Made by a program: the position numbers and the translations under genes
The notes under the pieces: generated by a model
What the model saw: the letters and a program-made list of their open reading frames with translations, nothing else
The model's database searches: none
Told to the model about the DNA's origin: nothing
Origin: Rhodothermales bacterium
GTDB lineage: Bacteria > Bacteroidota > Rhodothermia > Rhodothermales > JANQRZ01
Reading direction: 5' to 3'
NCBI GenBank assembly: GCA_028284265.1
Contig: JANQRZ010000003.1
Span: forward strand, 124,001-188,000
Length of the DNA stretch: 64,000 nucleotides
In this document: one piece after another, positions 1 through 64,000 of the stretch
Position numbering within the stretch: position 1 is the stretch's first letter
Layout: each line of letters starts with the position of its first letter

Positions 1-307
1 AGCTCACCGGGTCCGAGAAACCACGATCTTGCAGGTGACACGAGCCACAGGAGACCGTCTCGTTCTGCGAGAGACGGACATCGTAGAACAGCACACGCCC
101 GAGTGTAGCCCCCGCGTCCGTCACGGGGTTATCGTCGGGGGTATTGTCCTCGATGCTGACGGCTATCGCCTCAAGGTGGGCCGGTAGCGCAATGCCGTCG
201 TAGTCGTACGGTGTTGCGGGGAGTGTCGGTGTCTTGTCGAGTCGGGTCGAGAAGGCACCGAGCACGACGATGAGTGATCCGAGAAAGAGGACAGCGAGAC
301 GAGGCAT
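1..307 (-). CDS. Di-haem cytochrome c peroxidase/MauG-like protein, N-terminal part
   Basis: Only the first 102 codons lie in the window; the gene runs off the left edge. The translation opens with a hydrophobic signal-like segment ([19 protein letters not shown]) and contains the run [12 protein letters not shown] followed by a haem-binding CGSCH motif at about residues 87-91 and then GFSDP. That order (LGxxLFxDxxLS, CxxCH, FSD) is characteristic of the first haem domain of bacterial cytochrome c peroxidase/MauG relatives, periplasmic enzymes that reduce peroxides or oxidise substrates. The second haem domain cannot be seen. It is divergent from aconitase, with a 179-base intergenic region shared by both promoters. 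Confidence 0.8.
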
Positions 308-486
308 GGTATCGGGGAGATGGGAGGAATGTAGGTTTTTGGCAGACAGAGGGCAACCCACTGCATGCGGAAGTGCCCGATAGCCCTCTCGGTTTATCTT
401 CCGATACGCCGCGTCTTGACAAACAAAGTCGCGGCGGAGCGCGTCTAACACGCATCCTCGTTTCTGATCGACCAGCCCCTCCTCTG

Positions 487-3203
<2,717 letters not shown>

Positions 3204-3207
<4 letters not shown>

Positions 3208-3530
3208 GTCCGCTCAGGCAGTTGATCTCAGGTCGTGGGTTCGACCGGTACCAGTCTGGCTTGCATTCTCGATTCCGTGCCTATCGGCTCGGATACGAGT
3301 TGACGTACTGCCAGCCTTCCCCGGACCCGGCTATGCGACTCGACTTCGAAAGCCCGCGTCATCTCGGGCGGCTTACAGCTTGGGAGTCAGGTTCTTGCGA
3401 TCTCGAAGTCATTGAGTCCAAAACGGATGTAAGAGTTCTGTATGAGCGCAGGCAGTTATGTAGTGAGAGTGAGTTCCATGAAGCACTTGCCTACTTGGCT
3501 TGCTTCATGAGAGACAACGCATCGGTATAG
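3204..3530 (+). CDS. Small immunity-like protein (TriTu-type)
   Basis: A 108-residue protein with a GTG start overlapping the aconitase stop. The core reads as MRLDFES, then [19 protein letters not shown] and a C-terminal helix [14 protein letters not shown]. This pattern (short acidic strand, GRxTxWESGxCDxEVxD, then an amphipathic helix) resembles small proteins annotated as TriTu-family immunity proteins in polymorphic toxin systems. The ATG at 3333 would give a 65-residue version but would cut off part of the recognisable N-terminal region ([11 protein letters not shown]), so the GTG start is preferred. No toxin gene is next to it. The match rests on remembered family patterns, so function is uncertain. 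Confidence 0.5.
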
Positions 3531-3635
3531 GTCATCCCGAGCGTAGTCGAGGGATCTCTTCGGGCACAGCAGTGACAGCTTGCAAAGCGTTTCCCCGCAG
3601 AGATCTCTCCACTCGCTCTGCTCGGTCGAGATGAC
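3531..3635. repeat. GTCAT-bounded palindromic repeat, copy A
   Basis: Begins directly after the stop codon of the preceding gene with GTCATCCCGAGCGTAGTCGA and ends with the roughly complementary GGTCGAGATGAC. The inner parts GGGATCTCTT and AGAGATCTCT also pair, so the whole can fold into a long hairpin. Related elements occur at 17424-17511, 28243-28313 and 35846-35917. Confidence 0.8.
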
Positions 3636-3666
3636 AAAGTGTGAGCGTGGCGTTAATCTTCGACCT

Positions 3667-3752
3667 GTCATTGCGAGGAGCCGAAGGCGACGCGGCAATC
3701 TCGTGATTTAATCTCATTCCTCAGGAGATTGCTTCGCTGCGCTTGCAATGAC
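3667..3752. repeat. GTCATTGCGAGG-type palindromic repeat
   Basis: Starts GTCATTGCGAGGAGCCGAAG and ends GCGCTTGCAATGAC. The inner GCAATCTC and GAGATTGC also pair. It is a second, separate palindromic family lying 31 bases from copy A. Confidence 0.8.
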
Positions 3753-3896
3753 AGACAGAAGCGATGAGAGGCGGTTAGCCAGAAGTGGATGGCAAGACGG
3801 GTCGATCTCTTCGCTCAATTCATCCTCGCGCTGACGGCGCAGGGCGAGGACGAGGGTATGTTTAGAGTCTATTCTCGATTCTGACTCCGCACGCTG

Positions 3897-5837
3897 ATGT
3901 CCTCCGCTCTCCGTTTCCTCGCCGTCGCCAGCCTCCTCGTCCTCGGTGCGCTGCCTGTCTCCGCGCAGACGGTCCTCTATCCCGGTCTCGAAGGGCAGCC
4001 GCTCCTCGACGCCATCCAGGCCGACTACAGCCCGACCGGCACGCTCGGCTACGGTCCGGCCCGCGACGAACTCTATGGGTGGGAACAGAACCGCAACGGC
4101 AACCTCCGCGCGGTTTATTCCGGCTTCACCATTGTTCTCTCCGGCGACCCGTCGAATAGCGCGCTCGCGCAGGGGGTCAACACCGAGCATACGTGGCCGC
4201 AGTCGCTCGGGATGGGGGACGAGCCGCAGCGGAGCGACATGCACAACCTGTACCCGGTGCGCGAGGAGATCAACAGCGCACGCGGCAACAGCCCGCTCCT
4301 CGACATCCCCGATGCCGAGACCGATACGTGGTTCCGCCTCGACCAGCAGCAGTCGAGCATTCCGACGACCAACCTCGACGAGTGGAGCGAGGTGGATGAC
4401 GACAACCCGCCGTCGGGCTACTTCGGGGTGTTCGAGCCGCGTGAGGACCACAAGGGCAACGCGGCGCGGGCGCTCTTCTACGTCTACGCCATCTGGGAGT
4501 CCGAACTCACCTCGGGCTTTATCGACATCCAACTCGACAACTTGCTCGCGTGGCACGTCCAAGACCCGGTCGATACGTTCGAGGCCGACCGGAGCACGTT
4601 CATCGCCTCCGAGCAGGGCAACCAGAACCCGTTCATCCTCGACTCAACGCTCGCTCGCCGCGCCTTCGACCCCGACGACGGTGGCGGCGGACCGGGCGGC
4701 GAGGCCGCCGACCTACTGATCACCGAGTACGTCGAAGGCTCCTCGTTCAACAAGGCCATCGAGATTTTCAACGGCACCGACGAGGCGGTGAACCTCGCGG
4801 GCTACACGCTGGAGGTCTACTTCAACGGCAACAGCTTCGCCGGGACCACGATCAACTTGTCGGGGACGATTGCACCGGGCGATGTGTTCGTCCTTGCTGA
4901 GAACAGCGCCGATCCGGCCATCCTCGCCGAGGCGGACCAGACGACCAATGACTTCCTCTGGAACGGCAACGATGCCATCGTACTGGCTCGGGGCAGCGAT
5001 GTGATCGACACCATCGGGCAGATCGGGTTCGACCCCGGCGATGAGTGGGGGAGCGGCTTCACCTCGACCAAGGACAACACCCTCCGCCGCCTCGCGGGGG
5101 ACTGCACCGCCGACACCGACCCGAACGACGCCTTCGATCCGGCGACGCACTACCTCGGCTTTGCCAACAATAGCTTCGACGATCTTGGCAGCACGAGCCT
5201 CGTTTGCGAGACCACGCCCGTCGTCACCGCCGACATCGAACCGGTCGGGGCACCGATTGTCATTGCTGCCTCGGGTGGATCGCTTTCCTACACCGTGACG
5301 CTCACGAACACGACTGCGATGACGCAGGTAATCACTGCCGAGATCAACGCGACGCTACCCAACGGCAATCCGTTTGGCCCGATTCAGGGACCGCAGACAT
5401 TGCCAGTTGCGGCGAACAGTTCGATTGGGCCGGTCACGTTTACGGAGAACGTGCCGGGCGTGGCCCCGGCGGGCACCTACACCGTGACGCTCACGCTCAC
5501 AAGCGGCGGCGAGGAGATCGACGCGGACAGCTTTACGTTCGACAAGGTAGCCGCGGTGGCCTCGCGTGCTAACCCTGACTTCGCCCTCTCGTCGGTCTAC
5601 CCGAACCCGATGCGCGACGCCGCGACAGTCGCCTTCGCACTGCCCGAAGCAGACGCGGTTCGGCTGGTGGTGTACGATGTGCTCGGGCGTGAGGTCGCGG
5701 TGCTGGCTGACGGCGTGCTCGACGCAGGCGAACACGAGGTGCGCTTCGATGGGGCGGACTTGCCGAGCGGGGTGTACGTCGTCCGGCTCAACGCGGGCGG
5801 GCAGGTGCAGACGCAGCGCGTGACGGTCGTCCGGTAG
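3897..5837 (+). CDS. Secreted endonuclease I with lamin-tail domain and T9SS sorting domain
   Basis: A 646-residue multidomain exported protein. Residues 1-24 form a signal peptide ending ALPVSAQ. Residues about 35-260 carry the endonuclease I (NucM/EndA-type His-Me finger) signature: TEHTWPQS near 96, DMHNLYP near 114 and ARGNSPL near 128. These enzymes cut DNA non-specifically with a metal ion. Residues about 274-400 fit a lamin-tail domain (LLITEYVEGSSFNKAIEIFN). An Ig-like module follows at about 440-552, and a T9SS sorting domain (YPNPMRD, VVYDVLGREVAVL, LPSGVYVVRL) at 566-646. It probably acts at the cell surface or outside, in nutrient or DNA scavenging. A paralogous nuclease lies at 61195-62295. 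Confidence 0.88.
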   Translation: MSSALRFLAVASLLVLGALPVSAQTVLYPGLEGQPLLDAIQADYSPTGTLGYGPARDELYGWEQNRNGNLRAVYSGFTIVLSGDPSNSALAQGVNTEHTWPQSLGMGDEPQRSDMHNLYPVREEINSARGNSPLLDIPDAETDTWFRLDQQQSSIPTTNLDEWSEVDDDNPPSGYFGVFEPREDHKGNAARALFYVYAIWESELTSGFIDIQLDNLLAWHVQDPVDTFEADRSTFIASEQGNQNPFILDSTLARRAFDPDDGGGGPGGEAADLLITEYVEGSSFNKAIEIFNGTDEAVNLAGYTLEVYFNGNSFAGTTINLSGTIAPGDVFVLAENSADPAILAEADQTTNDFLWNGNDAIVLARGSDVIDTIGQIGFDPGDEWGSGFTSTKDNTLRRLAGDCTADTDPNDAFDPATHYLGFANNSFDDLGSTSLVCETTPVVTADIEPVGAPIVIAASGGSLSYTVTLTNTTAMTQVITAEINATLPNGNPFGPIQGPQTLPVAANSSIGPVTFTENVPGVAPAGTYTVTLTLTSGGEEIDADSFTFDKVAAVASRANPDFALSSVYPNPMRDAATVAFALPEADAVRLVVYDVLGREVAVLADGVLDAGEHEVRFDGADLPSGVYVVRLNAGGQVQTQRVTVVR

Positions 5838-5902
5838 CACAGAGCGGTAGCGAGGAGGCGGGGTGATGTCGTAGGTTCTGCGGCACACTAACCCCGCCTG
5901 CC

Positions 5903-8212
5903 GTGAACGTCGCCTGCATCGGTGGAGGCCCCGCCGGTCTCTTCCTCTCGATTCTCCTCAAGAAGCACCGCCCCGACTGGCCCGTCGCCGTCTACGAACA
6001 GAACCCGCGCGGCAACACGTTCGGCTGGGGCATCGTCTTCTCCGACGGGACGATGGAAAACCTCGAAGCCGCCGACGCCGAGGTGGCGCGCCAGACCCAG
6101 GCTGAACTCGCGCACTGGGATGATATCGAGGTGCGGTTCAAAGGCGAAGTCCTGCGGTCGTCCGGGCACGGGTTCATCGGTGTCGGGCGGCATCGATTCC
6201 TAGAGATTCTGAGCGCCCGTGCCGAGGCGGTCGGCGTCGCACTGCACTACGGCGCCCGTGTCGAAGACCTCGATGCGCTCGGAGCCGACCTCGTCGTCGG
6301 GTGCGACGGCGTCAACAGCGCCATCCGGTCGGAGGGTGCCGAACATTTCGGGCCCACCGTCGAGCCACAGGCTAATCGGTTTACGTGGCTCGGGACGCAC
6401 CGCCCGTTCGAGGCGTTCACGTTCGACTTCCGCGAGACCGAGCACGGCTGGTTTCAGGCGCACTGCTACCAGTTCTCCGAGGACACGAGCACGTTCATCG
6501 TCGAATGTACCGACGCGACGTGGCGCGCCGCCGGGCTAGACCGAATGACGAAGCCCGAGAGCCTCGCCTTCTGCGAGAGCCTCTTCGCCGATACGCTCGA
6601 CGGGCACCGGCTTCTCGACAACAGCCCGCACCTCGACGGCCCGGCGATGTGGATCCGCTTCCCGAGGGTGACGAACGAGCACTGGCACCACGGGAGCACG
6701 GTGCTCCTCGGCGATGCTGCCGCGACGGCCCACTTCTCGATTGGCTCGGGGACGAAGCTCGCCCTAGAGAGCGCCATTGACCTTGCCGAGAAGCTGATCG
6801 AACGAGAGGGCGATGACCTGTGCGCGGTCCTCGACGCCTATGAGGACGACCGGCGGATCGAGACCCTGCGCCTCCAGAACGCGGCGCGCAACTCGACCGA
6901 GTGGTTCGAGTCGGTCGAACTGCGGGGGCACCTCGCGCCGGAGCAGTTCGCCTACAGCCTCCTCACCCGTAGCCAGCGTGTGAGTCACGAGAACCTTCGC
7001 CTCCGCGACGCCGACTGGCTCGAAGGCTATGAGCAGTGGTGGGCAGGTTCTGAGAACGGGGGAGAGGGAGAACGAGAGAAAGGGGGAGAGGCGGTGCCGC
7101 CTATGTTCGTGCCGTACCGGGTGCGCGGCCTCACACTTCCGAACCGCGTCGTCGTTTCGCCGATGGCGATGTACTCCGCCGAAGGTGGCGTTGTGAACGA
7201 CTTCCACCTCGTCCACCTCGGGCAGCGGGCGCTCGGTGGGGCGGGGCTGGTGTTCACCGAGATGACGTGTCCCTCGCCGGAGGCCCGCATCACGCCGGGC
7301 TGCGCCGGACTATGGACCGACGAGCAGCAAGACGCTTACGCCCGCATCGTCCGGTTCATCCACGGGCACAGCCCTGCGAATGTGGCTCTTCAACTCGGCC
7401 ATGCGGGGCGGAAGGGATCGGTCAAGAAACCGTGGGAGGCCGGGGGCGACGACAACACGCCGCTCGATGAGGGCAACTGGCCGCTCGTCGCCCCGTCGCC
7501 GCTGCCGTACCTCTCGCACAACCAGACGCCGCGTGCGATGGACCGCGCCGACATGGACCGTGTCAAGGGTGAGTTTGTCGCCGCAGCGAAGCGCGGGGCC
7601 GAGGCCGGATTCGACTGGCTCGAACTCCACTGCGCCCACGGCTACCTGCTCTCGTCGTTCCTCTCACCCCTCACCAACCAGCGCACCGACGACTACGGCG
7701 GCTCCGTCGAGAACCGGCTCCGGTATCCGCTCGAAGTCTGGGATGCCGTGCGCGCCGTCTGGCCGGAAGACCGACCGATGAGCGTTCGGTTCTCCGCCGT
7801 GGACTGGGTTGAGGGCGGGACGGTGATCGATGACACGGTCGAGATGGCGCGGGCCTTCTACGAGCATGGGGCCGACCTGATCGACGTGTCGAGCGGGCAG
7901 GTCCACCCGGAGCAGGCTCCGGTCTACGGGCGGATGTGGCAGACGCCGTTCGCCGAGCGCATCCGGCTGGAGACGGGCGCGCCGGTGATGGCCGTCGGGA
8001 ATATCTACGAGCCGGACCACGTCAACTCGATTCTCGCCGCCGGGCGGGCCGACCTGTGTCTCCTTGCCCGTCCTCACCTCGGGGTGCCGCATTGGACGCT
8101 CCGCGCCGCCGCCGAACTCGGCCACACCGACCAGTGGTGGCCGCCCCAATACCTCTCCGGCAAGCGCCAACTCGAACGCTACTTCGAGCGGCAGCGCGAG
8201 ATGGCCGAGTAG
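5903..8212 (+). CDS. Fused FAD monooxygenase / old-yellow-enzyme oxidoreductase (anthraniloyl-CoA monooxygenase type)
   Basis: A 769-residue two-domain flavoprotein with a GTG start. Residues 1 to about 378 are a class A FAD monooxygenase with the dinucleotide motif [10 protein letters not shown] and the [12 protein letters not shown] flavin motif. Residues about 400-769 are an NADH:flavin oxidoreductase (old yellow enzyme) domain with [27 protein letters not shown] and [12 protein letters not shown]. This architecture is that of 2-aminobenzoyl-CoA monooxygenase/reductase and salicylyl-CoA 5-hydroxylase. The aryl-CoA ligase, SDR, hydratase, dehydrogenase and Rid genes at 14.6-19.6 kb favour the aminobenzoyl-CoA reaction. 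The two domains are joined by a Gly/Glu-rich linker. The substrate is inferred from context. Confidence 0.8.
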
Positions 8213-8348
8213 CATCGCCGGTCGGGCACTGTTGGAGGGCTAGGATAGAGCGCGCCAAGTCTAGGGTAGGAGAGACGCCAAAGGTGTATGCGATCCCCTC
8301 GGCATGATGGTATTATCGCATCTCTTCTTCCTCAACCCCCTGATCCGC

Positions 8349-10688
8349 ATGCGTCTCTTTACACCTACCCTTCGTCCAGCTTGTTATCCGATCGGGTTTC
8401 TGATCGCTTGCGTCTGCTTGCTGGCTATGCCGGTCCAGGCCCAAGACACCGCCCCGCGCACCGTTTCCGCGAGCCGTGTCAACACGTCCGAGCCGCTTCG
8501 CACCTTGCCAAACCGACCGGGGCTGGCTCGCACGGGTATTCCGGCAGTCGTGCCCAACAAGCTCCACAGCTTCGCGGACAAGGGGCAGCGCCCTGAGGTC
8601 ACCGACCTCGCTGATCCCGTCATCGACACCGGAGCGGCGAGCCGGAGCAGCAGCGCGACCGGCACGGTCGTTCAGAGCTTCGCGGGCATCCCGCAGTCGC
8701 AGTCGCCATTCATCTTTCCGCCGGACACGAACGGCGATGTGGGGCCGAACCACTACGTGCAGTGGATCAACGGGACCGTGCAGTTCTATGACAAGCAAGG
8801 CTCCACCCTGCTCGGACCCGTCAGCGGCAATTTCTTTTGGCAGGGCCTCGGTGGCCTGTGCGACGCGCGTAATGATGGCGATCCCATCATCCTCTACGAC
8901 GAGATGGCCGACCGCTGGGTGGCGATGCAGTTCATGCTCTCCCAACTGCTCAACGGGTTCGGTGGGTACGCACTCTGCTTTGCCGTCTCGACGACGCCCG
9001 ATCCGACCGGGGCGTATCACCAGTACGAGTTTCCGTTTAGCTACTTCCCGGACTATCCCAAGGTGGGGGTGTGGTCGGATGCATACTACGCGACGGCCAA
9101 CATCTTCTTCGACGGCGATTTCCGTCAGGAGGCGATGGCGTTTGAGCGCGAGGCGATGCTTCAGGGCCTGCCGGCAGATGCTGTGGTCTTCACCATCCCG
9201 AGCGCTACGCGCGGTAGCTTCCTCCCCGCCGATGCGGATGGCTCGGCCCCGCCCGCAGGAACCCCGGGTCTCTTCCCCGGCCGGCCCGATGGGACGGCGC
9301 TTGAGATTTTCGCCCTCGATGTGAATTGGACGACCCCGTCGGCTTCGACGTTCTCGCTCCTCGACGCGCCGACGGTGGCGTCCCACAATCCGTATTCCGG
9401 CACCGTGCCCCAGCCCTCGCCGGGGGCCGGGTTGGAGGTGCTCGGTGACCGGCTGATGCATCGGGCGCAGTACCGGAACTTCGGCGACCGGCAGACGCTC
9501 GTGCTTAACCACACCGTGGACGTGCAGCCCGGATTCAGTGACCGGGCGGGCATTCGGTGGTATGAGTTACGCAATGGGGCCGGCAACAGCGGCTCCGGCT
9601 GGGGCCTCTACCAGCAGGGCACCTACGCCCCGGACGACGGGTTGTATCGCTGGATGGGCTCGGTGGCGATGAATGGGGCGGGCGACATCGCGGTCGGCTA
9701 TTCCGTGTCGGGGCCGTCGCTCTTCCCCGCGATCCGCTTTGCCGCACAGACGGCAGACCAGAGTGGGACGGGCGTGCTGAATGTGCCCGAGACAGAAATC
9801 CAGACCGGCGGCGGCGTACAGACCGGCACGTTCGGCGGACGCTCGCGCTGGGGCGACTACAGCATGATGTCGGTCGATCCCTCGGACGACCAGACGTTCT
9901 GGTACACGACCGAGTACATGCCGTTCACCTCGACGAACGAGTACAGCACACGCATCGCGGAGCTTGCGGTGGACTCGGGTATCTCGCCTAACTTCGATCT
10001 GACGGCGGTGAACACCTCGCCGGGCGGTTCCCCGATCATCGTGGCAGCGGGGGGATCGGTGACGTTCGACTACTCGGTCTCCAACAACACCGGGAGTGCC
10101 GCCTCTGGGGACCTCTGGTATACCGCCTCGCTTGGCGGAAGCACGGTCGCGCAGATGCTCGTTCAGAGCGGTATGGTGGCTGGTGGTGCGACGGTCAGTC
10201 AGTCGTTCGTACAGCCGGTCCCTGCCGGTGCCCCGGCGGGGAGCTACACGTACACCCTGAGCATGGGTCAATTCCCGAGCACGGCGGTGGACACGGAGAC
10301 GTTCGACCTGCAGATCACGACAAGCGAACGCCCAGATGGTGCTGCATCATGGGCTGTCGTCGATGCCGAAGCGTGGGGCGATGCCGAGCAGGTGGGCCCC
10401 GCACTGTCGTCGAGCCTGCCGGGTACGTTTGCGCTCGGGGCTGCATATCCGAACCCGTTCACACAGGCCGCCATCTTGCCCGTCGTGCTGCCCGACGCGG
10501 CAGAGGTTCGGGTGGTCGTCTTCGATGTCTTGGGGCGTGAAGTGGCGGTGCTGGCCGAGGGCCGACTGGAAGCGGGCAAACACCGTCTCGTCTTCGATGC
10601 GACCGGGTTGCCGAGCGGAGCCTACGTCGCTCGCCTGACCACGGAGGCCGGGCTTTCGCAGACGCAGCGTCTGACGCTACTCCGCTAG
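8349..10688 (+). CDS. Secreted beta-structure protein with T9SS sorting domain
   Basis: A 779-residue exported protein. The chosen ATG at 8349 gives a signal peptide of about 32 residues ending MPVQAQ; an in-frame ATG at 8304 would only add residues before it. The body (about 110-545) contains FPPDTNGDVGPNHYVQ and FPDYPKVGVWSDAYYATA, motifs common in large secreted bacterial proteins of unknown function that look like beta-propellers. An Ig-like module at about 548-657 (SVSNNTGSA, PAGAPAGSYTY) is shared with other cargo in this window. The T9SS sorting domain occupies about 700-779 (AYPNPFTQ, VVVFDVLGREVAVLAEGRL). No enzymatic motif was recognised. Confidence 0.82.
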   Translation: MRLFTPTLRPACYPIGFLIACVCLLAMPVQAQDTAPRTVSASRVNTSEPLRTLPNRPGLARTGIPAVVPNKLHSFADKGQRPEVTDLADPVIDTGAASRSSSATGTVVQSFAGIPQSQSPFIFPPDTNGDVGPNHYVQWINGTVQFYDKQGSTLLGPVSGNFFWQGLGGLCDARNDGDPIILYDEMADRWVAMQFMLSQLLNGFGGYALCFAVSTTPDPTGAYHQYEFPFSYFPDYPKVGVWSDAYYATANIFFDGDFRQEAMAFEREAMLQGLPADAVVFTIPSATRGSFLPADADGSAPPAGTPGLFPGRPDGTALEIFALDVNWTTPSASTFSLLDAPTVASHNPYSGTVPQPSPGAGLEVLGDRLMHRAQYRNFGDRQTLVLNHTVDVQPGFSDRAGIRWYELRNGAGNSGSGWGLYQQGTYAPDDGLYRWMGSVAMNGAGDIAVGYSVSGPSLFPAIRFAAQTADQSGTGVLNVPETEIQTGGGVQTGTFGGRSRWGDYSMMSVDPSDDQTFWYTTEYMPFTSTNEYSTRIAELAVDSGISPNFDLTAVNTSPGGSPIIVAAGGSVTFDYSVSNNTGSAASGDLWYTASLGGSTVAQMLVQSGMVAGGATVSQSFVQPVPAGAPAGSYTYTLSMGQFPSTAVDTETFDLQITTSERPDGAASWAVVDAEAWGDAEQVGPALSSSLPGTFALGAAYPNPFTQAAILPVVLPDAAEVRVVVFDVLGREVAVLAEGRLEAGKHRLVFDATGLPSGAYVARLTTEAGLSQTQRLTLLR

Positions 10689-10714
10689 TCTGGTAGCCGG
10701 AGCGGTAATACAAA

Positions 10715-10752
10715 GGGCCTCCACCGCCGACGTACTCGGACGGTGGAGGCCC
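10715..10752. terminator. Bidirectional hairpin terminator between convergent genes
   Basis: A perfect 12-bp inverted repeat (GGGCCTCCACCG at 10715-10726 and its complement at 10741-10752) sits between the convergent stop codons at 10688 and 10775. There is no long T tract on either side, so the terminator role is inferred from position and stem stability. Confidence 0.65.
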
Positions 10753-10774
10753 TGCTTGATGAGGCCCGGGTGTC

Positions 10775-11899
10775 CTAGCGGCTTGGCACGTAGAACGTTC
10801 CGAATGGGTTCAGGCCGACCTCGATCACCTCGGAGGTGACGAGGTCCGGGTTCATCGGCTCATTCTCGTCAAGGGTGTAGATCGTTACTTGGCTGGCGGT
10901 GTCGCCGGAGTGGGTGACGTAGATCTTGCTGGCCCCCGGCGTTGAGGCGATGTTGTGCGGGACCGGGATGAGGCCCTCCGGTGTCGTGTCGATGGAGCCA
11001 GCGGTGCTGTTCGTCGCGGTGTCGATGGCGAACAGGCCGCTGGCTCCGCCACCGGGGAGGTTCGTCGTGAAGAACGTCCGGCCGCCGCGCGTCATCCACG
11101 CGCCGTGCGCGCCGGGGACGGCGATCATCGTCACCATGTCGAGCGAGGCGCGGTTGAGGACGAAGACGGCGTTGCTGTTCTGGCACGGGACGTAGAGTTG
11201 GTCGTCGATGTCGTTGATGCCGAGGTGCGGGTCCTCGCCGACATCGGCGCGGTCGACTTCCGTGAACGTGCCGGTGTCGTACTTCACCACCTGATCGGGG
11301 CCGTCCGCGACGAAGAGGGTGACGTAGGCCGCCGAGCCGTCGGGTTCGACGATGGTGTCGTGCGGGGTGCCGCCCGTGACAGGCACGGTTGCCAGCACGT
11401 CCAGCGTAGCCGGGTCGATGACCGTCATCTCGTTGTCGATATCGTTCACCACCCAGAGCTGGTTGCCCGAGGCGGAGACCCACATGTGGAAGATGCCGCC
11501 TGCGGGGGCGGTGCCGATGACGCTCGCGTCGCGCGCATCGTAGGCCACGACCCGGTTGTTGGCGCGGTCGCCGATGAAGACGCGGTCGGTGGCGTCGTCG
11601 TAGGCGACATACATCGGCTCGGGGAGTGGTTCGCCTTCTGCTTGCGGGAGGTTGACGGTAAGGATGACGTTGTCGGTACGGGTGCTGATGACCGAGGCCG
11701 TGCCCGCGTTGCGGTTGGCGACGATGACGCGCCCGCGCATCGTCATGCGGAGCTCGCCATCAACCGTTTTGGCGGTGGCTGCGGTGTCAGATGAGGGAGC
11801 GTCGGCTTCCTGAAGCGCGTCGCAGCCTGCGATGAAGGCGGCGAGCAGAAGAAGAGCACCGGCGAAGCGGAGGGCTTGGGAGAGAGGTTGGGAACGCAT
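10775..11899 (-). CDS. YVTN beta-propeller lipoprotein
   Basis: A 374-residue lipoprotein: the lipobox LLAAFIAGC places the lipidated cysteine near residue 26. The rest consists of short beta-propeller repeats of the YVTN/surface-layer type (RVIVANRNAGTASVIS, NQLWVVNDIDNEMTVIDP, GSAAYVTLFVADGPDQVVKY). Such proteins usually bind partners or polysaccharides, and no catalytic residues are evident. The ATG at 11899 is preferred over one at 11914 because GGAGGA lies about eight bases upstream of it. It converges with the preceding cargo gene and shares its terminator. Confidence 0.78.
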   Translation of the reverse strand: MRSQPLSQALRFAGALLLLAAFIAGCDALQEADAPSSDTAATAKTVDGELRMTMRGRVIVANRNAGTASVISTRTDNVILTVNLPQAEGEPLPEPMYVAYDDATDRVFIGDRANNRVVAYDARDASVIGTAPAGGIFHMWVSASGNQLWVVNDIDNEMTVIDPATLDVLATVPVTGGTPHDTIVEPDGSAAYVTLFVADGPDQVVKYDTGTFTEVDRADVGEDPHLGINDIDDQLYVPCQNSNAVFVLNRASLDMVTMIAVPGAHGAWMTRGGRTFFTTNLPGGGASGLFAIDTATNSTAGSIDTTPEGLIPVPHNIASTPGASKIYVTHSGDTASQVTIYTLDENEPMNPDLVTSEVIEVGLNPFGTFYVPSR

Positions 11900-11914
11900 A
11901 GCGGATTCCTCCAT

Positions 11915-12345
11915 GATGGGGTTGAGAGAAGGCAGGGAGCAGGTGACGTGACTTCAATATGGGAAGCCCGAAAGCATGGAGTAATAACGAGATTGTAACA
12001 TTACAGCCTGCGTCTCTTTAGCGTGTGTCATGAACCTGAATGTATAGGATTGGTCCCCACGCCTCGGGATCACGTCCCTCCCCCTAGCAGAGCCTGTCCC
12101 CGCGAAGGTGGGGAGGGAGGACAGGAGGGGGGCGAGGGAAGCGCTTTGCTTGCTCGACCCCCGCTCGCCCGCAGCTTCGCCGCCCCCCTGCTAGGGGGGC
12201 GAGTGCAGGACGCCTTCTCGAATCCATCCCCTAGGTGGCTGTCAGGGTGAGGAGCGCCCCGCCTGCGTCTCTCCTCGCAGCAAAACGAAGTCGCCCCCGA
12301 ACTTGATGGTCCGAGGGCGGCGTCTCGTTAGTCTGGCGTCGGCGG
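11915..12345. other. 431-base intergenic gap
   Basis: The first part (about 11915-12080) is AT-richer and must contain the promoter of the lipoprotein gene on the minus strand. The middle holds a 117-base repeat bounded by inverted ends (12081-12197). A weak hairpin at 12292-12319 (CGCCCCCG with CGAGGGCG, one mismatch) could terminate the minus-strand cargo gene ending at 12346. No coding sequence is apparent. Confidence 0.55.
12081..12197. repeat. 117-base element with 10-bp perfect terminal inverted repeats
   Basis: CCCCTAGCAG at 12081-12090 is matched by CTGCTAGGGG at 12188-12197. The interior is G/C-rich, with further short complementary tracts. Size and structure fit a small non-autonomous (MITE-like) or REP-like palindromic element. 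No second copy was found in the window. Confidence 0.55.
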
Positions 12346-14418
12346 CTAGTGCAGGAGCGTGAGGCGCTGCGTCTGCACGGTGCCTGCTGTTTCGAGCCGG
12401 ACGAGGTACGACCCCGACGGCAGCGTGCGCCCGTCGAGCACCGCTGTGTGGCGGCCCGCCTCGACCTCGCCATCGAGCAGCACGGCGACGGTGCGCCCGA
12501 GCACGTCGTACACCGTCAGCGTGACATGACCTGCTTCGGGCACGACGAAGCCGAGCGTGGTTTGCTCGGCGAACGGGTTGGGGTAGGCTGCGTCCAAGGC
12601 GACCGATGCTGGTAGCCCGCTCGTGCTCGATACCTCCGGCGCGTTCTCGGTGCGGGCGTTTGTCCACGGCGTCACGTCCTGCACCGACCACGCCGCCGGA
12701 CCCGATGGGCGCGCTGTGCCCTGCACGGTGAGAATGAAGCACGACTCGTCGACCACCGTGTTGGGGAAGACCCCGAGACGGAGGCAGTAGGTGTATTGCC
12801 CGGCGGGGGCGTTGCCCGGCACCGCCTGCGTGTAGGTGCCATTCTGAGAGAAACCGGCCGGGAGTGTGCCCGCGAGGATCACGGCCTGCGCCACCGTTGC
12901 CCCGCCGCTCGTGCGGGCGTTGAACCAGAGCTGACCCGAGGCTGGGGCGGCGGTGTTGTTGTCGACGGTGTAGGCGAAACTGACGCCTATGGTGGGGAGG
13001 ACAATGCGCGGGGTCGTGTTCCGGGCCGAGAGGTCGAGCGGGGGAGTGGGGCCGAAGATGTAGGCCGTACCGCAAGCACTGAGATTATCGGCACAAAGGC
13101 CATCGGCGGCTCCGACGAGGGCGCGCTCGCCTGAGAGTGCCACGGAGTAGCCGACGGAGGAGTCCAGTCCGTCGCCAGCGATGAGCCTCTGCTCTTCGCT
13201 CCACAGTCCCGTACCCGCATCCAGAGCGAACACGTAGGCTGCGCCTTCACCGGAGGTACTGTTTTCGGCCCCGGTCGCCCCAATGAGAGCACGCTCGCCT
13301 TCGAGCGCCACGGACCAGCCGAACTCTGCACCCACGCCGCCATCGGAGGGAATGACTTTCTGCTCCTCGACCCACTGCTGCCCCAGCGGTTGTGAGCCAT
13401 CAAAGCCAAAGTAATAGGCCGCGGAGAAGCCTGGTGCCCCGAAGAGCGCACGCTCGCTTGAGAGTGCGACAGAGAAGCCAAATCCAGCTAACTCAGCGAA
13501 GTCAGAAGCGTTGATTTTCTGCTCCTCGACCCACTGCTGACCCGGCGGTTGCGAGCCATCGAAGCTGAAGAAATAAGCCGAACCGCATCTCGTAATGTTG
13601 ATTGCGCCACCGCAGTTATCATCGAAGGGAGCCGCGACGAAAGCGTGGTCGCCGTCGAGTGCCACGGAGAATCCGAACTGGGCTAACACAGAGACAGTAG
13701 GTGTGTTGACTTTGGCCTCTTCCACCCAAGAAGTCCCGTCGTAGCGGAAGAAATAGGCCGCGCCCGAAGGGGAGGAGCCCGGTGCACCGATGAGGACGCG
13801 GTCGCCCGAGAGCGCGAGCGAGGAGCCGAACACAGCGAATCCATCCTCGTCGGAAGCGGCGAGCTTCTGCCGCTCTACCCACTGCGTGCCATCGAACTCG
13901 AAGAAGTAAACCGCACCGCAGGCCTGGTCTCCGCCGGAAGCGCAGTCGTCATCATCGGCCCCGATGAGGGCATGGTCGCCTTCAAGCGCGACGGAGTAGC
14001 CAAATTGGTCGAACGTCTCAGCGTCGGGAGCGGAGGCTGTGAGCTTCTGCTCTTCGCTCCAAGTGCCCGTGGTAGAGTCAAAGGCGAACATGTAGGCCGC
14101 GCCACATCGGAGTGAACCGTCTGCACAGGCGTGGTCGCGCGCTCCGATGAGAGCACGGTCTCCTGAGAGTGCCACCGACCAGGCGAATGCGTCACTCCCT
14201 GCACCATCGGAGGCGTTGAGCTTGGTCTCTTGGCTCAGCGTTTCGGTCATGGAGCGGGCCAGCCCTGCCGGGACCGCGTCGCCGTGGGCTTCGGACAGCG
14301 CCGCCGCCACGCGGGCTTCGAGGTCGGGAGCCGGTTGCGCCGCCGCCGGGAGGACGGTCGCGGCGAGCAGCGCGAGGAAGAGGAGGGGGCGGGTCAGCAG
14401 AGCGCGAGAACGTGTCAT
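12346..14418 (-). CDS. Secreted seven-repeat FG-GAP propeller protein with T9SS sorting domain
   Basis: A 690-residue exported protein with a signal peptide of about 28 residues ending PAAAQ. Seven repeats follow, each with an FGxSVALxGDRALIGA-like core (FAWSVALSGDRALIGA, FGYSVALEGDHALIGA, FGSSLALSGDRVLIGA and so on). Seven is the number expected for one closed seven-bladed FG-GAP/integrin-alpha-like propeller. An Ig-like module comes next (DNNTAAPASGQLWFNA, GNAPAGQYTY), then the T9SS sorting domain (AYPNPFAEQ, LTVYDVLGRTVAVL, LPSGSYLVRL). An adhesive or scaffolding surface role is inferred. Confidence 0.85.
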   Translation of the reverse strand: MTRSRALLTRPLLFLALLAATVLPAAAQPAPDLEARVAAALSEAHGDAVPAGLARSMTETLSQETKLNASDGAGSDAFAWSVALSGDRALIGARDHACADGSLRCGAAYMFAFDSTTGTWSEEQKLTASAPDAETFDQFGYSVALEGDHALIGADDDDCASGGDQACGAVYFFEFDGTQWVERQKLAASDEDGFAVFGSSLALSGDRVLIGAPGSSPSGAAYFFRYDGTSWVEEAKVNTPTVSVLAQFGFSVALDGDHAFVAAPFDDNCGGAINITRCGSAYFFSFDGSQPPGQQWVEEQKINASDFAELAGFGFSVALSSERALFGAPGFSAAYYFGFDGSQPLGQQWVEEQKVIPSDGGVGAEFGWSVALEGERALIGATGAENSTSGEGAAYVFALDAGTGLWSEEQRLIAGDGLDSSVGYSVALSGERALVGAADGLCADNLSACGTAYIFGPTPPLDLSARNTTPRIVLPTIGVSFAYTVDNNTAAPASGQLWFNARTSGGATVAQAVILAGTLPAGFSQNGTYTQAVPGNAPAGQYTYCLRLGVFPNTVVDESCFILTVQGTARPSGPAAWSVQDVTPWTNARTENAPEVSSTSGLPASVALDAAYPNPFAEQTTLGFVVPEAGHVTLTVYDVLGRTVAVLLDGEVEAGRHTAVLDGRTLPSGSYLVRLETAGTVQTQRLTLLH

Positions 14419-14598
14419 GGCGGTGCAGGAAGAGTAAGAAAGAAGGCCGGAAGATAGGGCAAGCGTTGCAGAGTTAATCGGTTACGTCTGGCGCATACGG
14501 TAAGCGCTTTTGGATCAGCACGTCTGACACATGCACCCATCGGCGAAGCGTTGCGGGCAGTACCTTGAGTGAGCAACCGCACCTCAGCCTCCCGCCCG

Positions 14599-15390
14599 AT
14601 GCCCGACGCCCAACGCCCCCTCGCCGACCGCCACGCCATCGTCACCGGCGGAGGCCGCGGGATCGGAGCCGCCATCGTCCGCCGACTGGCCGACCTCGGT
14701 GCCTCCATCTCGCTCATGGGCCGCACGCCCTCGCCGCTCTACGCTCTCGCCGACGAACTCACCGAGGCTCACCCGCAATCCTTCGCCGCCGTCCCGGTAG
14801 ACGTGACCGATGGTGCCCGCGTCGAGGCTGCCTTCGCCGAGGCCCGCGCCGCGCTCGGCCCGGTCGCCCTCCTCGTCAACAACGCGGGGGCGGTCGACAG
14901 CGTGCCGTTCGGGAAGATGGCGGCGGACCAGTGGGACCGGATGCTCGACGTGAACCTGACGAGCGCCTATCGCTGCACCCGTCACGCGCTGCCCGACATG
15001 GTCAAGGCCGGGTGGGGGCGGATCGTCAACATCGCCAGCACCGCCGGGGTGACGGGCTATCCCTACGTCACGGCTTATTGTGCCGCCAAGCACGGCATGA
15101 TCGGGCTGACGCGGGCGCTCGCGCTCGAAGTGGTCAAGACCGGCGTCACCGTCAACGCCGTCTGCCCCGGCTACACCGACACGGACCTCGTCACGGGATC
15201 GGTCGAGACGCTCGCCGAGAAGACCGGTCGCTCGGCGGACGAGTTGCGGCAGGGCCTCGAACGGCAGAGTCCGCTCGGGCGGATGCTCACGCCGGACGAG
15301 GTGGCGAGCGCCGTCGCGTGGTTGTGTCATCCGGAGCAGGCGGCTATCACGGGGCAGCGCCTGATTATCTCGGGCGGAGAAGTGCTCTAG
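14599..15390 (+). CDS. Short-chain dehydrogenase/reductase, aryl-CoA cluster
   Basis: A 263-residue classical SDR: nucleotide motif VTGGGRGIG, structural LLVNNAGA, catalytic Ser in IASTAGV and YCAAK (YxxxK). It ends in the LVTG...TGQRLIISGG pattern common in 3-hydroxyacyl-type dehydrogenases. It is followed after 51 bases by an enoyl-CoA hydratase and then an acyl-CoA dehydrogenase. This supports a role in beta-oxidation-like processing of the ring after 2-aminobenzoyl-CoA dearomatisation. A GTG at 14569 is an alternative start; ATG 14599 gives the usual short leader before the Rossmann motif. Confidence 0.82.
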   Translation: MPDAQRPLADRHAIVTGGGRGIGAAIVRRLADLGASISLMGRTPSPLYALADELTEAHPQSFAAVPVDVTDGARVEAAFAEARAALGPVALLVNNAGAVDSVPFGKMAADQWDRMLDVNLTSAYRCTRHALPDMVKAGWGRIVNIASTAGVTGYPYVTAYCAAKHGMIGLTRALALEVVKTGVTVNAVCPGYTDTDLVTGSVETLAEKTGRSADELRQGLERQSPLGRMLTPDEVASAVAWLCHPEQAAITGQRLIISGGEVL

Positions 15391-15441
15391 GCGATAGCTT
15401 CCGGGGACATTGCCACTCCTTCCTTCGCACCGATCGCACCG

Positions 15442-16251
15442 ATGAATCCCGATACCTTCGCCCCTGAGCATTTCCGCTGGTCCTTCGCCGACCGCGTCGC
15501 CACCGTCACGCTCAACCGGCCCGAGCGCAAGAACCCACTCACATTTGAGTCCTACGCCGAGTTGCGTGACACCTTCCGCGCGTTGGTCTACACCGACGAG
15601 GTCAAGGCCGTCGTGCTCGTCGGGGCAGGTGGCAACTTCTCTTCCGGCGGCGACGTGCACGAGATCATCGGGCCGCTGACCAAGATGGACATGCCCGAAC
15701 TCCTCCGGTTTACCCGGATGACGGGCGACCTTGTCAAGGCGATCAAGGGCTGCCCGCAGCCGGTCATCGCGGCGGTGGATGGCGTGTGCGTCGGGGCCGG
15801 AGCGATCATGGCGATGGCATCGGACCTACGGATCGGGACGCCGGAGAGCAAGGTAGCCTTTTTGTTCACCCGCGTCGGCCTCGCCGGGTGCGACATGGGC
15901 GCGTGCGCGATTCTTCCTCGGATCATCGGTCAAGGTCGCGCCGCCGAACTGCTCTACACCGGACGGTCGATGGGGGGCGACGAGGCCCATGCGTGGGGCT
16001 TCTACAACCAGCTCGCCGGGTCGGACGATGTGCTGGAACAGGCGCAGCACCTCGCCCACACCCTCGCCCACGGCCCGACCTTCGCCCACATGATGACCAA
16101 GACGATGCTCGACCAAGAGTGGAGCATGGGCATCGAGCAGGCCATCGAAGCCGAGGCACAGGCGCAGGCGATCTGCATGCAGACAAACGACTTCGAGCGG
16201 GCCTACCGCGCCTTCGTCGCCAAAGAGCGCCCGACCTTCGAGGGCGACTGA
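15442..16251 (+). CDS. Enoyl-CoA hydratase/isomerase family protein
   Basis: A 269-residue crotonase-fold protein: [15 protein letters not shown], the oxyanion-hole motif NFSSGGDV and [19 protein letters not shown]. The region normally holding the first catalytic glutamate reads [15 protein letters not shown], so that position appears to be arginine. The second glutamate seems kept in RAAELLYTG. Divergent crotonases of this kind occur in aerobic aryl-CoA clusters. The stop codon overlaps the next gene's ATG by one base, a strong sign of co-translation. The precise reaction (hydration or ring hydrolysis) cannot be fixed from sequence. Confidence 0.83.
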
Positions 16252-17408
16252 TGCGCCCGCCGTCCCATCTCGCCCTGCCCTTCTTCGAGGCACACCACCG
16301 CGACCTCGCGCATGAACTTGGCGTGTGGGCGGCGGAGCACGTCGAAGAGGAGCCAGAAGACGAAACCGAAGCGTGTCGGTCGCTCGTTCGGGCGATGGGG
16401 GAAGTGGGGTGGCTGACGTTGTGCGTACCCTCGCCCGCCGGTCGGTTTGAGCAGCTCGACGTGCGGAGCCTCTGCCTCGCCCGCGAGACGCTCGGCTACC
16501 GCTCGGCCCTCGCCGACTTCGCCTTTGCGATGCAGGGTCTCGGGGCTGGACCGATCTCGTTGTTCGGAAACGAGGAGCAGCGCGAGGCCTATCTGCCCGC
16601 CGTCGCCCGAGGCGAGAAGGTCGCGGCCTTCGCGCTCTCCGAGGCTGAAGCCGGGTCCGACGTAGCTGCCCTCGCTACGACCGCCACGCCCGATGGCGAA
16701 GGCTTCGTACTCAACGGCGAGAAGACGTGGATCTCAAATGCGGGCATCGCCGACTTCTACGTCGTCTTCGCCCGTACCGGCGAGGGGTCGCGCGGCCTCA
16801 GCGCCTTCATCGTGGACGCTGGTACGCCAGGCCTCGACGACACTGCATCGATTCCGCTCATCGCGCCACACCCGCTCGGCACGCTCACGTTCACCGACTG
16901 CCGGGTGCCGCGCTCGGCGCTGATCGGCGAGCCGGGGCACGGGATGCGAATCGCCCTCTCGACGCTTGACGTGTTTCGCACGACGGTCGGGGCTGCCGCG
17001 CTCGGCTTTGCCCTGCGGGCACTCGATGAAACGCTTCGCCACGTCCGCTGCCGCGAACTCTTCGGCGGGACCCTCGCCGACCTGCCGGTCGTCCAGAGCA
17101 AGCTGGCCGTGATGGCGACCGAGATCGACGCGAGCGCGGGGCTGGTCTACCGCGCTGCCTGGACCAAAGACGCCGGGGCCGAGCGCGTCACCAAGGAGGC
17201 CGCGATGGCGAAAGCCTACGCGACCGAAGCCGCGCAGCGCGTGATCGACGCAGCGGTGCAGCTTTTTGGCGGGCACGGCGTCACAACAGGCTCGGTCGTC
17301 GAGCGACTCTATCGCGATATCCGTCCGCTTCGTATCTATGAGGGCGCGACCGAAATCCAGCACCTCGTCATCGCCCGCCAACTGCTGAATGAGGCGGAGT
17401 CCAACTAA
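16251..17408 (+). CDS. Acyl-CoA dehydrogenase
   Basis: A 385-residue FAD-dependent acyl-CoA dehydrogenase. Visible motifs are [26 protein letters not shown], the FAD/C-terminal segment [20 protein letters not shown] and IYEGATEIQ near the C-terminus, with the glutamate position typical of the catalytic base. It overlaps the hydratase by one base. In this cluster it would oxidise the alicyclic or ring-opened CoA thioester produced from aminobenzoyl-CoA. That substrate is inferred from neighbours. Confidence 0.88.
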
Positions 17409-17423
17409 ACTCTCTGTGTCATG

Positions 17424-17511
17424 TCATCTTGAGCGGAGGCCCCAAGGGCCGAAGTCGAAAGATCTCTCTAGGCAGTCTCGTTAGAGATCCCTCGACTTCG
17501 CTCGGGATGAC
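17424..17511. repeat. GTCAT-bounded palindromic repeat, copy C
   Basis: Runs from GTCATCTTGAGCGGAGG to CTTCGCTCGGGATGAC between the dehydrogenase and the Rid-family gene. Inner AGATCTCTCTA and TTAGAGATCC segments pair. An in-frame upstream extension of the Rid gene would be encoded by this repeat, which argues against that longer start. Confidence 0.75.
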
Positions 17512-17524
17512 GAGAAAAAGAACT

Positions 17525-17914
17525 ATGACGATTCTCCAACCGCCGGACTGGGCACGACCGAAAGGCTACGCGAACGGTATCCTCGCCGAAGGTCGGCTGC
17601 TGTTCGCGGCCGGACAGATCGGGTGGGACGCCGAGCAGCGACTCGTCGCGGGCGGCCTCGTCGCGCAGACCGAGCAGGCGCTTCGCAACATCGTCGCCGT
17701 GCTGCGAGAGGGTGGGGCCGGGCCGGAGCACATCGCCCGAATGACGTGGTACGTCACAGACAAGCACGCCTACAACGCCGCACTCGCCGAGATCGGGCAG
17801 GCGTACCGCGCTGTGATCGGCAAACACTATCCGACCATGACGCTCGTCGAGGTGGCCGATCTGCTCGAACCCGGCGCACAGGTGGAAATTGAGGCCACGG
17901 CGGTCGTACCCTGA
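17525..17914 (+). CDS. Rid-family (YjgF/YER057c/UK114) protein
   Basis: A 129-residue single-domain protein: FAAGQIGWD, TEQALRNIVAVLREGG and VEVADLLEPGAQVEIEA match the Rid fold. Canonical RidA carries an arginine in the ARSxVEV region that binds the carboxylate of imine substrates. Here the equivalent reads TMTLVEV with no arginine, so imine deaminase activity of the RidA kind is doubtful. Rid members occur in aromatic amine pathways, and the position between the acyl-CoA dehydrogenase and the CoA ligase suggests handling of an enamine or imine released from the amino-substituted ring. ATG 17525 avoids the repeat-encoded extension. Confidence 0.85.
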   Translation: MTILQPPDWARPKGYANGILAEGRLLFAAGQIGWDAEQRLVAGGLVAQTEQALRNIVAVLREGGAGPEHIARMTWYVTDKHAYNAALAEIGQAYRAVIGKHYPTMTLVEVADLLEPGAQVEIEATAVVP

Positions 17915-18019
17915 GGAGTAACAGCGTGTGAGGGACAGCGCGTGTGAGTGTGGCTCGACCCTGACCCGGAGATGCACCCTCATACGCCCATACTCTCTCA
18001 CTCCCTCACCTCCACATCG

Positions 18020-19639
18020 ATGGAACCCTCCGCCCACCGCGACACCTTCGCCCGCGATCATCTTCCGCCGCAGGACCTCTGGCCCGACCTGATCCTCGAA
18101 GGCGACTTCGCCTACCCGCCGCGCCTCAACTGTGCTGTCGAACTCCTCGATAAGAACGTAGAGCAGGGCGAAGGAGACCGCGTGCTCTTCCACACCCCCG
18201 ACGGGACGCAGACCTATGTCGAGTTTTTGTTCGAAGTCAACCGGATCGCGCACGTCCTCGTGGATGACCTCGGCCTCGTACCCGGCAACCGGGTGCTGCT
18301 GCGCGGGCCGAACACGCCGCGCCTCGCTGCGTGCTGGTTTGCCGTCGTCAAGGCGGGCGGCATCTGCGTCACGACGATGCCGCTGCTCCGGGCCTACGAG
18401 TTGACCTACACCGTCGAGAAGGCCCGCGTCAGCCACGCGCTCTGCGACGCCCACTTCCGCGACGAACTAGACAAGACGCTCGCTGAGACCGACCGCCTCG
18501 AATCGGTCGCCTATTTCCATTCCGACGCCGACGATGGTCTCGAAGCCCGAATGGCTGCGAAGCCCGACACGTTCGCCGCCGTGGATACCGCCGCTGACGA
18601 TGTGGTGCTGATCGGGTTTACGTCGGGCACGACGGGCAAGGCGAAGGCGACGATGCACTTCCACCGCGACGTGCTCGCCATCTGCGATGCCTTCCCGAAA
18701 TCCTGCCTCGACATCGGGCCGGACGACGTGGTGATCGGCTCGCCGCCGCTCGCGTTCACCTTCGGCCTCGGCGGCGATTTGCTGTTCCCGATGCGCGTCG
18801 GGGCGTCGTGTGCCTTCATCCCGAAGCCGAGCGTCGATACGATCCTCCAGACGATCCACGATTACGGCGCGACCGTCTGCTTTACCTCGCCGACAGCCTA
18901 CCGCGCTATGCTCGGTCGCTTGGATGAGTTCGACGTGTCGAGTCTCCGACAGTGCGTCTCCGCAGGCGAGCCGCTCCCGGCTCCGACGTTCTATGCATGG
19001 CACGAGGCGACCGGCATCAAAATCGTCGATGGCATCGGCTCGACCGAGATGCTGCACATCTTCATCTCGGCTCCCGAAGACGCCATCAAGCCCGGCACGA
19101 CCGGCAAGCCGATTCCCGGCTACGAGGCGAAGGTCGTGGACGACGACTTCGGCACCGAAGCCGCCCCCGGCACGGTCGGCTTCCTTGCCGTGCGCGGCCC
19201 GACAGGATGCCGCTACCTCGATGACCCGGAGCGGCAGCAATCGTATGTCAAGGATGGCTGGAACTATCCCGGCGACGCCTACCTCATGGACGAGGATGGC
19301 TACTTTCACTACCAGTCTCGCACCGACGACATGATCATCACCTCGGGCTACAACGTCTCCGGCCTTCAGGTCGAGAGCGTGCTCCTGAAGCACGAAGCGG
19401 TCGGGGAGTGCGGCGTGGTCGGCGTGCCGGACGAGGCGCGGGGGCACCTCGTCAAGGCGTTCATCGTGCTCCGCGAAGGGTTCGATGGGAGCGAGGCTCT
19501 CGTCAAGGAATTGCAGGACTTCGTCAAGGCGGAGATCGCACCGTACAAATACCCACGCGCCATCGCGTTCATGGACGCCCTGCCGCGCACGCAGACCGGC
19601 AAGCTCCAGCGCTTCCGGTTGCGGGAACAGGAGGGGTAG
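18020..19639 (+). CDS. Aryl-CoA ligase, probably 2-aminobenzoate-CoA ligase
   Basis: A 539-residue adenylate-forming enzyme with the P-loop-like FTSGTTGKAKATMHFH, the SPPLAFTFGLGGDLLFP core, GIGSTEM, YPGDAYLMDEDGY and the C-terminal lysine motif PRTQTGKLQRFRL. The SPPLAFTFGLGG segment is typical of benzoate/2-aminobenzoate-CoA ligases. It would activate anthranilate to the CoA thioester used by the fused monooxygenase at 5903-8212. In-frame starts exist at 17948 and 17972, but the ATG at 18020 directly precedes the conserved N-terminus (DTFARDHLPP). The substrate is assigned by context. Confidence 0.78.
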   Translation: MEPSAHRDTFARDHLPPQDLWPDLILEGDFAYPPRLNCAVELLDKNVEQGEGDRVLFHTPDGTQTYVEFLFEVNRIAHVLVDDLGLVPGNRVLLRGPNTPRLAACWFAVVKAGGICVTTMPLLRAYELTYTVEKARVSHALCDAHFRDELDKTLAETDRLESVAYFHSDADDGLEARMAAKPDTFAAVDTAADDVVLIGFTSGTTGKAKATMHFHRDVLAICDAFPKSCLDIGPDDVVIGSPPLAFTFGLGGDLLFPMRVGASCAFIPKPSVDTILQTIHDYGATVCFTSPTAYRAMLGRLDEFDVSSLRQCVSAGEPLPAPTFYAWHEATGIKIVDGIGSTEMLHIFISAPEDAIKPGTTGKPIPGYEAKVVDDDFGTEAAPGTVGFLAVRGPTGCRYLDDPERQQSYVKDGWNYPGDAYLMDEDGYFHYQSRTDDMIITSGYNVSGLQVESVLLKHEAVGECGVVGVPDEARGHLVKAFIVLREGFDGSEALVKELQDFVKAEIAPYKYPRAIAFMDALPRTQTGKLQRFRLREQEG

Positions 19640-19642
19640 AGG

Positions 19643-20053
19643 TTACACCGTGACGCTCTCCGTCTTGGTGCCGTCTGACCCCTCGACCTCGACGTTGACC
19701 GTCAAGTCGCCGGGTCGCTCCGTGGTACTAACCCGCTTGGTGTATCTGGCCTTGCCAAGATTATCTCCCTCTGTGCCAGTCGTGAGCTTGATTGCATCCC
19801 CGATCCAGGGCGTGAACTTCAGCTCCGCACCTCCTAGAGGTTCGCCGTTGCAGGTGATCGTCACATCAACGCGCACGTTCCAGTTGCTGGCCGATCCGCC
19901 AACGGTCTTGGATGCACTGATGCCGATTTGATCCTTGGGGCAGTCTGTGGCGGTGAGGGTAATGGTTGGCGTAGACGGACCGGGGCAGCCGGCCCAGACA
20001 ATCATCAGGATCGCCGCGATGAGCGTTGGGGCGATGAGTTGGTATCGGGTCAT
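19643..20053 (-). CDS. Small lipoprotein of unknown function
   Basis: A 136-residue protein with a clear lipobox (LMIVWAGC, cysteine near residue 23) followed by an all-beta region (TITLTATDCPKDQIGIS, VRVDVTITCNGEPLGGAEL, LTVNVEVEGSDG) that looks like a single Ig-like domain. It converges with the CoA ligase, the stop codons being almost adjacent. A second lipoprotein lies 43 bases upstream on the same strand, so the two may form an operon. I do not recognise the family. Confidence 0.7.
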   Translation of the reverse strand: MTRYQLIAPTLIAAILMIVWAGCPGPSTPTITLTATDCPKDQIGISASKTVGGSASNWNVRVDVTITCNGEPLGGAELKFTPWIGDAIKLTTGTEGDNLGKARYTKRVSTTERPGDLTVNVEVEGSDGTKTESVTV

Positions 20054-20096
20054 GTCTCCTCCGCGTCTGGTGAACGTTGGAACAGGCGGTGCACCG

Positions 20097-20846
20097 TCAG
20101 AGCAGGTCCACTTGGGCGTTCGCTTTCAGGTCGGCAGAGGTGTCCGCCGTGCCGTTGGCTGTGATCTCGAACTCAAGCGTGTAGGTGCCGGGCGTCAGCA
20201 TGAAGGTGCCACTCGTGTCGGCGCGCTGGATGGTGTCTCCGCTGGGCATCGTACCATCGGCCTGCCCCCAGCGCTTGATGTCGAGAGTCGTCGGCGTCGC
20301 GCCGTTCTGGGCGAACTCGTACTTGGCTTGCGTGTCCGACCCCTGCACGGGTGGACCGGTCTGTCCCGGCGTGGCCGGGGCCGAGCGGATACGGGCCACG
20401 ACGAGGTAGTCCGCGAGGCCGCTGTCGAGCGCGACGGTCGCCGCGCTCTGGACCACGAGGCGACAGGTCGTGTCCGCCGCGACGGTAAAAGTGCTCGTCG
20501 CCTTCGTGTTGCCGAATGCGATGGCGAGGTCGGTCGGGTTGGCTCCCGGCTCGGCGTGGACATCGACCGCGATGTCGCGGTAGGTCGTCGGTGTGGAGGT
20601 TGCGGTCGTCAATTGGTCGGACGATGACGCCGTGGTGGTGGACCGGTAGTTGGTGGCCGGGCCGTTGCCGTTGTCCTTGTCGTCGGTGCTCCCGTGAACT
20701 TGGAACGCTTCGTTGGCCCCGAGTGTCGGCTTCGCCGTGCCCTGACCTCCGCCCCCGCCGTTGTCATCGTCGCCGCACCTCGCCAAGAACAGAATCGCCC
20801 CGATGCCGAGGAGGCAGGTGAGCAAGACCCGCTGTGTGTATCTCAT
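20097..20846 (-). CDS. Surface-type lipoprotein of unknown function
   Basis: A 249-residue lipoprotein with lipobox LFLARC (cysteine near residue 24). The cysteine is followed directly by GDDDN and five glycines. In Bacteroidota an acidic run just after the lipidated cysteine acts as a surface-export signal, so the protein may face outward. The rest is Thr/Ser-rich beta structure (YRDIAVDVHAEPGANPTDLAI, DTTCRLVVQSAATVAL, GTYTLEFEITANGTAD), consistent with a bacterial pre-peptidase-like or carbohydrate-binding fold, but no family is certain. Probably co-transcribed with the lipoprotein at 19643-20053. Confidence 0.7.
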   Translation of the reverse strand: MRYTQRVLLTCLLGIGAILFLARCGDDDNGGGGGQGTAKPTLGANEAFQVHGSTDDKDNGNGPATNYRSTTTASSSDQLTTATSTPTTYRDIAVDVHAEPGANPTDLAIAFGNTKATSTFTVAADTTCRLVVQSAATVALDSGLADYLVVARIRSAPATPGQTGPPVQGSDTQAKYEFAQNGATPTTLDIKRWGQADGTMPSGDTIQRADTSGTFMLTPGTYTLEFEITANGTADTSADLKANAQVDLL

Positions 20847-20985
20847 GGTACCTCGCAGGTGAGATGGATAGGGTCAAGGCCCATAGTAATAAAAATCTTG
20901 GACAATTGCATGGTGCTCTGTCCAGAAACGCTAGAACAACGCCCCGGCTGCGTCGTACTCGCCTGTCTTCTCACCCCACCGCCCG

Positions 20986-21792
20986 ATGGACCTCTGGCTC
21001 TACGCGCTCGGCAGCGTACTCCTCGTCAGCCTCGTCTCGCTCGTCGGCGTCTTCACGCTGTCGCTGAACGCAGCCCGGCTGGAGCGGATCGTCTTCCTCC
21101 TCGTCTCGTTCGCTGTCGGGGCGATGCTCGGCGGAGCGATCATCCACCTCATCCCGCGGGCCTTCGCCGCACTCGGCGACCATACGGCGAGCCTCCTCGT
21201 CCTCGCAGGCGTCTTCACCTTCTTCGTACTGGAGAAGTTTCTCCACTGGCGGCATGATCACGGGGTGGCTGGTGTCGTCGCCGATGCCGAGGTGGCCGAG
21301 GCGCTGGAGATCGAGCGCGAGCCGGTCAAACCATTCGCTACGATGAACCTCGTCGGCGATGCGGCGCACAACCTGATCGACGGCGCGGTGATCGCAGCGG
21401 CGTACCTCGTCTCGATCCCGGCAGGTATGGTGACGACGGTGGCGGTGATGCTCCATGAGATCCCGCAGGAGATCGGCGACTTCGGGGTGCTCGTCTACGG
21501 CGGGATGGAGCCAAAGAAGGCGTTGAAGTACAACTTCGTCTCGGCCCTCGCCGCTGTGGTCGGCGCGCTCCTGTCGCTCATTATCGGCACGCAGGTCGAA
21601 GGCTACGCCGACTACCTGCTCCCGATCACCGCTGGGTCGTTTATCTACATCGCCGGGAGCGACCTCATCCCCGAGCTAAACCACCACCACAGCTACCCCG
21701 CAACGAAGTCGGTGTGGCAACTCGTGATGATCCTGCTCGGCGTCGGGGTGATGCTGCTCCCAGCCATTCTCGGCTTCGACGCCCGGCACTAA
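20986..21792 (+). CDS. ZIP-family divalent metal transporter
   Basis: A 268-residue polytopic inner-membrane protein with about eight hydrophobic segments. Transmembrane helices carry the ZIP metal-binding motifs HNLIDG and HEIPQEIGD, and helix II has HLIPRAF. A cytoplasmic loop between them contains a His pair (HWRHDHG) and acidic residues. ZIP proteins import zinc, iron or manganese; the metal cannot be told from sequence. It is divergent from the lipoprotein pair and converges with the following SDR. Confidence 0.9.
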   Translation: MDLWLYALGSVLLVSLVSLVGVFTLSLNAARLERIVFLLVSFAVGAMLGGAIIHLIPRAFAALGDHTASLLVLAGVFTFFVLEKFLHWRHDHGVAGVVADAEVAEALEIEREPVKPFATMNLVGDAAHNLIDGAVIAAAYLVSIPAGMVTTVAVMLHEIPQEIGDFGVLVYGGMEPKKALKYNFVSALAAVVGALLSLIIGTQVEGYADYLLPITAGSFIYIAGSDLIPELNHHHSYPATKSVWQLVMILLGVGVMLLPAILGFDARH

Positions 21793-21794
21793 GG

Positions 21795-22613
21795 CTATTT
21801 CATCTGCGAGCGGATGACGGCGTCGAACAGGCGGTCGGGGAGCAGGGCACGGGCGATGAGGGAGGTGCGGGCCTGCTCGCCCGCGACGTAGCGCGTCTTG
21901 GGCTTCTTCGCCGTGGCGGCCTCGAAGATCACGTTGCCGATGAGGCTCGGTGGCGAGCCGGAGCCTTCCTTGTAGCTGTTCTCGAAGAGGCGCTTCGTCT
22001 GGGCGGCGAACTCGGCGTACGGGCCGCTGCCCGAGGTCTCCATCATGTTGTCGATGGCGATGCCGCCCCACTCGGTCTTGATGGCCCCCGGCTCGACGAT
22101 CACGACGTTGATGCCGAAGTCGTGGAGTTCGAGGCGGAGGGCGTCGGAGAAGCCTTCGAGGGCGTGCTTGGTGGCGTGGTACCACGCGCCGAGCGGCGTG
22201 TAAATCTTGCCGCCCATCGACGAGATGTTGATGATGGTGCCGGAGCGCTGACTCCGCATCGTCGGGAGGACGAGTTGGATGAGTCGGGCGAGGCCAAACA
22301 GGTTGACATCGAACTGCCGTCTGGCTTCGTCGAGCGGGACATCTTCGACCGCCCCGTAGGAGCCGTAGCCCGCGTTGTTGACGAGGGCATCGATGCGGCC
22401 TTCGGCGTCGAGGATGGTCTGGACGCCAGCGGTAAGTGAGTCTTCGTCGGTCACATCGAGGCCGAGGGCGTGGCCGCCGCGTGCTTCGAGGTTCTGCATC
22501 CGCTCGACGCGGCGGGCCGCGCCGTAGACCGTCCAGCCTGCGTCGAGGAAACGTTCGGCAGCGGCCTTGCCGATGCCCGAGGATGCGCCGGTGATAAGTG
22601 CAACGGGTTTCAT
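21795..22613 (-). CDS. Short-chain dehydrogenase/reductase
   Basis: A 272-residue classical SDR: ITGASSGIGKA, VNNAGYGSYG, catalytic Ser in NISSMGG and YHATK (YxxxK). The substrate is unknown. It is divergent from the MarR-type regulator at 22750, and a perfect palindrome (22668-22684) sits between their start codons. It is therefore a likely regulatory target of that repressor, as is common for redox enzymes controlled by MarR proteins. Confidence 0.85.
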   Translation of the reverse strand: MKPVALITGASSGIGKAAAERFLDAGWTVYGAARRVERMQNLEARGGHALGLDVTDEDSLTAGVQTILDAEGRIDALVNNAGYGSYGAVEDVPLDEARRQFDVNLFGLARLIQLVLPTMRSQRSGTIINISSMGGKIYTPLGAWYHATKHALEGFSDALRLELHDFGINVVIVEPGAIKTEWGGIAIDNMMETSGSGPYAEFAAQTKRLFENSYKEGSGSPPSLIGNVIFEAATAKKPKTRYVAGEQARTSLIARALLPDRLFDAVIRSQMK

Positions 22614-22667
22614 AGTAGCGTTGGATTCAGGTTGGTGGTAGTGCCTTTACCAGTTCGGACATTGGAT

Positions 22668-22684
22668 GTTTCAATTATTGAAAC
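22668..22684. promoter_or_regulatory. Probable MarR operator
   Basis: GTTTCAATTATTGAAAC is a perfect 17-bp palindrome in an AT-rich stretch between the divergent SDR (start 22613) and MarR (start 22750) genes. MarR proteins bind such palindromes as dimers and usually repress themselves and a divergent enzyme gene. The site also argues for the MarR start at 22750 rather than 22666, because the latter would place the operator inside the coding sequence. Confidence 0.7.
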
Positions 22685-22749
22685 GTACAATAAGGAAACA
22701 TAGTGAAGAGGGAGAGGGTAGAGGCTTGGCGACCCCAACTACCGCTCTC

Positions 22750-23187
22750 ATGCCGATAGCCGCGAAGCAGATCGACGCCTTTTCCCAAGCGCTCCAGCAC
22801 TGGGCGATGCGCTACATGCGCGTCGTCGGCCAGCAGTCGTCCGCCCACGACGCGTTCAGCAAGCAGGAGCTATTGGCGCTCAACGTGCTGGATGTGCGCG
22901 GCCCGAGCCGGATGGGCGAACTCGCCGCGCACCTCGGCGTCGGGCAGAGCGCGGTCACGCCCCTCGTGGACCGACTGGAGGAGGGCGGCATGGTCCGCCG
23001 CCGCCGCAGCGACACCGACCGCCGCGTTTGGCTGGTCGAGTTGACCGCCGAAGGCGCGCAGACCGTCGCCGCCGAGAACGACGTATTTCGCAGAATGGCC
23101 GAGGAGATGCTGGGCGCGCTGAGTAAAGAGGAGCGAACGACCCTCATCGCCCTGTTCGAGCGGATCGCAGCCCCGCCTTTAGCCTAG
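22750..23187 (+). CDS. MarR-family transcriptional regulator
   Basis: A 145-residue winged-helix regulator, the normal MarR length. The recognition region reads GELAAHLGVGQSAVTPLVDRLEEGGMVRRRRSDTDRRVWLVELT, seen in successive segments around residues 58-100. The DRR wing and LT-E-G motif are typical of the family. It probably controls the divergent SDR and itself through the palindrome at 22668-22684. The ligand is unknown. Confidence 0.9.
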   Translation: MPIAAKQIDAFSQALQHWAMRYMRVVGQQSSAHDAFSKQELLALNVLDVRGPSRMGELAAHLGVGQSAVTPLVDRLEEGGMVRRRRSDTDRRVWLVELTAEGAQTVAAENDVFRRMAEEMLGALSKEERTTLIALFERIAAPPLA

Positions 23188-23265
23188 TGCGGCGTTGGCG
23201 TGTTGCTATTGTCCGCCGTCTTTGGCTGCGACTTGTGCTATCGAAACAATATGAGCAATAGTGTT

Positions 23266-23937
23266 TCATCGGAGTAGCTCTTCGCAATCTTCCAGTAGAC
23301 CCTTCTTTCGTTGCTTTATCAAAAGATCGTCAACGTCTTGGCACCATCTAATCATTGTCCTAGTGGATTTTTGCGTCAACTCCGCGAGTTCCTTCATAGT
23401 ATTGCGACCGACTCTATGCAGTAGCCATACGCGTTTTCTTTTAGGAGAGACATCTCTTAGAGCTTCCATTAGCGCTGTATAGCAGTTGTGGCTAATGACT
23501 TGAGGGTCAATTATTTCTAATGTGTCTTGTGTTTCTTGAATTGTTTCTCTGTCTTCATCAAGAGAACTGAAGGTGGAGTTGTATTTAGCCAACCCGCGCA
23601 TCTCTTCTTTCCAAATATAAATCAAGAACCTAACAGTATTTCCAAACAGATGAGCTCCATCTCCATAGTGTGATCGTCCCTCAACTCGCCGACTACGCAT
23701 CAATCGGTAGCACATCTCACTATAGACTCCACTCTCTGCCTGATCTACTAAGCGCTTATTCTTAGTGATGCTATATCCGAGTGCTAAGGTGGTCTGCTTG
23801 ATTCTCCCGCCGAAAGATATTAGGTATTGTTCCATAGCCTCGCCAACGCGATCACTATCGTTGAAGAGCACTGCGATCCTATCCGCTGCCATTTTTTCCT
23901 CTTCTCCAAGTTCATTATATCTGAGGCTTGTGCTCAT
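23266..23937 (-). CDS. Sigma-70-like (ECF-type) regulator in an AT-rich island
   Basis: A 223-residue protein. Its C-terminal part (about 155-215) fits sigma region 4: ALMEALRDVSPKRKRVWLLH, then MKELAELTQKSTRTMIRWC as the helix-turn-helix. The middle (about 75-125) with FGNTVRFLIYIWKEEMR could be a divergent region 2. Overall it resembles ECF-like sigma factors with weak region 2 conservation; a stand-alone HTH regulator is the alternative. Base composition is clearly lower in GC than the flanks. It is divergent from the membrane protein at 24040, with 102 bases between them, so it may control that operon. Confidence 0.6.
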   Translation of the reverse strand: MSTSLRYNELGEEEKMAADRIAVLFNDSDRVGEAMEQYLISFGGRIKQTTLALGYSITKNKRLVDQAESGVYSEMCYRLMRSRRVEGRSHYGDGAHLFGNTVRFLIYIWKEEMRGLAKYNSTFSSLDEDRETIQETQDTLEIIDPQVISHNCYTALMEALRDVSPKRKRVWLLHRVGRNTMKELAELTQKSTRTMIRWCQDVDDLLIKQRKKGLLEDCEELLR

Positions 23938-24039
23938 AGAATGAGGAAAAGAAAAAATTTCAGGCTACTTATGTCACCCTTGAGGGAAGATAATTCATTT
24001 CGTCCCGAAACCCGCCAACAACCATTGGAGGAACATCCG

Positions 24040-25074
24040 ATGAACCGCAAACGCTTCGGGATTACCCTACTGCTCACGGTTTCCCTTTTCGGGATTGCTC
24101 TGCTGTTCAAAGCTTACAACAACCCTACCTCCCCCATTAACAACTCGCCTCACATTGTAAGGACTCAAGTTATGAACGAAGACTCTCTTTTGGTGGACGT
24201 TGAGTTCTCTGCGTTCAACGAAGAGAAGATTCAGGAATTTCAGAACGCTGCAAATGGGATTGCTGATGATATGAATCATCGAGTCAACTCGCTAGCACAG
24301 CCCAACTCAAGTGGTGTTGATGCAAGCTTGAGTCTAGAATGCGACGTGTGGTGGGATGAAACCACCCTGAAAGTGCCTTACCTAGTGAAAGGCACGACAA
24401 CGATTGCTAAGATGGATGTGCCCAAAATCAGGAAACACCGACTAGAGCTGAAATTTGACTTTCCGAGCGTCCGTTGGGCAGTAAAGCATATTGGGTATTA
24501 CCCCAAGTGCGATTGGCTTAAGTGTCGAAAAGCAGAGATTAAGACCAAGATTCCGATTTTCTATAAGAAGCGTGTGGAGTTGAAATTTGATGTCCCTGAG
24601 GTCTATTTCGAGTACGAAGAGATTGAGATGGACCTCCCCAAAACCTACACAACAGAATGGAAGTTTGGGGTTCCCAAGCTCAAATGCAGCGACCTCAAGG
24701 GTGAGTTTGCAGAGTATGAGGAACAGGTGGATGAGATTGTTGCGGAGGGAGAAGCTGAACTCAGTAGGCTAGAAATTCAACTGGTAAAAGAGTTGACATC
24801 TGGCACAGCGGATCAGATCAGTACAAAGCTTGACGCTGCGAAGAGGCAGATTGAGTCTGCAATCGCCAGTGCAAAAGCCACATTCGATGAAGCACTTGCT
24901 GACATGAACGAGGATGTCGAAGCCGCACGGGCTTTCGGGCGTGAAGGCCTTCTTCTGTCGGCTCGCGGTGAGCTCGAACGGCGACGGGACGAAACGATGC
25001 AATCCTTCCGAATTCAACTCGAAGAGATAGATGAACAGAGAGAGCTACTTCTCGCACACTCTAACGATTCGTAG
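24040..25074 (+). CDS. Membrane-anchored repeat/coiled-coil protein, unknown family
   Basis: A 344-residue protein in the AT-rich island. Residues 7-23 (GITLLLTVSLFGIALLF) are a single N-terminal membrane anchor. Residues 110-215 hold eight strand-like units, each with an alternating hydrophobic/charged strand ending in xDxPxV (KMDVPKI, KFDFPSV, TKIPIF, KFDVPEV, EMDLPKT, KFGVPKL). Their prolines lie at 113, 128, 142, 155, 172, 186, 200 and 212, a period near 14. Residues about 220-340 are highly charged and helical, probably coiled coil. ATG 24040 is preceded by GGAGGA at good spacing; upstream in-frame extension is rejected. I know no family with this layout. Confidence 0.75.
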   Translation: MNRKRFGITLLLTVSLFGIALLFKAYNNPTSPINNSPHIVRTQVMNEDSLLVDVEFSAFNEEKIQEFQNAANGIADDMNHRVNSLAQPNSSGVDASLSLECDVWWDETTLKVPYLVKGTTTIAKMDVPKIRKHRLELKFDFPSVRWAVKHIGYYPKCDWLKCRKAEIKTKIPIFYKKRVELKFDVPEVYFEYEEIEMDLPKTYTTEWKFGVPKLKCSDLKGEFAEYEEQVDEIVAEGEAELSRLEIQLVKELTSGTADQISTKLDAAKRQIESAIASAKATFDEALADMNEDVEAARAFGREGLLLSARGELERRRDETMQSFRIQLEEIDEQRELLLAHSNDS

Positions 25075-25106
25075 ACTGAAAGTCATTAGGTTGTAGATTA
25101 TCTGAG

Positions 25107-25141
25107 TACGGAGTCCTCTTGTTCACCAAGAGGACTCCGTA
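25107..25141. promoter_or_regulatory. Perfect 15-bp hairpin between two island genes
   Basis: TACGGAGTCCTCTTG at 25107-25121 and its exact complement at 25127-25141 are separated by a five-base loop (TTCAC). There is no T tract after the stem. It lies 32 bases after the stop of the repeat protein and 30 bases before the next start codon. It could be an attenuator, an RNA-stability stem or a processing site between the two genes. Confidence 0.6.
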
Positions 25142-25171
25142 CCGTTGCTGCTATATAGACGAGGAAATGAA

Positions 25172-25972
25172 ATGAGCAAACCTGAGCGTGGTGCCGTAGA
25201 GCAGTTCAAACATGATCTGGCCTCTCTTCCACCTATCCCCGACCCCCGGTACCTCAAAGCGGTTCTTTGGATTGCCGTATTGCTAGCGCTGGCTTCGTTT
25301 CTGCTAGCAACGGTTACATCCAGCGACACTTATTCGCTTCTCACTTTTTGTCTCTTGTCGGCCTCTACACTAGCGCTAGCGACAGTCTCATTCATTTCCC
25401 TCAAACGTCTCAGTGTTCTAGCAACTGCAACGAGGGAGTATGCCGAATCGCAATACGATAGAAATACGTCTCTGAGTCTTTCGATTAGCTCAATTAGCTC
25501 AGACCTACATGACGTGGTTGAGGAGTCTGATTGGTCTTCGCAATCGCTAGAAAGAACCTTGCCTACTATGCGTGTCTACGAGCGGCTGCTTCCAGACGTG
25601 CAAAGCACTCTATCAGCATGGGGTGCCTTAGAGCAAGAATTGAAGGCAGACTTGACACCTGAGCAAAGACAAGTCTTGGAAAGTGTGCCCAACGTAAACA
25701 GCTATCCGACTGCCGAAACAGCGCTTATGATCACTCTTCGTCAAATCAAGAGTGACTTGAGACTCATGAAGCAAGATATCGGCTCTCTCGCTACGGGTGT
25801 CGAGCAGGTCAATGCAGAGACAGAAAATCAAGCCGAGACCATCAGTAATCTCACACTCGTTCTTGAGATGTTTCGTGACGCTTGGGATCGATTAGTTCGG
25901 CCAGATAGAGAAGAGCAGGATGAACGAGATATCGGCGCGAGTGAAGCCAACAATGAGACCGATGGTCCTTAA
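25172..25972 (+). CDS. Two-helix membrane protein with cytoplasmic coiled coil, unknown family
   Basis: A 266-residue protein of the AT-rich island. Two adjacent transmembrane helices lie at about 29-48 (KAVLWIAVLLALASFLLATV) and 54-77. They are followed by a long Ser- and Leu-rich helical region (SLSISSISSDLHDVV, LRQIKSDLRLMKQDIGSLAT, AETISNLTLVLEMF) likely to form coiled coils, and an acidic tail. The ATG at 25172 has GAGGA about nine bases upstream. It follows the repeat protein on the same strand across a strong hairpin and probably belongs to the same transcription unit. No catalytic motif is visible. Confidence 0.75.
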   Translation: MSKPERGAVEQFKHDLASLPPIPDPRYLKAVLWIAVLLALASFLLATVTSSDTYSLLTFCLLSASTLALATVSFISLKRLSVLATATREYAESQYDRNTSLSLSISSISSDLHDVVEESDWSSQSLERTLPTMRVYERLLPDVQSTLSAWGALEQELKADLTPEQRQVLESVPNVNSYPTAETALMITLRQIKSDLRLMKQDIGSLATGVEQVNAETENQAETISNLTLVLEMFRDAWDRLVRPDREEQDERDIGASEANNETDGP

Positions 25973-25975
25973 AAC

Positions 25976-26950
25976 TCAACCACCGTAGCTTGCCGCGATG
26001 CGCTCGGCGGTGGCGCGGAAGGGGCGGAAGGTGATGCCTAGCTCCTCGCGCGCCTTGCGGTTGCTGTAGCGGTAGAACCGGCCCGAGATGCGAGCGGTCT
26101 CCCGCGTCAGCGTCGGACGCGACCGCGTCAGGCTGGCGACGATCTCTGAGGCGAACCCGGCCATGAGCGCGAGCGGCGGCGGCAGGACGATCTTCGGTCC
26201 CGACACGCCGAATGCGTCAGCGAGGGTGTCGAAGATAGCCTTCCAGCGGAGGTCTTCCGATCCGAGGAAGTAGCGCTCGCCGGTCTCGCCGCGTGCCATC
26301 GCGGCCCGGTGTCCAGCGGCCACGTCCTCCACGTCCACCACGCTCGTCCCACCCGCCGGAGCCGCCGGGATGCCCTTCCGCACCTTCGCCACGATCTCCA
26401 TCGTGTTCTCGCCCTCGCGCCCCGGCCCGAAGATCACCGCCGGGTTGACGATCACCGCATCCAGCCCCTCGGCGATGGCGCGGTGGGCCTCCAACTCCGA
26501 CTCGTGCTTGCTCCGGGCGTAGGCCGTGTCCATCTTCGAGCCGGTCCACTCCGCCGTCTCGTCGATCACGCCTGCGGGCTTCTCCGGGCGACCGAGTGCA
26601 GCCTGACTCGACGTAAGCACCAGCCGCCGCACACTCGCCTCTCGCGCCGCATCGACGACGTTCGCCGTGCCGACCACGTTGACGGCGTGCAGCCGCTCGG
26701 CATCCTTCGCCCCGCCGAACCCGACGAAGGCAGCGGTGTGGTAGACGTACTCGATCCCGTCCATCGCCGCGCGGACACTCTCGAAGTCGGTCACATCGCC
26801 GATGGCATGCTCGACATGGTCAGCGCTCTCGCCGAGAAGGTCGAGCGCGGAGGTCTCGCGGCGGAGGATGCGGACGGTCTCGCCTTCGTCCAGCAGTTGA
26901 CGAACGAGAACCGAGCCGAGAAAGCCGGTCGCGCCGGTAACGAGGATCAT
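25976..26950 (-). CDS. NAD-dependent epimerase/dehydratase (dihydroflavonol reductase-like)
   Basis: A 324-residue extended SDR: the start ILVTGATGFLGSVLVRQLL contains GxxGxxG, with VYHTAAFVGFGG, SSQAALG and YARSKHESE (YxxxK) following. The overall pattern is that of the dihydroflavonol-4-reductase/3-beta-hydroxysteroid dehydrogenase group common in bacteria. The substrate is unknown. The first ATG of the open frame is at 26998, but ATG 26950 puts the Rossmann motif at the N-terminus as usual. It converges with the AT-rich island, with four bases between stop codons. Confidence 0.85.
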   Translation of the reverse strand: MILVTGATGFLGSVLVRQLLDEGETVRILRRETSALDLLGESADHVEHAIGDVTDFESVRAAMDGIEYVYHTAAFVGFGGAKDAERLHAVNVVGTANVVDAAREASVRRLVLTSSQAALGRPEKPAGVIDETAEWTGSKMDTAYARSKHESELEAHRAIAEGLDAVIVNPAVIFGPGREGENTMEIVAKVRKGIPAAPAGGTSVVDVEDVAAGHRAAMARGETGERYFLGSEDLRWKAIFDTLADAFGVSGPKIVLPPPLALMAGFASEIVASLTRSRPTLTRETARISGRFYRYSNRKAREELGITFRPFRATAERIAASYGG

Positions 26951-27010
26951 TGGGTGATTGCGTGAATGGGGGACTGGCTGATTGGACAACTCACCCAACC
27001 AGCAACTCGG

Positions 27011-27508
27011 TCAATCGGCGAATGAAACCAAGAGGTCGTTCTTGCCGACGGGCTGGCCGGGTTCGACGTGGACGGTGGCGATGGTCCCGGCAGCGGCGGC
27101 GCGTAGCTCGTTCTCCATCTTCATCGCCTCCAACACCACGAGGCCCGCGCCTTCGGCGACTTCCTGCCCCGGCTCGGCGAGGACGGAGAGGACGAGGCCC
27201 GGCATCGGGGCGCGGAGTTCGCGCTCTGCAGCCGAGTCGGCGGCCTCCATCCCGAACTGTTCGAGCAAGAGGTCACGCTCGTTCTTCAGTTTGACCTTCA
27301 GGTTCTGTCCAGCGTGCGTCAGGTGCAGCGTGCCGTCGGCTTGCGGCTCGACGGTGAATGTGTAGCTCCGGCCGTCAAGCACGAGCAGTACCTCGCGCTC
27401 GGCGATGCGCTCGAAGTGGGCATCGACCGGCGCGCCGTCTACGATGAGGTCGGTGCCGTCGAGCGAGAGGTCGAACGTGCGGTCGTGGACGAGGGCTTGG
27501 AACTTCAT
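27011..27508 (-). CDS. Biotin carboxyl carrier protein
   Basis: A 165-residue protein with a C-terminal biotinyl domain: APMPGLVLSVLAEPGQEV, the EAMKMEN biotinylation motif (lysine near residue 130) and a closing GQPVGKNDLL turn. The N-terminal half is a beta-rich spacer. It should carry carboxybiotin in an acyl-CoA or pyruvate-type carboxylase. No biotin carboxylase or carboxyltransferase gene lies next to it, so its partner is encoded elsewhere. The start at 27508 is the last ATG before the conserved sequence; upstream in-frame sequence is repeat-derived. Confidence 0.85.
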   Translation of the reverse strand: MKFQALVHDRTFDLSLDGTDLIVDGAPVDAHFERIAEREVLLVLDGRSYTFTVEPQADGTLHLTHAGQNLKVKLKNERDLLLEQFGMEAADSAAERELRAPMPGLVLSVLAEPGQEVAEGAGLVVLEAMKMENELRAAAAGTIATVHVEPGQPVGKNDLLVSFAD

Positions 27509-27517
27509 GTCGGTTGC

Positions 27518-27600
27518 TAGTTTGTCGTTTCTAGTTTCTCGTTGAGCGAGCACGATCCGGTGCGTCCAACGAGAAACGAGGAACCAGTAACGATAAACTA
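27518..27600. repeat. Imperfect long inverted repeat between divergent genes
   Basis: TAGTTTGTCGTTTCTAGTTT at 27518-27537 and the following TCTCGTTG are mirrored by CAACGAGAAACGAGG ... CGATAAACTA ending at 27600. It fills most of the space between the biotin carrier and aat start codons and probably carries both promoters. Confidence 0.5.
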
Positions 27601-27606
27601 CGCCCG

Positions 27607-28221
27607 GTGACCGATCCACCGCTCACGCCTGACCTGTTGCTCTACGCCTACCGGCGCGGCATCTTCCCAATGGCTGACCCCGACGAGGGCGATGCGGTCT
27701 ACTGGTACGCTCCCGACCCACGCGGCGTGCTGCCGCTCGACGGGTTCCACGTCTCGAAGAACCTCGCGAAGTTGGTTCGCCGCGCCCCGTTCGAGGTGAC
27801 GGTGGACCGGGCATTCGAGGCGGTGATGCGGGCGTGTGCCGCGCCCGCGCCGGACCGGGAGACGACGTGGATTTCGGAGGAGGTCGTCGCGGCCTACACC
27901 GAACTGCACCGGCTCGGGTTCGGGCACTCGGTCGAGTGCTGGGACGACGGGCAACTGGTCGGCGGGCTGTATGGCGTCGCGCTCGGCGGGGCGTTCTTCG
28001 GCGAGTCGATGTTTCACCGCGCCCGCGACGCCTCGAAGGTGGCGCTCGTCCACCTCGTCGAGCGGCTGCGGCGCGGCGGGTTCACGCTGCTCGACGTGCA
28101 GTTCATCACCCCGCACCTCGCCCGGTTCGGGGCTGTCGAGATTGCACGGGTCGAGTATGAAGTGCGGTTAGCCGAAGCGCTGGCGACAGAGGCGAGGTGG
28201 GAGGTCAGGTTTGCTGGTTGA
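27607..28221 (+). CDS. aat: Leucyl/phenylalanyl-tRNA-protein transferase
   Basis: A 204-residue cytoplasmic enzyme that adds Leu or Phe to proteins with N-terminal Arg or Lys, marking them for ClpAP degradation. Family motifs are complete: [15 protein letters not shown] at the start, [44 protein letters not shown] and [17 protein letters not shown]. It starts with GTG at 27607. Confidence 0.95.
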
Positions 28222-28242
28222 ATTGAGAGCGCTGAAGAATGA

Positions 28243-28313
28243 GTCATCCCAGCCCCCGAGCCGGGATCCATCGGCCAGAAATTCCTGTGGATCCCCGCCT
28301 ACGCGGGGATGAC
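28243..28313. repeat. GTCAT-bounded palindromic repeat, copy D
   Basis: Starts GTCATCCCAGCCCCCGAGCC and ends CCTACGCGGGGATGAC. An internal GATCC also occurs on both sides. It lies in the leader region between aat and the DUF1460 lipoprotein. Confidence 0.75.
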
Positions 28314-28428
28314 GAGTAAAAAGCCTGGGCTTGAAATCGCAACTGGACTGAACGAAGATTTTACGGGCGGGATGGAAAACCCGCCGAGGTCGTGCGTAGC
28401 ACCGATTCCATTCGTCCGCGATGCCGCT

Positions 28429-29340
28429 ATGAAACGCACCCTGTCTTTCTTCATCCTGCTCCTGCTTCTGGGTGCCTGTGCTTCGGAGCCGACCGAGGAG
28501 CCGGTCGCCGCACCTGTCACGCAGGCGCAGGCGGTGGATGCTCCCGCCGCGCCGGACTCCTCGACAGCGCAGCTATTCGATGCCGTCATGGCGCACGCCC
28601 GTGCGCAGAACCTCGATGCCCGTCCCATAGGTGAGATCGTGCAGGCCATCGGGCTTCAGCTTGTCGGGCAGCCCTACGTCGAGGGCGCGCTTGATCGAAC
28701 CGTAGAAGAGACCCTCATCGTGGACCTCACCGGGTTCGACTGTGTGACCTTCGTCGAGAACGTGCTCGCGCTTGCGCAGGCCGTGGAAGCTGGGACGCCG
28801 AGTTACGACGCCTACATCGCGAACCTCGAAGCGCTCCGCTACCGCGACGGTGAACGCAACGGCTATTGCAGCCGCCTCCACTACTTCACCGACTGGATGC
28901 GCGACAACGAGCGGCGCGGGGCCGTCCGCCTCGTCACCCGCGACTTCGGCCAGCCGTTCGACAAGACCATCGACTTCATGAGCGGGCACCGCGACGCCTA
29001 CCCCAAGCTGGTAGGCAACGACAGCCTGTTCGCGTGTATCGAAGACATGGAAACTGGACTAGCCGGGCACAACCTCTACTATGTGCCTCAAGACGACATT
29101 CGCAGCGTCTACGACCAACTCGAAGCGGGCGACATCATCGCCACCGCGACGGGCATCGAAGGACTCGACGTGACGCACACCGGATTCATCTTCAAAGACG
29201 CCAACCGGACCGGCTTCCTCCACGCCTCCAGCACGGGCGAGGTGAAGGTCTCCGACGACCTCGCGGACTACATCGCGGGCAACAGCGTCCAGACTGGTAT
29301 CATCGTCGCCCGCCCCCTCGCTCATACCACCAGTCCTTGA
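28429..29340 (+). CDS. DUF1460-family lipoprotein, putative amidase
   Basis: A 303-residue protein. The lipobox LLLLGAC places the lipid cysteine near residue 16. The body matches the DUF1460 group of N-acetylmuramoyl-L-alanine amidase-like (NlpC/P60-related) proteins: DLTGFDCVTFVENVLAL with the probable nucleophile Cys, RLHYFTDWMRDN and THTGFIF with the probable His. It would act in the envelope on peptidoglycan fragments. ATG 28429 is preferred because the open frame upstream is encoded by the palindromic repeat. Confidence 0.82.
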   Translation: MKRTLSFFILLLLLGACASEPTEEPVAAPVTQAQAVDAPAAPDSSTAQLFDAVMAHARAQNLDARPIGEIVQAIGLQLVGQPYVEGALDRTVEETLIVDLTGFDCVTFVENVLALAQAVEAGTPSYDAYIANLEALRYRDGERNGYCSRLHYFTDWMRDNERRGAVRLVTRDFGQPFDKTIDFMSGHRDAYPKLVGNDSLFACIEDMETGLAGHNLYYVPQDDIRSVYDQLEAGDIIATATGIEGLDVTHTGFIFKDANRTGFLHASSTGEVKVSDDLADYIAGNSVQTGIIVARPLAHTTSP

Positions 29341-29410
29341 GCACCCGACGGTTGAACACAGCGCGGTATCTTCGCTCGCTCTGACCACCCCGCCTTCCTG
29401 CCTACGCACC

Positions 29411-30394
29411 ATGTCTGACATCACCCGAATCGGCGTACTCACCTCCGGCGGCGATGCGCCCGGAATGAACGCCTGTCTCCGCGCCGTCGTCCGCCGCGCC
29501 GTTGCCGAAGAGTTGGAGGTCGTCGGCATCCGGCAGGGCTATGCCGGGCTGATCGAGGGCGACTTCGTCGAGATGGACCGGCAGAGTGTCTCGAACATCC
29601 TCGGCAAGGGCGGGACGATCCTCAAGACGGCGCGCTCCAACACCTTCCGTCAGCCCGAAGGCCGGGCGCGGTCGGCAGAGAACCTCCGCTCGGCAGGTAT
29701 TGATGCCCTCGTCGCCATCGGCGGGAACGGGACGCTGCGCGGGGCCGCGATGCTCCACGAGGAGCACGGCATCGCCGTCATTGGCTGTCCGGGGACCATC
29801 GACAACGACCTCTTCGGGACCGACGAAACCGTTGGCTATGACACGGCGCTCAACACCGCCATCGAGAATATCGACCGCATCCGCGACACGGCGGATGCCC
29901 ACAACCGGCTGTTCCTGATCGAGGTGATGGGGCAGGACGCGGGCTTCATCGCCCTCAACTGTGGCATCGGCGGTGGCGCTGAGTTGGTGCTCATACCCGA
30001 GACGCTGACCCAGATGTCGTCCATCAAGGAGCATATCCTGTCGCTCATGGTGAGCCAACTGCGCTCATCGATTGTGGTCGTCGCCGAGGGCGAAGAGATG
30101 GGCGGAGCGGTGAAAATCGCCGAAGCGCTGAAAGAGGACGAAGCCTTTGCGCCCATCGACCTCCGGGTGTGCATCCTCGGTCACGTCCAGCGCGGCGGCT
30201 CGCCGACCGCCCGCGACCGCGTGCTTGCCAGCCGTCTCGGTTCGGCGGCAGTCGATGCACTCCTCGAAGGGCACGACAGCGTGATGGTCGGCGTCGTCAA
30301 CGGCGACATCAAGCTGACGCCGATCCGCCAGGTCTGCGACCGTAAGAAGCAGATCGACTACGACCTCCTCAATCTGAGCAACCTGTTGAGCTAA
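29411..30394 (+). CDS. pfkA: 6-phosphofructokinase with altered active-site residues
   Basis: A 327-residue enzyme of upper glycolysis, phosphorylating fructose 6-phosphate. The family motifs LTSGGDAPGMNA, GKGGTIL, PGTIDNDL (catalytic D131) and HVQRGGSP are intact. Two positions differ from the E. coli pattern: the nucleotide/Mg motif GGDGS reads GGNGT (N106 for D103), and VMGR reads VMGQ (Q175 for R171). The Gly after N106 speaks against the pyrophosphate-dependent type, in which Asp is found there. The stop overlaps the next start (TAATG). Confidence 0.93.
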   Translation: MSDITRIGVLTSGGDAPGMNACLRAVVRRAVAEELEVVGIRQGYAGLIEGDFVEMDRQSVSNILGKGGTILKTARSNTFRQPEGRARSAENLRSAGIDALVAIGGNGTLRGAAMLHEEHGIAVIGCPGTIDNDLFGTDETVGYDTALNTAIENIDRIRDTADAHNRLFLIEVMGQDAGFIALNCGIGGGAELVLIPETLTQMSSIKEHILSLMVSQLRSSIVVVAEGEEMGGAVKIAEALKEDEAFAPIDLRVCILGHVQRGGSPTARDRVLASRLGSAAVDALLEGHDSVMVGVVNGDIKLTPIRQVCDRKKQIDYDLLNLSNLLS

Positions 30395-31140
30395 TGCCCG
30401 ACACCCACAAGCCGCCCATCGGCGAAGTCGAAGGCAAGAAGCAGGAGGTCGAGTCGATGTTCGACGCGATTGCGCCGCGCTATGACCTGCTCAACCGGGT
30501 GCTTTCGCTCGGTATCGATCAGGTGTGGCGGAAGCAGGCGATCAAGGTAGCCGGGGCCGCACTCGACCGCCCGCCGCGCCGCATCCTCGACGTGGCGACG
30601 GGCACCGCCGACCTCGCCATCGAATCACTCAAGCTGGGGCCGCAGGAGGTGATCGGGGTGGACATCGCGGAGGAGATGCTGGAGGTCGGCCGCGGCAAGC
30701 TCCGCGAGCGCAAGCTCGACCATCGGATCACGCTCCAGCGCGGCGATGCCGAAAACCTCAACTTCGACGACGGCGCGTTCGACCTCGCACTCGTCGCCTT
30801 CGGGGTACGCAACTTCGAGGACCTCGGGCGCGGGTTGCAGGAGCTAGGCCGCGTCCTCCGGCCCGGCGGGGCGCTCGTCGTCCTAGAGTTCAGCCGCCCG
30901 CGTGCCTTCCCGATGAGGCAGCTCTACGGATTCTATTCGAGCCACATCCTGCCGCGTGTGGGCCGCGCCGTGAGTGGCGACAGCGGGGCCTACGACTACC
31001 TCCCCGAGTCCATCCAAGTTTTCCCCGATGGGACCGACTTCCTGCGTGAAATGGAGCAGGCAGGCTTTGGCGAATTGATGGAGCAGCGGCTCACCTTCGG
31101 CGTGGCCTCGCTCTATCGAGGCATCGTGCCCCCTGCGTAG
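30394..31140 (+). CDS. menG: Demethylmenaquinone/ubiquinone methyltransferase
   Basis: A 248-residue SAM-dependent UbiE/MenG methyltransferase: FDAIAPRYDLLNRVLS, DVATGTADLAI (SAM loop), RNFEDLGRGLQELGRVL and the SGDSGAYDYLPESI segment that is diagnostic of the family. It performs the final methylation in menaquinone synthesis, the quinone expected for this lineage. The start overlaps the phosphofructokinase stop by one base. Confidence 0.94.
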   Translation: MPDTHKPPIGEVEGKKQEVESMFDAIAPRYDLLNRVLSLGIDQVWRKQAIKVAGAALDRPPRRILDVATGTADLAIESLKLGPQEVIGVDIAEEMLEVGRGKLRERKLDHRITLQRGDAENLNFDDGAFDLALVAFGVRNFEDLGRGLQELGRVLRPGGALVVLEFSRPRAFPMRQLYGFYSSHILPRVGRAVSGDSGAYDYLPESIQVFPDGTDFLREMEQAGFGELMEQRLTFGVASLYRGIVPPA

Positions 31141-31199
31141 GCAGAGAACCCGGCGTCCGCAGGGACGTATCTCCGGCTCTATTCCTCGACTCCCACGCT

Positions 31200-32237
31200 A
31201 TGATCGTCGTTATGAAGGAACGGGCCACCGAGGCCCAGATCGCTGCCGTCACCGAGCGGCTCGAAGCCTACGGGTTCGAGGTACAACCCGTCATCGGGGC
31301 GCGCCAGACCGTGCTCGGGGCCGCCGGGGTTCAGCCCGACTTCGACGTGCGCCACATACAAGTCCTCGACGGGGTTTCAAACGTCGTCCGTGTCACGAGT
31401 TCGTACAAGTACGTGGGGCGCTCGTGGCAGGAGGAAGACACAGTCATCGACATCAAGGGAGTCCGCGTCGGGGGCGATGAGGTGGTGATGATGGCTGGGC
31501 CGTGCTCGGTCGAGAGCGAGGAGCAGCTTGATGCCGCCGCCGCCGCCGTGGCCGCCGAGGGCGCGACGTTTCTCCGAGGCGGGGCCTTCAAGCCACGTAG
31601 CTCGCCCTACTCGTTTCAAGGGCTTGGCGAAGAGGGGCTTCGCCTCCTTCGCACCGTCGCCGACCGCCACGATCTGCGCGTCATCACCGAGGTCATGACG
31701 CCGTCGCAGGTGGACCTCGTCGGGCAGTACGCCGACGTGTTTCAGATCGGCGCGCGCAATATGCAGAACTTCGATTTGCTCCGGGCTGTGGGGCGCACCG
31801 AGACGCCGGTTTTTCTCAAGCGAGGACTCAGTGCCACCATTAAGGAATGGCTTATGAGTGCCGAATATGTAATGGCAAGCGGTAACCCACACGTCATTCT
31901 CTGCGAGCGGGGTATCCGCACCTTCGAGTCCTCCACCCGCAACACGCTCGACCTCTCCGCCGTGCCCGTCGTCAAGAACCGCAGCCACCTGCCCGTGTTT
32001 GTCGATCCGAGTCACGCGGTCGGGTTCCGCGACAAAGTGGTGCCGTTGGCGCGCGCGGCCGTCGCGGTCGGAGCCGACGGCCTGATGGTCGAGGTCCACC
32101 CGGACCCACCGCGTGCGCTGTCGGATGGCCCTCAGTCGCTCTTCTTCGACCAGTTCTCCGACATGATGCGGCAACTCCGCCTCGTGGCTGAGGCGGTTGG
32201 GCGGCCCATGCGGGCGGCCCACGAAACCTCTGTGTAG
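31200..32237 (+). CDS. aroF: 3-deoxy-7-phosphoheptulonate synthase, ACT-like N-terminal type
   Basis: A 345-residue first enzyme of the shikimate pathway. Residues 1 to about 70 ([17 protein letters not shown]) are the ferredoxin-like regulatory domain of the type I-beta enzymes. The catalytic barrel follows with [41 protein letters not shown] and FVDPSHAVG. The N-terminal domain suggests feedback control by an aromatic end product. Confidence 0.94.
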
Positions 32238-32309
32238 ATGACGCGCGAGCCTACGTCTTGCGTTATGCTTGCGCCTCCTATCCCTTTTATCCCTTAGAAA
32301 GACACGTTT

Positions 32310-34145
32310 ATGTGCGGCATTGTTGGCTACATCGGCGCGCGCGAGGCGAGTGACATCCTCGTCACCGGCCTGAAGCGGCTCGAATACCGCGGGTATGACT
32401 CCGCGGGGATCGCCGTCCTCAACGGCAGCGTCAAGGTTCGCAAGAAGGAAGGCAAGGTGAGCGAACTGGAAACCGTCCTCAACGGGCAGCCGGTCGATGG
32501 CTCCGTCGGGATGGGGCACACGCGCTGGGCGACGCACGGCGTCCCGAACGACGTCAACGCTCACCCGCACACCGCCGACAACGGGCGCTTTGCGATCATC
32601 CACAACGGCATCATCGAGAACTACGCCGTCCTCAAGAAGCAACTCGCCGAGAAGGGCTACACCTTCACCAGCGACACCGACACCGAGGTGTTGGCGCACT
32701 TCATCGACGACGTGCAGAAGGAAGCCAACCTCTCGTTCGCCGAAGCCGTCCGGCAGGCGCTGACGCAGGTGGATGGGGCCTACGGCCTCGTCGCGGTCTC
32801 GCAGGACGAGCCGGATATGCTCGTCGTGGCGCGCAACGGCAGCCCGCTGCTCCTCGGCATCGGCGAAGGCGAGCACTTTATCGGTTCCGACGCCAGCCCG
32901 TTCATCGAGTACACGCGCAACGTGGTCTACCTCAACGATGGCGAGATGGCTGTCGTCCGGCGCAACAGCTATGAGGTGTTCAAGATCGATGGCGCGCCGG
33001 TAGCGAAGGAGGTCCACGCGCTCGAATGGGACCTGGAAGAGATCGAGAAAGGCGGCTACGAGCACTTCATGCTCAAGGAGATCATGGAGCAACCCGAGGT
33101 CTTGGAGAACGCGATGCGCGGGCGCGTCCGCCTCGACGACAATCAGATTCGGCTCGGTGGCTTGGCCGACGTCATGCCACAACTCGTCAATGCCGAACGC
33201 ATCATCATCTGCGCGTGCGGCACAAGCTGGCACGCCGCTCTCGTCGGCGAGTACCTCATCGAGAAGCACACCCGCATCCCGGTTGAGGTTGAGTACGCCT
33301 CCGAGTTCCGCTACCGTGACCCGATCCTCAAAGACGGCGATGTCGTCCTCGTGATCTCGCAGAGCGGCGAGACCGCCGACACCCTCGCCGCCGTCCGGCA
33401 GGCGCAGCAGGCCGGTATCCTCACCCTTGGCGTCGTAAACACGGTCGGCAGCACGATTGCTCGCGAGACCGACGCAGGGGTGTACCTCCACGCCGGGCCG
33501 GAGATCGGCGTGGCAAGCACCAAGGCCTTCACGGCGCAGGTCGTCGTCCTCACGATGATCGCCCTCGCCATCGGCAAAGAGCGCGGCACCATCGACGAGG
33601 GGACGCTCCACACCTTCCTCCAAGGCCTCACGGCGATCCCGGACCAGATCCGTAGCGTCCTCGCCCAGAGCGAGCAGATCAAGGAGCTGTCGCACGACTA
33701 CAAGACGGCGGACAACTTCCTCTACCTCGGGCGTGGGTGCAACTTCCCCGTTGCGCTCGAAGGGGCGCTCAAGCTCAAAGAGATCTCTTACATCCACGCC
33801 GAGGGCTACCCGGCGGCCGAGATGAAGCACGGCCCCATCGCCCTCATCGACCGGTTCATGCCGGTCGTGGTGATCGCGATGAAGGATGCGATCTACGACA
33901 AGGTGGTCTCGGGTATCGAAGAGGTCGCGGCCCGTGAAGGCGCGGTCATCGCCATCACCGAGGAGGGCAACGACGAACTCGACGACCTGTGCAAGGTCGT
34001 GCTCCACGTCCCGCGTTCGCTCGAGTGCTTGGAGCCGCTCCTGACGGTGATTCCGCTGCAACTGCTGTCGTACTACGTCGCCGTCCTGCGCGACTGCAAC
34101 GTGGACCAGCCGCGCAACCTCGCCAAGAGCGTGACCGTGGAGTAG
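32310..34145 (+). CDS. glmS: Glucosamine-6-phosphate synthase
   Basis: A 611-residue enzyme making glucosamine 6-phosphate from fructose 6-phosphate and glutamine for cell-wall synthesis. The N-terminal glutaminase begins MCGIVGYIG, the Cys becoming the nucleophile after Met removal, and contains GHTRWATHG. Two SIS sugar-isomerase domains carry ACGTSWHAAL, SQSGETADTL and KLKEISYIHAEGY. The gene ends in the conserved DQPRNLAKSVTVE and is followed by a strong terminator. No glmS ribozyme is visible in the short upstream region. Confidence 0.96.
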   Translation: MCGIVGYIGAREASDILVTGLKRLEYRGYDSAGIAVLNGSVKVRKKEGKVSELETVLNGQPVDGSVGMGHTRWATHGVPNDVNAHPHTADNGRFAIIHNGIIENYAVLKKQLAEKGYTFTSDTDTEVLAHFIDDVQKEANLSFAEAVRQALTQVDGAYGLVAVSQDEPDMLVVARNGSPLLLGIGEGEHFIGSDASPFIEYTRNVVYLNDGEMAVVRRNSYEVFKIDGAPVAKEVHALEWDLEEIEKGGYEHFMLKEIMEQPEVLENAMRGRVRLDDNQIRLGGLADVMPQLVNAERIIICACGTSWHAALVGEYLIEKHTRIPVEVEYASEFRYRDPILKDGDVVLVISQSGETADTLAAVRQAQQAGILTLGVVNTVGSTIARETDAGVYLHAGPEIGVASTKAFTAQVVVLTMIALAIGKERGTIDEGTLHTFLQGLTAIPDQIRSVLAQSEQIKELSHDYKTADNFLYLGRGCNFPVALEGALKLKEISYIHAEGYPAAEMKHGPIALIDRFMPVVVIAMKDAIYDKVVSGIEEVAAREGAVIAITEEGNDELDDLCKVVLHVPRSLECLEPLLTVIPLQLLSYYVAVLRDCNVDQPRNLAKSVTVE

Positions 34146-34168
34146 GGGACCCGCTTCCGTATCTTCAG

Positions 34169-34204
34169 GGCAGGGACGCCGCCGTGCGTCCCTGCCTTCT
34201 TTTT
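34169..34204 (+). terminator. Intrinsic terminator after glmS
   Basis: A perfect 10-bp stem (GGCAGGGACG at 34169-34178 with CGTCCCTGCC at 34187-34196) is followed by TTCTTTTT. This is a classic rho-independent terminator. Confidence 0.9.
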
Positions 34205-34217
34205 GCCGCTGCCGCTC

Positions 34218-35288
34218 ATGATACCTGAAGAGACACTGAACGACATCAAGGCTCGCCACGCTGAGGTCGAACGCCTGATGGCGACGCCGGAAGTCGCCAC
34301 TGACCCGACGCAGCTTGCTGATCTCGGACGCGAGCACTCCGAGTTGACGGACCTCAAAGCCAAAATCGAAACCGTCGAGGCGTTGCGGCAGGAAGCCGAG
34401 GACCTCCGCGAGATGGCCGAGATCGAAGAAGGGGAGATGGCGGACCTCGTCGCTGCCGACCTCGAACGGGTCGAGGCGAAGCTGCCAAAGGCGGAAGAAG
34501 CGCTCCGTCTCGCGCTCATCCCGAAAGACCCCGCCGATGCCAAGGATGCGATCCTCGAAATCCGCGCAGGCACCGGTGGCGACGAGGCCAGCCTCTTCAC
34601 CGGCGACCTGCTCCGGCTCTACACCCGCTTCGCCGAGCAGCGCGGCTGGAAGATCGAGATGATGGACGCCACCGAGGGCGCGCAGGGCGGGTTCAAGGAG
34701 ATCACCCTCTCCGTCAAAGGCCCGGAGGTGTTCGGGACGATGAAGTACGAGAGCGGCGTCCACCGCGTCCAGCGTGTCCCCGCCACCGAGAGCCAGGGTC
34801 GCATTCACACGTCTGCTGCGACGGTCGCCGTCCTACCCGAGGCCGAAGAGGTGGACATCGATATCCACCCGAACGATTTGGAGATCGACGTATACCGCTC
34901 ATCCGGCCCCGGCGGGCAGTCGGTCAACACGACCGACTCTGCCGTGCGGATCACCCACAAGCCGACGGGCCTCGTGGTGACGTGCCAGGACGAGAAGAGC
35001 CAGCACAAGAACAAGGACAAGGCCCTCCGCGTCCTCCGCAGCCGACTCTATCAGGCCGAACTCGACAAGATCAACGCCGAGCGGTCCGAGCAGCGCCGCG
35101 CTCTCGTCGGCTCCGGCGACCGCTCGGAGAAGATTCGGACCTACAACTACCCCCAGAGCCGCGTCACCGACCACCGCCTCACGGGCGATGACAAGAACCA
35201 CGCGCTCCAAGACGTGCTCAACGGCGACCTCGACGCCATCATCACCGCCCTCCGCATGGCCGAGAACGCCGAGCGGTTGAGTGGATAG
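34218..35288 (+). CDS. prfA: Peptide chain release factor 1
   Basis: A 356-residue release factor for UAA and UAG. The codon-recognition tripeptide is PAT at about 188-190, identifying RF1 rather than RF2, and the catalytic GGQ lies at about 232-234 (SSGPGGQSVNT). A TTG at 34203 would extend it by five residues, but that codon sits in the T tract of the glmS terminator, so ATG 34218 is preferred. Confidence 0.96.
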   Translation: MIPEETLNDIKARHAEVERLMATPEVATDPTQLADLGREHSELTDLKAKIETVEALRQEAEDLREMAEIEEGEMADLVAADLERVEAKLPKAEEALRLALIPKDPADAKDAILEIRAGTGGDEASLFTGDLLRLYTRFAEQRGWKIEMMDATEGAQGGFKEITLSVKGPEVFGTMKYESGVHRVQRVPATESQGRIHTSAATVAVLPEAEEVDIDIHPNDLEIDVYRSSGPGGQSVNTTDSAVRITHKPTGLVVTCQDEKSQHKNKDKALRVLRSRLYQAELDKINAERSEQRRALVGSGDRSEKIRTYNYPQSRVTDHRLTGDDKNHALQDVLNGDLDAIITALRMAENAERLSG

Positions 35289-35323
35289 TCTCGATAAAAT
35301 AGGGAGCCGAGTAGCGTTGATTG

Positions 35324-35827
35324 ATGACAGAGCTATTTGTCGATATTGAGGAAATGATAGCTTCGGGCTATGAGTCCGTGACTGTCGAGGCGGCAACGCA
35401 GCGTAATGACCTGATTCGTGCCCTCCTCACGTCTCCACTCGGTGCTCACCTCAGGTCTACCTCAGGTCAAGACGGTAAGCCTGCAAGTGGGGGGTGGCTT
35501 CTTGGCGCTGCGGCAATCAAGGACGATATAGAGGAGTATGCTCCGGGAGCAGTACTTTTCCCTTTTGGCTATTTGCCAGTTTGGTCTTCGGGAGGTGGAA
35601 ATCTGGTCGTTTATGGGCTGAAAGAAGATGCTTTCTTCTGGGCGGCGCACGATAGCTGGGATCCTGCTTCTGGCAGTATCACAATTCCGGGTACCTACGA
35701 GGAGATTGAGTTCTCACCGACGAACATATCGAGGGCACTCATTCTGATATCCAGTGATCCTCCTGATCGCTTCATCAGCGATCTGCTGAGTGGCTGCTAC
35801 GAAGCTGTACTTGAGGAGTTGGATTAG
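35324..35827 (+). CDS. SUKH/SMI1-like small protein
   Basis: A 167-residue protein of somewhat lower GC than its neighbours. PGAVLFPFGYLPVWSSGGGN followed by LVVYGLKEDAFFWAAHDSW resembles the SMI1/KNR4 (SUKH) fold, where a short loop with PFG and GN precedes a strand bearing VYxWDHD. SUKH members are often immunity proteins against contact-dependent or polymorphic toxins. No toxin gene is adjacent. The assignment is by pattern only. ATG 35324 is used; TTG 35321 is possible. Confidence 0.5.
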   Translation: MTELFVDIEEMIASGYESVTVEAATQRNDLIRALLTSPLGAHLRSTSGQDGKPASGGWLLGAAAIKDDIEEYAPGAVLFPFGYLPVWSSGGGNLVVYGLKEDAFFWAAHDSWDPASGSITIPGTYEEIEFSPTNISRALILISSDPPDRFISDLLSGCYEAVLEELD

Positions 35828-35845
35828 AGTCTTATCGCCGAGGGT

Positions 35846-35917
35846 GTCATCCCGGACCCCGATCCGGGATCTACCGGCTGACGCCTCACTGTGGGGCCCC
35901 GCCTGTGCGGGGATGAC
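35846..35917. repeat. GTCAT-bounded palindromic repeat, copy E
   Basis: Begins GTCATCCCGGACCCCGATCC and ends CCTGTGCGGGGATGAC, closely resembling the copy at 28243-28313. It lies between the SUKH-like gene and the antiporter. Confidence 0.75.
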
Positions 35918-35989
35918 GAGTGTAAAGGTTGGAGACAGAAATTGAAGCCGCTGCGCTAACTTCCAACTGCCAACCGGACTCCTGACCTT

Positions 35990-37717
35990 ATGCAAAAGCG
36001 CACGCTGTTTGTCCTCTTTCTCTGCCTTGCGGGACTCGTTATGCTCGGGGTGCAGGTCGAGCCGCAGGACGTGCCGCCGGTGGCGGAGCCGGACGCGCCG
36101 GTATTGCTGGAAACGCCGCCCGCCGATGAACCGGCAGAGTCGGCCCCGACGTGGCTCTCGATCATCCCGGCGTTTGTGGCCATCGTGGCCGCGCTCGCGT
36201 TCCGACAGGTCGTGGCGGCGCTCTTTCTCGGCATCTGGATCGGAGCATGGATCACCTACGGCTCGCTCGCGGGCGCGTGGTTCGGCCTCCTCGACACGGT
36301 GCAGGTCTACGTCCTCGAAGCGCTCGCCGATGCCGATCACGCGGCGATCATCATCTTCACCCTCATGATCGGCGGGGTCGTCGGGATCATCCAGAAGAAT
36401 GGCGGGACGAAAGGGATTGTCGCAGCGGTCGTGGCGTGGGCCAACTCGGCGCGGCGGGGGCAGCTTGCGACGAGCTTCCTCGGCATGGCGATTTTCTTCG
36501 ACGACTACGCCAACACGCTGATCGTCGGCGGGACGATGCGGCCCATCACGGACCGGCTCCGCATCTCGCGCGAGAAGCTCGCCTACATCGTCGACTCGAC
36601 CGCCGCGCCGGTCGCCAGTCTCGCGCTCGTGACGACGTGGATCGGGTACGAGGTCGGGCTGATCGGGACAGCGGTAGAGAACCTCGCGGGCTACGACGAG
36701 GCGGCGTACTCGGTCTTCCTCAACTCGATCCCGTACAGCTTCTACCCAATCCTGGCCCTCGGCTTCGTGCTCGCTGTCGCGGGCTGGCAGCGCGACTTCG
36801 GGCCGATGCTCGCCGCCGAGCGCCGTGCCCGCACGACAGGCCAGCTTTTCCGCCCCGGCTCCGACATCGAGCAGGCCGAGGCCGAGTCGAGCGTCCTCGT
36901 TCCCGACGCCTCGACCCCGCCGCGTGCCTTCAACGCCATCATCCCGATCCTCGTGCTCATCGTCGGCGTCGTCGGTGGGCTGTTTGCGACGGGCGAGGGC
37001 GATTCGATCCGCGATATCATCTCCAGCGCCGACTCGTACAAGGCAATGATGTGGGCCTCGCTTCTCGCGGTGATCGTTGCCGTTGTGCTCTCGGTGGGGC
37101 AGCGGATTCTGACGCTCACCGAGACGCTCGATGCGTGGTATGCCGGGATGAAGGCGATGCTGCTGGCGATCATCATCCTCGTCCTCGCGTGGTCGCTCTC
37201 CGGCGTCAACGATGCCCTCGGCACCGCCGACTGGTTGGTCTCGACGCTTTCGGGTAGCCTTGCGGTTGGCCTCGTTCCGGCGCTCGTCTTTTTACTCGCT
37301 GCCGCCACCGCGTTCTCGACAGGGTCGAGCTGGGGGACGATGGGGATTCTGATGCCGCTCGTCGTCCCGCTGGCATGGGGTGTGCTCGCTGCCGAAGGGC
37401 TGACCGACCCCGCGCACTACCACATCCTCTACTCGTCGGTCAGCGCCGTCCTCGCAGGGGCGGTCTGGGGCGATCACTGCTCGCCGATCTCGGACACGAC
37501 AATCCTCTCGTCGTTGGCGTCGGGGTGCGATCACATCGACCACGTCCGCACGCAGCTTCCCTACGCGCTCCTCGTCGGCACCGTCGCGATCTTCCTCGGG
37601 ACGCTTCCGGCAGGCTTCGGCGTACCGTGGTGGGTCTGCCTGCCGATTGCCGCCGCCGTGCTGCTCGGCACGCTCCGGTACTTCGGCCAGCGCGTGGAAG
37701 ATGGTGTTTCGGCGTAG
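35990..37717 (+). CDS. Na+/H+ antiporter, NhaC family
   Basis: A 575-residue membrane protein with a signal-like first helix, an acidic/Pro-rich extracytoplasmic stretch (about 22-55) and about twelve transmembrane segments. Motifs seen in NhaC-like transporters are GGVVGIIQKNGG, FFDDYANTLIVGGTMRP, FSTGSSWGTMGILMPL and WGDHCSPISDTTILSS. Exchange of sodium for protons at the inner membrane is the likely role, which would suit a halophilic or marine life. The substrate range is not fixed by sequence. Confidence 0.88.
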   Translation: MQKRTLFVLFLCLAGLVMLGVQVEPQDVPPVAEPDAPVLLETPPADEPAESAPTWLSIIPAFVAIVAALAFRQVVAALFLGIWIGAWITYGSLAGAWFGLLDTVQVYVLEALADADHAAIIIFTLMIGGVVGIIQKNGGTKGIVAAVVAWANSARRGQLATSFLGMAIFFDDYANTLIVGGTMRPITDRLRISREKLAYIVDSTAAPVASLALVTTWIGYEVGLIGTAVENLAGYDEAAYSVFLNSIPYSFYPILALGFVLAVAGWQRDFGPMLAAERRARTTGQLFRPGSDIEQAEAESSVLVPDASTPPRAFNAIIPILVLIVGVVGGLFATGEGDSIRDIISSADSYKAMMWASLLAVIVAVVLSVGQRILTLTETLDAWYAGMKAMLLAIIILVLAWSLSGVNDALGTADWLVSTLSGSLAVGLVPALVFLLAAATAFSTGSSWGTMGILMPLVVPLAWGVLAAEGLTDPAHYHILYSSVSAVLAGAVWGDHCSPISDTTILSSLASGCDHIDHVRTQLPYALLVGTVAIFLGTLPAGFGVPWWVCLPIAAAVLLGTLRYFGQRVEDGVSA

Positions 37718-37767
37718 GGACGAACCTGTGTGTTCGGACGGCGTGGGGAACTGGGCAGACACTCAGA

Positions 37768-37789
37768 GGGCAGACCCGCGTGTCTGCCC
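37768..37789. repeat. GGGCAGAC/GTCTGCCC palindrome
   Basis: GGGCAGAC at 37768-37775 and GTCTGCCC at 37782-37789 form an 8-bp stem. An extra GGGCAGAC copy lies just upstream at 37753-37760. The same core occurs in the composite element at 39869-39935. Confidence 0.6.
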
Positions 37790-37808
37790 CTACGCGAGAC
37801 GGTGATCT

Positions 37809-38507
37809 ATGCAATTCGACGTTCTCTATCTCGACAATCACCTGCTCGTCGTCCACAAACCGGCGGGGCTGCTAGTTCAGGAGGACCACACGGGCGACCC
37901 CGACCTGTTGACGCTTGGCAAGGCGTATCTCAAGGAGGAGTTCGACAAACCGGGCAATGTCTTCCTCGGCCTCGTCCACCGGCTCGACCGGCCTGTGTCG
38001 GGCGTCGTCGTGCTCGCGCGGACCTCGAAGGCTGCGTCTCGCCTCTCCGATCAGTTTCGCCGCCGCTCGCCCGACAAGCGCTACCTCGCGCTCGTCGAAG
38101 GGCGGCTCACCGGGCAAGGCACACGCGAGGACTGGCTCGCCAAAATCGATCGACACGTCCGCATCGTGAAGCCGGACCACCCGCAGGGCAAGCGGGCCGA
38201 ACTGCGCTGGCAGGCGCTGGCGAGTGACCGGACAAAGTCGGGGAGCGTCAGCCTTGTTGAAGTCGAACTACTGACTGGGCGAGCGCACCAGATTCGCGTC
38301 CAACTCGCGGCACTCGGCCACCCCATCCTCGGCGACCTCCGCTACGGGGCCGAATGTGCCTTCGACGGGCGCAACCTCGCACTCCACAGCTACCGTCTCC
38401 AAATCGAGCACCCGACGAAGCGCGAGTCGATGTCGTTTTCTGCCCTGCCGCCTTCGACGTGGCACGGGTATTTTGACGCCATCATTCGCTCTACGGTCGA
38501 AACCTGA
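37809..38507 (+). CDS. RluA-family pseudouridine synthase
   Basis: A 232-residue RNA-modifying enzyme. The catalytic motif HRLDRPVSG has its aspartate at residue 60; VVHKPAGLLVQ and TGRAHQIRVQLAALGHPILGD, conserved in the family, are also present. There is no N-terminal S4 domain, so it is of the short RluA/TruC type. The RNA target cannot be told. The stop overlaps the next start (TGATG). Confidence 0.92.
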   Translation: MQFDVLYLDNHLLVVHKPAGLLVQEDHTGDPDLLTLGKAYLKEEFDKPGNVFLGLVHRLDRPVSGVVVLARTSKAASRLSDQFRRRSPDKRYLALVEGRLTGQGTREDWLAKIDRHVRIVKPDHPQGKRAELRWQALASDRTKSGSVSLVEVELLTGRAHQIRVQLAALGHPILGDLRYGAECAFDGRNLALHSYRLQIEHPTKRESMSFSALPPSTWHGYFDAIIRSTVET

Positions 38508-39172
38508 TGGATACTCCGCTCGATGCTGTCGAAGTCCGCGTTGTCAGTGCGCTCGCCGAGAAGGCGCTCGCCACGCCGGACTATTACCCGATGACGCTCA
38601 ACAGCCTCATCGCCGCGTGCAATCAGAAGACCGGGCGCGACCCGGTGATGGACCTCGACGAGCACGCCGTAGCCGCCGCGCTCGATAGTCTGATGCGGCG
38701 CGGGCTGGCCGGGACGAGCGAGGGGGTCGGGAGCCGCGTGACGAAATACCGCCACCTCCTCAATCACCACCTCGGTCTCGACGAGGCGAGTGGTGCTGCG
38801 CTCGCCGTGCTGATGCTGCGCGGACCGCAGACCGTCGGCGAGGTGCGGGGGCGGACGGGACGGATGCACGAGTTTGCGTCGCTCGAAGTCGCCGAGACTG
38901 TGTTGCACAACCTCGCCGAACGCGATGAGCCGCTGGTGATGGAACTGCCGGTACAGCCGGGCCGGAAGGAGGCACGCTGGGCGCATCTTCTGGCAGGTGC
39001 TCCAGAGGTCGAAGAAGGGGAGGCATCGTCGCCAGCGTTCTCTCCGGCTATGCAGTCGGCGCGGGCGAAAGGGGACAGAGTGGCAGCGCTCGAGGAGCGT
39101 GTCGAAACGCTTGAAGTTGAGCTTCAGGCATTGCGCGAGGCGTTCAGTAATTTCCGGCTTCAGTTTGAATAG
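38507..39172 (+). CDS. YceH/DUF480-family protein
   Basis: A 221-residue protein of the YceH (UPF0502) family with its two winged-helix domains: VRVVSALAEKALATPDYYPMTLNSL (residues about 10-34), NQKTGRDPVMDLDE and LMLRGPQTVGEVRGRTGRMHEF. The C-terminal 30 residues are a short coiled coil (RVAALEERVETLEVELQALR). Its biochemical role is not established. It overlaps the pseudouridine synthase by one base and is probably co-translated. Confidence 0.9.
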   Translation: MDTPLDAVEVRVVSALAEKALATPDYYPMTLNSLIAACNQKTGRDPVMDLDEHAVAAALDSLMRRGLAGTSEGVGSRVTKYRHLLNHHLGLDEASGAALAVLMLRGPQTVGEVRGRTGRMHEFASLEVAETVLHNLAERDEPLVMELPVQPGRKEARWAHLLAGAPEVEEGEASSPAFSPAMQSARAKGDRVAALEERVETLEVELQALREAFSNFRLQFE

Positions 39173-39259
39173 GGCTAGGTTTTGCTGGATTGAGGAGGTG
39201 TGACATAACGGTGGCATTGGGGTGTGGTATCCTGTGGCGTTAACCAGCCGGAGGATCCC

Positions 39260-39862
39260 ATGGAAAACACCACCCACACGGCCATCGAGCCGACGAACGA
39301 GCAGATTGCCGAGGTACTCGGCCAGATGGCAGACGTGCTCGAAGAACGAGGTGCCAACCCGTACCGTATCGGAGCTTATCACGCCGCGGCGAAGACGATC
39401 CGCGAGCATGATGAATCGCTCGCCGAGGTCTACGCCGAGCATGGCGTCAACGCGCTCATGGACTTGCCCGGCGTCGGCGAGAGCCTGAGCGCTCACATCG
39501 CTCGCTACATCGAAACGGGTCAGCTTGGTCGTCGCACCCGTGACGATGATGCCTTTGACCCCGTCGTGCTCTTCGCCTCGGTGCCCGGCATCAGCCGGAA
39601 GCTGGCACGGCAGGTCGTTGACGACCTCGGCGTGACCACGCTCGATGCGCTCGAGCGGGCGGCCTACGACGGTCGCCTTGCGGGTGTCAAAGGCGTCGGG
39701 CAGCAGACCATCGCGGCGCTGCGGCTCCAACTGAATAGCTTGCTCCAGTGGACCGCGCTCGACCGGCGGCAGCGCGTCCGCCGCAACGCCTATCGCTTGG
39801 CTCCGTTGTCTGAGTCCGAGCCAGCACCGCGCCCGACCTTTTCGCTGCGGCGGGCAGCGTGA
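39260..39862 (+). CDS. PolX N-terminal-like helix-hairpin-helix protein
   Basis: A 200-residue protein with the N-terminal layout of family X DNA polymerases: an 8-kDa-like domain (IAEVLGQMADVLEERGANPYRIGAYHAAAKTI, residues about 14-46), a first HhH (LMDLPGVGESLSAHIA) and a second (VKGVGQQTIAALRL). The polymerase and PHP domains are absent, so it is a stand-alone DNA-binding module, perhaps in repair. ATG 39260 has GGAGGA just upstream; an earlier in-frame start at 39224 is not needed. Confidence 0.78.
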   Translation: MENTTHTAIEPTNEQIAEVLGQMADVLEERGANPYRIGAYHAAAKTIREHDESLAEVYAEHGVNALMDLPGVGESLSAHIARYIETGQLGRRTRDDDAFDPVVLFASVPGISRKLARQVVDDLGVTTLDALERAAYDGRLAGVKGVGQQTIAALRLQLNSLLQWTALDRRQRVRRNAYRLAPLSESEPAPRPTFSLRRAA

Positions 39863-39868
39863 GGAGCC

Positions 39869-39935
39869 GGGCAGAGACCTAGGTCTGCCCCTACGATCAG
39901 CAACGTATCGTAGGGGCGACCCCATGTGGTCGCCC
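39869..39935. repeat. Composite of three adjacent palindromes
   Basis: Three hairpins abut: GGGCAGAGACC/GGTCTGCCC (39869-39890), CTACGAT/ATCGTAG (39891-39913) and GGGCGACC/GGTCGCCC (39914-39935). The first core matches the palindrome at 37768-37789. Confidence 0.7.
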
Positions 39936-39961
39936 TGATCGGTTTGCCCCTTGCTCAAGAA

Positions 39962-41032
39962 TCACGCGCCGCGCTGTCCGGCGAAGTCGAGGAAGCGGGC
40001 GGCGACAGCTTGCGCGAGGGCAGGGGAGTTGCCCCACGCCCGGTTGCTAGCGATCACGTTGAGCGTCCGGCCCGACTCGATGGTGCGGTAGGCGAGCGCC
40101 GTCGCTTCGTCGATCATCTGGCGAGCCTGCTTCGTCTCTGCCAGTTCCGGCGCTGGGCCCTCGAATGGATACGCGGCTGCGAACGACTCAGCATAGGGCA
40201 TCCCGCGTGGACTGAGAAGCCGGAGCACTACGTTGCCGTCCGCTGCCGTGAGTCGCCCGCCAGTGCGCTCCCACTGCTCCTTGATCGACGGGAGGTACTG
40301 CCAGTGGCTGAACACGAAGCCGAGGCCGCGTGCTTCGAGCCAGTCTACGTAGGCCGGGACGATCAGGTGCGGCGAGCGCACTTCGAGGTGGGTCTGCACC
40401 TCATCGGGCACATCGCGGAAGAACCCATCGAGATTGGCGACGAACGCTTCGGGGTCGGGGCTTTCGGCGACGCGGGTGTATTCCTGCTCGAAGAGGATAC
40501 CGCGCAGCCGGTCGCCGAGAAGCTCGACCGCCGGATCTAGGAACTGTTGGGTGTAGCTGCCCGCGTCGAGGTAGGTCGGGTTTTCCTCATAGCGCGGGCC
40601 GCCCTTGCCGCCGCGCCGCAGCGTCCGGGCCGCGAACGCCTGCGGGGCTTTCAGGAGGAAACGGGCGTTGGCGGGCGTGTGCTCGGCGTATTGCTGGAGG
40701 ACGAAGTAGTTGCTGCCCGGTTCGCCATCGCCTTCAAGCAAGGGGCGGTAGAACGTGAAGTCGATTTCGAGCACTGAGAAGTGCGCGAAGTAATCGACCA
40801 CTGACGCAATCGGAAGCTGACGATCCTCGAAGGTCTGGCCGCCGAGTTTTTTCTTCTTGGTCTGCACCTCAGTTCGCCACCGCTCGGGATAGACCTGCCC
40901 GATCCATCCGGCATAGCGGTCTGAGGCCGTGCCGAAGGCGAGGCGGGGATGGACGTGCCGGAAGTCGTAGCGAGCGAGGTCGGTGCGGCGTTCGTCCGGG
41001 GTACGCGGAGCGTCGGCTGAGGCGTCAGGCAT
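39962..41032 (-). CDS. DUF72-family protein
   Basis: A 356-residue protein of the DUF72 (YecE-like) TIM-barrel group: LAFGTASDRYAGWIGQVYP at the start, VVDYFAHFSVLEIDFTFYRP, FLLKAPQAF and VRSPHLI, typical of the family. Function is unknown, although a metal-dependent hydrolase role has been suggested from the fold. Its start overlaps the end of the upstream gene by eight bases. ATG 41032 is preferred over 41080. Confidence 0.82.
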   Translation of the reverse strand: MPDASADAPRTPDERRTDLARYDFRHVHPRLAFGTASDRYAGWIGQVYPERWRTEVQTKKKKLGGQTFEDRQLPIASVVDYFAHFSVLEIDFTFYRPLLEGDGEPGSNYFVLQQYAEHTPANARFLLKAPQAFAARTLRRGGKGGPRYEENPTYLDAGSYTQQFLDPAVELLGDRLRGILFEQEYTRVAESPDPEAFVANLDGFFRDVPDEVQTHLEVRSPHLIVPAYVDWLEARGLGFVFSHWQYLPSIKEQWERTGGRLTAADGNVVLRLLSPRGMPYAESFAAAYPFEGPAPELAETKQARQMIDEATALAYRTIESGRTLNVIASNRAWGNSPALAQAVAARFLDFAGQRGA

Positions 41033-42149
41033 GGGGGGGCGTCGTGGGCGGAGTTGCCTCGACGCCGTTCGACCCGCCACCGTTCCGGTTGGCGAACCGG
41101 CGCTTGACGGCCAAGGCGGTCATGATGAATCCGACCGCGATGAAGAAGTGGTAGGCCATCAGCCGCCACGTCAGGAGCGTCGGCCCGACGATGGCCTTCG
41201 GGATAAGTGGGGCGAGGAAGAGGACGTACAGCCCTTCGATACCGCCCGAGCCGCCGGGCGTCGGGACCGCCATCGCTGTCAGCATCATCGCGCCGGTGCG
41301 GACGAGGAACGTAAAGCTGTCGAGCAGGGGATAGACACTCAGCACGATCAGCAGTAGGGTGCAGTAGCGCGTCAGCCAGATGCCCGCCGACCAGAAGAAC
41401 CCGGCGATGAAGAAGGTCGGCGGCTGCCCGCGCAGCACGGCGGCCCGCTTGCGTAGCTCGACGAGTTCGCGCCGGACTCGGCCCTCGAACCGGCGCAGCC
41501 ACTTCCGCCGCACGATCCAGGTCGCCACGCTCTCCAGAATCTGCGGGCGGATGACGGTGGCGTAGGCGAAGAAGCACGCCCACAGCATCATCACGATGAA
41601 ATAGGCCGTGAGGGTTCCGGTGCCAGCGATCCCAAGTGCTGGGGGAAACACGTCGATGAACGCCGAGGAGATCAGGATGAGCGGGATCGAGACAGCGAAC
41701 CAGATCTGGTCCATCAGCATCGAGAACAGCATGATCGCCGTCGCCTCGCCGACCGGGATGCGGTTGTCCTTCGCCACGAAGTACGCCGCGAGTGGGGCAC
41801 CGCCCACCGCCGAGGGCGTCACCGCCGACATAAAGTCCCACGCAATCGCCCCGCGCATCCCGCCGACGAGCGAGATCGTGCCGTGCGAGATGTAGCGTAG
41901 CCGACTGCCGCCCAGCAGAATCCGCACGCCCACGGTGCCGAATGCGAGCCAGAGCAGCCCCGCGTTCAATCCCCGCGCCATCTGCCCCAGCGTGTCCGGC
42001 TCCCAAGTGAAATAGAGCACCAGCCCGAGCACGGAGACGCTCAGCAGCACGGGCACCACCAAGCCGCGCAGCGAAGGCGAACGGCTTTCCTCAGTCTCCG
42101 GCTCGGCAGGGAGCACCGGGGTATCGGTCGTGTTCGGGGGGGAGGACAT
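41025..42149 (-). CDS. Flippase-like/UPF0104-family membrane protein
   Basis: A 374-residue polytopic membrane protein of the lysylphosphatidylglycerol synthase transmembrane (UPF0104/flippase-like) group. Visible motifs are LRYISHGTISLVGGMRGAIAWDFMSAVTPSAVGGAP, read in successive pieces, and TAMAVPTPGGSGGIEG near the C-terminus. There are about eight hydrophobic segments after a short Pro/Glu-rich cytoplasmic N-terminus. It may move a lipid across the membrane; no aminoacyl-transferase domain is attached. An ATG at 42197 is an alternative start. Confidence 0.8.
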   Translation of the reverse strand: MSSPPNTTDTPVLPAEPETEESRSPSLRGLVVPVLLSVSVLGLVLYFTWEPDTLGQMARGLNAGLLWLAFGTVGVRILLGGSRLRYISHGTISLVGGMRGAIAWDFMSAVTPSAVGGAPLAAYFVAKDNRIPVGEATAIMLFSMLMDQIWFAVSIPLILISSAFIDVFPPALGIAGTGTLTAYFIVMMLWACFFAYATVIRPQILESVATWIVRRKWLRRFEGRVRRELVELRKRAAVLRGQPPTFFIAGFFWSAGIWLTRYCTLLLIVLSVYPLLDSFTFLVRTGAMMLTAMAVPTPGGSGGIEGLYVLFLAPLIPKAIVGPTLLTWRLMAYHFFIAVGFIMTALAVKRRFANRNGGGSNGVEATPPTTPPHA

Positions 42150-42304
42150 AGGCAGAGCGAAATCGGCCCCGAAAGGTAGGCGGGAGCGCTGTTTCATGGG
42201 GAGAAGAGGCGCGGAAGAGTAGCGATCACCGATTCGTTGCCCGTGATGACGATGCGGTGTCAGTCGAGAAGGTGTACTTTTAGCACACGCCGACTTTCCC
42301 ACCT

Positions 42305-43120
42305 ATGTCTCGCGCCGACCTCCATACGCACACGACGGCTTCCGACGGGCGTTTGTCCCCGCCGGGTCTCGTCGAGAAGGCGCACCTGCGGGGCCTATCG
42401 GTGCTCTCGATCACGGACCACGACACACTCGCGGCCTACCCTACAGCCTCCTTCGCCGCCGAACGCTACGGCATCGAACTGATTCCCGGCGTCGAGTTGA
42501 GCGCCAACGTGCGCGGGACGGACGTTCACTTACTCGGCTACGGGTTTGACCTCGACGATGCCGGGTTGCGGGCGCACCTCGCGCAGTACCGGGAGGAGCG
42601 GCAGGAGCGTGCCGAGGAGATCGTAGATCGACTGACAGAGATTGGTCGGCCTATCGAACTCGACCGCGTGCTAGACTTTGCGGCTGGTGGGACGGTGGGA
42701 CGTCCCCACATCGCCCGAGCGCTCGTTGAGGCCGGATACGCCGGGACCGTGCAGGGCGCGTTTGTGCAGTACATCGGCGACGGGGCACCCGCGTTCGTGC
42801 CGAAGGGTAAGGCGTCAGCGGAAGAGTTGATCGAACTCGTCCACACGGCAGGCGGCGTCTGCGTGCTCGCACATCCCGGAACATGGGTGCAGGTCCGCTT
42901 CGCCGAACACCTCGCGTCGGTCGGCCTCGACGGGATCGAGACGGTCCACCCGTCGCATGACGACGACGTAAGGGAGCACTGGCGTGCCGTTACCCGGCGT
43001 CTCGGCTTGTTCGAGACGGGCGGGTCCGACTATCACGGGTTCAATCCGCGAGACGACGAGCGTTTCGGGCAGTACACAGTGCCCGTCGAGCGGGCGATCC
43101 CGCTGCGCCGAGCGGCCTGA
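42305..43120 (+). CDS. PHP-domain phosphoesterase
   Basis: A 271-residue metal-dependent hydrolase with all PHP motifs: DLHTHTTASDG, ITDHDT, PGVELS, AHPG and GGSDYHG. It is the length of the YciV/3',5'-nucleotide bisphosphate phosphatase (RNase AM) type, which trims RNA 5' ends and hydrolyses pAp. It does not carry a polymerase domain. Confidence 0.9.
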   Translation: MSRADLHTHTTASDGRLSPPGLVEKAHLRGLSVLSITDHDTLAAYPTASFAAERYGIELIPGVELSANVRGTDVHLLGYGFDLDDAGLRAHLAQYREERQERAEEIVDRLTEIGRPIELDRVLDFAAGGTVGRPHIARALVEAGYAGTVQGAFVQYIGDGAPAFVPKGKASAEELIELVHTAGGVCVLAHPGTWVQVRFAEHLASVGLDGIETVHPSHDDDVREHWRAVTRRLGLFETGGSDYHGFNPRDDERFGQYTVPVERAIPLRRAA

Positions 43121-43198
43121 GGGCACAGCCTACCGACTTGCGGGACGGTGCATTGTGCGTATACTCCCGGCTCCAGAAATCTAAGGTCCAACTTCTCC

Positions 43199-43663
43199 AT
43201 GCCGAACATCATCGAAGGATCGCTTGTCGCTTCGGACGCCCGGTTTGCCATCGTGGCCGGGCGCTTCAATGAGTTCATCACGCACGCGTTGGTGGATGGG
43301 GCGCTCGACGCGCTGGGTCGCCACGGGGCGGACCTCGATACGGTGGACGTGGCGTGGTGTCCGGGGGCCTTCGAGATTCCACTGGTCGCCAAGAAGATGG
43401 CTGGTTCTGGTACCTATGACGCCGTGATCTGCCTCGGGGCTGTGATTCGCGGCGCGACCTCGCACTACGACTTCGTTGCTGGCGGTGTCGCCTCGGGCAT
43501 CGCCGACGCTTCGCTCAGTACCGGCGTGCCCGTCCTCTTCGGCGTCCTCACAGTCGATTCCATCGAGCAGGCCATCGAGCGTGCCGGAACGAAGGCGGGC
43601 AACAAGGGAGCCGAGGCCGCTGCCGGGGCTATTGAGATGGTCAACCTGCTGCGCCAACTGTAA
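43199..43663 (+). CDS. ribH: 6,7-dimethyl-8-ribityllumazine synthase
   Basis: A 154-residue enzyme for the penultimate step of riboflavin synthesis. Key motifs are [41 protein letters not shown] and [24 protein letters not shown] 43199 is at the expected position; the open frame upstream is not conserved. No other riboflavin gene is in the window. Confidence 0.95.
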
Positions 43664-43808
43664 ACATCGGTCTAGGTCTGGGCCTCGCCTGTTCGTAGAT
43701 TCTATTTCCACTCAACACGCGCTGCATCGGACCATTCGTTACGCCCCAGCCAACCGCACGCAGCCTCGGTGCCCGTCGCGGTTCAATGTTAACCCTGGAG
43801 CCTTTCCG

Positions 43809-46151
43809 ATGCGCTTGTTCGCTTTCCTCCTGCCCCTCTTCCTCGTTGCGGCAGCCTCCCCTGCCTCTGCTCAGAACGACCGCTGGCAGGCATTCCCCTC
43901 GCTCCGAAACGCCCAAGCCGTGACGGCCTCAGACGAGGCCCTCTGGGTCGGTACCGACGGTGGAGTGTACCGCTATGCACCCGACACGGGTGAGGTCGAG
44001 CGGTTTACGCCCGTCGAGGGGTTGAGCGGCGTGGACGTAGAGGCCATCACCTACGATGCTGCCCGAGACGTGGTGTGGGTCGGTTATCCAGATGGGGCGC
44101 TAGACCGGGTGGATACAGCCTCGGGCGAGGTGCAGTCCTTTTTCGAGATCGCCCAGGCCGACCGCTTCAACGCCCGCGGCATCAATCGCATCGATGTGGA
44201 AGCCGACTCGCTCTTGATCTCGACTGAGTTCGGCGTGGTCGTCTTCGACGCGATACGCGGCGAAGTGCGAGATACCTATGAGCGCTTCGGTACACTCCCC
44301 GGTGGGACCGAGGTGGGCGACGCGCTTGTTGCGCCGCTACCGGACGGTCAACCGGGTCTCTGGGTCGGGACGAGAGAAGGCATCGCTTATGCGTCGCTCA
44401 GTGCACCTAACCTGCGCGAGCCTTCGGCATGGACAGTGGATGTTGGCAGCCCAGCGAATGTGCTCAGTCTTGCAATATTCGGTGGAAGGGTCTTCGCTGG
44501 TACAGAGCAAATTGATAGCGATCAAACCGGCGGGGCGTTTAGACAGCGGTACGATGGTACATGGGAGGCACTTATTGCCCAAGGGACGATCCCTAGCCTC
44601 TTTACCGCTCAGGACCGGCTTGTCATTGTTGCTAGTTTTAGATTGCTTCTCATCAATCAGGATCAAGTGGTTGAGCAGGTCCGAGTTGACCAGCTTGCTG
44701 CGATGCAGGGTGGTGCTCTTGGGCCAGACGGTCATGTCTGGTTAGGGGATCAGTTTGAGGGACTAATTGCGCTATCCGACTTGGGCGGTGTGGAGGATGG
44801 TGCTATTTCTTCTGTGCTCCAACTTATTCCTGACGGTCCTTTGACGAACACTCTCCTGTCGCTCGACGTGGCGCCGACGGGTACGGTATGGACGGGTTTC
44901 GACTTGACGAACCAGCAGGTCAATGGGTTTGGTCGTTTCGATGGGGCGACGTGGGACAACTTCTCGCTCGGCAACGGGGCCTTGCCTGACCGTGCCGCGA
45001 TCACCGTCACCCATGTTGGCAGTCTCGGCAATGTGTGGTTTGGTTCCGGCGACACACGGCGGGGTGTAGGCGTGTTTCAAGTCACGCCCGATGAGAGAAT
45101 CGTGCAGTATGTCTCCGAGAACTCAAGCCTGCTCCAGTCGAGCTCGAATGATCCGAACTACATCGTGACGGCGGGGCTGGACACAGATGAAGATGGTCAG
45201 CTCTGGGTGTCCAACCGCTTTGCCTCTCTGCCGCTGCACGTTCGCGCACCCGATGGGACGTGGGTCGGCCTGGACCGTCCCAGCAATGTGCCGACCGCGA
45301 TCAGCTATGACAAGGTGTACGTCGATTCCTTCGGGCAGAAGTGGATCACGGGGCATCGGGGTGATGGCTTTCTCGTGCTGGATACCGGGGCTGATCCACT
45401 CGATGCCAGCGATGACCGTGCAGCGCTTGTTCGGAGTACAGGGTCCGTCGGGACCGGGCTGCCAAGCGATGAGGTGAATGCGATCATCGAAGACCGGAGT
45501 GGGCGCATCTGGCTCGGAACAGATCGCGGCCTCGCCACGGTTTTCTCGCCCGGCTCGATCTTCGTCGGCGATCCGGTGCAGCAGGTGACGTGGGCACGGA
45601 CCCCAGATGGGGCCTCGTTCTTCCTCCGCGACCTCCGCATCTTAGACATCGCTGTAGACCCGGCGGACAGGAAGTGGTTGGCCTCCGATGCCGGGGTCTG
45701 GCTTCTCAACGCCGAAGGCAACGAGGTCATCGCCAACTTCACCGTCGAGAACTCACCGCTGCCCTCGAATGTGATCGTCGCTGTGGAGGTAGACGAGGCC
45801 AGTGGGGCGGTCTACTTCGCCACGAGCGGCGGTTTGTACCGTTACGAAGGTGATTCTATCGCGCCTTCGCCGACGGCGGAGGACCTGTTCATCTATCCCA
45901 ACCCGGTTCGAGCCGACGGTGGAGCCTTGCCAGAGGTCGCCATCACTGGCCTCGTGGACGATGCCGATGTCCGCGTACTCACCATTGACGGGCAGGTGGT
46001 GGCCTCATTCCAGACGCGGGGTGGCAGCGTTCGCTGGGACGGGCGCGATCAGCGAACGGGTAACCTTGTGCCGTCGGGTGTCTACATCGTGGCAGCCGCT
46101 GGGCAGAATGGCGAGGGGACAGCCTACGGCAAGATCGCGGTGATCCGCTAG
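43809..46151 (+). CDS. porZ: PorZ-like two-propeller T9SS component
   Basis: A 780-residue exported protein with a 22-residue signal peptide ending SPASAQ. It starts WQAFPSLRNAQAVTASDEA and continues with propeller blades such as LWVGTDGGVYRYAPDTG, VWVGYPDGALDRVD, IWLGTDRGLATVF and KWLASDAGVWLLN, which read as two beta-propellers. It ends in a T9SS-type C-terminal domain (FIYPNPVRADG, VPSGVYIVAAAG, residues about 695-780). Size and domain order match PorZ, the surface-exposed T9SS component that helps sortase attach anionic lipopolysaccharide to cargo. A plain two-component-type propeller cargo protein is the alternative. The part at about 44.45-44.85 kb has lower GC than the rest. Confidence 0.75.
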   Translation: MRLFAFLLPLFLVAAASPASAQNDRWQAFPSLRNAQAVTASDEALWVGTDGGVYRYAPDTGEVERFTPVEGLSGVDVEAITYDAARDVVWVGYPDGALDRVDTASGEVQSFFEIAQADRFNARGINRIDVEADSLLISTEFGVVVFDAIRGEVRDTYERFGTLPGGTEVGDALVAPLPDGQPGLWVGTREGIAYASLSAPNLREPSAWTVDVGSPANVLSLAIFGGRVFAGTEQIDSDQTGGAFRQRYDGTWEALIAQGTIPSLFTAQDRLVIVASFRLLLINQDQVVEQVRVDQLAAMQGGALGPDGHVWLGDQFEGLIALSDLGGVEDGAISSVLQLIPDGPLTNTLLSLDVAPTGTVWTGFDLTNQQVNGFGRFDGATWDNFSLGNGALPDRAAITVTHVGSLGNVWFGSGDTRRGVGVFQVTPDERIVQYVSENSSLLQSSSNDPNYIVTAGLDTDEDGQLWVSNRFASLPLHVRAPDGTWVGLDRPSNVPTAISYDKVYVDSFGQKWITGHRGDGFLVLDTGADPLDASDDRAALVRSTGSVGTGLPSDEVNAIIEDRSGRIWLGTDRGLATVFSPGSIFVGDPVQQVTWARTPDGASFFLRDLRILDIAVDPADRKWLASDAGVWLLNAEGNEVIANFTVENSPLPSNVIVAVEVDEASGAVYFATSGGLYRYEGDSIAPSPTAEDLFIYPNPVRADGGALPEVAITGLVDDADVRVLTIDGQVVASFQTRGGSVRWDGRDQRTGNLVPSGVYIVAAAGQNGEGTAYGKIAVIR

Positions 46152-46267
46152 TGTCGGACACCGGGGCACTTTGAACGAATTTTCGCGTGACCATGTCCCG
46201 GAACAGTTGAACCAGCGAAGGCAGTTCGCGTATCTTGCTCACTCTACGCCATGCGCGTGGAGCGCAT

Positions 46268-46345
46268 GGTGGCTGTAGCTCAGTTGGTTAGAGCGCCGGA
46301 TTGTGGTTCCGGAGGTCGCGGGTTCAATTCCCGTCAGCCACCCCA
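46268..46345 (+). tRNA. tRNA-His (GTG)
   Basis: The cloverleaf folds with acceptor GTGGCTG/CAGCCAC, D-arm AGCTCAGTTGGTTAGAGC, anticodon loop TTGTGGT with anticodon GTG at 46303-46305, and T-arm GCGGGTTCAATTCCCGT. An extra 5' G at 46268 faces C73, the histidine identity pair. The CCA end is encoded. Confidence 0.97.
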
Positions 46346-46393
46346 CTCGGTCGGACGGGCTCGCCCAAGCGATCTCTGCTCCGCTGAGTCCAT

Positions 46394-46466
46394 GCCGCGT
46401 TCGTCTAGGGGTTTAGGACGCCGCCCTTTCACGGCGGTAACACGGGTTCAAATCCCGTACGCGGTA
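46394..46466 (+). tRNA. tRNA-Glu (TTC)
   Basis: The cloverleaf folds with acceptor GCCGCGT/ACGCGGT, anticodon loop CTTTCAC with anticodon TTC at 46428-46430, and T-arm ACGGGTTCAAATCCCGT. The first pair is G1-U72, and the sequence after the discriminator A is CAG, so CCA must be added by enzyme. Confidence 0.95.
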
Positions 46467-46468
46467 CA

Positions 46469-46505
46469 GGCCCCGAGCTGCTCCGGTAGCTCGGGGCCTT
46501 CTGTA
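46469..46505 (+). terminator. Intrinsic terminator after the tRNA pair
   Basis: GGCCCCGAGCT (46469-46479) pairs perfectly with AGCTCGGGGCC (46488-46498) and is followed by TTCTGTA. It starts three bases after the tRNA-Glu and also faces the end of the aldehyde dehydrogenase on the other strand. Confidence 0.85.
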
Positions 46506-46506
46506 T

Positions 46507-48123
46507 TTAGCGCAGGCCGGGAATGTGCTTGATGAGGCGGAATGCCGTGTCGACAACACCGGCGAACGCCTCCTGCGTGAAGCCGAGTGCGGCAGGCACC
46601 ATTGGGGCGAAGAGTTGGGTGGCGACGTTCTGCGGCTCGGTGTACTTGAGCAGGCCCTCGGGGCCATTGCGCCGCCCGAAGCCGCTTGCCTTGAACCCGC
46701 CCATCGGAGCGTCGATGGAGCCCCACGCTGCGAAGAAGCCGTCGTTGACGCCGACCATGCCGCACTCAAGGCACTCGGCGAGTCGGCGTCCCGTGCTGAG
46801 GTCGCGGGTCCACACACTTGCGCTGAGGCCGTAGGCGCTATCGTTGGCGAGCGCGAGCGCCTCGTCGTCCGTCTTGAACGGATAGATCGCCACGACCGGC
46901 CCGAACGTCTCCTCGCGGAAGAGGTCCATGCCTGCCCGCACCCCGGTTAGCAGGGTTGGTGCGTAGAACAGCGGGCCGATGTGAGGCAGCGCTTGGCCGC
47001 CTGTGACGACGGTGGCTCCTTTCTCGACGGCGTCGTCTACATGGGCTGTGACCTTGTCCAACTGCTCTTGCGAGGCGAGCGACCCCATGTGCGCGGAGAA
47101 GTCATACCGGGCGTTGATCAGCATGGCCTCGGTCAGCGCCGCAAACCGGGTCACGAACTCGTCGAAGAGGGATTCGTGGACGTAGATTCGCTCGGTTGAG
47201 ACGCAGGTCTGGCCGGCGATCAGGAAGCAGGTGTCCTGCATTCCCTTGACGGTCTTCTCGAGGTCGGCGTCGTGGCGGATGATGGCGGGGTTCTTTCCGC
47301 CTAGCTCGAGCGAGAACTCTTTCAGTCCGGCGGCGGCCTGCTGCCCGACCGTCCGGCCTACCTCCGTGCTCCCAGTAAAGTGGACGTAGTCCACGGCCTC
47401 GGTGAGGGCAGCACCGGCGTCTGCGCCATAGCCGGGTACAATGTGAAGCAGCTCGGGTGGAAGTCCCGCCTCGTACATGAGCTGGGCACCCCACAGGGCT
47501 GAGAACGGCGTTTGCTCCGCTGGTTTCACGACAATCGCGTTGCCTGCGAGCAGGGCGGGCATAGCGTCCGTGTAGACGAGCAGCAGCGGGTAGTTCCACG
47601 GTGCGATGATCCCCACAACGCCCTTCGGCTGGTGATGCACCTCGGTTTGCGTCAGAAGCGGGAGGAACCCCGTGCGGAACTGGGAGCGGAGGTGCTTCGG
47701 CCCGTGGTAGGCGTAGTAGCGGGCAGTGGCAACCAACGCGTAGTACTCCACAAACGCATGGTAGCGCGCCTTGCCGGTCTCTAGCTGGATGAGGTCGAGG
47801 CCCTCGGCCTGCCGTTCGAGGAGGAGATCGTGGAACCGGAGGAGGGTGGCCGCCCGCTCGGCGACGGGTAGCTTGGCCCATGACTGCTGCGCCCGTCGTG
47901 CCCGCTCGACAGCATAGTCCACGTCGGCGGACGTGCCCATGAGCACAGAGCCGAACGCTTGGCGCGTAAACGGCGTCTCGACCGCAAACGATTCGTGCTC
48001 GCCCCCGCAGAGGGTGGCTCCGGCGGCGAGGCGAGGGAAGAGGTCCGGCGACAGATGCGGTGGGAGCGTCGGCTCGGAGTCAGACGCCAGCGCTTGTGCG
48101 AGGACAGGGTCTTGGACTTGCAT
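46507..48123 (-). CDS. NAD(P)-dependent aldehyde dehydrogenase (GabD2-like)
   Basis: A 538-residue aldehyde dehydrogenase. It has the IIAPWNYPLLLVYTDAMPAL nucleotide-binding segment, FTGSTEVGRTV, catalytic Glu in LELGGKNP and catalytic Cys near 305 in GQTCVSTER. The closing part includes PMGGFKASGFGRRNG. GQTCVSTER and the LLTQTEVHHQPKGVVGI region resemble succinate-semialdehyde dehydrogenases of the GabD2 type, but substrate prediction within the superfamily is unreliable. Confidence 0.9.
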   Translation of the reverse strand: MQVQDPVLAQALASDSEPTLPPHLSPDLFPRLAAGATLCGGEHESFAVETPFTRQAFGSVLMGTSADVDYAVERARRAQQSWAKLPVAERAATLLRFHDLLLERQAEGLDLIQLETGKARYHAFVEYYALVATARYYAYHGPKHLRSQFRTGFLPLLTQTEVHHQPKGVVGIIAPWNYPLLLVYTDAMPALLAGNAIVVKPAEQTPFSALWGAQLMYEAGLPPELLHIVPGYGADAGAALTEAVDYVHFTGSTEVGRTVGQQAAAGLKEFSLELGGKNPAIIRHDADLEKTVKGMQDTCFLIAGQTCVSTERIYVHESLFDEFVTRFAALTEAMLINARYDFSAHMGSLASQEQLDKVTAHVDDAVEKGATVVTGGQALPHIGPLFYAPTLLTGVRAGMDLFREETFGPVVAIYPFKTDDEALALANDSAYGLSASVWTRDLSTGRRLAECLECGMVGVNDGFFAAWGSIDAPMGGFKASGFGRRNGPEGLLKYTEPQNVATQLFAPMVPAALGFTQEAFAGVVDTAFRLIKHIPGLR

Positions 48124-48128
48124 TGGAA

Positions 48129-49319
48129 TCAGGAAATAGGAGACAGTTCAGGCTTCGAGGCGATGGTGCGAACACCGGCGCGGAGTGCGAGCAGCAAGCC
48201 AAGGGGAAGCACCATCGGATGGAAATCTTGCGGCAGGAGCGGCTCTATCAGTACGATGGCGAGTGTGACGAGGGCCGCCAGCATCCAGTACACCCGCAGC
48301 CACCCCGGTCGGTTGCGTCGCATGAGCAGAATGGAGGCTACGAGATGCGTCGGCCAGGCCCATGCGAGGTTCCAGTTCGGCCCGGTCACCGCGTGCTCCG
48401 TCCCGAACCACAACCACGCGAGCACCAGCCCCGCCAGCCCGACGATCCCGAACAGCGCCCCATCGAACCGCTGTGCCACACGTTGCCATGATTCCTTCGA
48501 GTAGGCTGCGACCGTCAGGGCTGCGCCGAGCACGAGGAGCAGCCACCCCAAGAGCGTCGGCCAGTCGAAGGAGTCCTCCAGTGTTCCCGCTCCGGCGACC
48601 CAGAATAACGTGTCCGTCGAAGCAACAAGCGGTTGACCGTCGTGCGTTGCCACATCGAAGGCTCGCATCAGTTCGAGCGGGAGGAACATCGCCTCGCGTG
48701 GTGTGGCGATACGGTCTGTCGGAGCCGCCAGTCCGATATTGATGCCGAGATCAAGGAGTGGCATGGCCTCGTCGTAAGGCGCGACCAACTCGCGGAAGGT
48801 GCCAGCCCCGGGCGCGTAGTCGCCGTAGTTGAGGGGCTGTCCGAGGGCCGTTTCGAGGATATCGCGGGGGCGGGTCGAGCAGTTGTCGAAGAAGAAGTCG
48901 TAGCGGTAGGCGCGGTTCTCGGGGAGGTAGTTCGTCTCCAGAAGCTGGAAGAGGCTTTGCTTGGCCTCAGGGGAGAGTGCGAGCCGCTGCTCGATGATGG
49001 GGCGTTCCAGAAAATGGTAGACGGCGAGCGTCTGCTCCATGGGAGCGATGCCGAGTTCGTAGTCGAGCAGGCCGCGCGCGAAGCGGGCGATGAAAAACGG
49101 CTGGTCGAAGTCGAACGTGCCGTAGTTGTACGTCCGGTCCAGTCCGAGCGCGGGGTCGGCGACACGGAAGGCGGTGTGACCGTAGAGCGAATAGACCTGG
49201 TCGCCTGGCAGCATCGTCAGCAGTGACACCTCGGCGATGGGCGAGAGCGTTGGCACGGGAGCTTCGGTCTGCGCCGTGGCAACCGGAGTGAGCAGTAGGA
49301 TCAGGAAGGCAAGACGCAT
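48129..49319 (-). CDS. DUF4105 (Lnb-like) periplasmic/membrane protein
   Basis: A 396-residue protein with an N-terminal signal sequence (MRLAFLILLLTPVATAQ) from the ATG at 49319. The first 250 residues match the DUF4105 domain: LLTMLPGDQVYSLYGHTAFR, YNYGTFDFDQPFF, LDYELGIAPM and DNCSTRPRDILE. The C-terminal third has four or five transmembrane helices. DUF4105 includes the lipoprotein N-acyltransferase Lnb of Enterococcus; whether this one modifies lipoproteins is only a possibility. It may be co-transcribed with the aldehyde dehydrogenase five bases downstream. Confidence 0.82.
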   Translation of the reverse strand: MRLAFLILLLTPVATAQTEAPVPTLSPIAEVSLLTMLPGDQVYSLYGHTAFRVADPALGLDRTYNYGTFDFDQPFFIARFARGLLDYELGIAPMEQTLAVYHFLERPIIEQRLALSPEAKQSLFQLLETNYLPENRAYRYDFFFDNCSTRPRDILETALGQPLNYGDYAPGAGTFRELVAPYDEAMPLLDLGINIGLAAPTDRIATPREAMFLPLELMRAFDVATHDGQPLVASTDTLFWVAGAGTLEDSFDWPTLLGWLLLVLGAALTVAAYSKESWQRVAQRFDGALFGIVGLAGLVLAWLWFGTEHAVTGPNWNLAWAWPTHLVASILLMRRNRPGWLRVYWMLAALVTLAIVLIEPLLPQDFHPMVLPLGLLLALRAGVRTIASKPELSPIS

Positions 49320-49427
49320 GGACCGAAGATAGGAGTTCAAAGAGAAGAGATAGAAAAGAGGGAAGAGAATGAGGAGAGAGGGGCTCTCTTTTCTATCTTT
49401 TCCCTCTCTTCTACCTCTTCTTGTCCT

Positions 49428-50270
49428 GTGACCCGCACCGAACGCGCCCGCCTCACCCTCGACCGCCTCCGCGATGCCATCGAGCGGCCAGAGACCGAGT
49501 TGCAGTACCGCACCGAGTTTGAACTCCTCGTGGCCGTCATCCTCTCGGCACAGTGCACCGATGCTCGCGTCAACCTCGTCACCCCGGACTTGTTCGCGGC
49601 CTATCCGACGCCCGAAGCCATGGCTAAGGTCGAGGCCGATGAGATATTTCCCTACATCCGCTCGGTGTCATACCCGAACAACAAGGCCAAAGCGCTCGCC
49701 GCGACGGCGCGGATGCTGGTCGAAGACTTCGGCGGCGAAGTGCCCCGGACGCACAAGGAACTGACGACGCTGCGCGGGGTGGGGCGCAAGACGGCCAACG
49801 TGATTGTCGCCGTCGCTTTCGACGAACCGGCGATTGCGGTCGATACGCACGTCTTCCGTGTGGCGAACCGGATCGGGCTGGTGGACGATGCACCGACGCC
49901 GCTCGCTGTGGAGGATGGTCTGCGCCGGGTGATCCCGCGAGAGGACTGGGGCGAGGCGCACCATCTCCTCATCCTCCACGGGCGCTACACCTGCACCGCC
50001 CGCAGCCCGAAGTGCGAGGCGTGCTTGCTGACCGACCTGTGTCAGTACTATGCCCGTCTCCAGAAGCTACCCATCCCGCTCACCGGCCTCGATCCAAAAA
50101 AAGGCACGTACTTCTGCAAAACCAACGGGCGCTACTTCGACGAGCCAACGACAAAAACTGACCGCTACGGCGTTGAGCAACTCGCCGATCCGGTCTCTGG
50201 CTCAATGAATGTTTTTCTCACCAAGACCGGCGAGACCACGAAGCGGATCAAGGACTACCGGATTGGTTAG
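49428..50270 (+). CDS. nth: Endonuclease III with C-terminal extension
   Basis: A 280-residue DNA glycosylase/AP lyase for oxidised pyrimidines. The HhH motif with catalytic Lys reads LRGVGRKTANVI (about 121), the catalytic Asp is in VDTHVFRVANRIG (about 139), and the [4Fe-4S] cluster is the canonical C-x6-C-x2-C-x5-C near 187-204. E. coli Nth stops soon after the cluster, but here about 65 more residues follow (GTYFCKTNGRYFDEPT, VFLTKTGETTKRIKDYRIG). The GTG at 49428 is the start. It converges with the outer-membrane protein gene, the stops overlapping by four bases. Confidence 0.93.
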   Translation: MTRTERARLTLDRLRDAIERPETELQYRTEFELLVAVILSAQCTDARVNLVTPDLFAAYPTPEAMAKVEADEIFPYIRSVSYPNNKAKALAATARMLVEDFGGEVPRTHKELTTLRGVGRKTANVIVAVAFDEPAIAVDTHVFRVANRIGLVDDAPTPLAVEDGLRRVIPREDWGEAHHLLILHGRYTCTARSPKCEACLLTDLCQYYARLQKLPIPLTGLDPKKGTYFCKTNGRYFDEPTTKTDRYGVEQLADPVSGSMNVFLTKTGETTKRIKDYRIG

Positions 50271-51175
50271 CGCGACGGATACCATGAGATGCCGACGCCG
50301 AACTGCACTGTCGTCGCGCCGAACGACTCATCGTTGACGCCTTCGATGTCGCCACTGAGACTCGTGAAGATGCCGGTCACCGCAGCATTAACTGCGAAGG
50401 CAGGATTGAAGAAATAGAGCAGTCCGCCCTCGATTTCGCCGCCGCCGCCGCTGAAGTCTACAGAGAAGCCTTCGATCTCGATGGATGCCTGTTGCAGCAC
50501 AGCTGCGGCTCCGACGTAGGGCACGAAGTTTCGGTTGCCGCCCCCGAGATAGAAGCGTCCTCCGAGGCCAACGTTCGTGAGGGTGACGTCGTCTTCCAGT
50601 GTCGAGCCGTCAAGGATGAGTGCCACAGTGACAGAGGGGGTGACGCCGTAGCCAACGGTGAGTGTGCCCCCGCCGCCTGCGAGGCTGCCGCCGTCATCGT
50701 TATAGCGAGTACCTTGTCCACGGAAGCCGACTGAGATACCGCGCAGGGTGGAGGCGCGTGTCGCAGAAGGGTTTGAGCGTGGTGGTGTTTGCTGGGTCTC
50801 ATACTCGTCGCGCATTTCGTCCACGAGAGCCACGAACGGCGGCGGGTCGAGGACCGGGTCTGCCTGATAGCCGGGGGCCACTTCGAGCAGCGCCCGGACG
50901 GCCTCGCGTGCGCCCTCCTCGCGGTCCTTGCCGATGTAGCTCAGGCCGATCAGCCGGTACGCCTGCCGACGTTCCTCCGACGAAAAGGCATTCTGATCCA
51001 AGCAGGTGTTGAGCAGCTCGATGGTCTCATCGAAGAGGCCATTACGATAGGACTCCTCTGCGTCCGTAAACGCGGTGCGGCAGTCGATATCCTGAGCGGT
51101 GGTCGCGGGGACGAGTATGAGGCCGAGCACTAGGGCACAGACGGCACAGCGAAGAGAGCGCATCGGGTTCGGCAT
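50267..51175 (-). CDS. Outer-membrane beta-barrel protein with N-terminal TPR-like part
   Basis: A 302-residue exported protein (signal sequence ending PATTAQ). The first half is helical and TPR-like (ESYRNGLFDETIELLNTCLDQ, EERRQAYRLIGLSYIGKD). The second half is a run of amphipathic strands (SVGFRGQGTRYNDDGG, NFVPYVGAAAVLQQASIE, TTVQFGVGISWYPSR) ending in aromatic-x-Ser-Arg, as in outer-membrane barrels. It follows the Ser/Thr kinase by 12 bases on the same strand, so it is probably part of that operon. An internal ATG at 51163 is an alternative start. Confidence 0.75.
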   Translation of the reverse strand: MPNPMRSLRCAVCALVLGLILVPATTAQDIDCRTAFTDAEESYRNGLFDETIELLNTCLDQNAFSSEERRQAYRLIGLSYIGKDREEGAREAVRALLEVAPGYQADPVLDPPPFVALVDEMRDEYETQQTPPRSNPSATRASTLRGISVGFRGQGTRYNDDGGSLAGGGGTLTVGYGVTPSVTVALILDGSTLEDDVTLTNVGLGGRFYLGGGNRNFVPYVGAAAVLQQASIEIEGFSVDFSGGGGEIEGGLLYFFNPAFAVNAAVTGIFTSLSGDIEGVNDESFGATTVQFGVGISWYPSR

Positions 51176-51187
51176 GGAGAACACGGG

Positions 51188-53170
51188 TTATTGACGAGTT
51201 AAAGTAAAAAATACGCGATCTGGACGACCGGCGGTGACGGTGACGGTGCGCTCGGCTGCTGTGTGACCACGCAGGCGGAGTCCGACTGTGTGGTTACCGG
51301 GCGTCAGGCGGACCGTAGCAGGGGTATAGCGACCGGTCCGCTCGCCATCCACCAGAATTTCGGCGTTGACTGGGTCGGAGAGGACGGTGATCTCTACGGG
51401 CGCTTGCGCTCGGGCATCAAACTCAAGGAGCACCTCGCGGGTCTGGTCCGGTTCGATGGTGATTTGCCGTTCGAGGGAGCCGAGCGTCGGATGGACGGCG
51501 CGGACGCGGTGCGGTCCCGGTGGCAGGGTCGCTGTCACGGGCGCGTTCGTGCCACTGGCGAGGCGTCGCCCGTCCACGTAGACATCGCCATAGGGCCGGA
51601 CGAGGACGCGCACGGTACCCGGAGGTGGCGGGGGACGGTCGCCGGGCGGAGGCCTTCTTTCGGCTTCCCGATCTCGCGCAGGCGGCGGCCGCTCAACCGG
51701 CGTCTGGGTTTCGGTAGGCTGTTGTGAGGAGGGTCTAGGATCGGGTGGAGGCGGGGTGGCGGTTTCCTCTGTCGGCGACTCCACCTCGTCCTTCGTCTCA
51801 GGCTGAATGGCGGGCGGAGGCAGGTCGGAGGGAGGGGGCGCTTCGAGAGTGGTCGGCTGTTCCGTCGGGGCGCGCTCGGCGATGGACGGTGTATCGTCGA
51901 GTTGTGATAGTATGAGAGCTAGTAACGCGAAGACGAGGAGGAGGGCGGCGAGTCCGGCGAGGAGCCGACGGTAGTCCTGCACGCGGTCCCATGCCGTTGG
52001 GCTGTTGCGAGCGGCACGCGGAGTCGAGGCGATGGTCGTAGCGGCGAGCGGCTCGGCAGCTTTAGGCGTGTACTCCGAGAGGAGAACGGTCTTGTCAAGG
52101 TCCTGCGGAACGTAGGGAGTCGACGTCACCGCCGTCGCCTCGGGATCAACCGGGGCCGGTTCTGATGTGGGCAGCGGGATCGGTGCGGGGTCGGCGATGC
52201 GGGTTTGTTCGGGCGGCGGGGTTGGTGCTGCAGTCTCAGACGGCGGGGTCGGTGCCGCTGCCTCGGGCGGTGGAGTTGGTGTGTCCGCGTTTGTGACCTT
52301 CTCGGTGGGCACCGGGGCTTCGACGAGCGTCGGCGCGGTGAGGTCGTAGGGCGGGTCCGGCAGGTCGAGTGCGTCGAGGGCTTCGTGGAGCGCAGCGGCC
52401 GAGGGGAAGCGGTCGTCGGGTTTCTTCGCCAGCGTGCGGAGGATAATCTGCTCTAGGTCATCGGGCAGATCGGGGACGAACTCCGAGGGCGGCGGGGGTG
52501 GCGTCTGGAGATGCGCCTGCATCACCTCGAAGGAGCTTTCACTCTTGAATGGGACACGGCCCGTGAGGAGTTCGTAGAGGAGCACACCGATGGCGTACAC
52601 ATCGGCCCGCGCATCAAGGTCGAGGCTGCGGATTTGCTCCGGGGCCATGTAGGCGGCGGTCCCGATGGTGAAGTGCGTCCGGGTCATACGCTGCGAGCCG
52701 CGCAGCCGAGCGATACCGAAGTCCATCACCTTGACGGTGCCGCCAGGCGTCAAGATGAGGTTCGCCGGTTTGATGTCGCGGTGGATGACGCCGTGATGGT
52801 GGGCCTGCTCGATGCCGTCGAGGGCCTGCCGCACGAGGGGGACCGCGTGCGCCGGGACGAGCGCTCGTTCGCGGCGAAGGAGTTCCTCGAACGTCTCGCC
52901 TTCGACGTACTCCATCACCATGAAAAAATCGTCGCCGTCGCGCAGCAGGGCGTAGAGCGTGGCGATGTGGGGGTGGAGGAATCGGGCGAGGATACGCGCC
53001 TCCTGCCGGAAACGCTCGACGGCCTGCGGGTTCGAGGCGATGTCAGCCCGGAGCGCCTTGATGGCAACAGGCCGGTCGAGCATCACGTCGAGGCCGCGCC
53101 AGACAGACCCCATGCCGCCCGTCCCGATCCGGGCTTGCACCTCATAGCTGCCGATGACTCGACCGATCAT
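51188..53170 (-). CDS. Ser/Thr protein kinase with PEGA domains
   Basis: A 660-residue membrane kinase. The N-terminal kinase domain (about 8-275) has GTGGMGSVW, VAIK (K38), HRDIKPAN (D132) and DFG (150-152), all intact. A Pro/Thr-rich cytoplasmic juxtamembrane stretch follows, including DLDKTVLLSEYTP, and then one transmembrane helix at about 402-424. A second Pro-rich spacer leads to two PEGA domains (VRVLVRPYGDVYVDGR and VEITVLSDPVNAEILVDGE) outside the inner membrane. PEGA domains are thought to bind surface components. It overlaps the PP2C gene by four bases (ATGA). Confidence 0.93.
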   Translation of the reverse strand: MIGRVIGSYEVQARIGTGGMGSVWRGLDVMLDRPVAIKALRADIASNPQAVERFRQEARILARFLHPHIATLYALLRDGDDFFMVMEYVEGETFEELLRRERALVPAHAVPLVRQALDGIEQAHHHGVIHRDIKPANLILTPGGTVKVMDFGIARLRGSQRMTRTHFTIGTAAYMAPEQIRSLDLDARADVYAIGVLLYELLTGRVPFKSESSFEVMQAHLQTPPPPPSEFVPDLPDDLEQIILRTLAKKPDDRFPSAAALHEALDALDLPDPPYDLTAPTLVEAPVPTEKVTNADTPTPPPEAAAPTPPSETAAPTPPPEQTRIADPAPIPLPTSEPAPVDPEATAVTSTPYVPQDLDKTVLLSEYTPKAAEPLAATTIASTPRAARNSPTAWDRVQDYRRLLAGLAALLLVFALLALILSQLDDTPSIAERAPTEQPTTLEAPPPSDLPPPAIQPETKDEVESPTEETATPPPPDPRPSSQQPTETQTPVERPPPARDREAERRPPPGDRPPPPPGTVRVLVRPYGDVYVDGRRLASGTNAPVTATLPPGPHRVRAVHPTLGSLERQITIEPDQTREVLLEFDARAQAPVEITVLSDPVNAEILVDGERTGRYTPATVRLTPGNHTVGLRLRGHTAAERTVTVTAGRPDRVFFTLTRQ

Positions 53171-54063
53171 GAGAAGGCTGGAAGCTCGCGGGTGTCGCTG
53201 GTGGGTTGCTCGTCTGAGCCAGACGGGGAGAGCACGCGCACGATGCCGACGGTGATGTTGTCGCGCCCACCGCGCTCGTTGGCGAGGGCGATGAGCCGCG
53301 TCGCCGCCGTATGAGCGTCAGCGTCCACGACCACACTGGCCATGAGTTCGTCCTCGACGAGATCGAACAGCCCGTCCGAGGCCACGATAAATATATCCCC
53401 GGTCTCGACACGTAAGGGGCGTGCCCACTGGGCCACCTGCACCTCGGGGTCGAGGCCGAGCGCGCGGGTGATGACGTGGCGATGCTCGTGGTACCGCGCC
53501 TCCTCGCGCGTCAGCAGGCCCCGGCGCACGAGTTCGCCGACCACCGAGTCGTCCTCGGTCATCTGGTGAAGCTGTCCACTGCGGAACAGGTAGAGTCGGC
53601 TGTCCCCGACGTGGGCCATGACGGCCTCGAACCGGACGGCTGCGTCTGTCTCGATCTCTTCCGGTTTCAACTCACGGAGGACGAGGGCCGTGCAGGTGGT
53701 GCCCATCCGGTACAGGCTGGCGTCCTGCTGGGCGGCCTCGAAGATGGCCCGGTTCGCTTCTTGGACGGCGGCCTGCAGCGCGTCAGACGGTGATCTGTCG
53801 GCTTCGTAATAGCACTGGGCTACAGTCTCGGCGGCCATCTCACTGGCGACTGCTCCCCCGGCGTGCCCGCCCATGCCGTCGGCCACGAGCACGAGAGACC
53901 CTTGGACTTGCCGTGTAGCCGCATCGCCGGGACGCACATAGCGCCCGGCGTCTTCATTCTGCTCACGGACGAGGCCCCGGTCCGTGAGGACGGCCACATC
54001 GAGCAGTGGAGGGGACCCCGACGGTTCACGCGCGGCGGTCGAACGTCGGGAGAACCACGTCAT
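53167..54063 (-). CDS. PP2C-family Ser/Thr phosphatase
   Basis: A 298-residue cytoplasmic PPM phosphatase with the metal-binding motifs LTDRGLVREQNED, LVADGMGGHAGG, HVGDSRLYLF, ASDGLFDLV and GGRDNITV. It has no membrane segment. It directly precedes the kinase in the operon with a four-base overlap and would reverse that kinase's phosphorylation, the usual pairing in bacteria. Confidence 0.93.
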   Translation of the reverse strand: MTWFSRRSTAAREPSGSPPLLDVAVLTDRGLVREQNEDAGRYVRPGDAATRQVQGSLVLVADGMGGHAGGAVASEMAAETVAQCYYEADRSPSDALQAAVQEANRAIFEAAQQDASLYRMGTTCTALVLRELKPEEIETDAAVRFEAVMAHVGDSRLYLFRSGQLHQMTEDDSVVGELVRRGLLTREEARYHEHRHVITRALGLDPEVQVAQWARPLRVETGDIFIVASDGLFDLVEDELMASVVVDADAHTAATRLIALANERGGRDNITVGIVRVLSPSGSDEQPTSDTRELPAFS

Positions 54064-54075
54064 GCGGTACAGCGA

Positions 54076-54486
54076 TCAGAGAGAGGGTAGAGGAAACGTG
54101 TCGGCGGTTGGGCCACGAGGCGCGTCCGGGGTCGGGTCGAGGGTAAAGACGAACGCCGGGCCGACCGAACTGAGGCGGACGGTGTCGCCGGGGCGGATCG
54201 GCGTCGGGTCGGTGACGGGTTGCTCATTGAGGAAGGTACCGTTGCGGCTGCCGAGGTCGGTGAGGATGTAGCCGGAGTTATCGGCGTTGCGGGCGATGGC
54301 CGCGTGGCGGCGGCTGACGAACTCGTGCCGCTCGGAGTCATAGCGCACGTCCACCGAGCGGCTGCGCCCAAAGGTAAGCGTCCCAAACTGATCGGCGGGG
54401 AAGGCTTCGACCTGATTGATTTTAAACCCGCTCAGGTGGTGGATCACGATGCGTTGCGGGCGGTACGGCGAGGACGGCTGGCTCAT
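54076..54486 (-). CDS. FHA-domain protein
   Basis: A 136-residue protein consisting mostly of one forkhead-associated domain: LTFGRSRSVDVRYD, VSRRHAAIARNADN and DLGSRNGTFLNE, the GR, SRRH and NGT elements that bind phosphothreonine. It is the first gene of the FHA-PP2C-kinase operon, so it is a likely target or adaptor of the kinase. Confidence 0.92.
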   Translation of the reverse strand: MSQPSSPYRPQRIVIHHLSGFKINQVEAFPADQFGTLTFGRSRSVDVRYDSERHEFVSRRHAAIARNADNSGYILTDLGSRNGTFLNEQPVTDPTPIRPGDTVRLSSVGPAFVFTLDPTPDAPRGPTADTFPLPSL

Positions 54487-54634
54487 GGCAAGCAGTGGGA
54501 GTGAAGGGAGGGCCTATATCCTCTAATACGAGTTTTCGCCTCGGAACGGCTCGCTTCGGAGGAGACAAAACCCAGAAAGCAGGCACGGGCGTTAAGTTCT
54601 GCCCACTGCCCACTGCCCACTGAACCTGCACACC

Positions 54635-56206
54635 GTGACCCATCGCCACCTGCTCCTCATCCTCGACGGCTACGGCCTCGCCGAGGACCCATCGGTTTCT
54701 GCCATCGCCGCTGCCGACACGCCGTACCTCGACCACCTGTTCGCCACCTACCCGCATTCGACGCTCGAAGCCTCGGGGCTGGCCGTCGGGTTGCCGGAGG
54801 GACAGATGGGCAACTCCGAGGTCGGGCACACCAACCTCGGCGCGGGGCGCGTGGTCTATCAGGACATCACCCGGATCGACAAGGACATCGAGGACGGTGC
54901 GTTTCTCGGCAACGAGGAGGCCGTCGCCGCTGCCCGCCATGCCAGGGCGAACGGATCGGTGCTCCACCTGATCGGGCTGTTCTCCGACGGCGGGGTCCAT
55001 TCGCACCTCCGCCACCTCTACGCGCTGCTGGCGCTGGCGAAGCACGAAGGACTGGAGCCGGAGCAGGTCGTCGTCCACGCCTTCACGGACGGGCGCGACA
55101 CCGACCCGCAGGGTGGCGCACGCTACGTCCGTGAGTTCCAGCAGCAGGCCGCCGAGATCGGCGTCGGGCGGATCGGCACCATCGTCGGGCGCTACTTTGC
55201 GATGGACCGCGACAACCGCTGGGAGCGGACGAAAATCGGCTACTGCCTCCTCACCGCGTCGTGCAAGAGCGACTTCGCCAGCGACGTGTTCGACGACCCC
55301 GCCGAAGCGCTGGAGTCGAGCTATGCGAAAGGTGTCACCGACGAGTTCGTCGAGCCGATCCGCCTCCGCAACACACCGCCGATCAAGAACGGCGATGCGG
55401 TGATCTTTTTCAACTTCCGCGCCGACCGCGCCCGGCAGATCACCCGCGCCTTCACCGACACGGGCTTCGACCACTTCGAGCGCGGCACGCCGGGCAACCG
55501 ACCGCTCGACCTGCACTACGTCACCTTCACGCCCTACGACGAGGAGTTTGCCCTACCCATCGCCTTCCCGAAGGTCAACCTCACCGACACGCTCGGCGAG
55601 GTCGTGGCGAAGGCAGGGTTGACGCAGCTTCGGGCGGCGGAGACGGAGAAGTACCCGCACGTCACCTACTTCTTCTCCGGCGGGCGCGAGGAGCCGTTCG
55701 AGCGCGAGGCGCGCATCCTCGTCCCCAGCCCGAAGGTGCCGACCTACGACCTCCAGCCCGAGATGAGCGCCGCGCCGCTCGCCGCCGCTGTCGCTGAGGC
55801 GATCCGCACGGACCATCCCGACCTCATCATCCTCAACTTCGCCAACCCCGACATGGTCGGGCATACCGGCGTTTTCGAGGCGGCGGTCAAGGCGGTCGAG
55901 GCGGTGGACGCAGCGACGAAGGTGGTGGTTGAGGCCGCGATGGCAGAAGGCTACACGGTCGAGATCATCGCCGACCACGGCAACGCGGACAAGCTGAAGA
56001 ACCCCGACGGCAGCCCGCACACGGCGCACACGACGGCCCTCGTCCCACACCTCATCCTCCGCGATCCTTCGGCAGGCTCAGGACAGGCTCCCTTCGACGG
56101 GCCGATCCGCCCCGGCAAGCTCGGCGACATCGCCCCGACGATCCTGACGCTGATGGGCGTGCCCGTACCCGAGGCGATGACCGGCGAGGTGCTGGTTGAC
56201 ATATAG
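54635..56206 (+). CDS. gpmI: 2,3-bisphosphoglycerate-independent phosphoglycerate mutase
   Basis: A 523-residue Mn-dependent glycolytic enzyme. The catalytic serine S61 sits in MGNSEVGH. Metal and substrate motifs include ILDGYG, FTDGRDTDP, VGRYFAMDRDNRWER, IFFNFRADRARQI and ADHGNAD. Near the C-terminus the segment DPSAGSGQAP is encoded by a repeat (56063-56097) inserted in frame between the LVPHLIL strand and GKLGDIAPTIL. GTG 54635 is the start, with DNA upstream shared with the divergent FHA operon. Confidence 0.95.
   Translation: MTHRHLLLILDGYGLAEDPSVSAIAAADTPYLDHLFATYPHSTLEASGLAVGLPEGQMGNSEVGHTNLGAGRVVYQDITRIDKDIEDGAFLGNEEAVAAARHARANGSVLHLIGLFSDGGVHSHLRHLYALLALAKHEGLEPEQVVVHAFTDGRDTDPQGGARYVREFQQQAAEIGVGRIGTIVGRYFAMDRDNRWERTKIGYCLLTASCKSDFASDVFDDPAEALESSYAKGVTDEFVEPIRLRNTPPIKNGDAVIFFNFRADRARQITRAFTDTGFDHFERGTPGNRPLDLHYVTFTPYDEEFALPIAFPKVNLTDTLGEVVAKAGLTQLRAAETEKYPHVTYFFSGGREEPFEREARILVPSPKVPTYDLQPEMSAAPLAAAVAEAIRTDHPDLIILNFANPDMVGHTGVFEAAVKAVEAVDAATKVVVEAAMAEGYTVEIIADHGNADKLKNPDGSPHTAHTTALVPHLILRDPSAGSGQAPFDGPIRPGKLGDIAPTILTLMGVPVPEAMTGEVLVDI
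56063..56097. repeat. Repeat inserted inside the gpmI coding sequence
   Basis: The tract starts GATCCTTCGGCAGGCTCAGG and continues through ACAGGCTCCCTTCGAC. It resembles the CCTTCGACAGGCTCAGGACAG repeats found between genes in many bacteria. Its ends TTCGGC and TTCGAC and the internal CAGGCTC doublet are visible. It adds residues that most GpmI proteins lack. Confidence 0.6.
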
Positions 56207-56297
56207 TTGGGCGGATCTCGGCTTGGCGTTATGTTTGGTCTTCCGCCTGCTCAAGGTTATGAAGAGGCAGGGTGGTCATTCTGTATAAGTTCAGGTT

Positions 56298-56789
56298 ATG
56301 CGTCACTCTGAAGCTATGAGGTTGGCTGTGCAGGTTCTCTATATCCTTCTTCTCCTACTTGTTGTACCCTTCTTCTGGAGTATTTACGTCATGCTGAAGG
56401 CACTTGGGTTCGTCGACCCGCAGCCTGACACCACGTTCAGTGCTTACCGCACGTTCCTACCTCACACTGCTGGGTGTTGCGACTGTGCCCCTTTCTACCA
56501 TACCCAATTCTGGTCTGAGCAAACCTTCGAGCGATTCTATCAGAAGTCACGTTCCCACTTTGTCCCATACGCCGTTGTGCCGGGGGAATCTGGATCACCG
56601 GATTGGGAGGCTTTTGGAATCGGATTCGGTGGCTCTGATGGGTACACTGGTGGAGAGATCCAGCAATGCCGGACGTGCGAGTGTCTATGGGAGCTCTCGT
56701 GGCCAGAGAATGCTTGGCGGGGCTACTTCAAGCCGATCAAGTTCACCGGGCCGGAGCCGTCATTCAAACTTCGATACGTCCCTTCGTGA
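56298..56789 (+). CDS. Membrane-anchored Cys-rich protein of unknown function
   Basis: A 163-residue protein of lower GC than its neighbours. Residues about 8-35 form a transmembrane anchor (AVQVLYILLLLLVVPFFWSI). The rest is rich in Cys and aromatic residues: HTAGCCDCAPFYHTQFW, then EIQQCRTCECLWELSWPE. The Cys clusters CCDC and CRTCEC might bind metal or form disulfides. I do not recognise the family. It sits in a small AT-richer patch with the DUF433 gene. Confidence 0.55.
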   Translation: MRHSEAMRLAVQVLYILLLLLVVPFFWSIYVMLKALGFVDPQPDTTFSAYRTFLPHTAGCCDCAPFYHTQFWSEQTFERFYQKSRSHFVPYAVVPGESGSPDWEAFGIGFGGSDGYTGGEIQQCRTCECLWELSWPENAWRGYFKPIKFTGPEPSFKLRYVPS

Positions 56790-56907
56790 CAGTGTGCCCC
56801 GTTGCCGCACAAGCCGTGCTCGCAGGCCGACCTCAAGCCGCTGCGTTTTGTCTGCGACTTGGTTCTGCACTAGCTTCTTCCAAATTCATCGCTTCGGCTC
56901 CATAGCT

Positions 56908-57120
56908 TTGGAACGCTCTGCTGTCTACCATTCCGATCCTGAGATTCTAGGGGGTACGCCTGTTTTCACAGGTACCCGCGTTCCTATCGACACGCTTCTC
57001 GTCTATTTGCGTAAGGGAAAGCGGATCGAAGACTTTAGCGACGACTTTCCGACGGTCAGTCGAAAGCAGGCCGAAGCGCTGCTCGAACTAGCGGAGCAAG
57101 AGTTGGTGGGTGAGGCGTGA
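56908..57120 (+). CDS. DUF433-family antitoxin
   Basis: A 70-residue protein whose core is diagnostic of DUF433: SDPEILGGTPVFTGTRVPID, then TLLVYLRKGKRIEDFSDDFP and SRKQAEALLELAEQEL. DUF433 proteins are usually antitoxins encoded just before a DUF5615 PIN-like toxin. TTG 56908 is the nearest possible start in frame. The expected toxin gene is reduced to 11 codons (see 57117-57152), so this appears to be an orphan. Confidence 0.78.
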   Translation: MERSAVYHSDPEILGGTPVFTGTRVPIDTLLVYLRKGKRIEDFSDDFPTVSRKQAEALLELAEQELVGEA

Positions 57121-57152
57121 TCCGGGTTCTAATCGATGCGCTTCGATGGTGA
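57117..57152 (+). pseudogene. Stump of a DUF5615-like toxin gene
   Basis: A GTG overlapping the antitoxin stop by four bases starts (M)IRVLIDALRW and then stops. DUF5615 toxins typically start MIRxLIDAN or MKxLLDEN in exactly this position and overlap. The rest of the gene is missing, and the AraC-type gene starts inside this stump. It is too short for certainty. Confidence 0.4.
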
Positions 57153-57919
57153 CACTCGATCAAGGCGGACGCGGACGATCTGCGCTTCGGCTCATCCCGC
57201 CGCCACCTGATCTCTGCTCGACGGTCGAGCATTTCTGGGTGCAAGACCCGCCGCCCGACGACGCTCCGGCGCAGCGATGGCGCGTCGTGTCAGATGACGC
57301 GCCGCACTTGGTCGGCAAGGTGACGCCGCGCGGGTGCAGTCTCACGCTCGTCGGTGCCCGGACGCGGCACGTCGACATCAACGTGTCGGGGCGATGCCTC
57401 ACCGTCGGGGTGCGGCTACAGCCCGGCGCGATCCCGGCTCTCTTCGGTACGCCCGCCGACTTGTTTACCGACCGCTCGTTTTCTCTCGGTGAGGTGCTCG
57501 GGGTGTCTCCCAATGAGGTGTGCGATCCGCTTGCCGAGGCCGATGCGGTGGGCACGGTCCAAGCGCTCGTCGCGCTGCTGCGTAGTCGGAGGCAAATCGG
57601 TTCGGAGGTAGACCCGCGTGTGGCTTCGCTCGTGGCAGCCGATGCCGTAGGCGCACAGGTGAGGGAGGCGAGTCGTCGGCATGGACTCGCGGACCGGACG
57701 CTGCGTGACCTGAGCCGCCAGCACCTCGGCATGGGGCTGAAGCGGCTGTGGCGCATCCGCCGGTTGCACCGGGCCGTTCAGTTCGGCATCGCCCGTCCGA
57801 GTGCAGGCTGGGCGCGCATCGCGGCGGAGACCGGCTACGCGGATCAGGCGCACCTCATCCGCGACTGCCGCGCCCTCCTCGGCGAGACCCCCACCGCATT
57901 CGTCGCTCGCGCAGTCTGA
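57146..57919 (+). CDS. AraC-family transcriptional regulator
   Basis: A 257-residue regulator. The N-terminal domain (about 10-120) with VEHFWVQDPP and GVRLQPGAIPALFG is the DUF6597-type sensing domain. The C-terminal part is the AraC helix-turn-helix pair: VREASRRHGLADRTLRDLSR and GWARIAAETGYADQAHLIRD, with AL-GETPTAFV at the end. ATG 57146 is used; upstream sequence overlaps the toxin remnant. The target is unknown. Confidence 0.85.
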   Translation: MVTLDQGGRGRSALRLIPPPPDLCSTVEHFWVQDPPPDDAPAQRWRVVSDDAPHLVGKVTPRGCSLTLVGARTRHVDINVSGRCLTVGVRLQPGAIPALFGTPADLFTDRSFSLGEVLGVSPNEVCDPLAEADAVGTVQALVALLRSRRQIGSEVDPRVASLVAADAVGAQVREASRRHGLADRTLRDLSRQHLGMGLKRLWRIRRLHRAVQFGIARPSAGWARIAAETGYADQAHLIRDCRALLGETPTAFVARAV

Positions 57920-57997
57920 GGAGGCGCTGCCGTTTTGTTCAAGCGATGACATGGCGGCGTCTGGTAGTTTCAAGGCCTCAGCCTACCGCTCTGGACT

Positions 57998-59014
57998 ATG
58001 CTTCGCTTCGCGCTTCTCGTCTCACTGGTCGGATCGTTTTATCTGGCCCCACCTGTTTCCGCCCAAGATGCGCTCCCCGCACTCGGGTACCGCGACGGGG
58101 CACTCGTCGCCTCGACCCCGCACTTCCGGTTCCACAGCGACTTCTGGCTCAACCTCCACGACTACCTCCACGGTCTCTTCGGCGGTGGCCCCGGCGATGA
58201 GCGGCTGGAGGCGGAGGAGACCGCGTGTTTCGACGCGCTGCCTGCCGCTCAGGCGCAGGCGTGGACTGATGTCGTGGCGTTCTATGAGGCCGAGATGGCC
58301 GAACGCCACCACCGCCGCGACCCTGTGATACGAGCGCTCCGCTACCAGATGGCGAACCTCGCGCCGACCTACGACCCGCAGCCAGACGTGGAGGAGGTGC
58401 TGGTGCTGCTACGCCGGGCAGCCCCGGCCTACCAAGCGTGCCTCTGGGCGATCCACGATACGCGCAATCGGGAACGGATCGGCGGGCTTGTGGACCGCGC
58501 TGTCCGCTATGGCCCCGCCCTCACCGATACCCTCGGGCGGCTCTACCAGTCGGGCTGGCCGGAGGACGTGACTGTGGACGTGTCGAGCTATGCGAGCTAT
58601 GCCGGTGCGAACACCGCGTCGGGCCGGTTCGACGCGCCGCACATGATGATCTCGAACCTCGAACCGGACCTCGACGGGTGGAGTGGGCTAGAACTGCTCT
58701 ATCACGAGGCGAGCCATCTTGTCTTCGGCTCGCGCCACGGCACGGTAGCGACCGTGCTGCGGGCGGCGGTCGACTCGTTGGAAACGGAGATGCCCCGGTC
58801 GCTGTGGCACGCGCTCTCGTTCCACACGTCCGGCTGGGCTGTGCAGCAGCTAGCGGCTGCGGCGGGCGAGGCGTATGAACCCTACTGGCTTCGTCACAAC
58901 GTCTTCTCCGAGTACCACGAGGCTATAGCCGAGCACTGGCAGCCCTACCTAGACGGAGAGGCGACGATGGACGAGGCTGCCGTGAACCTCGTGCGCGCTT
59001 TAACGGCAAACTGA
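57998..59014 (+). CDS. Secreted HExxH protein, putative metallopeptidase
   Basis: A 338-residue exported protein with a 23-residue signal peptide ending PPVSAQ. It has LLYHEASHLVFGS near residue 240, an HExxH zinc-binding motif, and a later SEYHEAIAEHW that could hold a third ligand. Several Trp and acidic residues surround the site (LNLHDYLHGLFGGG, LYQSGWPEDV). The metallopeptidase role rests on the motif and export signal; no family was recognised. Confidence 0.6.
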   Translation: MLRFALLVSLVGSFYLAPPVSAQDALPALGYRDGALVASTPHFRFHSDFWLNLHDYLHGLFGGGPGDERLEAEETACFDALPAAQAQAWTDVVAFYEAEMAERHHRRDPVIRALRYQMANLAPTYDPQPDVEEVLVLLRRAAPAYQACLWAIHDTRNRERIGGLVDRAVRYGPALTDTLGRLYQSGWPEDVTVDVSSYASYAGANTASGRFDAPHMMISNLEPDLDGWSGLELLYHEASHLVFGSRHGTVATVLRAAVDSLETEMPRSLWHALSFHTSGWAVQQLAAAAGEAYEPYWLRHNVFSEYHEAIAEHWQPYLDGEATMDEAAVNLVRALTAN

Positions 59015-59034
59015 CCTCGGCGGCTTGCAGACGA

Positions 59035-59649
59035 TCACGTATGCGCGAGGCGACGGCGGATGCGGCTGAGGGTCTCTGGGGTGATGCCGAGGTACGAGGC
59101 GAGGTGGTAGAGCGGGACGCGGTGCACGAGCGGCGAGCCTGCCTCGACGAGTCGCCGGTAGCGCTCCTCAGGGGAGTATATCCGCATCTCCATCTCCTTC
59201 TGCTCCTTCGCAATGAAGTTGCCCTCGGAAGAGCGTCGCCCGACGCGCTCCCAGCAGGCGTGCCGCTCATACGCGGCGTCGATGGCGTTGCGAGGGAATG
59301 AGGAGAGCGTGGTGTCTTCCAGCGCCTCTACGGCGTAGTGGCTGGGGCGGCCCGTGTTGAAGCTGTACGAGTTGGTATAGAACCGATTCTCAAAGGCGAA
59401 GCTCCGGGTGTGCTCGCGCCCGTCGTGGAGGTAGTAGACGCGGAGCGCGCCTGCGTGGATAAAGTAGAGGTGGCGGACCGGGTCGCCGATGTGGAACAGG
59501 TGCTCGCCTTTGTCGAGGTGCCGTTCGCTTCGGTGCGCTGCCATAAACGTCAGTTCCTCGTCCGGGATGTCGGCGAGGTGGGCGAGAGCCGCGTGGATGG
59601 CAGCCGTGGGGTCGGCAGTCAGTGTAGGCACAGGCGTCGAGGAGTGCAC
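59035..59649 (-). CDS. Crp/Fnr-family regulator
   Basis: A 204-residue regulator with a cyclic-nucleotide-binding-like beta-roll (HLDKGEHLFHIGDPVRHLYF, FIHAGALRVYYLHDGRE) and a C-terminal winged helix (YHLASYLGITPETLSRIRRR). No Fnr-type cysteine cluster is present. The canonical cAMP-binding arginine/serine pair is not obvious, so the ligand is unclear. It converges with the secreted HExxH gene. Confidence 0.88.
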   Translation of the reverse strand: MHSSTPVPTLTADPTAAIHAALAHLADIPDEELTFMAAHRSERHLDKGEHLFHIGDPVRHLYFIHAGALRVYYLHDGREHTRSFAFENRFYTNSYSFNTGRPSHYAVEALEDTTLSSFPRNAIDAAYERHACWERVGRRSSEGNFIAKEQKEMEMRIYSPEERYRRLVEAGSPLVHRVPLYHLASYLGITPETLSRIRRRLAHT

Positions 59650-59781
59650 GTGTTCTCCAAACGGAACAGCGCAGACGAGGTTACGCTGCGTGCAAGTCTA
59701 CTTCTTGATCGAGATCAAGGCGCGCCTCGGGCGAAGGGGCGAGATTGGGCTAGCTCTTTTCTTCTCGCCTCGCCAAATGCT

Positions 59782-61182
59782 ATGCGTCTACCGCTCCGAC
59801 CTTGCCTGCTCTGCTTCGTGTGTTCCTTCGCCCTCCTCGTGCTGGCTCCGTCGACTGCCGAGGCGCAGGCGTGGCAAGCGTGGCCCTCACCCGAAGCAGC
59901 CGGGTTCGATGCGGCACAACTGGACCGTGTGCGACAGTATGCCGATAGCGTCCAGTCCGGTGCTCTCATGGCGGTGTACCAAGGTCATGTGCTTGCTGCG
60001 TGGGGCGACATCGAGCGCCCCTTCCGGGCGCACTCCGTCCGTAAGAGCCTCGTCAGTGCCCTGTATGGCACGCTCGTCGAGGATGGGCTGATCGACCTCG
60101 ACGCCACGCTCGCGGACCTTGACATCGACGATACTACGCCGCTCACGGAGCAGGAGCGTCAGGCACGGGTGCGCGATCTACTTGCGGCTCGGTCCGGTGT
60201 TTTTCTCCCCGCCGCGTATGCGCCTTCCAACCAGGACGAGCAGCGGTCCGATCGTGGAAGCCATGCGCCCGGTACGCACTGGTATTACAACAACTGGGAC
60301 TTCAACGTGGCAGGGGTGATCGCCGAGCAGGTGGCGGGAGAGAACCTCTACGAACTGTTCGCCCGACGCATCGCTCGGCCCATCGGAATGGAAGATTATG
60401 AGATCGACGACGGGCTTATTGTCTATGAGCCAAGCGTCTCACGTCACCCGGCGCACACATTCCGACTCTCCACCCGCGATCTGGCCCGGTTCGGGCAACT
60501 CTACCTCCGAGAAGGCCGCTGGGAGGGCGAGCAGGTGGTTCCGGCTTCGTGGATTGCCGAGAGTACCCAGCCCATCAGCGACCTCGGCGGTGGCACCGGC
60601 TACGGCTTCATGTGGTGGACCTACGCCGCCGGGAGCCTCGGCGAAGCCTACCCGAACCTCAACCGCTACGCCATCTACCAAGCGCGCGGTACCGGCGGCC
60701 AAGTCCTCTTCATTGTCCCGGGCGCCGACCTCGTCATCGTGCATCGCGGCGACACCGACCACAACCGGCGGATCGCCGGGCGCGATGTCTGGCGCATGGC
60801 TGATGCGATTCTAGGTGCTCAGACTAGAGAATCTGTGCCGAGTCCGGCTCTCAAGCCCGTTGAGACGGTCGCATTTGGGAGTCAACTCCCGGAGCCGGAG
60901 CGCCCGAGGCTCGTTACACTCTCGCCCGAGGCACGGCGCGAGTACTACGGCGAGTACGAGATCGCGCCCGGAGCGGTGGCCCGCTTTTATGCGTGGGAAG
61001 GACGGATGTTTGGTTTCTTTCCGGGGCAGGGCGAAGCCGAGATCTTCGCCCTCGGTGATGACCGCTTCACGATTCAGGTCGTGTCAGGCGTAGGGATGCA
61101 GTTCGAGCGGGATGGCACGGGTGCTATCGAGGCGGTGCAGGTCCAACTCGGTCCACAGCGCGTTCGGGCTACGCGGCGCTAG
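59782..61182 (+). CDS. Exported serine hydrolase of the beta-lactamase/PBP4* fold
   Basis: A 466-residue protein with a signal peptide (MRLPLRPCLLCFVCSFALLVL, up to TAEAQA near 29). The nucleophile motif SVRK (SxxK) is in RAHSVRKSLVSALYG, the tyrosine motif is YYNNWDFN (YxN), and TGGQVLFIVPGADLVIV is the HTG/KTG-like strand. Proteins of this type are esterases, amidases or peptidases. The start at 59782 is the one that gives the signal peptide. Confidence 0.85.
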   Translation: MRLPLRPCLLCFVCSFALLVLAPSTAEAQAWQAWPSPEAAGFDAAQLDRVRQYADSVQSGALMAVYQGHVLAAWGDIERPFRAHSVRKSLVSALYGTLVEDGLIDLDATLADLDIDDTTPLTEQERQARVRDLLAARSGVFLPAAYAPSNQDEQRSDRGSHAPGTHWYYNNWDFNVAGVIAEQVAGENLYELFARRIARPIGMEDYEIDDGLIVYEPSVSRHPAHTFRLSTRDLARFGQLYLREGRWEGEQVVPASWIAESTQPISDLGGGTGYGFMWWTYAAGSLGEAYPNLNRYAIYQARGTGGQVLFIVPGADLVIVHRGDTDHNRRIAGRDVWRMADAILGAQTRESVPSPALKPVETVAFGSQLPEPERPRLVTLSPEARREYYGEYEIAPGAVARFYAWEGRMFGFFPGQGEAEIFALGDDRFTIQVVSGVGMQFERDGTGAIEAVQVQLGPQRVRATRR

Positions 61183-61194
61183 GCGCTGGGCACG

Positions 61195-62295
61195 TTATCG
61201 CGCGAGCGAGACGCGCCGTGTCGTCTGCATCGTCTCACCCGTCGCCCGATAGAGATACAACCCCGGCGGTAAGCTCGCTGCTTCGAGCGTCAGTCGGAGC
61301 GGAACCGTGGCGGCAACAGGCCCGTCATGCAGCAGCGCCACCCGCCGACCGAGCACGTCGAAGACCTCGACGCGGACCGACTGTGGTCGGTCAACGGTGA
61401 GCGTGAAACTCGTCGCCGAAGTGAACGGGTTGGGCGCGGCGGGGGAGAGGACGAAGTCCCTCACGGGCGCAGCCGACTCCGTGCTGACGACCGGTGGGAA
61501 GAACGCACGCCGGATAAGCGTCGAATCGAGCACGAACGGGTTGGGGCGGTCGCTCTGGAACCCTGCGATCACGAAGGTCCGGTCGTACTCTGCTTGGTCG
61601 GTCGGGTCGAGGTTGTGCCAGTCGCGGAGTGTTTCTTTCTGCTCCTCGAAGAAGGTATCGCTGGCCTGTGCCTCGTACATCGTGTAGAAGTAGAACATCG
61701 CCCGCGCTGTGTTGCCTTTGAAGTCCTCGCGCGGCTCGAAGGTGGTGTTGCGGTCCCGCTCGCTGTAGGCGTCGATGTCCTCGGTCGGGATCGTGCTCGT
61801 GATGGTGTTCTCGATGTACCAGTCGTCCGTCTGCGCGTCGACGATCTCGGCGAAGGGGAGGTTGCCCCGGTCGGCGTTGGCGCGGACGAAGGTGGGGGCG
61901 AGGTGGTGCAGGTCGCGCTCGGCGTTGCCGCTCCCGGCCCCCTCGGCACGCGGCCAAATATGCTCTTGGTTGATGCCCTGCGTGTTCTCGCTGCCTTGGT
62001 TGAACACGTCTTGGCTCGGGTCGCACGACGGCTGGCAGTCGAATGGCACGAAGAAGCCGGTGTAGACACACACCACGCCCTCCGTCCCTTCGATCTCTAC
62101 GTTCCAGACCGTGTCGTACATCCGGTCTTTGCCTGCCGCCTCCGAGAGCACCGACGCGGGCCTGTAGTCAGCAACCAGCGAGGCGCGAAGCTCGGTGCCG
62201 GTCTGACCGGGGAAAAGGACAACTTGCTCTGGCTGCGCAACTACCGTCGTGGTGGCGAGCAGCAGCGCAGCCAGAGCAAAGGGCAGGGTGGGCAT
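61195..62295 (-). CDS. Secreted endonuclease I with T9SS sorting domain
   Basis: A 366-residue exported nuclease. The signal peptide is about 20 residues (LLLATTTVVAQ). The endonuclease I His-Me finger is clear: NQEHIWPRAEG, DLHHLAPTFVRANADRGN and the later FEPREDFKGNTARAMFYFYTMYE. The sorting domain starts at about 285 (SPAAPNPFTS, VEVFDVLGRRVALLHDG, LPPGLYLYRATG). It is a shorter paralogue of the protein at 3897-5837, lacking the lamin-tail domain. Its ATG overlaps the upstream stop by one base (TAATG), so the two are co-transcribed. Confidence 0.9.
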   Translation of the reverse strand: MPTLPFALAALLLATTTVVAQPEQVVLFPGQTGTELRASLVADYRPASVLSEAAGKDRMYDTVWNVEIEGTEGVVCVYTGFFVPFDCQPSCDPSQDVFNQGSENTQGINQEHIWPRAEGAGSGNAERDLHHLAPTFVRANADRGNLPFAEIVDAQTDDWYIENTITSTIPTEDIDAYSERDRNTTFEPREDFKGNTARAMFYFYTMYEAQASDTFFEEQKETLRDWHNLDPTDQAEYDRTFVIAGFQSDRPNPFVLDSTLIRRAFFPPVVSTESAAPVRDFVLSPAAPNPFTSATSFTLTVDRPQSVRVEVFDVLGRRVALLHDGPVAATVPLRLTLEAASLPPGLYLYRATGETMQTTRRVSLAR

Positions 62296-63578
62296 TAACG
62301 CACGAGGGTTACGCGGCGGACCTCGGAGACCTCAGCCGTCTGGAGGCGGACAAGGTAGACGCCCCGCGACAGGCTGCTGCCGTCGAAGCGCACCGTGTGC
62401 TGACCGGCTTCCACGGTGCCGTCAAGCAGCACGGCGACTTCGCGGCCCAGCACATCGTAGACCGTCACGTTCAGCGCGGTCGCCTCCGGCACGTCGAAGC
62501 CGAGCGAGGTCGTGGTCTCGAACGGGTTCGGGTAGGCCGCGTGCAGCGCGAACGTCTCCGGTGTCACCGACGACATCGCCACCGGCCCTGCCTCTTCAAC
62601 TACCGACCACGGGGCCGCATCGCTCACTGGCCACGACGTCGGATAGGCGTTGAGCGCGGGGCGGTCGCCCGGTCGTGCTGCCGTTACGGTGACGGTAAAC
62701 GTCTCTGAGTCGATGATGCCGTTGGGGAAGACGCCGATGTTGAGGTTGTAGGTGTACGTCCCTGCCGGAGCGCTGGCCGGGACGTTCTGGGTGTAGCTCC
62801 CGTTGACGGTCTGGCCGCCCGGCAGCGTGCCCGACTGGATGATGCCCGAGAGGCCGCCGGGGCTGGCCGTGAACCAGAGGTTGCCCGTGGCTGGGCTGGC
62901 GGTGTTGTTGGAGATCGCGTAGTCGAACTGAATCGAGCCACCCGGAGCCACCGTCAGCGGGGTGGTGTTGGTCGCGACGAGGTCGAAGTTCGGGGCGGGG
63001 GCACCGACAGCGGTGACGTTGTCCACGCCGAGCAGGCCGACGATGTTCGGACCAGGGGCGGAGGCCGTAGGCCCGTGGTAGATGCGAAAGCGGACAACGT
63101 CCGCGAGGGTAGCGCTCACATCAGTGCCGCCGGAGGCGACGAGGTCGGCGGGATCGACCGAGAACGAGGCGCTCTGCCAGCCGCTGCTGACAGGGAGAGC
63201 TACGTTGTCGTCCGAGACAAACGTGCCGCCCGGCCCCTCGATCCACAGGCGGATCGTGAGCGGATTGGTTCCCGTATTGTTGAGGTCCATCGTGACGCTG
63301 GTGATGCCAGCGGCGGTCCAGTCACCGATCCACTGGTCGGTGTTGAAGGCCACGAGGCGGCCCGCAATGAAGCTGCCATCGGCGTTGATCTGGAGGTAGC
63401 CGTCGCCCGCGCCGTCCGGCCCGCCGTCGGGCACATTCGAGACGTCCGGCGTATTCCGTCCGTTGCGCCAGTCCTGCGTAGTACCGTCGTTGAAGTCGTC
63501 CGACTGACCGGCCATGACTTGGGCAGAAGCAGGCGAGGCGAGCAGTAGCCCGAGGAAGAGCGTAAAGAGGAGTCGCAT
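62295..63578 (-). CDS. Secreted jelly-roll-like protein with T9SS sorting domain
   Basis: A 427-residue exported protein. ATG 63578 gives a signal peptide ending ASPASAQ. Residues about 25-200 look like a carbohydrate-binding-type beta-sandwich (SDDFNDGTTQDWRNG, GDGYLQINADGSFIAGR, VVRFRIYHG). An Ig-like module follows (SNNTASPATGNLWFTASPGG, SAPAGTYTYNLNIGVFP), then the sorting domain (AYPNPFETT, LNVTVYDVLGREVAVLL, LSRGVYLVRL). It is the first gene of an operon with the endonuclease I gene, suggesting that both act on the same extracellular material. In-frame upstream sequence is not conserved. Confidence 0.83.
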   Translation of the reverse strand: MRLLFTLFLGLLLASPASAQVMAGQSDDFNDGTTQDWRNGRNTPDVSNVPDGGPDGAGDGYLQINADGSFIAGRLVAFNTDQWIGDWTAAGITSVTMDLNNTGTNPLTIRLWIEGPGGTFVSDDNVALPVSSGWQSASFSVDPADLVASGGTDVSATLADVVRFRIYHGPTASAPGPNIVGLLGVDNVTAVGAPAPNFDLVATNTTPLTVAPGGSIQFDYAISNNTASPATGNLWFTASPGGLSGIIQSGTLPGGQTVNGSYTQNVPASAPAGTYTYNLNIGVFPNGIIDSETFTVTVTAARPGDRPALNAYPTSWPVSDAAPWSVVEEAGPVAMSSVTPETFALHAAYPNPFETTTSLGFDVPEATALNVTVYDVLGREVAVLLDGTVEAGQHTVRFDGSSLSRGVYLVRLQTAEVSEVRRVTLVR

Positions 63579-63697
63579 GGCAAAAGGGGAAAGGGTAGAG
63601 GAATCAGGACAATGTAGGGATGATACGATGGAGGATTGGCGCATCCGAGGTGGCACTTTTGGCTTTTTGTTAGGAATCGACCCCTCCAAACGCGATA

Positions 63698-63729
63698 GCG
63701 GCCAGCCGAGGCATCGCTCGACTGGCCGC
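63698..63729 (-). terminator. Hairpin downstream of the last cargo gene
   Basis: GCGGCCAG (63698-63705) pairs with CTGGCCGC (63722-63729), with partial pairing inside the loop. It lies 26 bases beyond the minus-strand stop at 63755. No strong T tract follows, so the terminator role is only likely. Confidence 0.5.
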
Positions 63730-63754
63730 ATGGCGCAGGTAGAAGAAGGGAAGA

Positions 63755-64000
63755 CTACCGCGCCAGCGTCACCCGCTGCACCTGAGCATAGCTGCCTGCC
63801 ACCATTCGCACGAGGTACACCCCCGAGGCCAGTCCCGCAGCCTCGAACGATGCGGTGTGACGACCCGCCTCCAACGACTCGTCCACCAGCACCGCCACCT
63901 CGCGGCCCAGCACATCGTAGACCACCACCCGCACGTCCGCCACCTCAGGCAGCGCGAAGCCCACCGTCGTCTGGCGAGCGAACGGGTTCGGGTAGGCCGC
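63755..64000 (-). CDS. T9SS cargo protein, C-terminal end only
   Basis: Only the last 81 codons are in the window; the rest lies beyond the right edge. They form a complete sorting domain: AAYPNPFARQTTVGFALP, VVVYDVLGREVAVLVDES, LASGVYLVRMVAGS and a final QRVTLAR. The function of the missing body cannot be guessed. A 24-base stretch of its DNA is identical to part of the 62295-63578 gene's sorting domain. Confidence 0.85.
   Translation of the reverse strand, partial: AAYPNPFARQTTVGFALPEVADVRVVVYDVLGREVAVLVDESLEAGRHTASFEAAGLASGVYLVRMVAGSYAQVQRVTLAR

Follow-up and report, generated by a model that had tools for sequence, protein, structure and literature searches.

The described systems that come closest to the locus reported here are ECF (group 4) sigma-70 factors, beta-pore-forming toxins together with podophage lower-collar proteins, and the YLATT and SLATT-type few-TM proteins of bacterial conflict systems. 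SLATT-type proteins with two TM segments (2TM) have been predicted to form pores in such systems (PMC7159879). The locus is a three-gene, AT-rich island in the window, by which we mean the whole stretch of 64,000 nucleotides analysed, within a 3.69-Mb genome (G000, contig 14). ORF1 resembles the ECF factors in size, in its region 4-like C-terminal part and in a weak region 2-like similarity, but it lies far below the curated cut-offs, its region 2 is highly degenerate, and no recognisable anti-sigma factor adjoins it. ORF2 shares with the toxins and collar proteins a very long antiparallel beta-hairpin, predicted between helical or globular parts and found through weak Foldseek matches; however, it has no sequence similarity to them and the TM-scores do not exceed 0.19. 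ORF3 is like the YLATT and SLATT-type proteins in its few TM helices and putatively cytosolic helical tail, whereas it matches neither PF20303 nor any other Pfam family, and the window island holds no YEATS or nucleotide-signal enzyme. We tentatively read the island as a horizontally acquired accessory envelope module around ORF2, the rod protein, with a membrane partner and a sigma-like switch, a possible account that is still open to considerable doubt.

The first-pass annotation had described an AT-rich three-gene island, and this description holds: the three ORFs are in place as real open frames (Table 1), and the drop in GC lies exactly over 23266-25972. The GC content of this interval was 0.471, and all other stretches of equal length in the window had at least 0.607 (mean 0.647, SD 0.014). 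The GC3 values of ORF1, ORF2, and ORF3 were 0.43, 0.53, and 0.48, respectively, about half of those in the flanking genes (0.80-0.88). Only one other stretch of the window, 35276-35784, has a 500-nt GC below 0.52. ORF2 and ORF3 start with plausible ribosome-binding sites. The open frame of ORF2 begins upstream of the ATG at 24040, which has a good GGAGG site, and Met16 of ORF1 (at 23892) has the better ribosome-binding site and may be the true start. A sigma-70 promoter-like match was looked for in the divergent intergenic region, and none was found. Between ORF2 and ORF3 there is a perfect 16-bp inverted repeat with a 5-nt loop and no U-tract, and the RNA fold of 25075-25171 reached -35.4 kcal/mol (z -4.7). 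This hairpin has no second copy in the genome besides its own reverse strand, and the Rfam search gave no match. Since the inverted repeat separates the two genes, the two-gene unit proposed earlier for ORF2 and ORF3 is likely but not assured.

Table 1. Features of the AT-rich island and of the variable segment that contains it (positions in the window)
Feature	Position	Strand	Size	Basis or content
ORF1, putative divergent ECF-type sigma-like protein	23266..23937	-	223 aa (208 aa from the alternative start Met16)	
Divergent intergenic region, probable control region	23938..24039			sequence
ORF2, predicted rod protein	24040..25074	+	344 aa	family homologues, AF2 model, hydropathy
RNA hairpin between ORF2 and ORF3	25106..25142			repeat search, RNA fold
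ORF3, two-TM membrane protein	25172..25972	+	266 aa	hydropathy
Segment missing at the matching site of the same-family genome G002	21796..25985			BLASTN; holds the AT-rich island and the SDR and MarR genes

Horizontal acquisition, also suggested by the first-pass annotation, is well supported by an empty site, the composition, the rarity of the genes, and the occurrence of homologues on plasmids and on a phage contig. A gap of 88 bp separates the equivalents of the transporter-like gene (20986-21792) and of the NAD-epimerase-like gene (25976-26950) in G002, a genome of the same family. In G001, which is of the same genus, 492 bp lie between these two genes and contain a different ORF (L044:2595-3101, 168 aa, 55% GC), for which Pfam gave no match. 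Because of these spacings, the segment 21796-25985, its GC-rich SDR and MarR genes included, is inserted or swapped here, and the ORF at the same site in G001 suggests an integration hot spot. No tRNA or clear flanking repeat was seen at the segment ends. Of the 60 genomes that served as relatives, just one belonged to the same genus and one more to the same family; no convincing homologue of ORF1, ORF2, or ORF3 was found in 59 relatives, and the window was the only match of the ORF2 profile among 245 genomes of the class (1/245). An ORF2 match in G002 has an internal stop and overlaps opposite-strand genes, and the matches in G368 and G160 are short, weak, and confined to the C-terminal helices; none of these was counted as a homologue. 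Viral-contig scans with each window protein returned nothing. A second variable stretch (19627-20982) lies on the other side of a ZIP-like gene and carries two lipoprotein-like ORFs, one of them with weak similarity to invasin domain 3; it is missing from G001 (96-bp gap), so both sides of the locus vary.

An integration hot spot might also have gathered three unrelated AT-rich genes by chance, with ORF1 regulating something else. The unrelated lower-GC ORF at the same site in G001, the lack of conserved linkage of ORF1 and ORF3 to ORF2, and the strong RNA hairpin between ORF2 and ORF3, which also counts against our preferred reading, all fit such chance company. However, the three genes have a similar composition and a compact divergent layout, Skermanella has a similar layout including a sigma-like gene, and other lineages also encode a membrane partner after the rod protein. 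We consider this explanation unlikely.

The single-pass repeat and coiled-coil protein of the first-pass annotation is ORF2, and the hydropathy profile agrees, with a TM segment or signal anchor at the N terminus (residues 6-24). ORF2 and its relatives carry two arrays of proline-marked repeats with a spacing of ~14 residues and P-x-V/F-x-M in most; the arrays flank a variable loop, and helices come after them. The AF2 model, built on 11 sequences (pLDDT 70, pTM 0.47), contains two continuous strands, residues 101-157 and 162-216 (block pLDDT 64-89), between a helix at 54-86 and helices at 220-343. From these elements and the short turn, our reading of the model is that the strands may pair as one antiparallel hairpin of ~55 residues per strand. 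Two features fit this reading: the turn falls on the length-variable loop of the family, and all four cysteines of the protein in the window (101/216 and 157/162) sit at the two ends of the predicted hairpin. In the 11 aligned proteins, the loop cysteines are both present in 8 and both absent in 3, and a cysteine near the N terminus and one in a C-terminal helix are both present in 7 and both absent in 4, as read from the alignment without correction for relatedness. A cross-strand hydropathy test of the hairpin register gave no clear optimum. A predicted hairpin with this sequence depth, this pTM, and a register unsupported by hydropathy weighs against our preferred reading.

Known-fold searches of ORF2 gave only generic long-hairpin or helical matches. 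The weak Foldseek matches were mostly pores with long hairpins and collar or tail proteins of phages, including lysenin, aerolysin, protective antigen, and the upper tail of phage Andhra. The top VIA-align rows (ribosome recycling factor and others) lay mainly on the helices and were read as a common helical arrangement. A pore-forming effector would accommodate the Foldseek matches: ORF2 hairpins would form a beta-barrel pore, the two-TM partner would be its gate or immunity protein, and the producing cell would be killed or arrested on infection. The Gly-rich hydrophobic segments in two homologues (L028 and L031), the Abi neighbours of some relatives, and the pore formation predicted for SLATT-type 2TM proteins also point this way. 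But the TM-scores are low, the N-terminal anchor tethers ORF2 to its producer, and the predicted strand faces, with mean hydropathies of -0.74 to +0.43 that are mixed by parity on both strands, are not membrane-like. No face is uniformly hydrophobic, unlike the lipid-facing strands of a beta-pore-forming toxin or a membrane-spanning barrel, and we regard a pore as very unlikely.

A tblastn search with ORF2 revealed a remote homologue carried by two Agrobacterium Ti plasmids (pairwise E 1e-10), which then led to a Skermanella plasmid copy. Further homologues were found in Chryseobacterium, Bradyrhizobium, Bradyrhizobiaceae, Duganella, Sphingomonadales, and Neorhizobium, and on a tailed-phage contig (L026). 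The rod family had no significant match in Pfam, NCBIfam, PHROG, or PADLOC, and the PDB sequence search with ORF2 gave weak matches at most. ORF2 is thus the founder of an unnamed family that horizontal transfer has scattered over two phyla, in Bacteroidota and in Alpha- and Betaproteobacteria. Several homologues have no signal sequence and many stand alone. Since several lack the signal, periplasmic placement is not family-wide, another point against our preferred reading.

The neighbourhoods of some copies recall mobile-element cargo. On the phage contig, the rod gene (L026:5545-6624) is reversed between the portal and ClpP-like protease genes, a moron-like position. Another copy (L032) has TraG and relaxase-like genes nearby, and two kinds of plasmid, Ti and Skermanella, carry the gene. 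The rod could be a moron for surface exclusion that alters the envelope and serves its carrier by keeping phages from adsorbing or conjugative elements from entering. However, the ORFs adjoining the island include no integrase, relaxase, or phage gene, and three Chryseobacterium copies lie close to housekeeping genes within a two-component operon; such cargo is an improbable explanation of the window locus. In that operon (L023, L024, and L025), which is conserved, genes for a LuxR response regulator, a protein of unknown kind, a membrane protein, a HisKA_3 kinase, and the rod protein follow one another on the same strand. Regulators close to the rod gene, here and in Skermanella, speak for the module that we prefer.

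ORF3 agrees with the two-pass coiled-coil protein annotated earlier, with TM segments at 30-48 and 57-75 (hydropathy) and a long C-terminal helical or coiled-coil region, which would be cytosolic by the positive-inside rule. Searches of Pfam, NCBIfam, PHROGs, and PADLOC gave no family match for ORF3, only coiled-coil matches, and no homologue beyond such matches was found in the genomes searched. Weak matches in G219, G247, G280, and G351 lie in open frames of >1,200 residues and were put down to coiled-coil similarity. The earlier statement that neither membrane protein resembles a known anti-sigma factor or defence family stands, as PADLOC matched neither ORF2 nor ORF3 and neither was recognisable as an anti-sigma factor. 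A membrane protein nevertheless recurs ~10-45 bp after the rod gene: a 2TM protein at two Bradyrhizobiaceae loci (L027 and L029; one of the two proteins matches CBS weakly) and YLATT (PF20303, E about 1e-22) at two Chryseobacterium loci (L023 and L024, not L025), directly after the rod gene. PF20303 did not match ORF3 at E up to 10, a search in which most weak matches are lost to the HMMER filters. In sequence, the Bradyrhizobiaceae pair, YLATT, and ORF3 are unlike one another, and what recurs is the kind of protein and its position.

The sigma region 4-like sequence noted in ORF1 proved real but weak, and ECF sigma factors were the best matches of the protein. ORF1 matched NCBIfam sigma70-ECF (TIGR02937) at E 3.5e-4 over residues 111-196, Sig-70_gmx1 at E 1.7e-4, and Pfam r4_2 (PF08281) at E 0.03, and hhalign against two ECF sigmas gave E 9.7e-6 (about 1e-5) over 49 columns of region 4. 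The scores were 20.2 against a curated cut-off of 42.9 bits for TIGR02937 and 14.3 against 25.7 for PF08281. Region 2 was reached by one weak genome match only, to a single ECF sigma (residues 72-196, 23% identity). The sole PADLOC match of ORF1 was CasR (E 0.04), the PDB sequence search gave no match beyond the weak coiled-coil or region 4 kind, and the single-sequence AF2 model had a pLDDT of 37, too low for interpretation. We regard ORF1 as a candidate divergent ECF-type sigma-like protein in which region 4 is supported and region 2 weakly so, and binding of the RNA polymerase core and transcription would be its putative role.

A second sigma-like/rod locus is found in Skermanella, where the sigma-like P0010 (NCBIfam sigma-70, E 2e-7) is encoded on the strand opposite the rod gene. 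Genes for a TPR protein and for a small peptide with a signal sequence lie between the two, and a secreted-looking coiled-coil protein follows the rod gene. This is the one such locus among roughly ten lineages, and because P0006 (ORF1) and P0010 have no detectable likeness, the pairing may be a coincidence. The first-pass annotation had pictured a dedicated regulator facing envelope proteins; the gene anatomy and this independent locus speak for it, but no homologue of ORF1 or ORF3 is linked to ORF2 elsewhere, which also tells against the module. The neighbourhood survey that it had proposed, with homologues that never co-occur as the refuting outcome, gave a mixed answer: ORF2 recurred, either by itself or beside another kind of membrane partner, ORF1 and ORF3 had no close homologues, and no other locus in the genomes searched had homologues of all three genes together. 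The partner and the regulator thus seem to be swapped between lineages around the rod family.

In the accessory envelope module that we prefer, ORF2 would be the core, a membrane-anchored, periplasm-facing rod with a very long beta-hairpin that would be borne by coiled-coil helices and braced by disulfides. Probably as an oligomer, a spike or a tube, it would touch or sense some part of the outer envelope. ORF3 would be the inner-membrane partner, its cytosolic coiled coil relaying or anchoring the state of the rod inside the cell, and ORF1 would be the dedicated divergent switch for activating the module, perhaps restrained by ORF3. As a reading, this mechanism of sigma-like switch, rod, and membrane partner is the most economical one, although most of it is what we infer. 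A bolder and distinctly more doubtful version is a mobile envelope device, with a disulfide-braced beta-hairpin rod of ~18 nm, an inner-membrane anchor, interchangeable few-TM partners, and a dedicated sigma-like or two-component switch, that would act as an envelope-contact sensor or effector against phages or mobile elements. If partners and regulators are indeed interchangeable, the family would provide a modular envelope sensor or effector that is directly testable in laboratory hosts, and control by sigma factors would reach to mobile modules of the conflict type.

The Ti-plasmid copy lies near AbiJ/Abi_C and PD-T4-5/AbiD-like genes. Such Abi neighbours, the phage-borne copy, and the copy with conjugation genes nearby favour a conflict-related accessory role. 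The defence role raised in the first-pass annotation is plausible for the rod module but no more than that: relatives beside Abi genes speak for it, but ORF2 and ORF3 are unmatched in PADLOC. In one Chryseobacterium genome, two rod genes that are almost identical lie 9 kb from each other (L020:7225-8181 and 16583-17539), and a CyanoTRADDas_TM protein and a tyrosine-recombinase-like gene are encoded between them.
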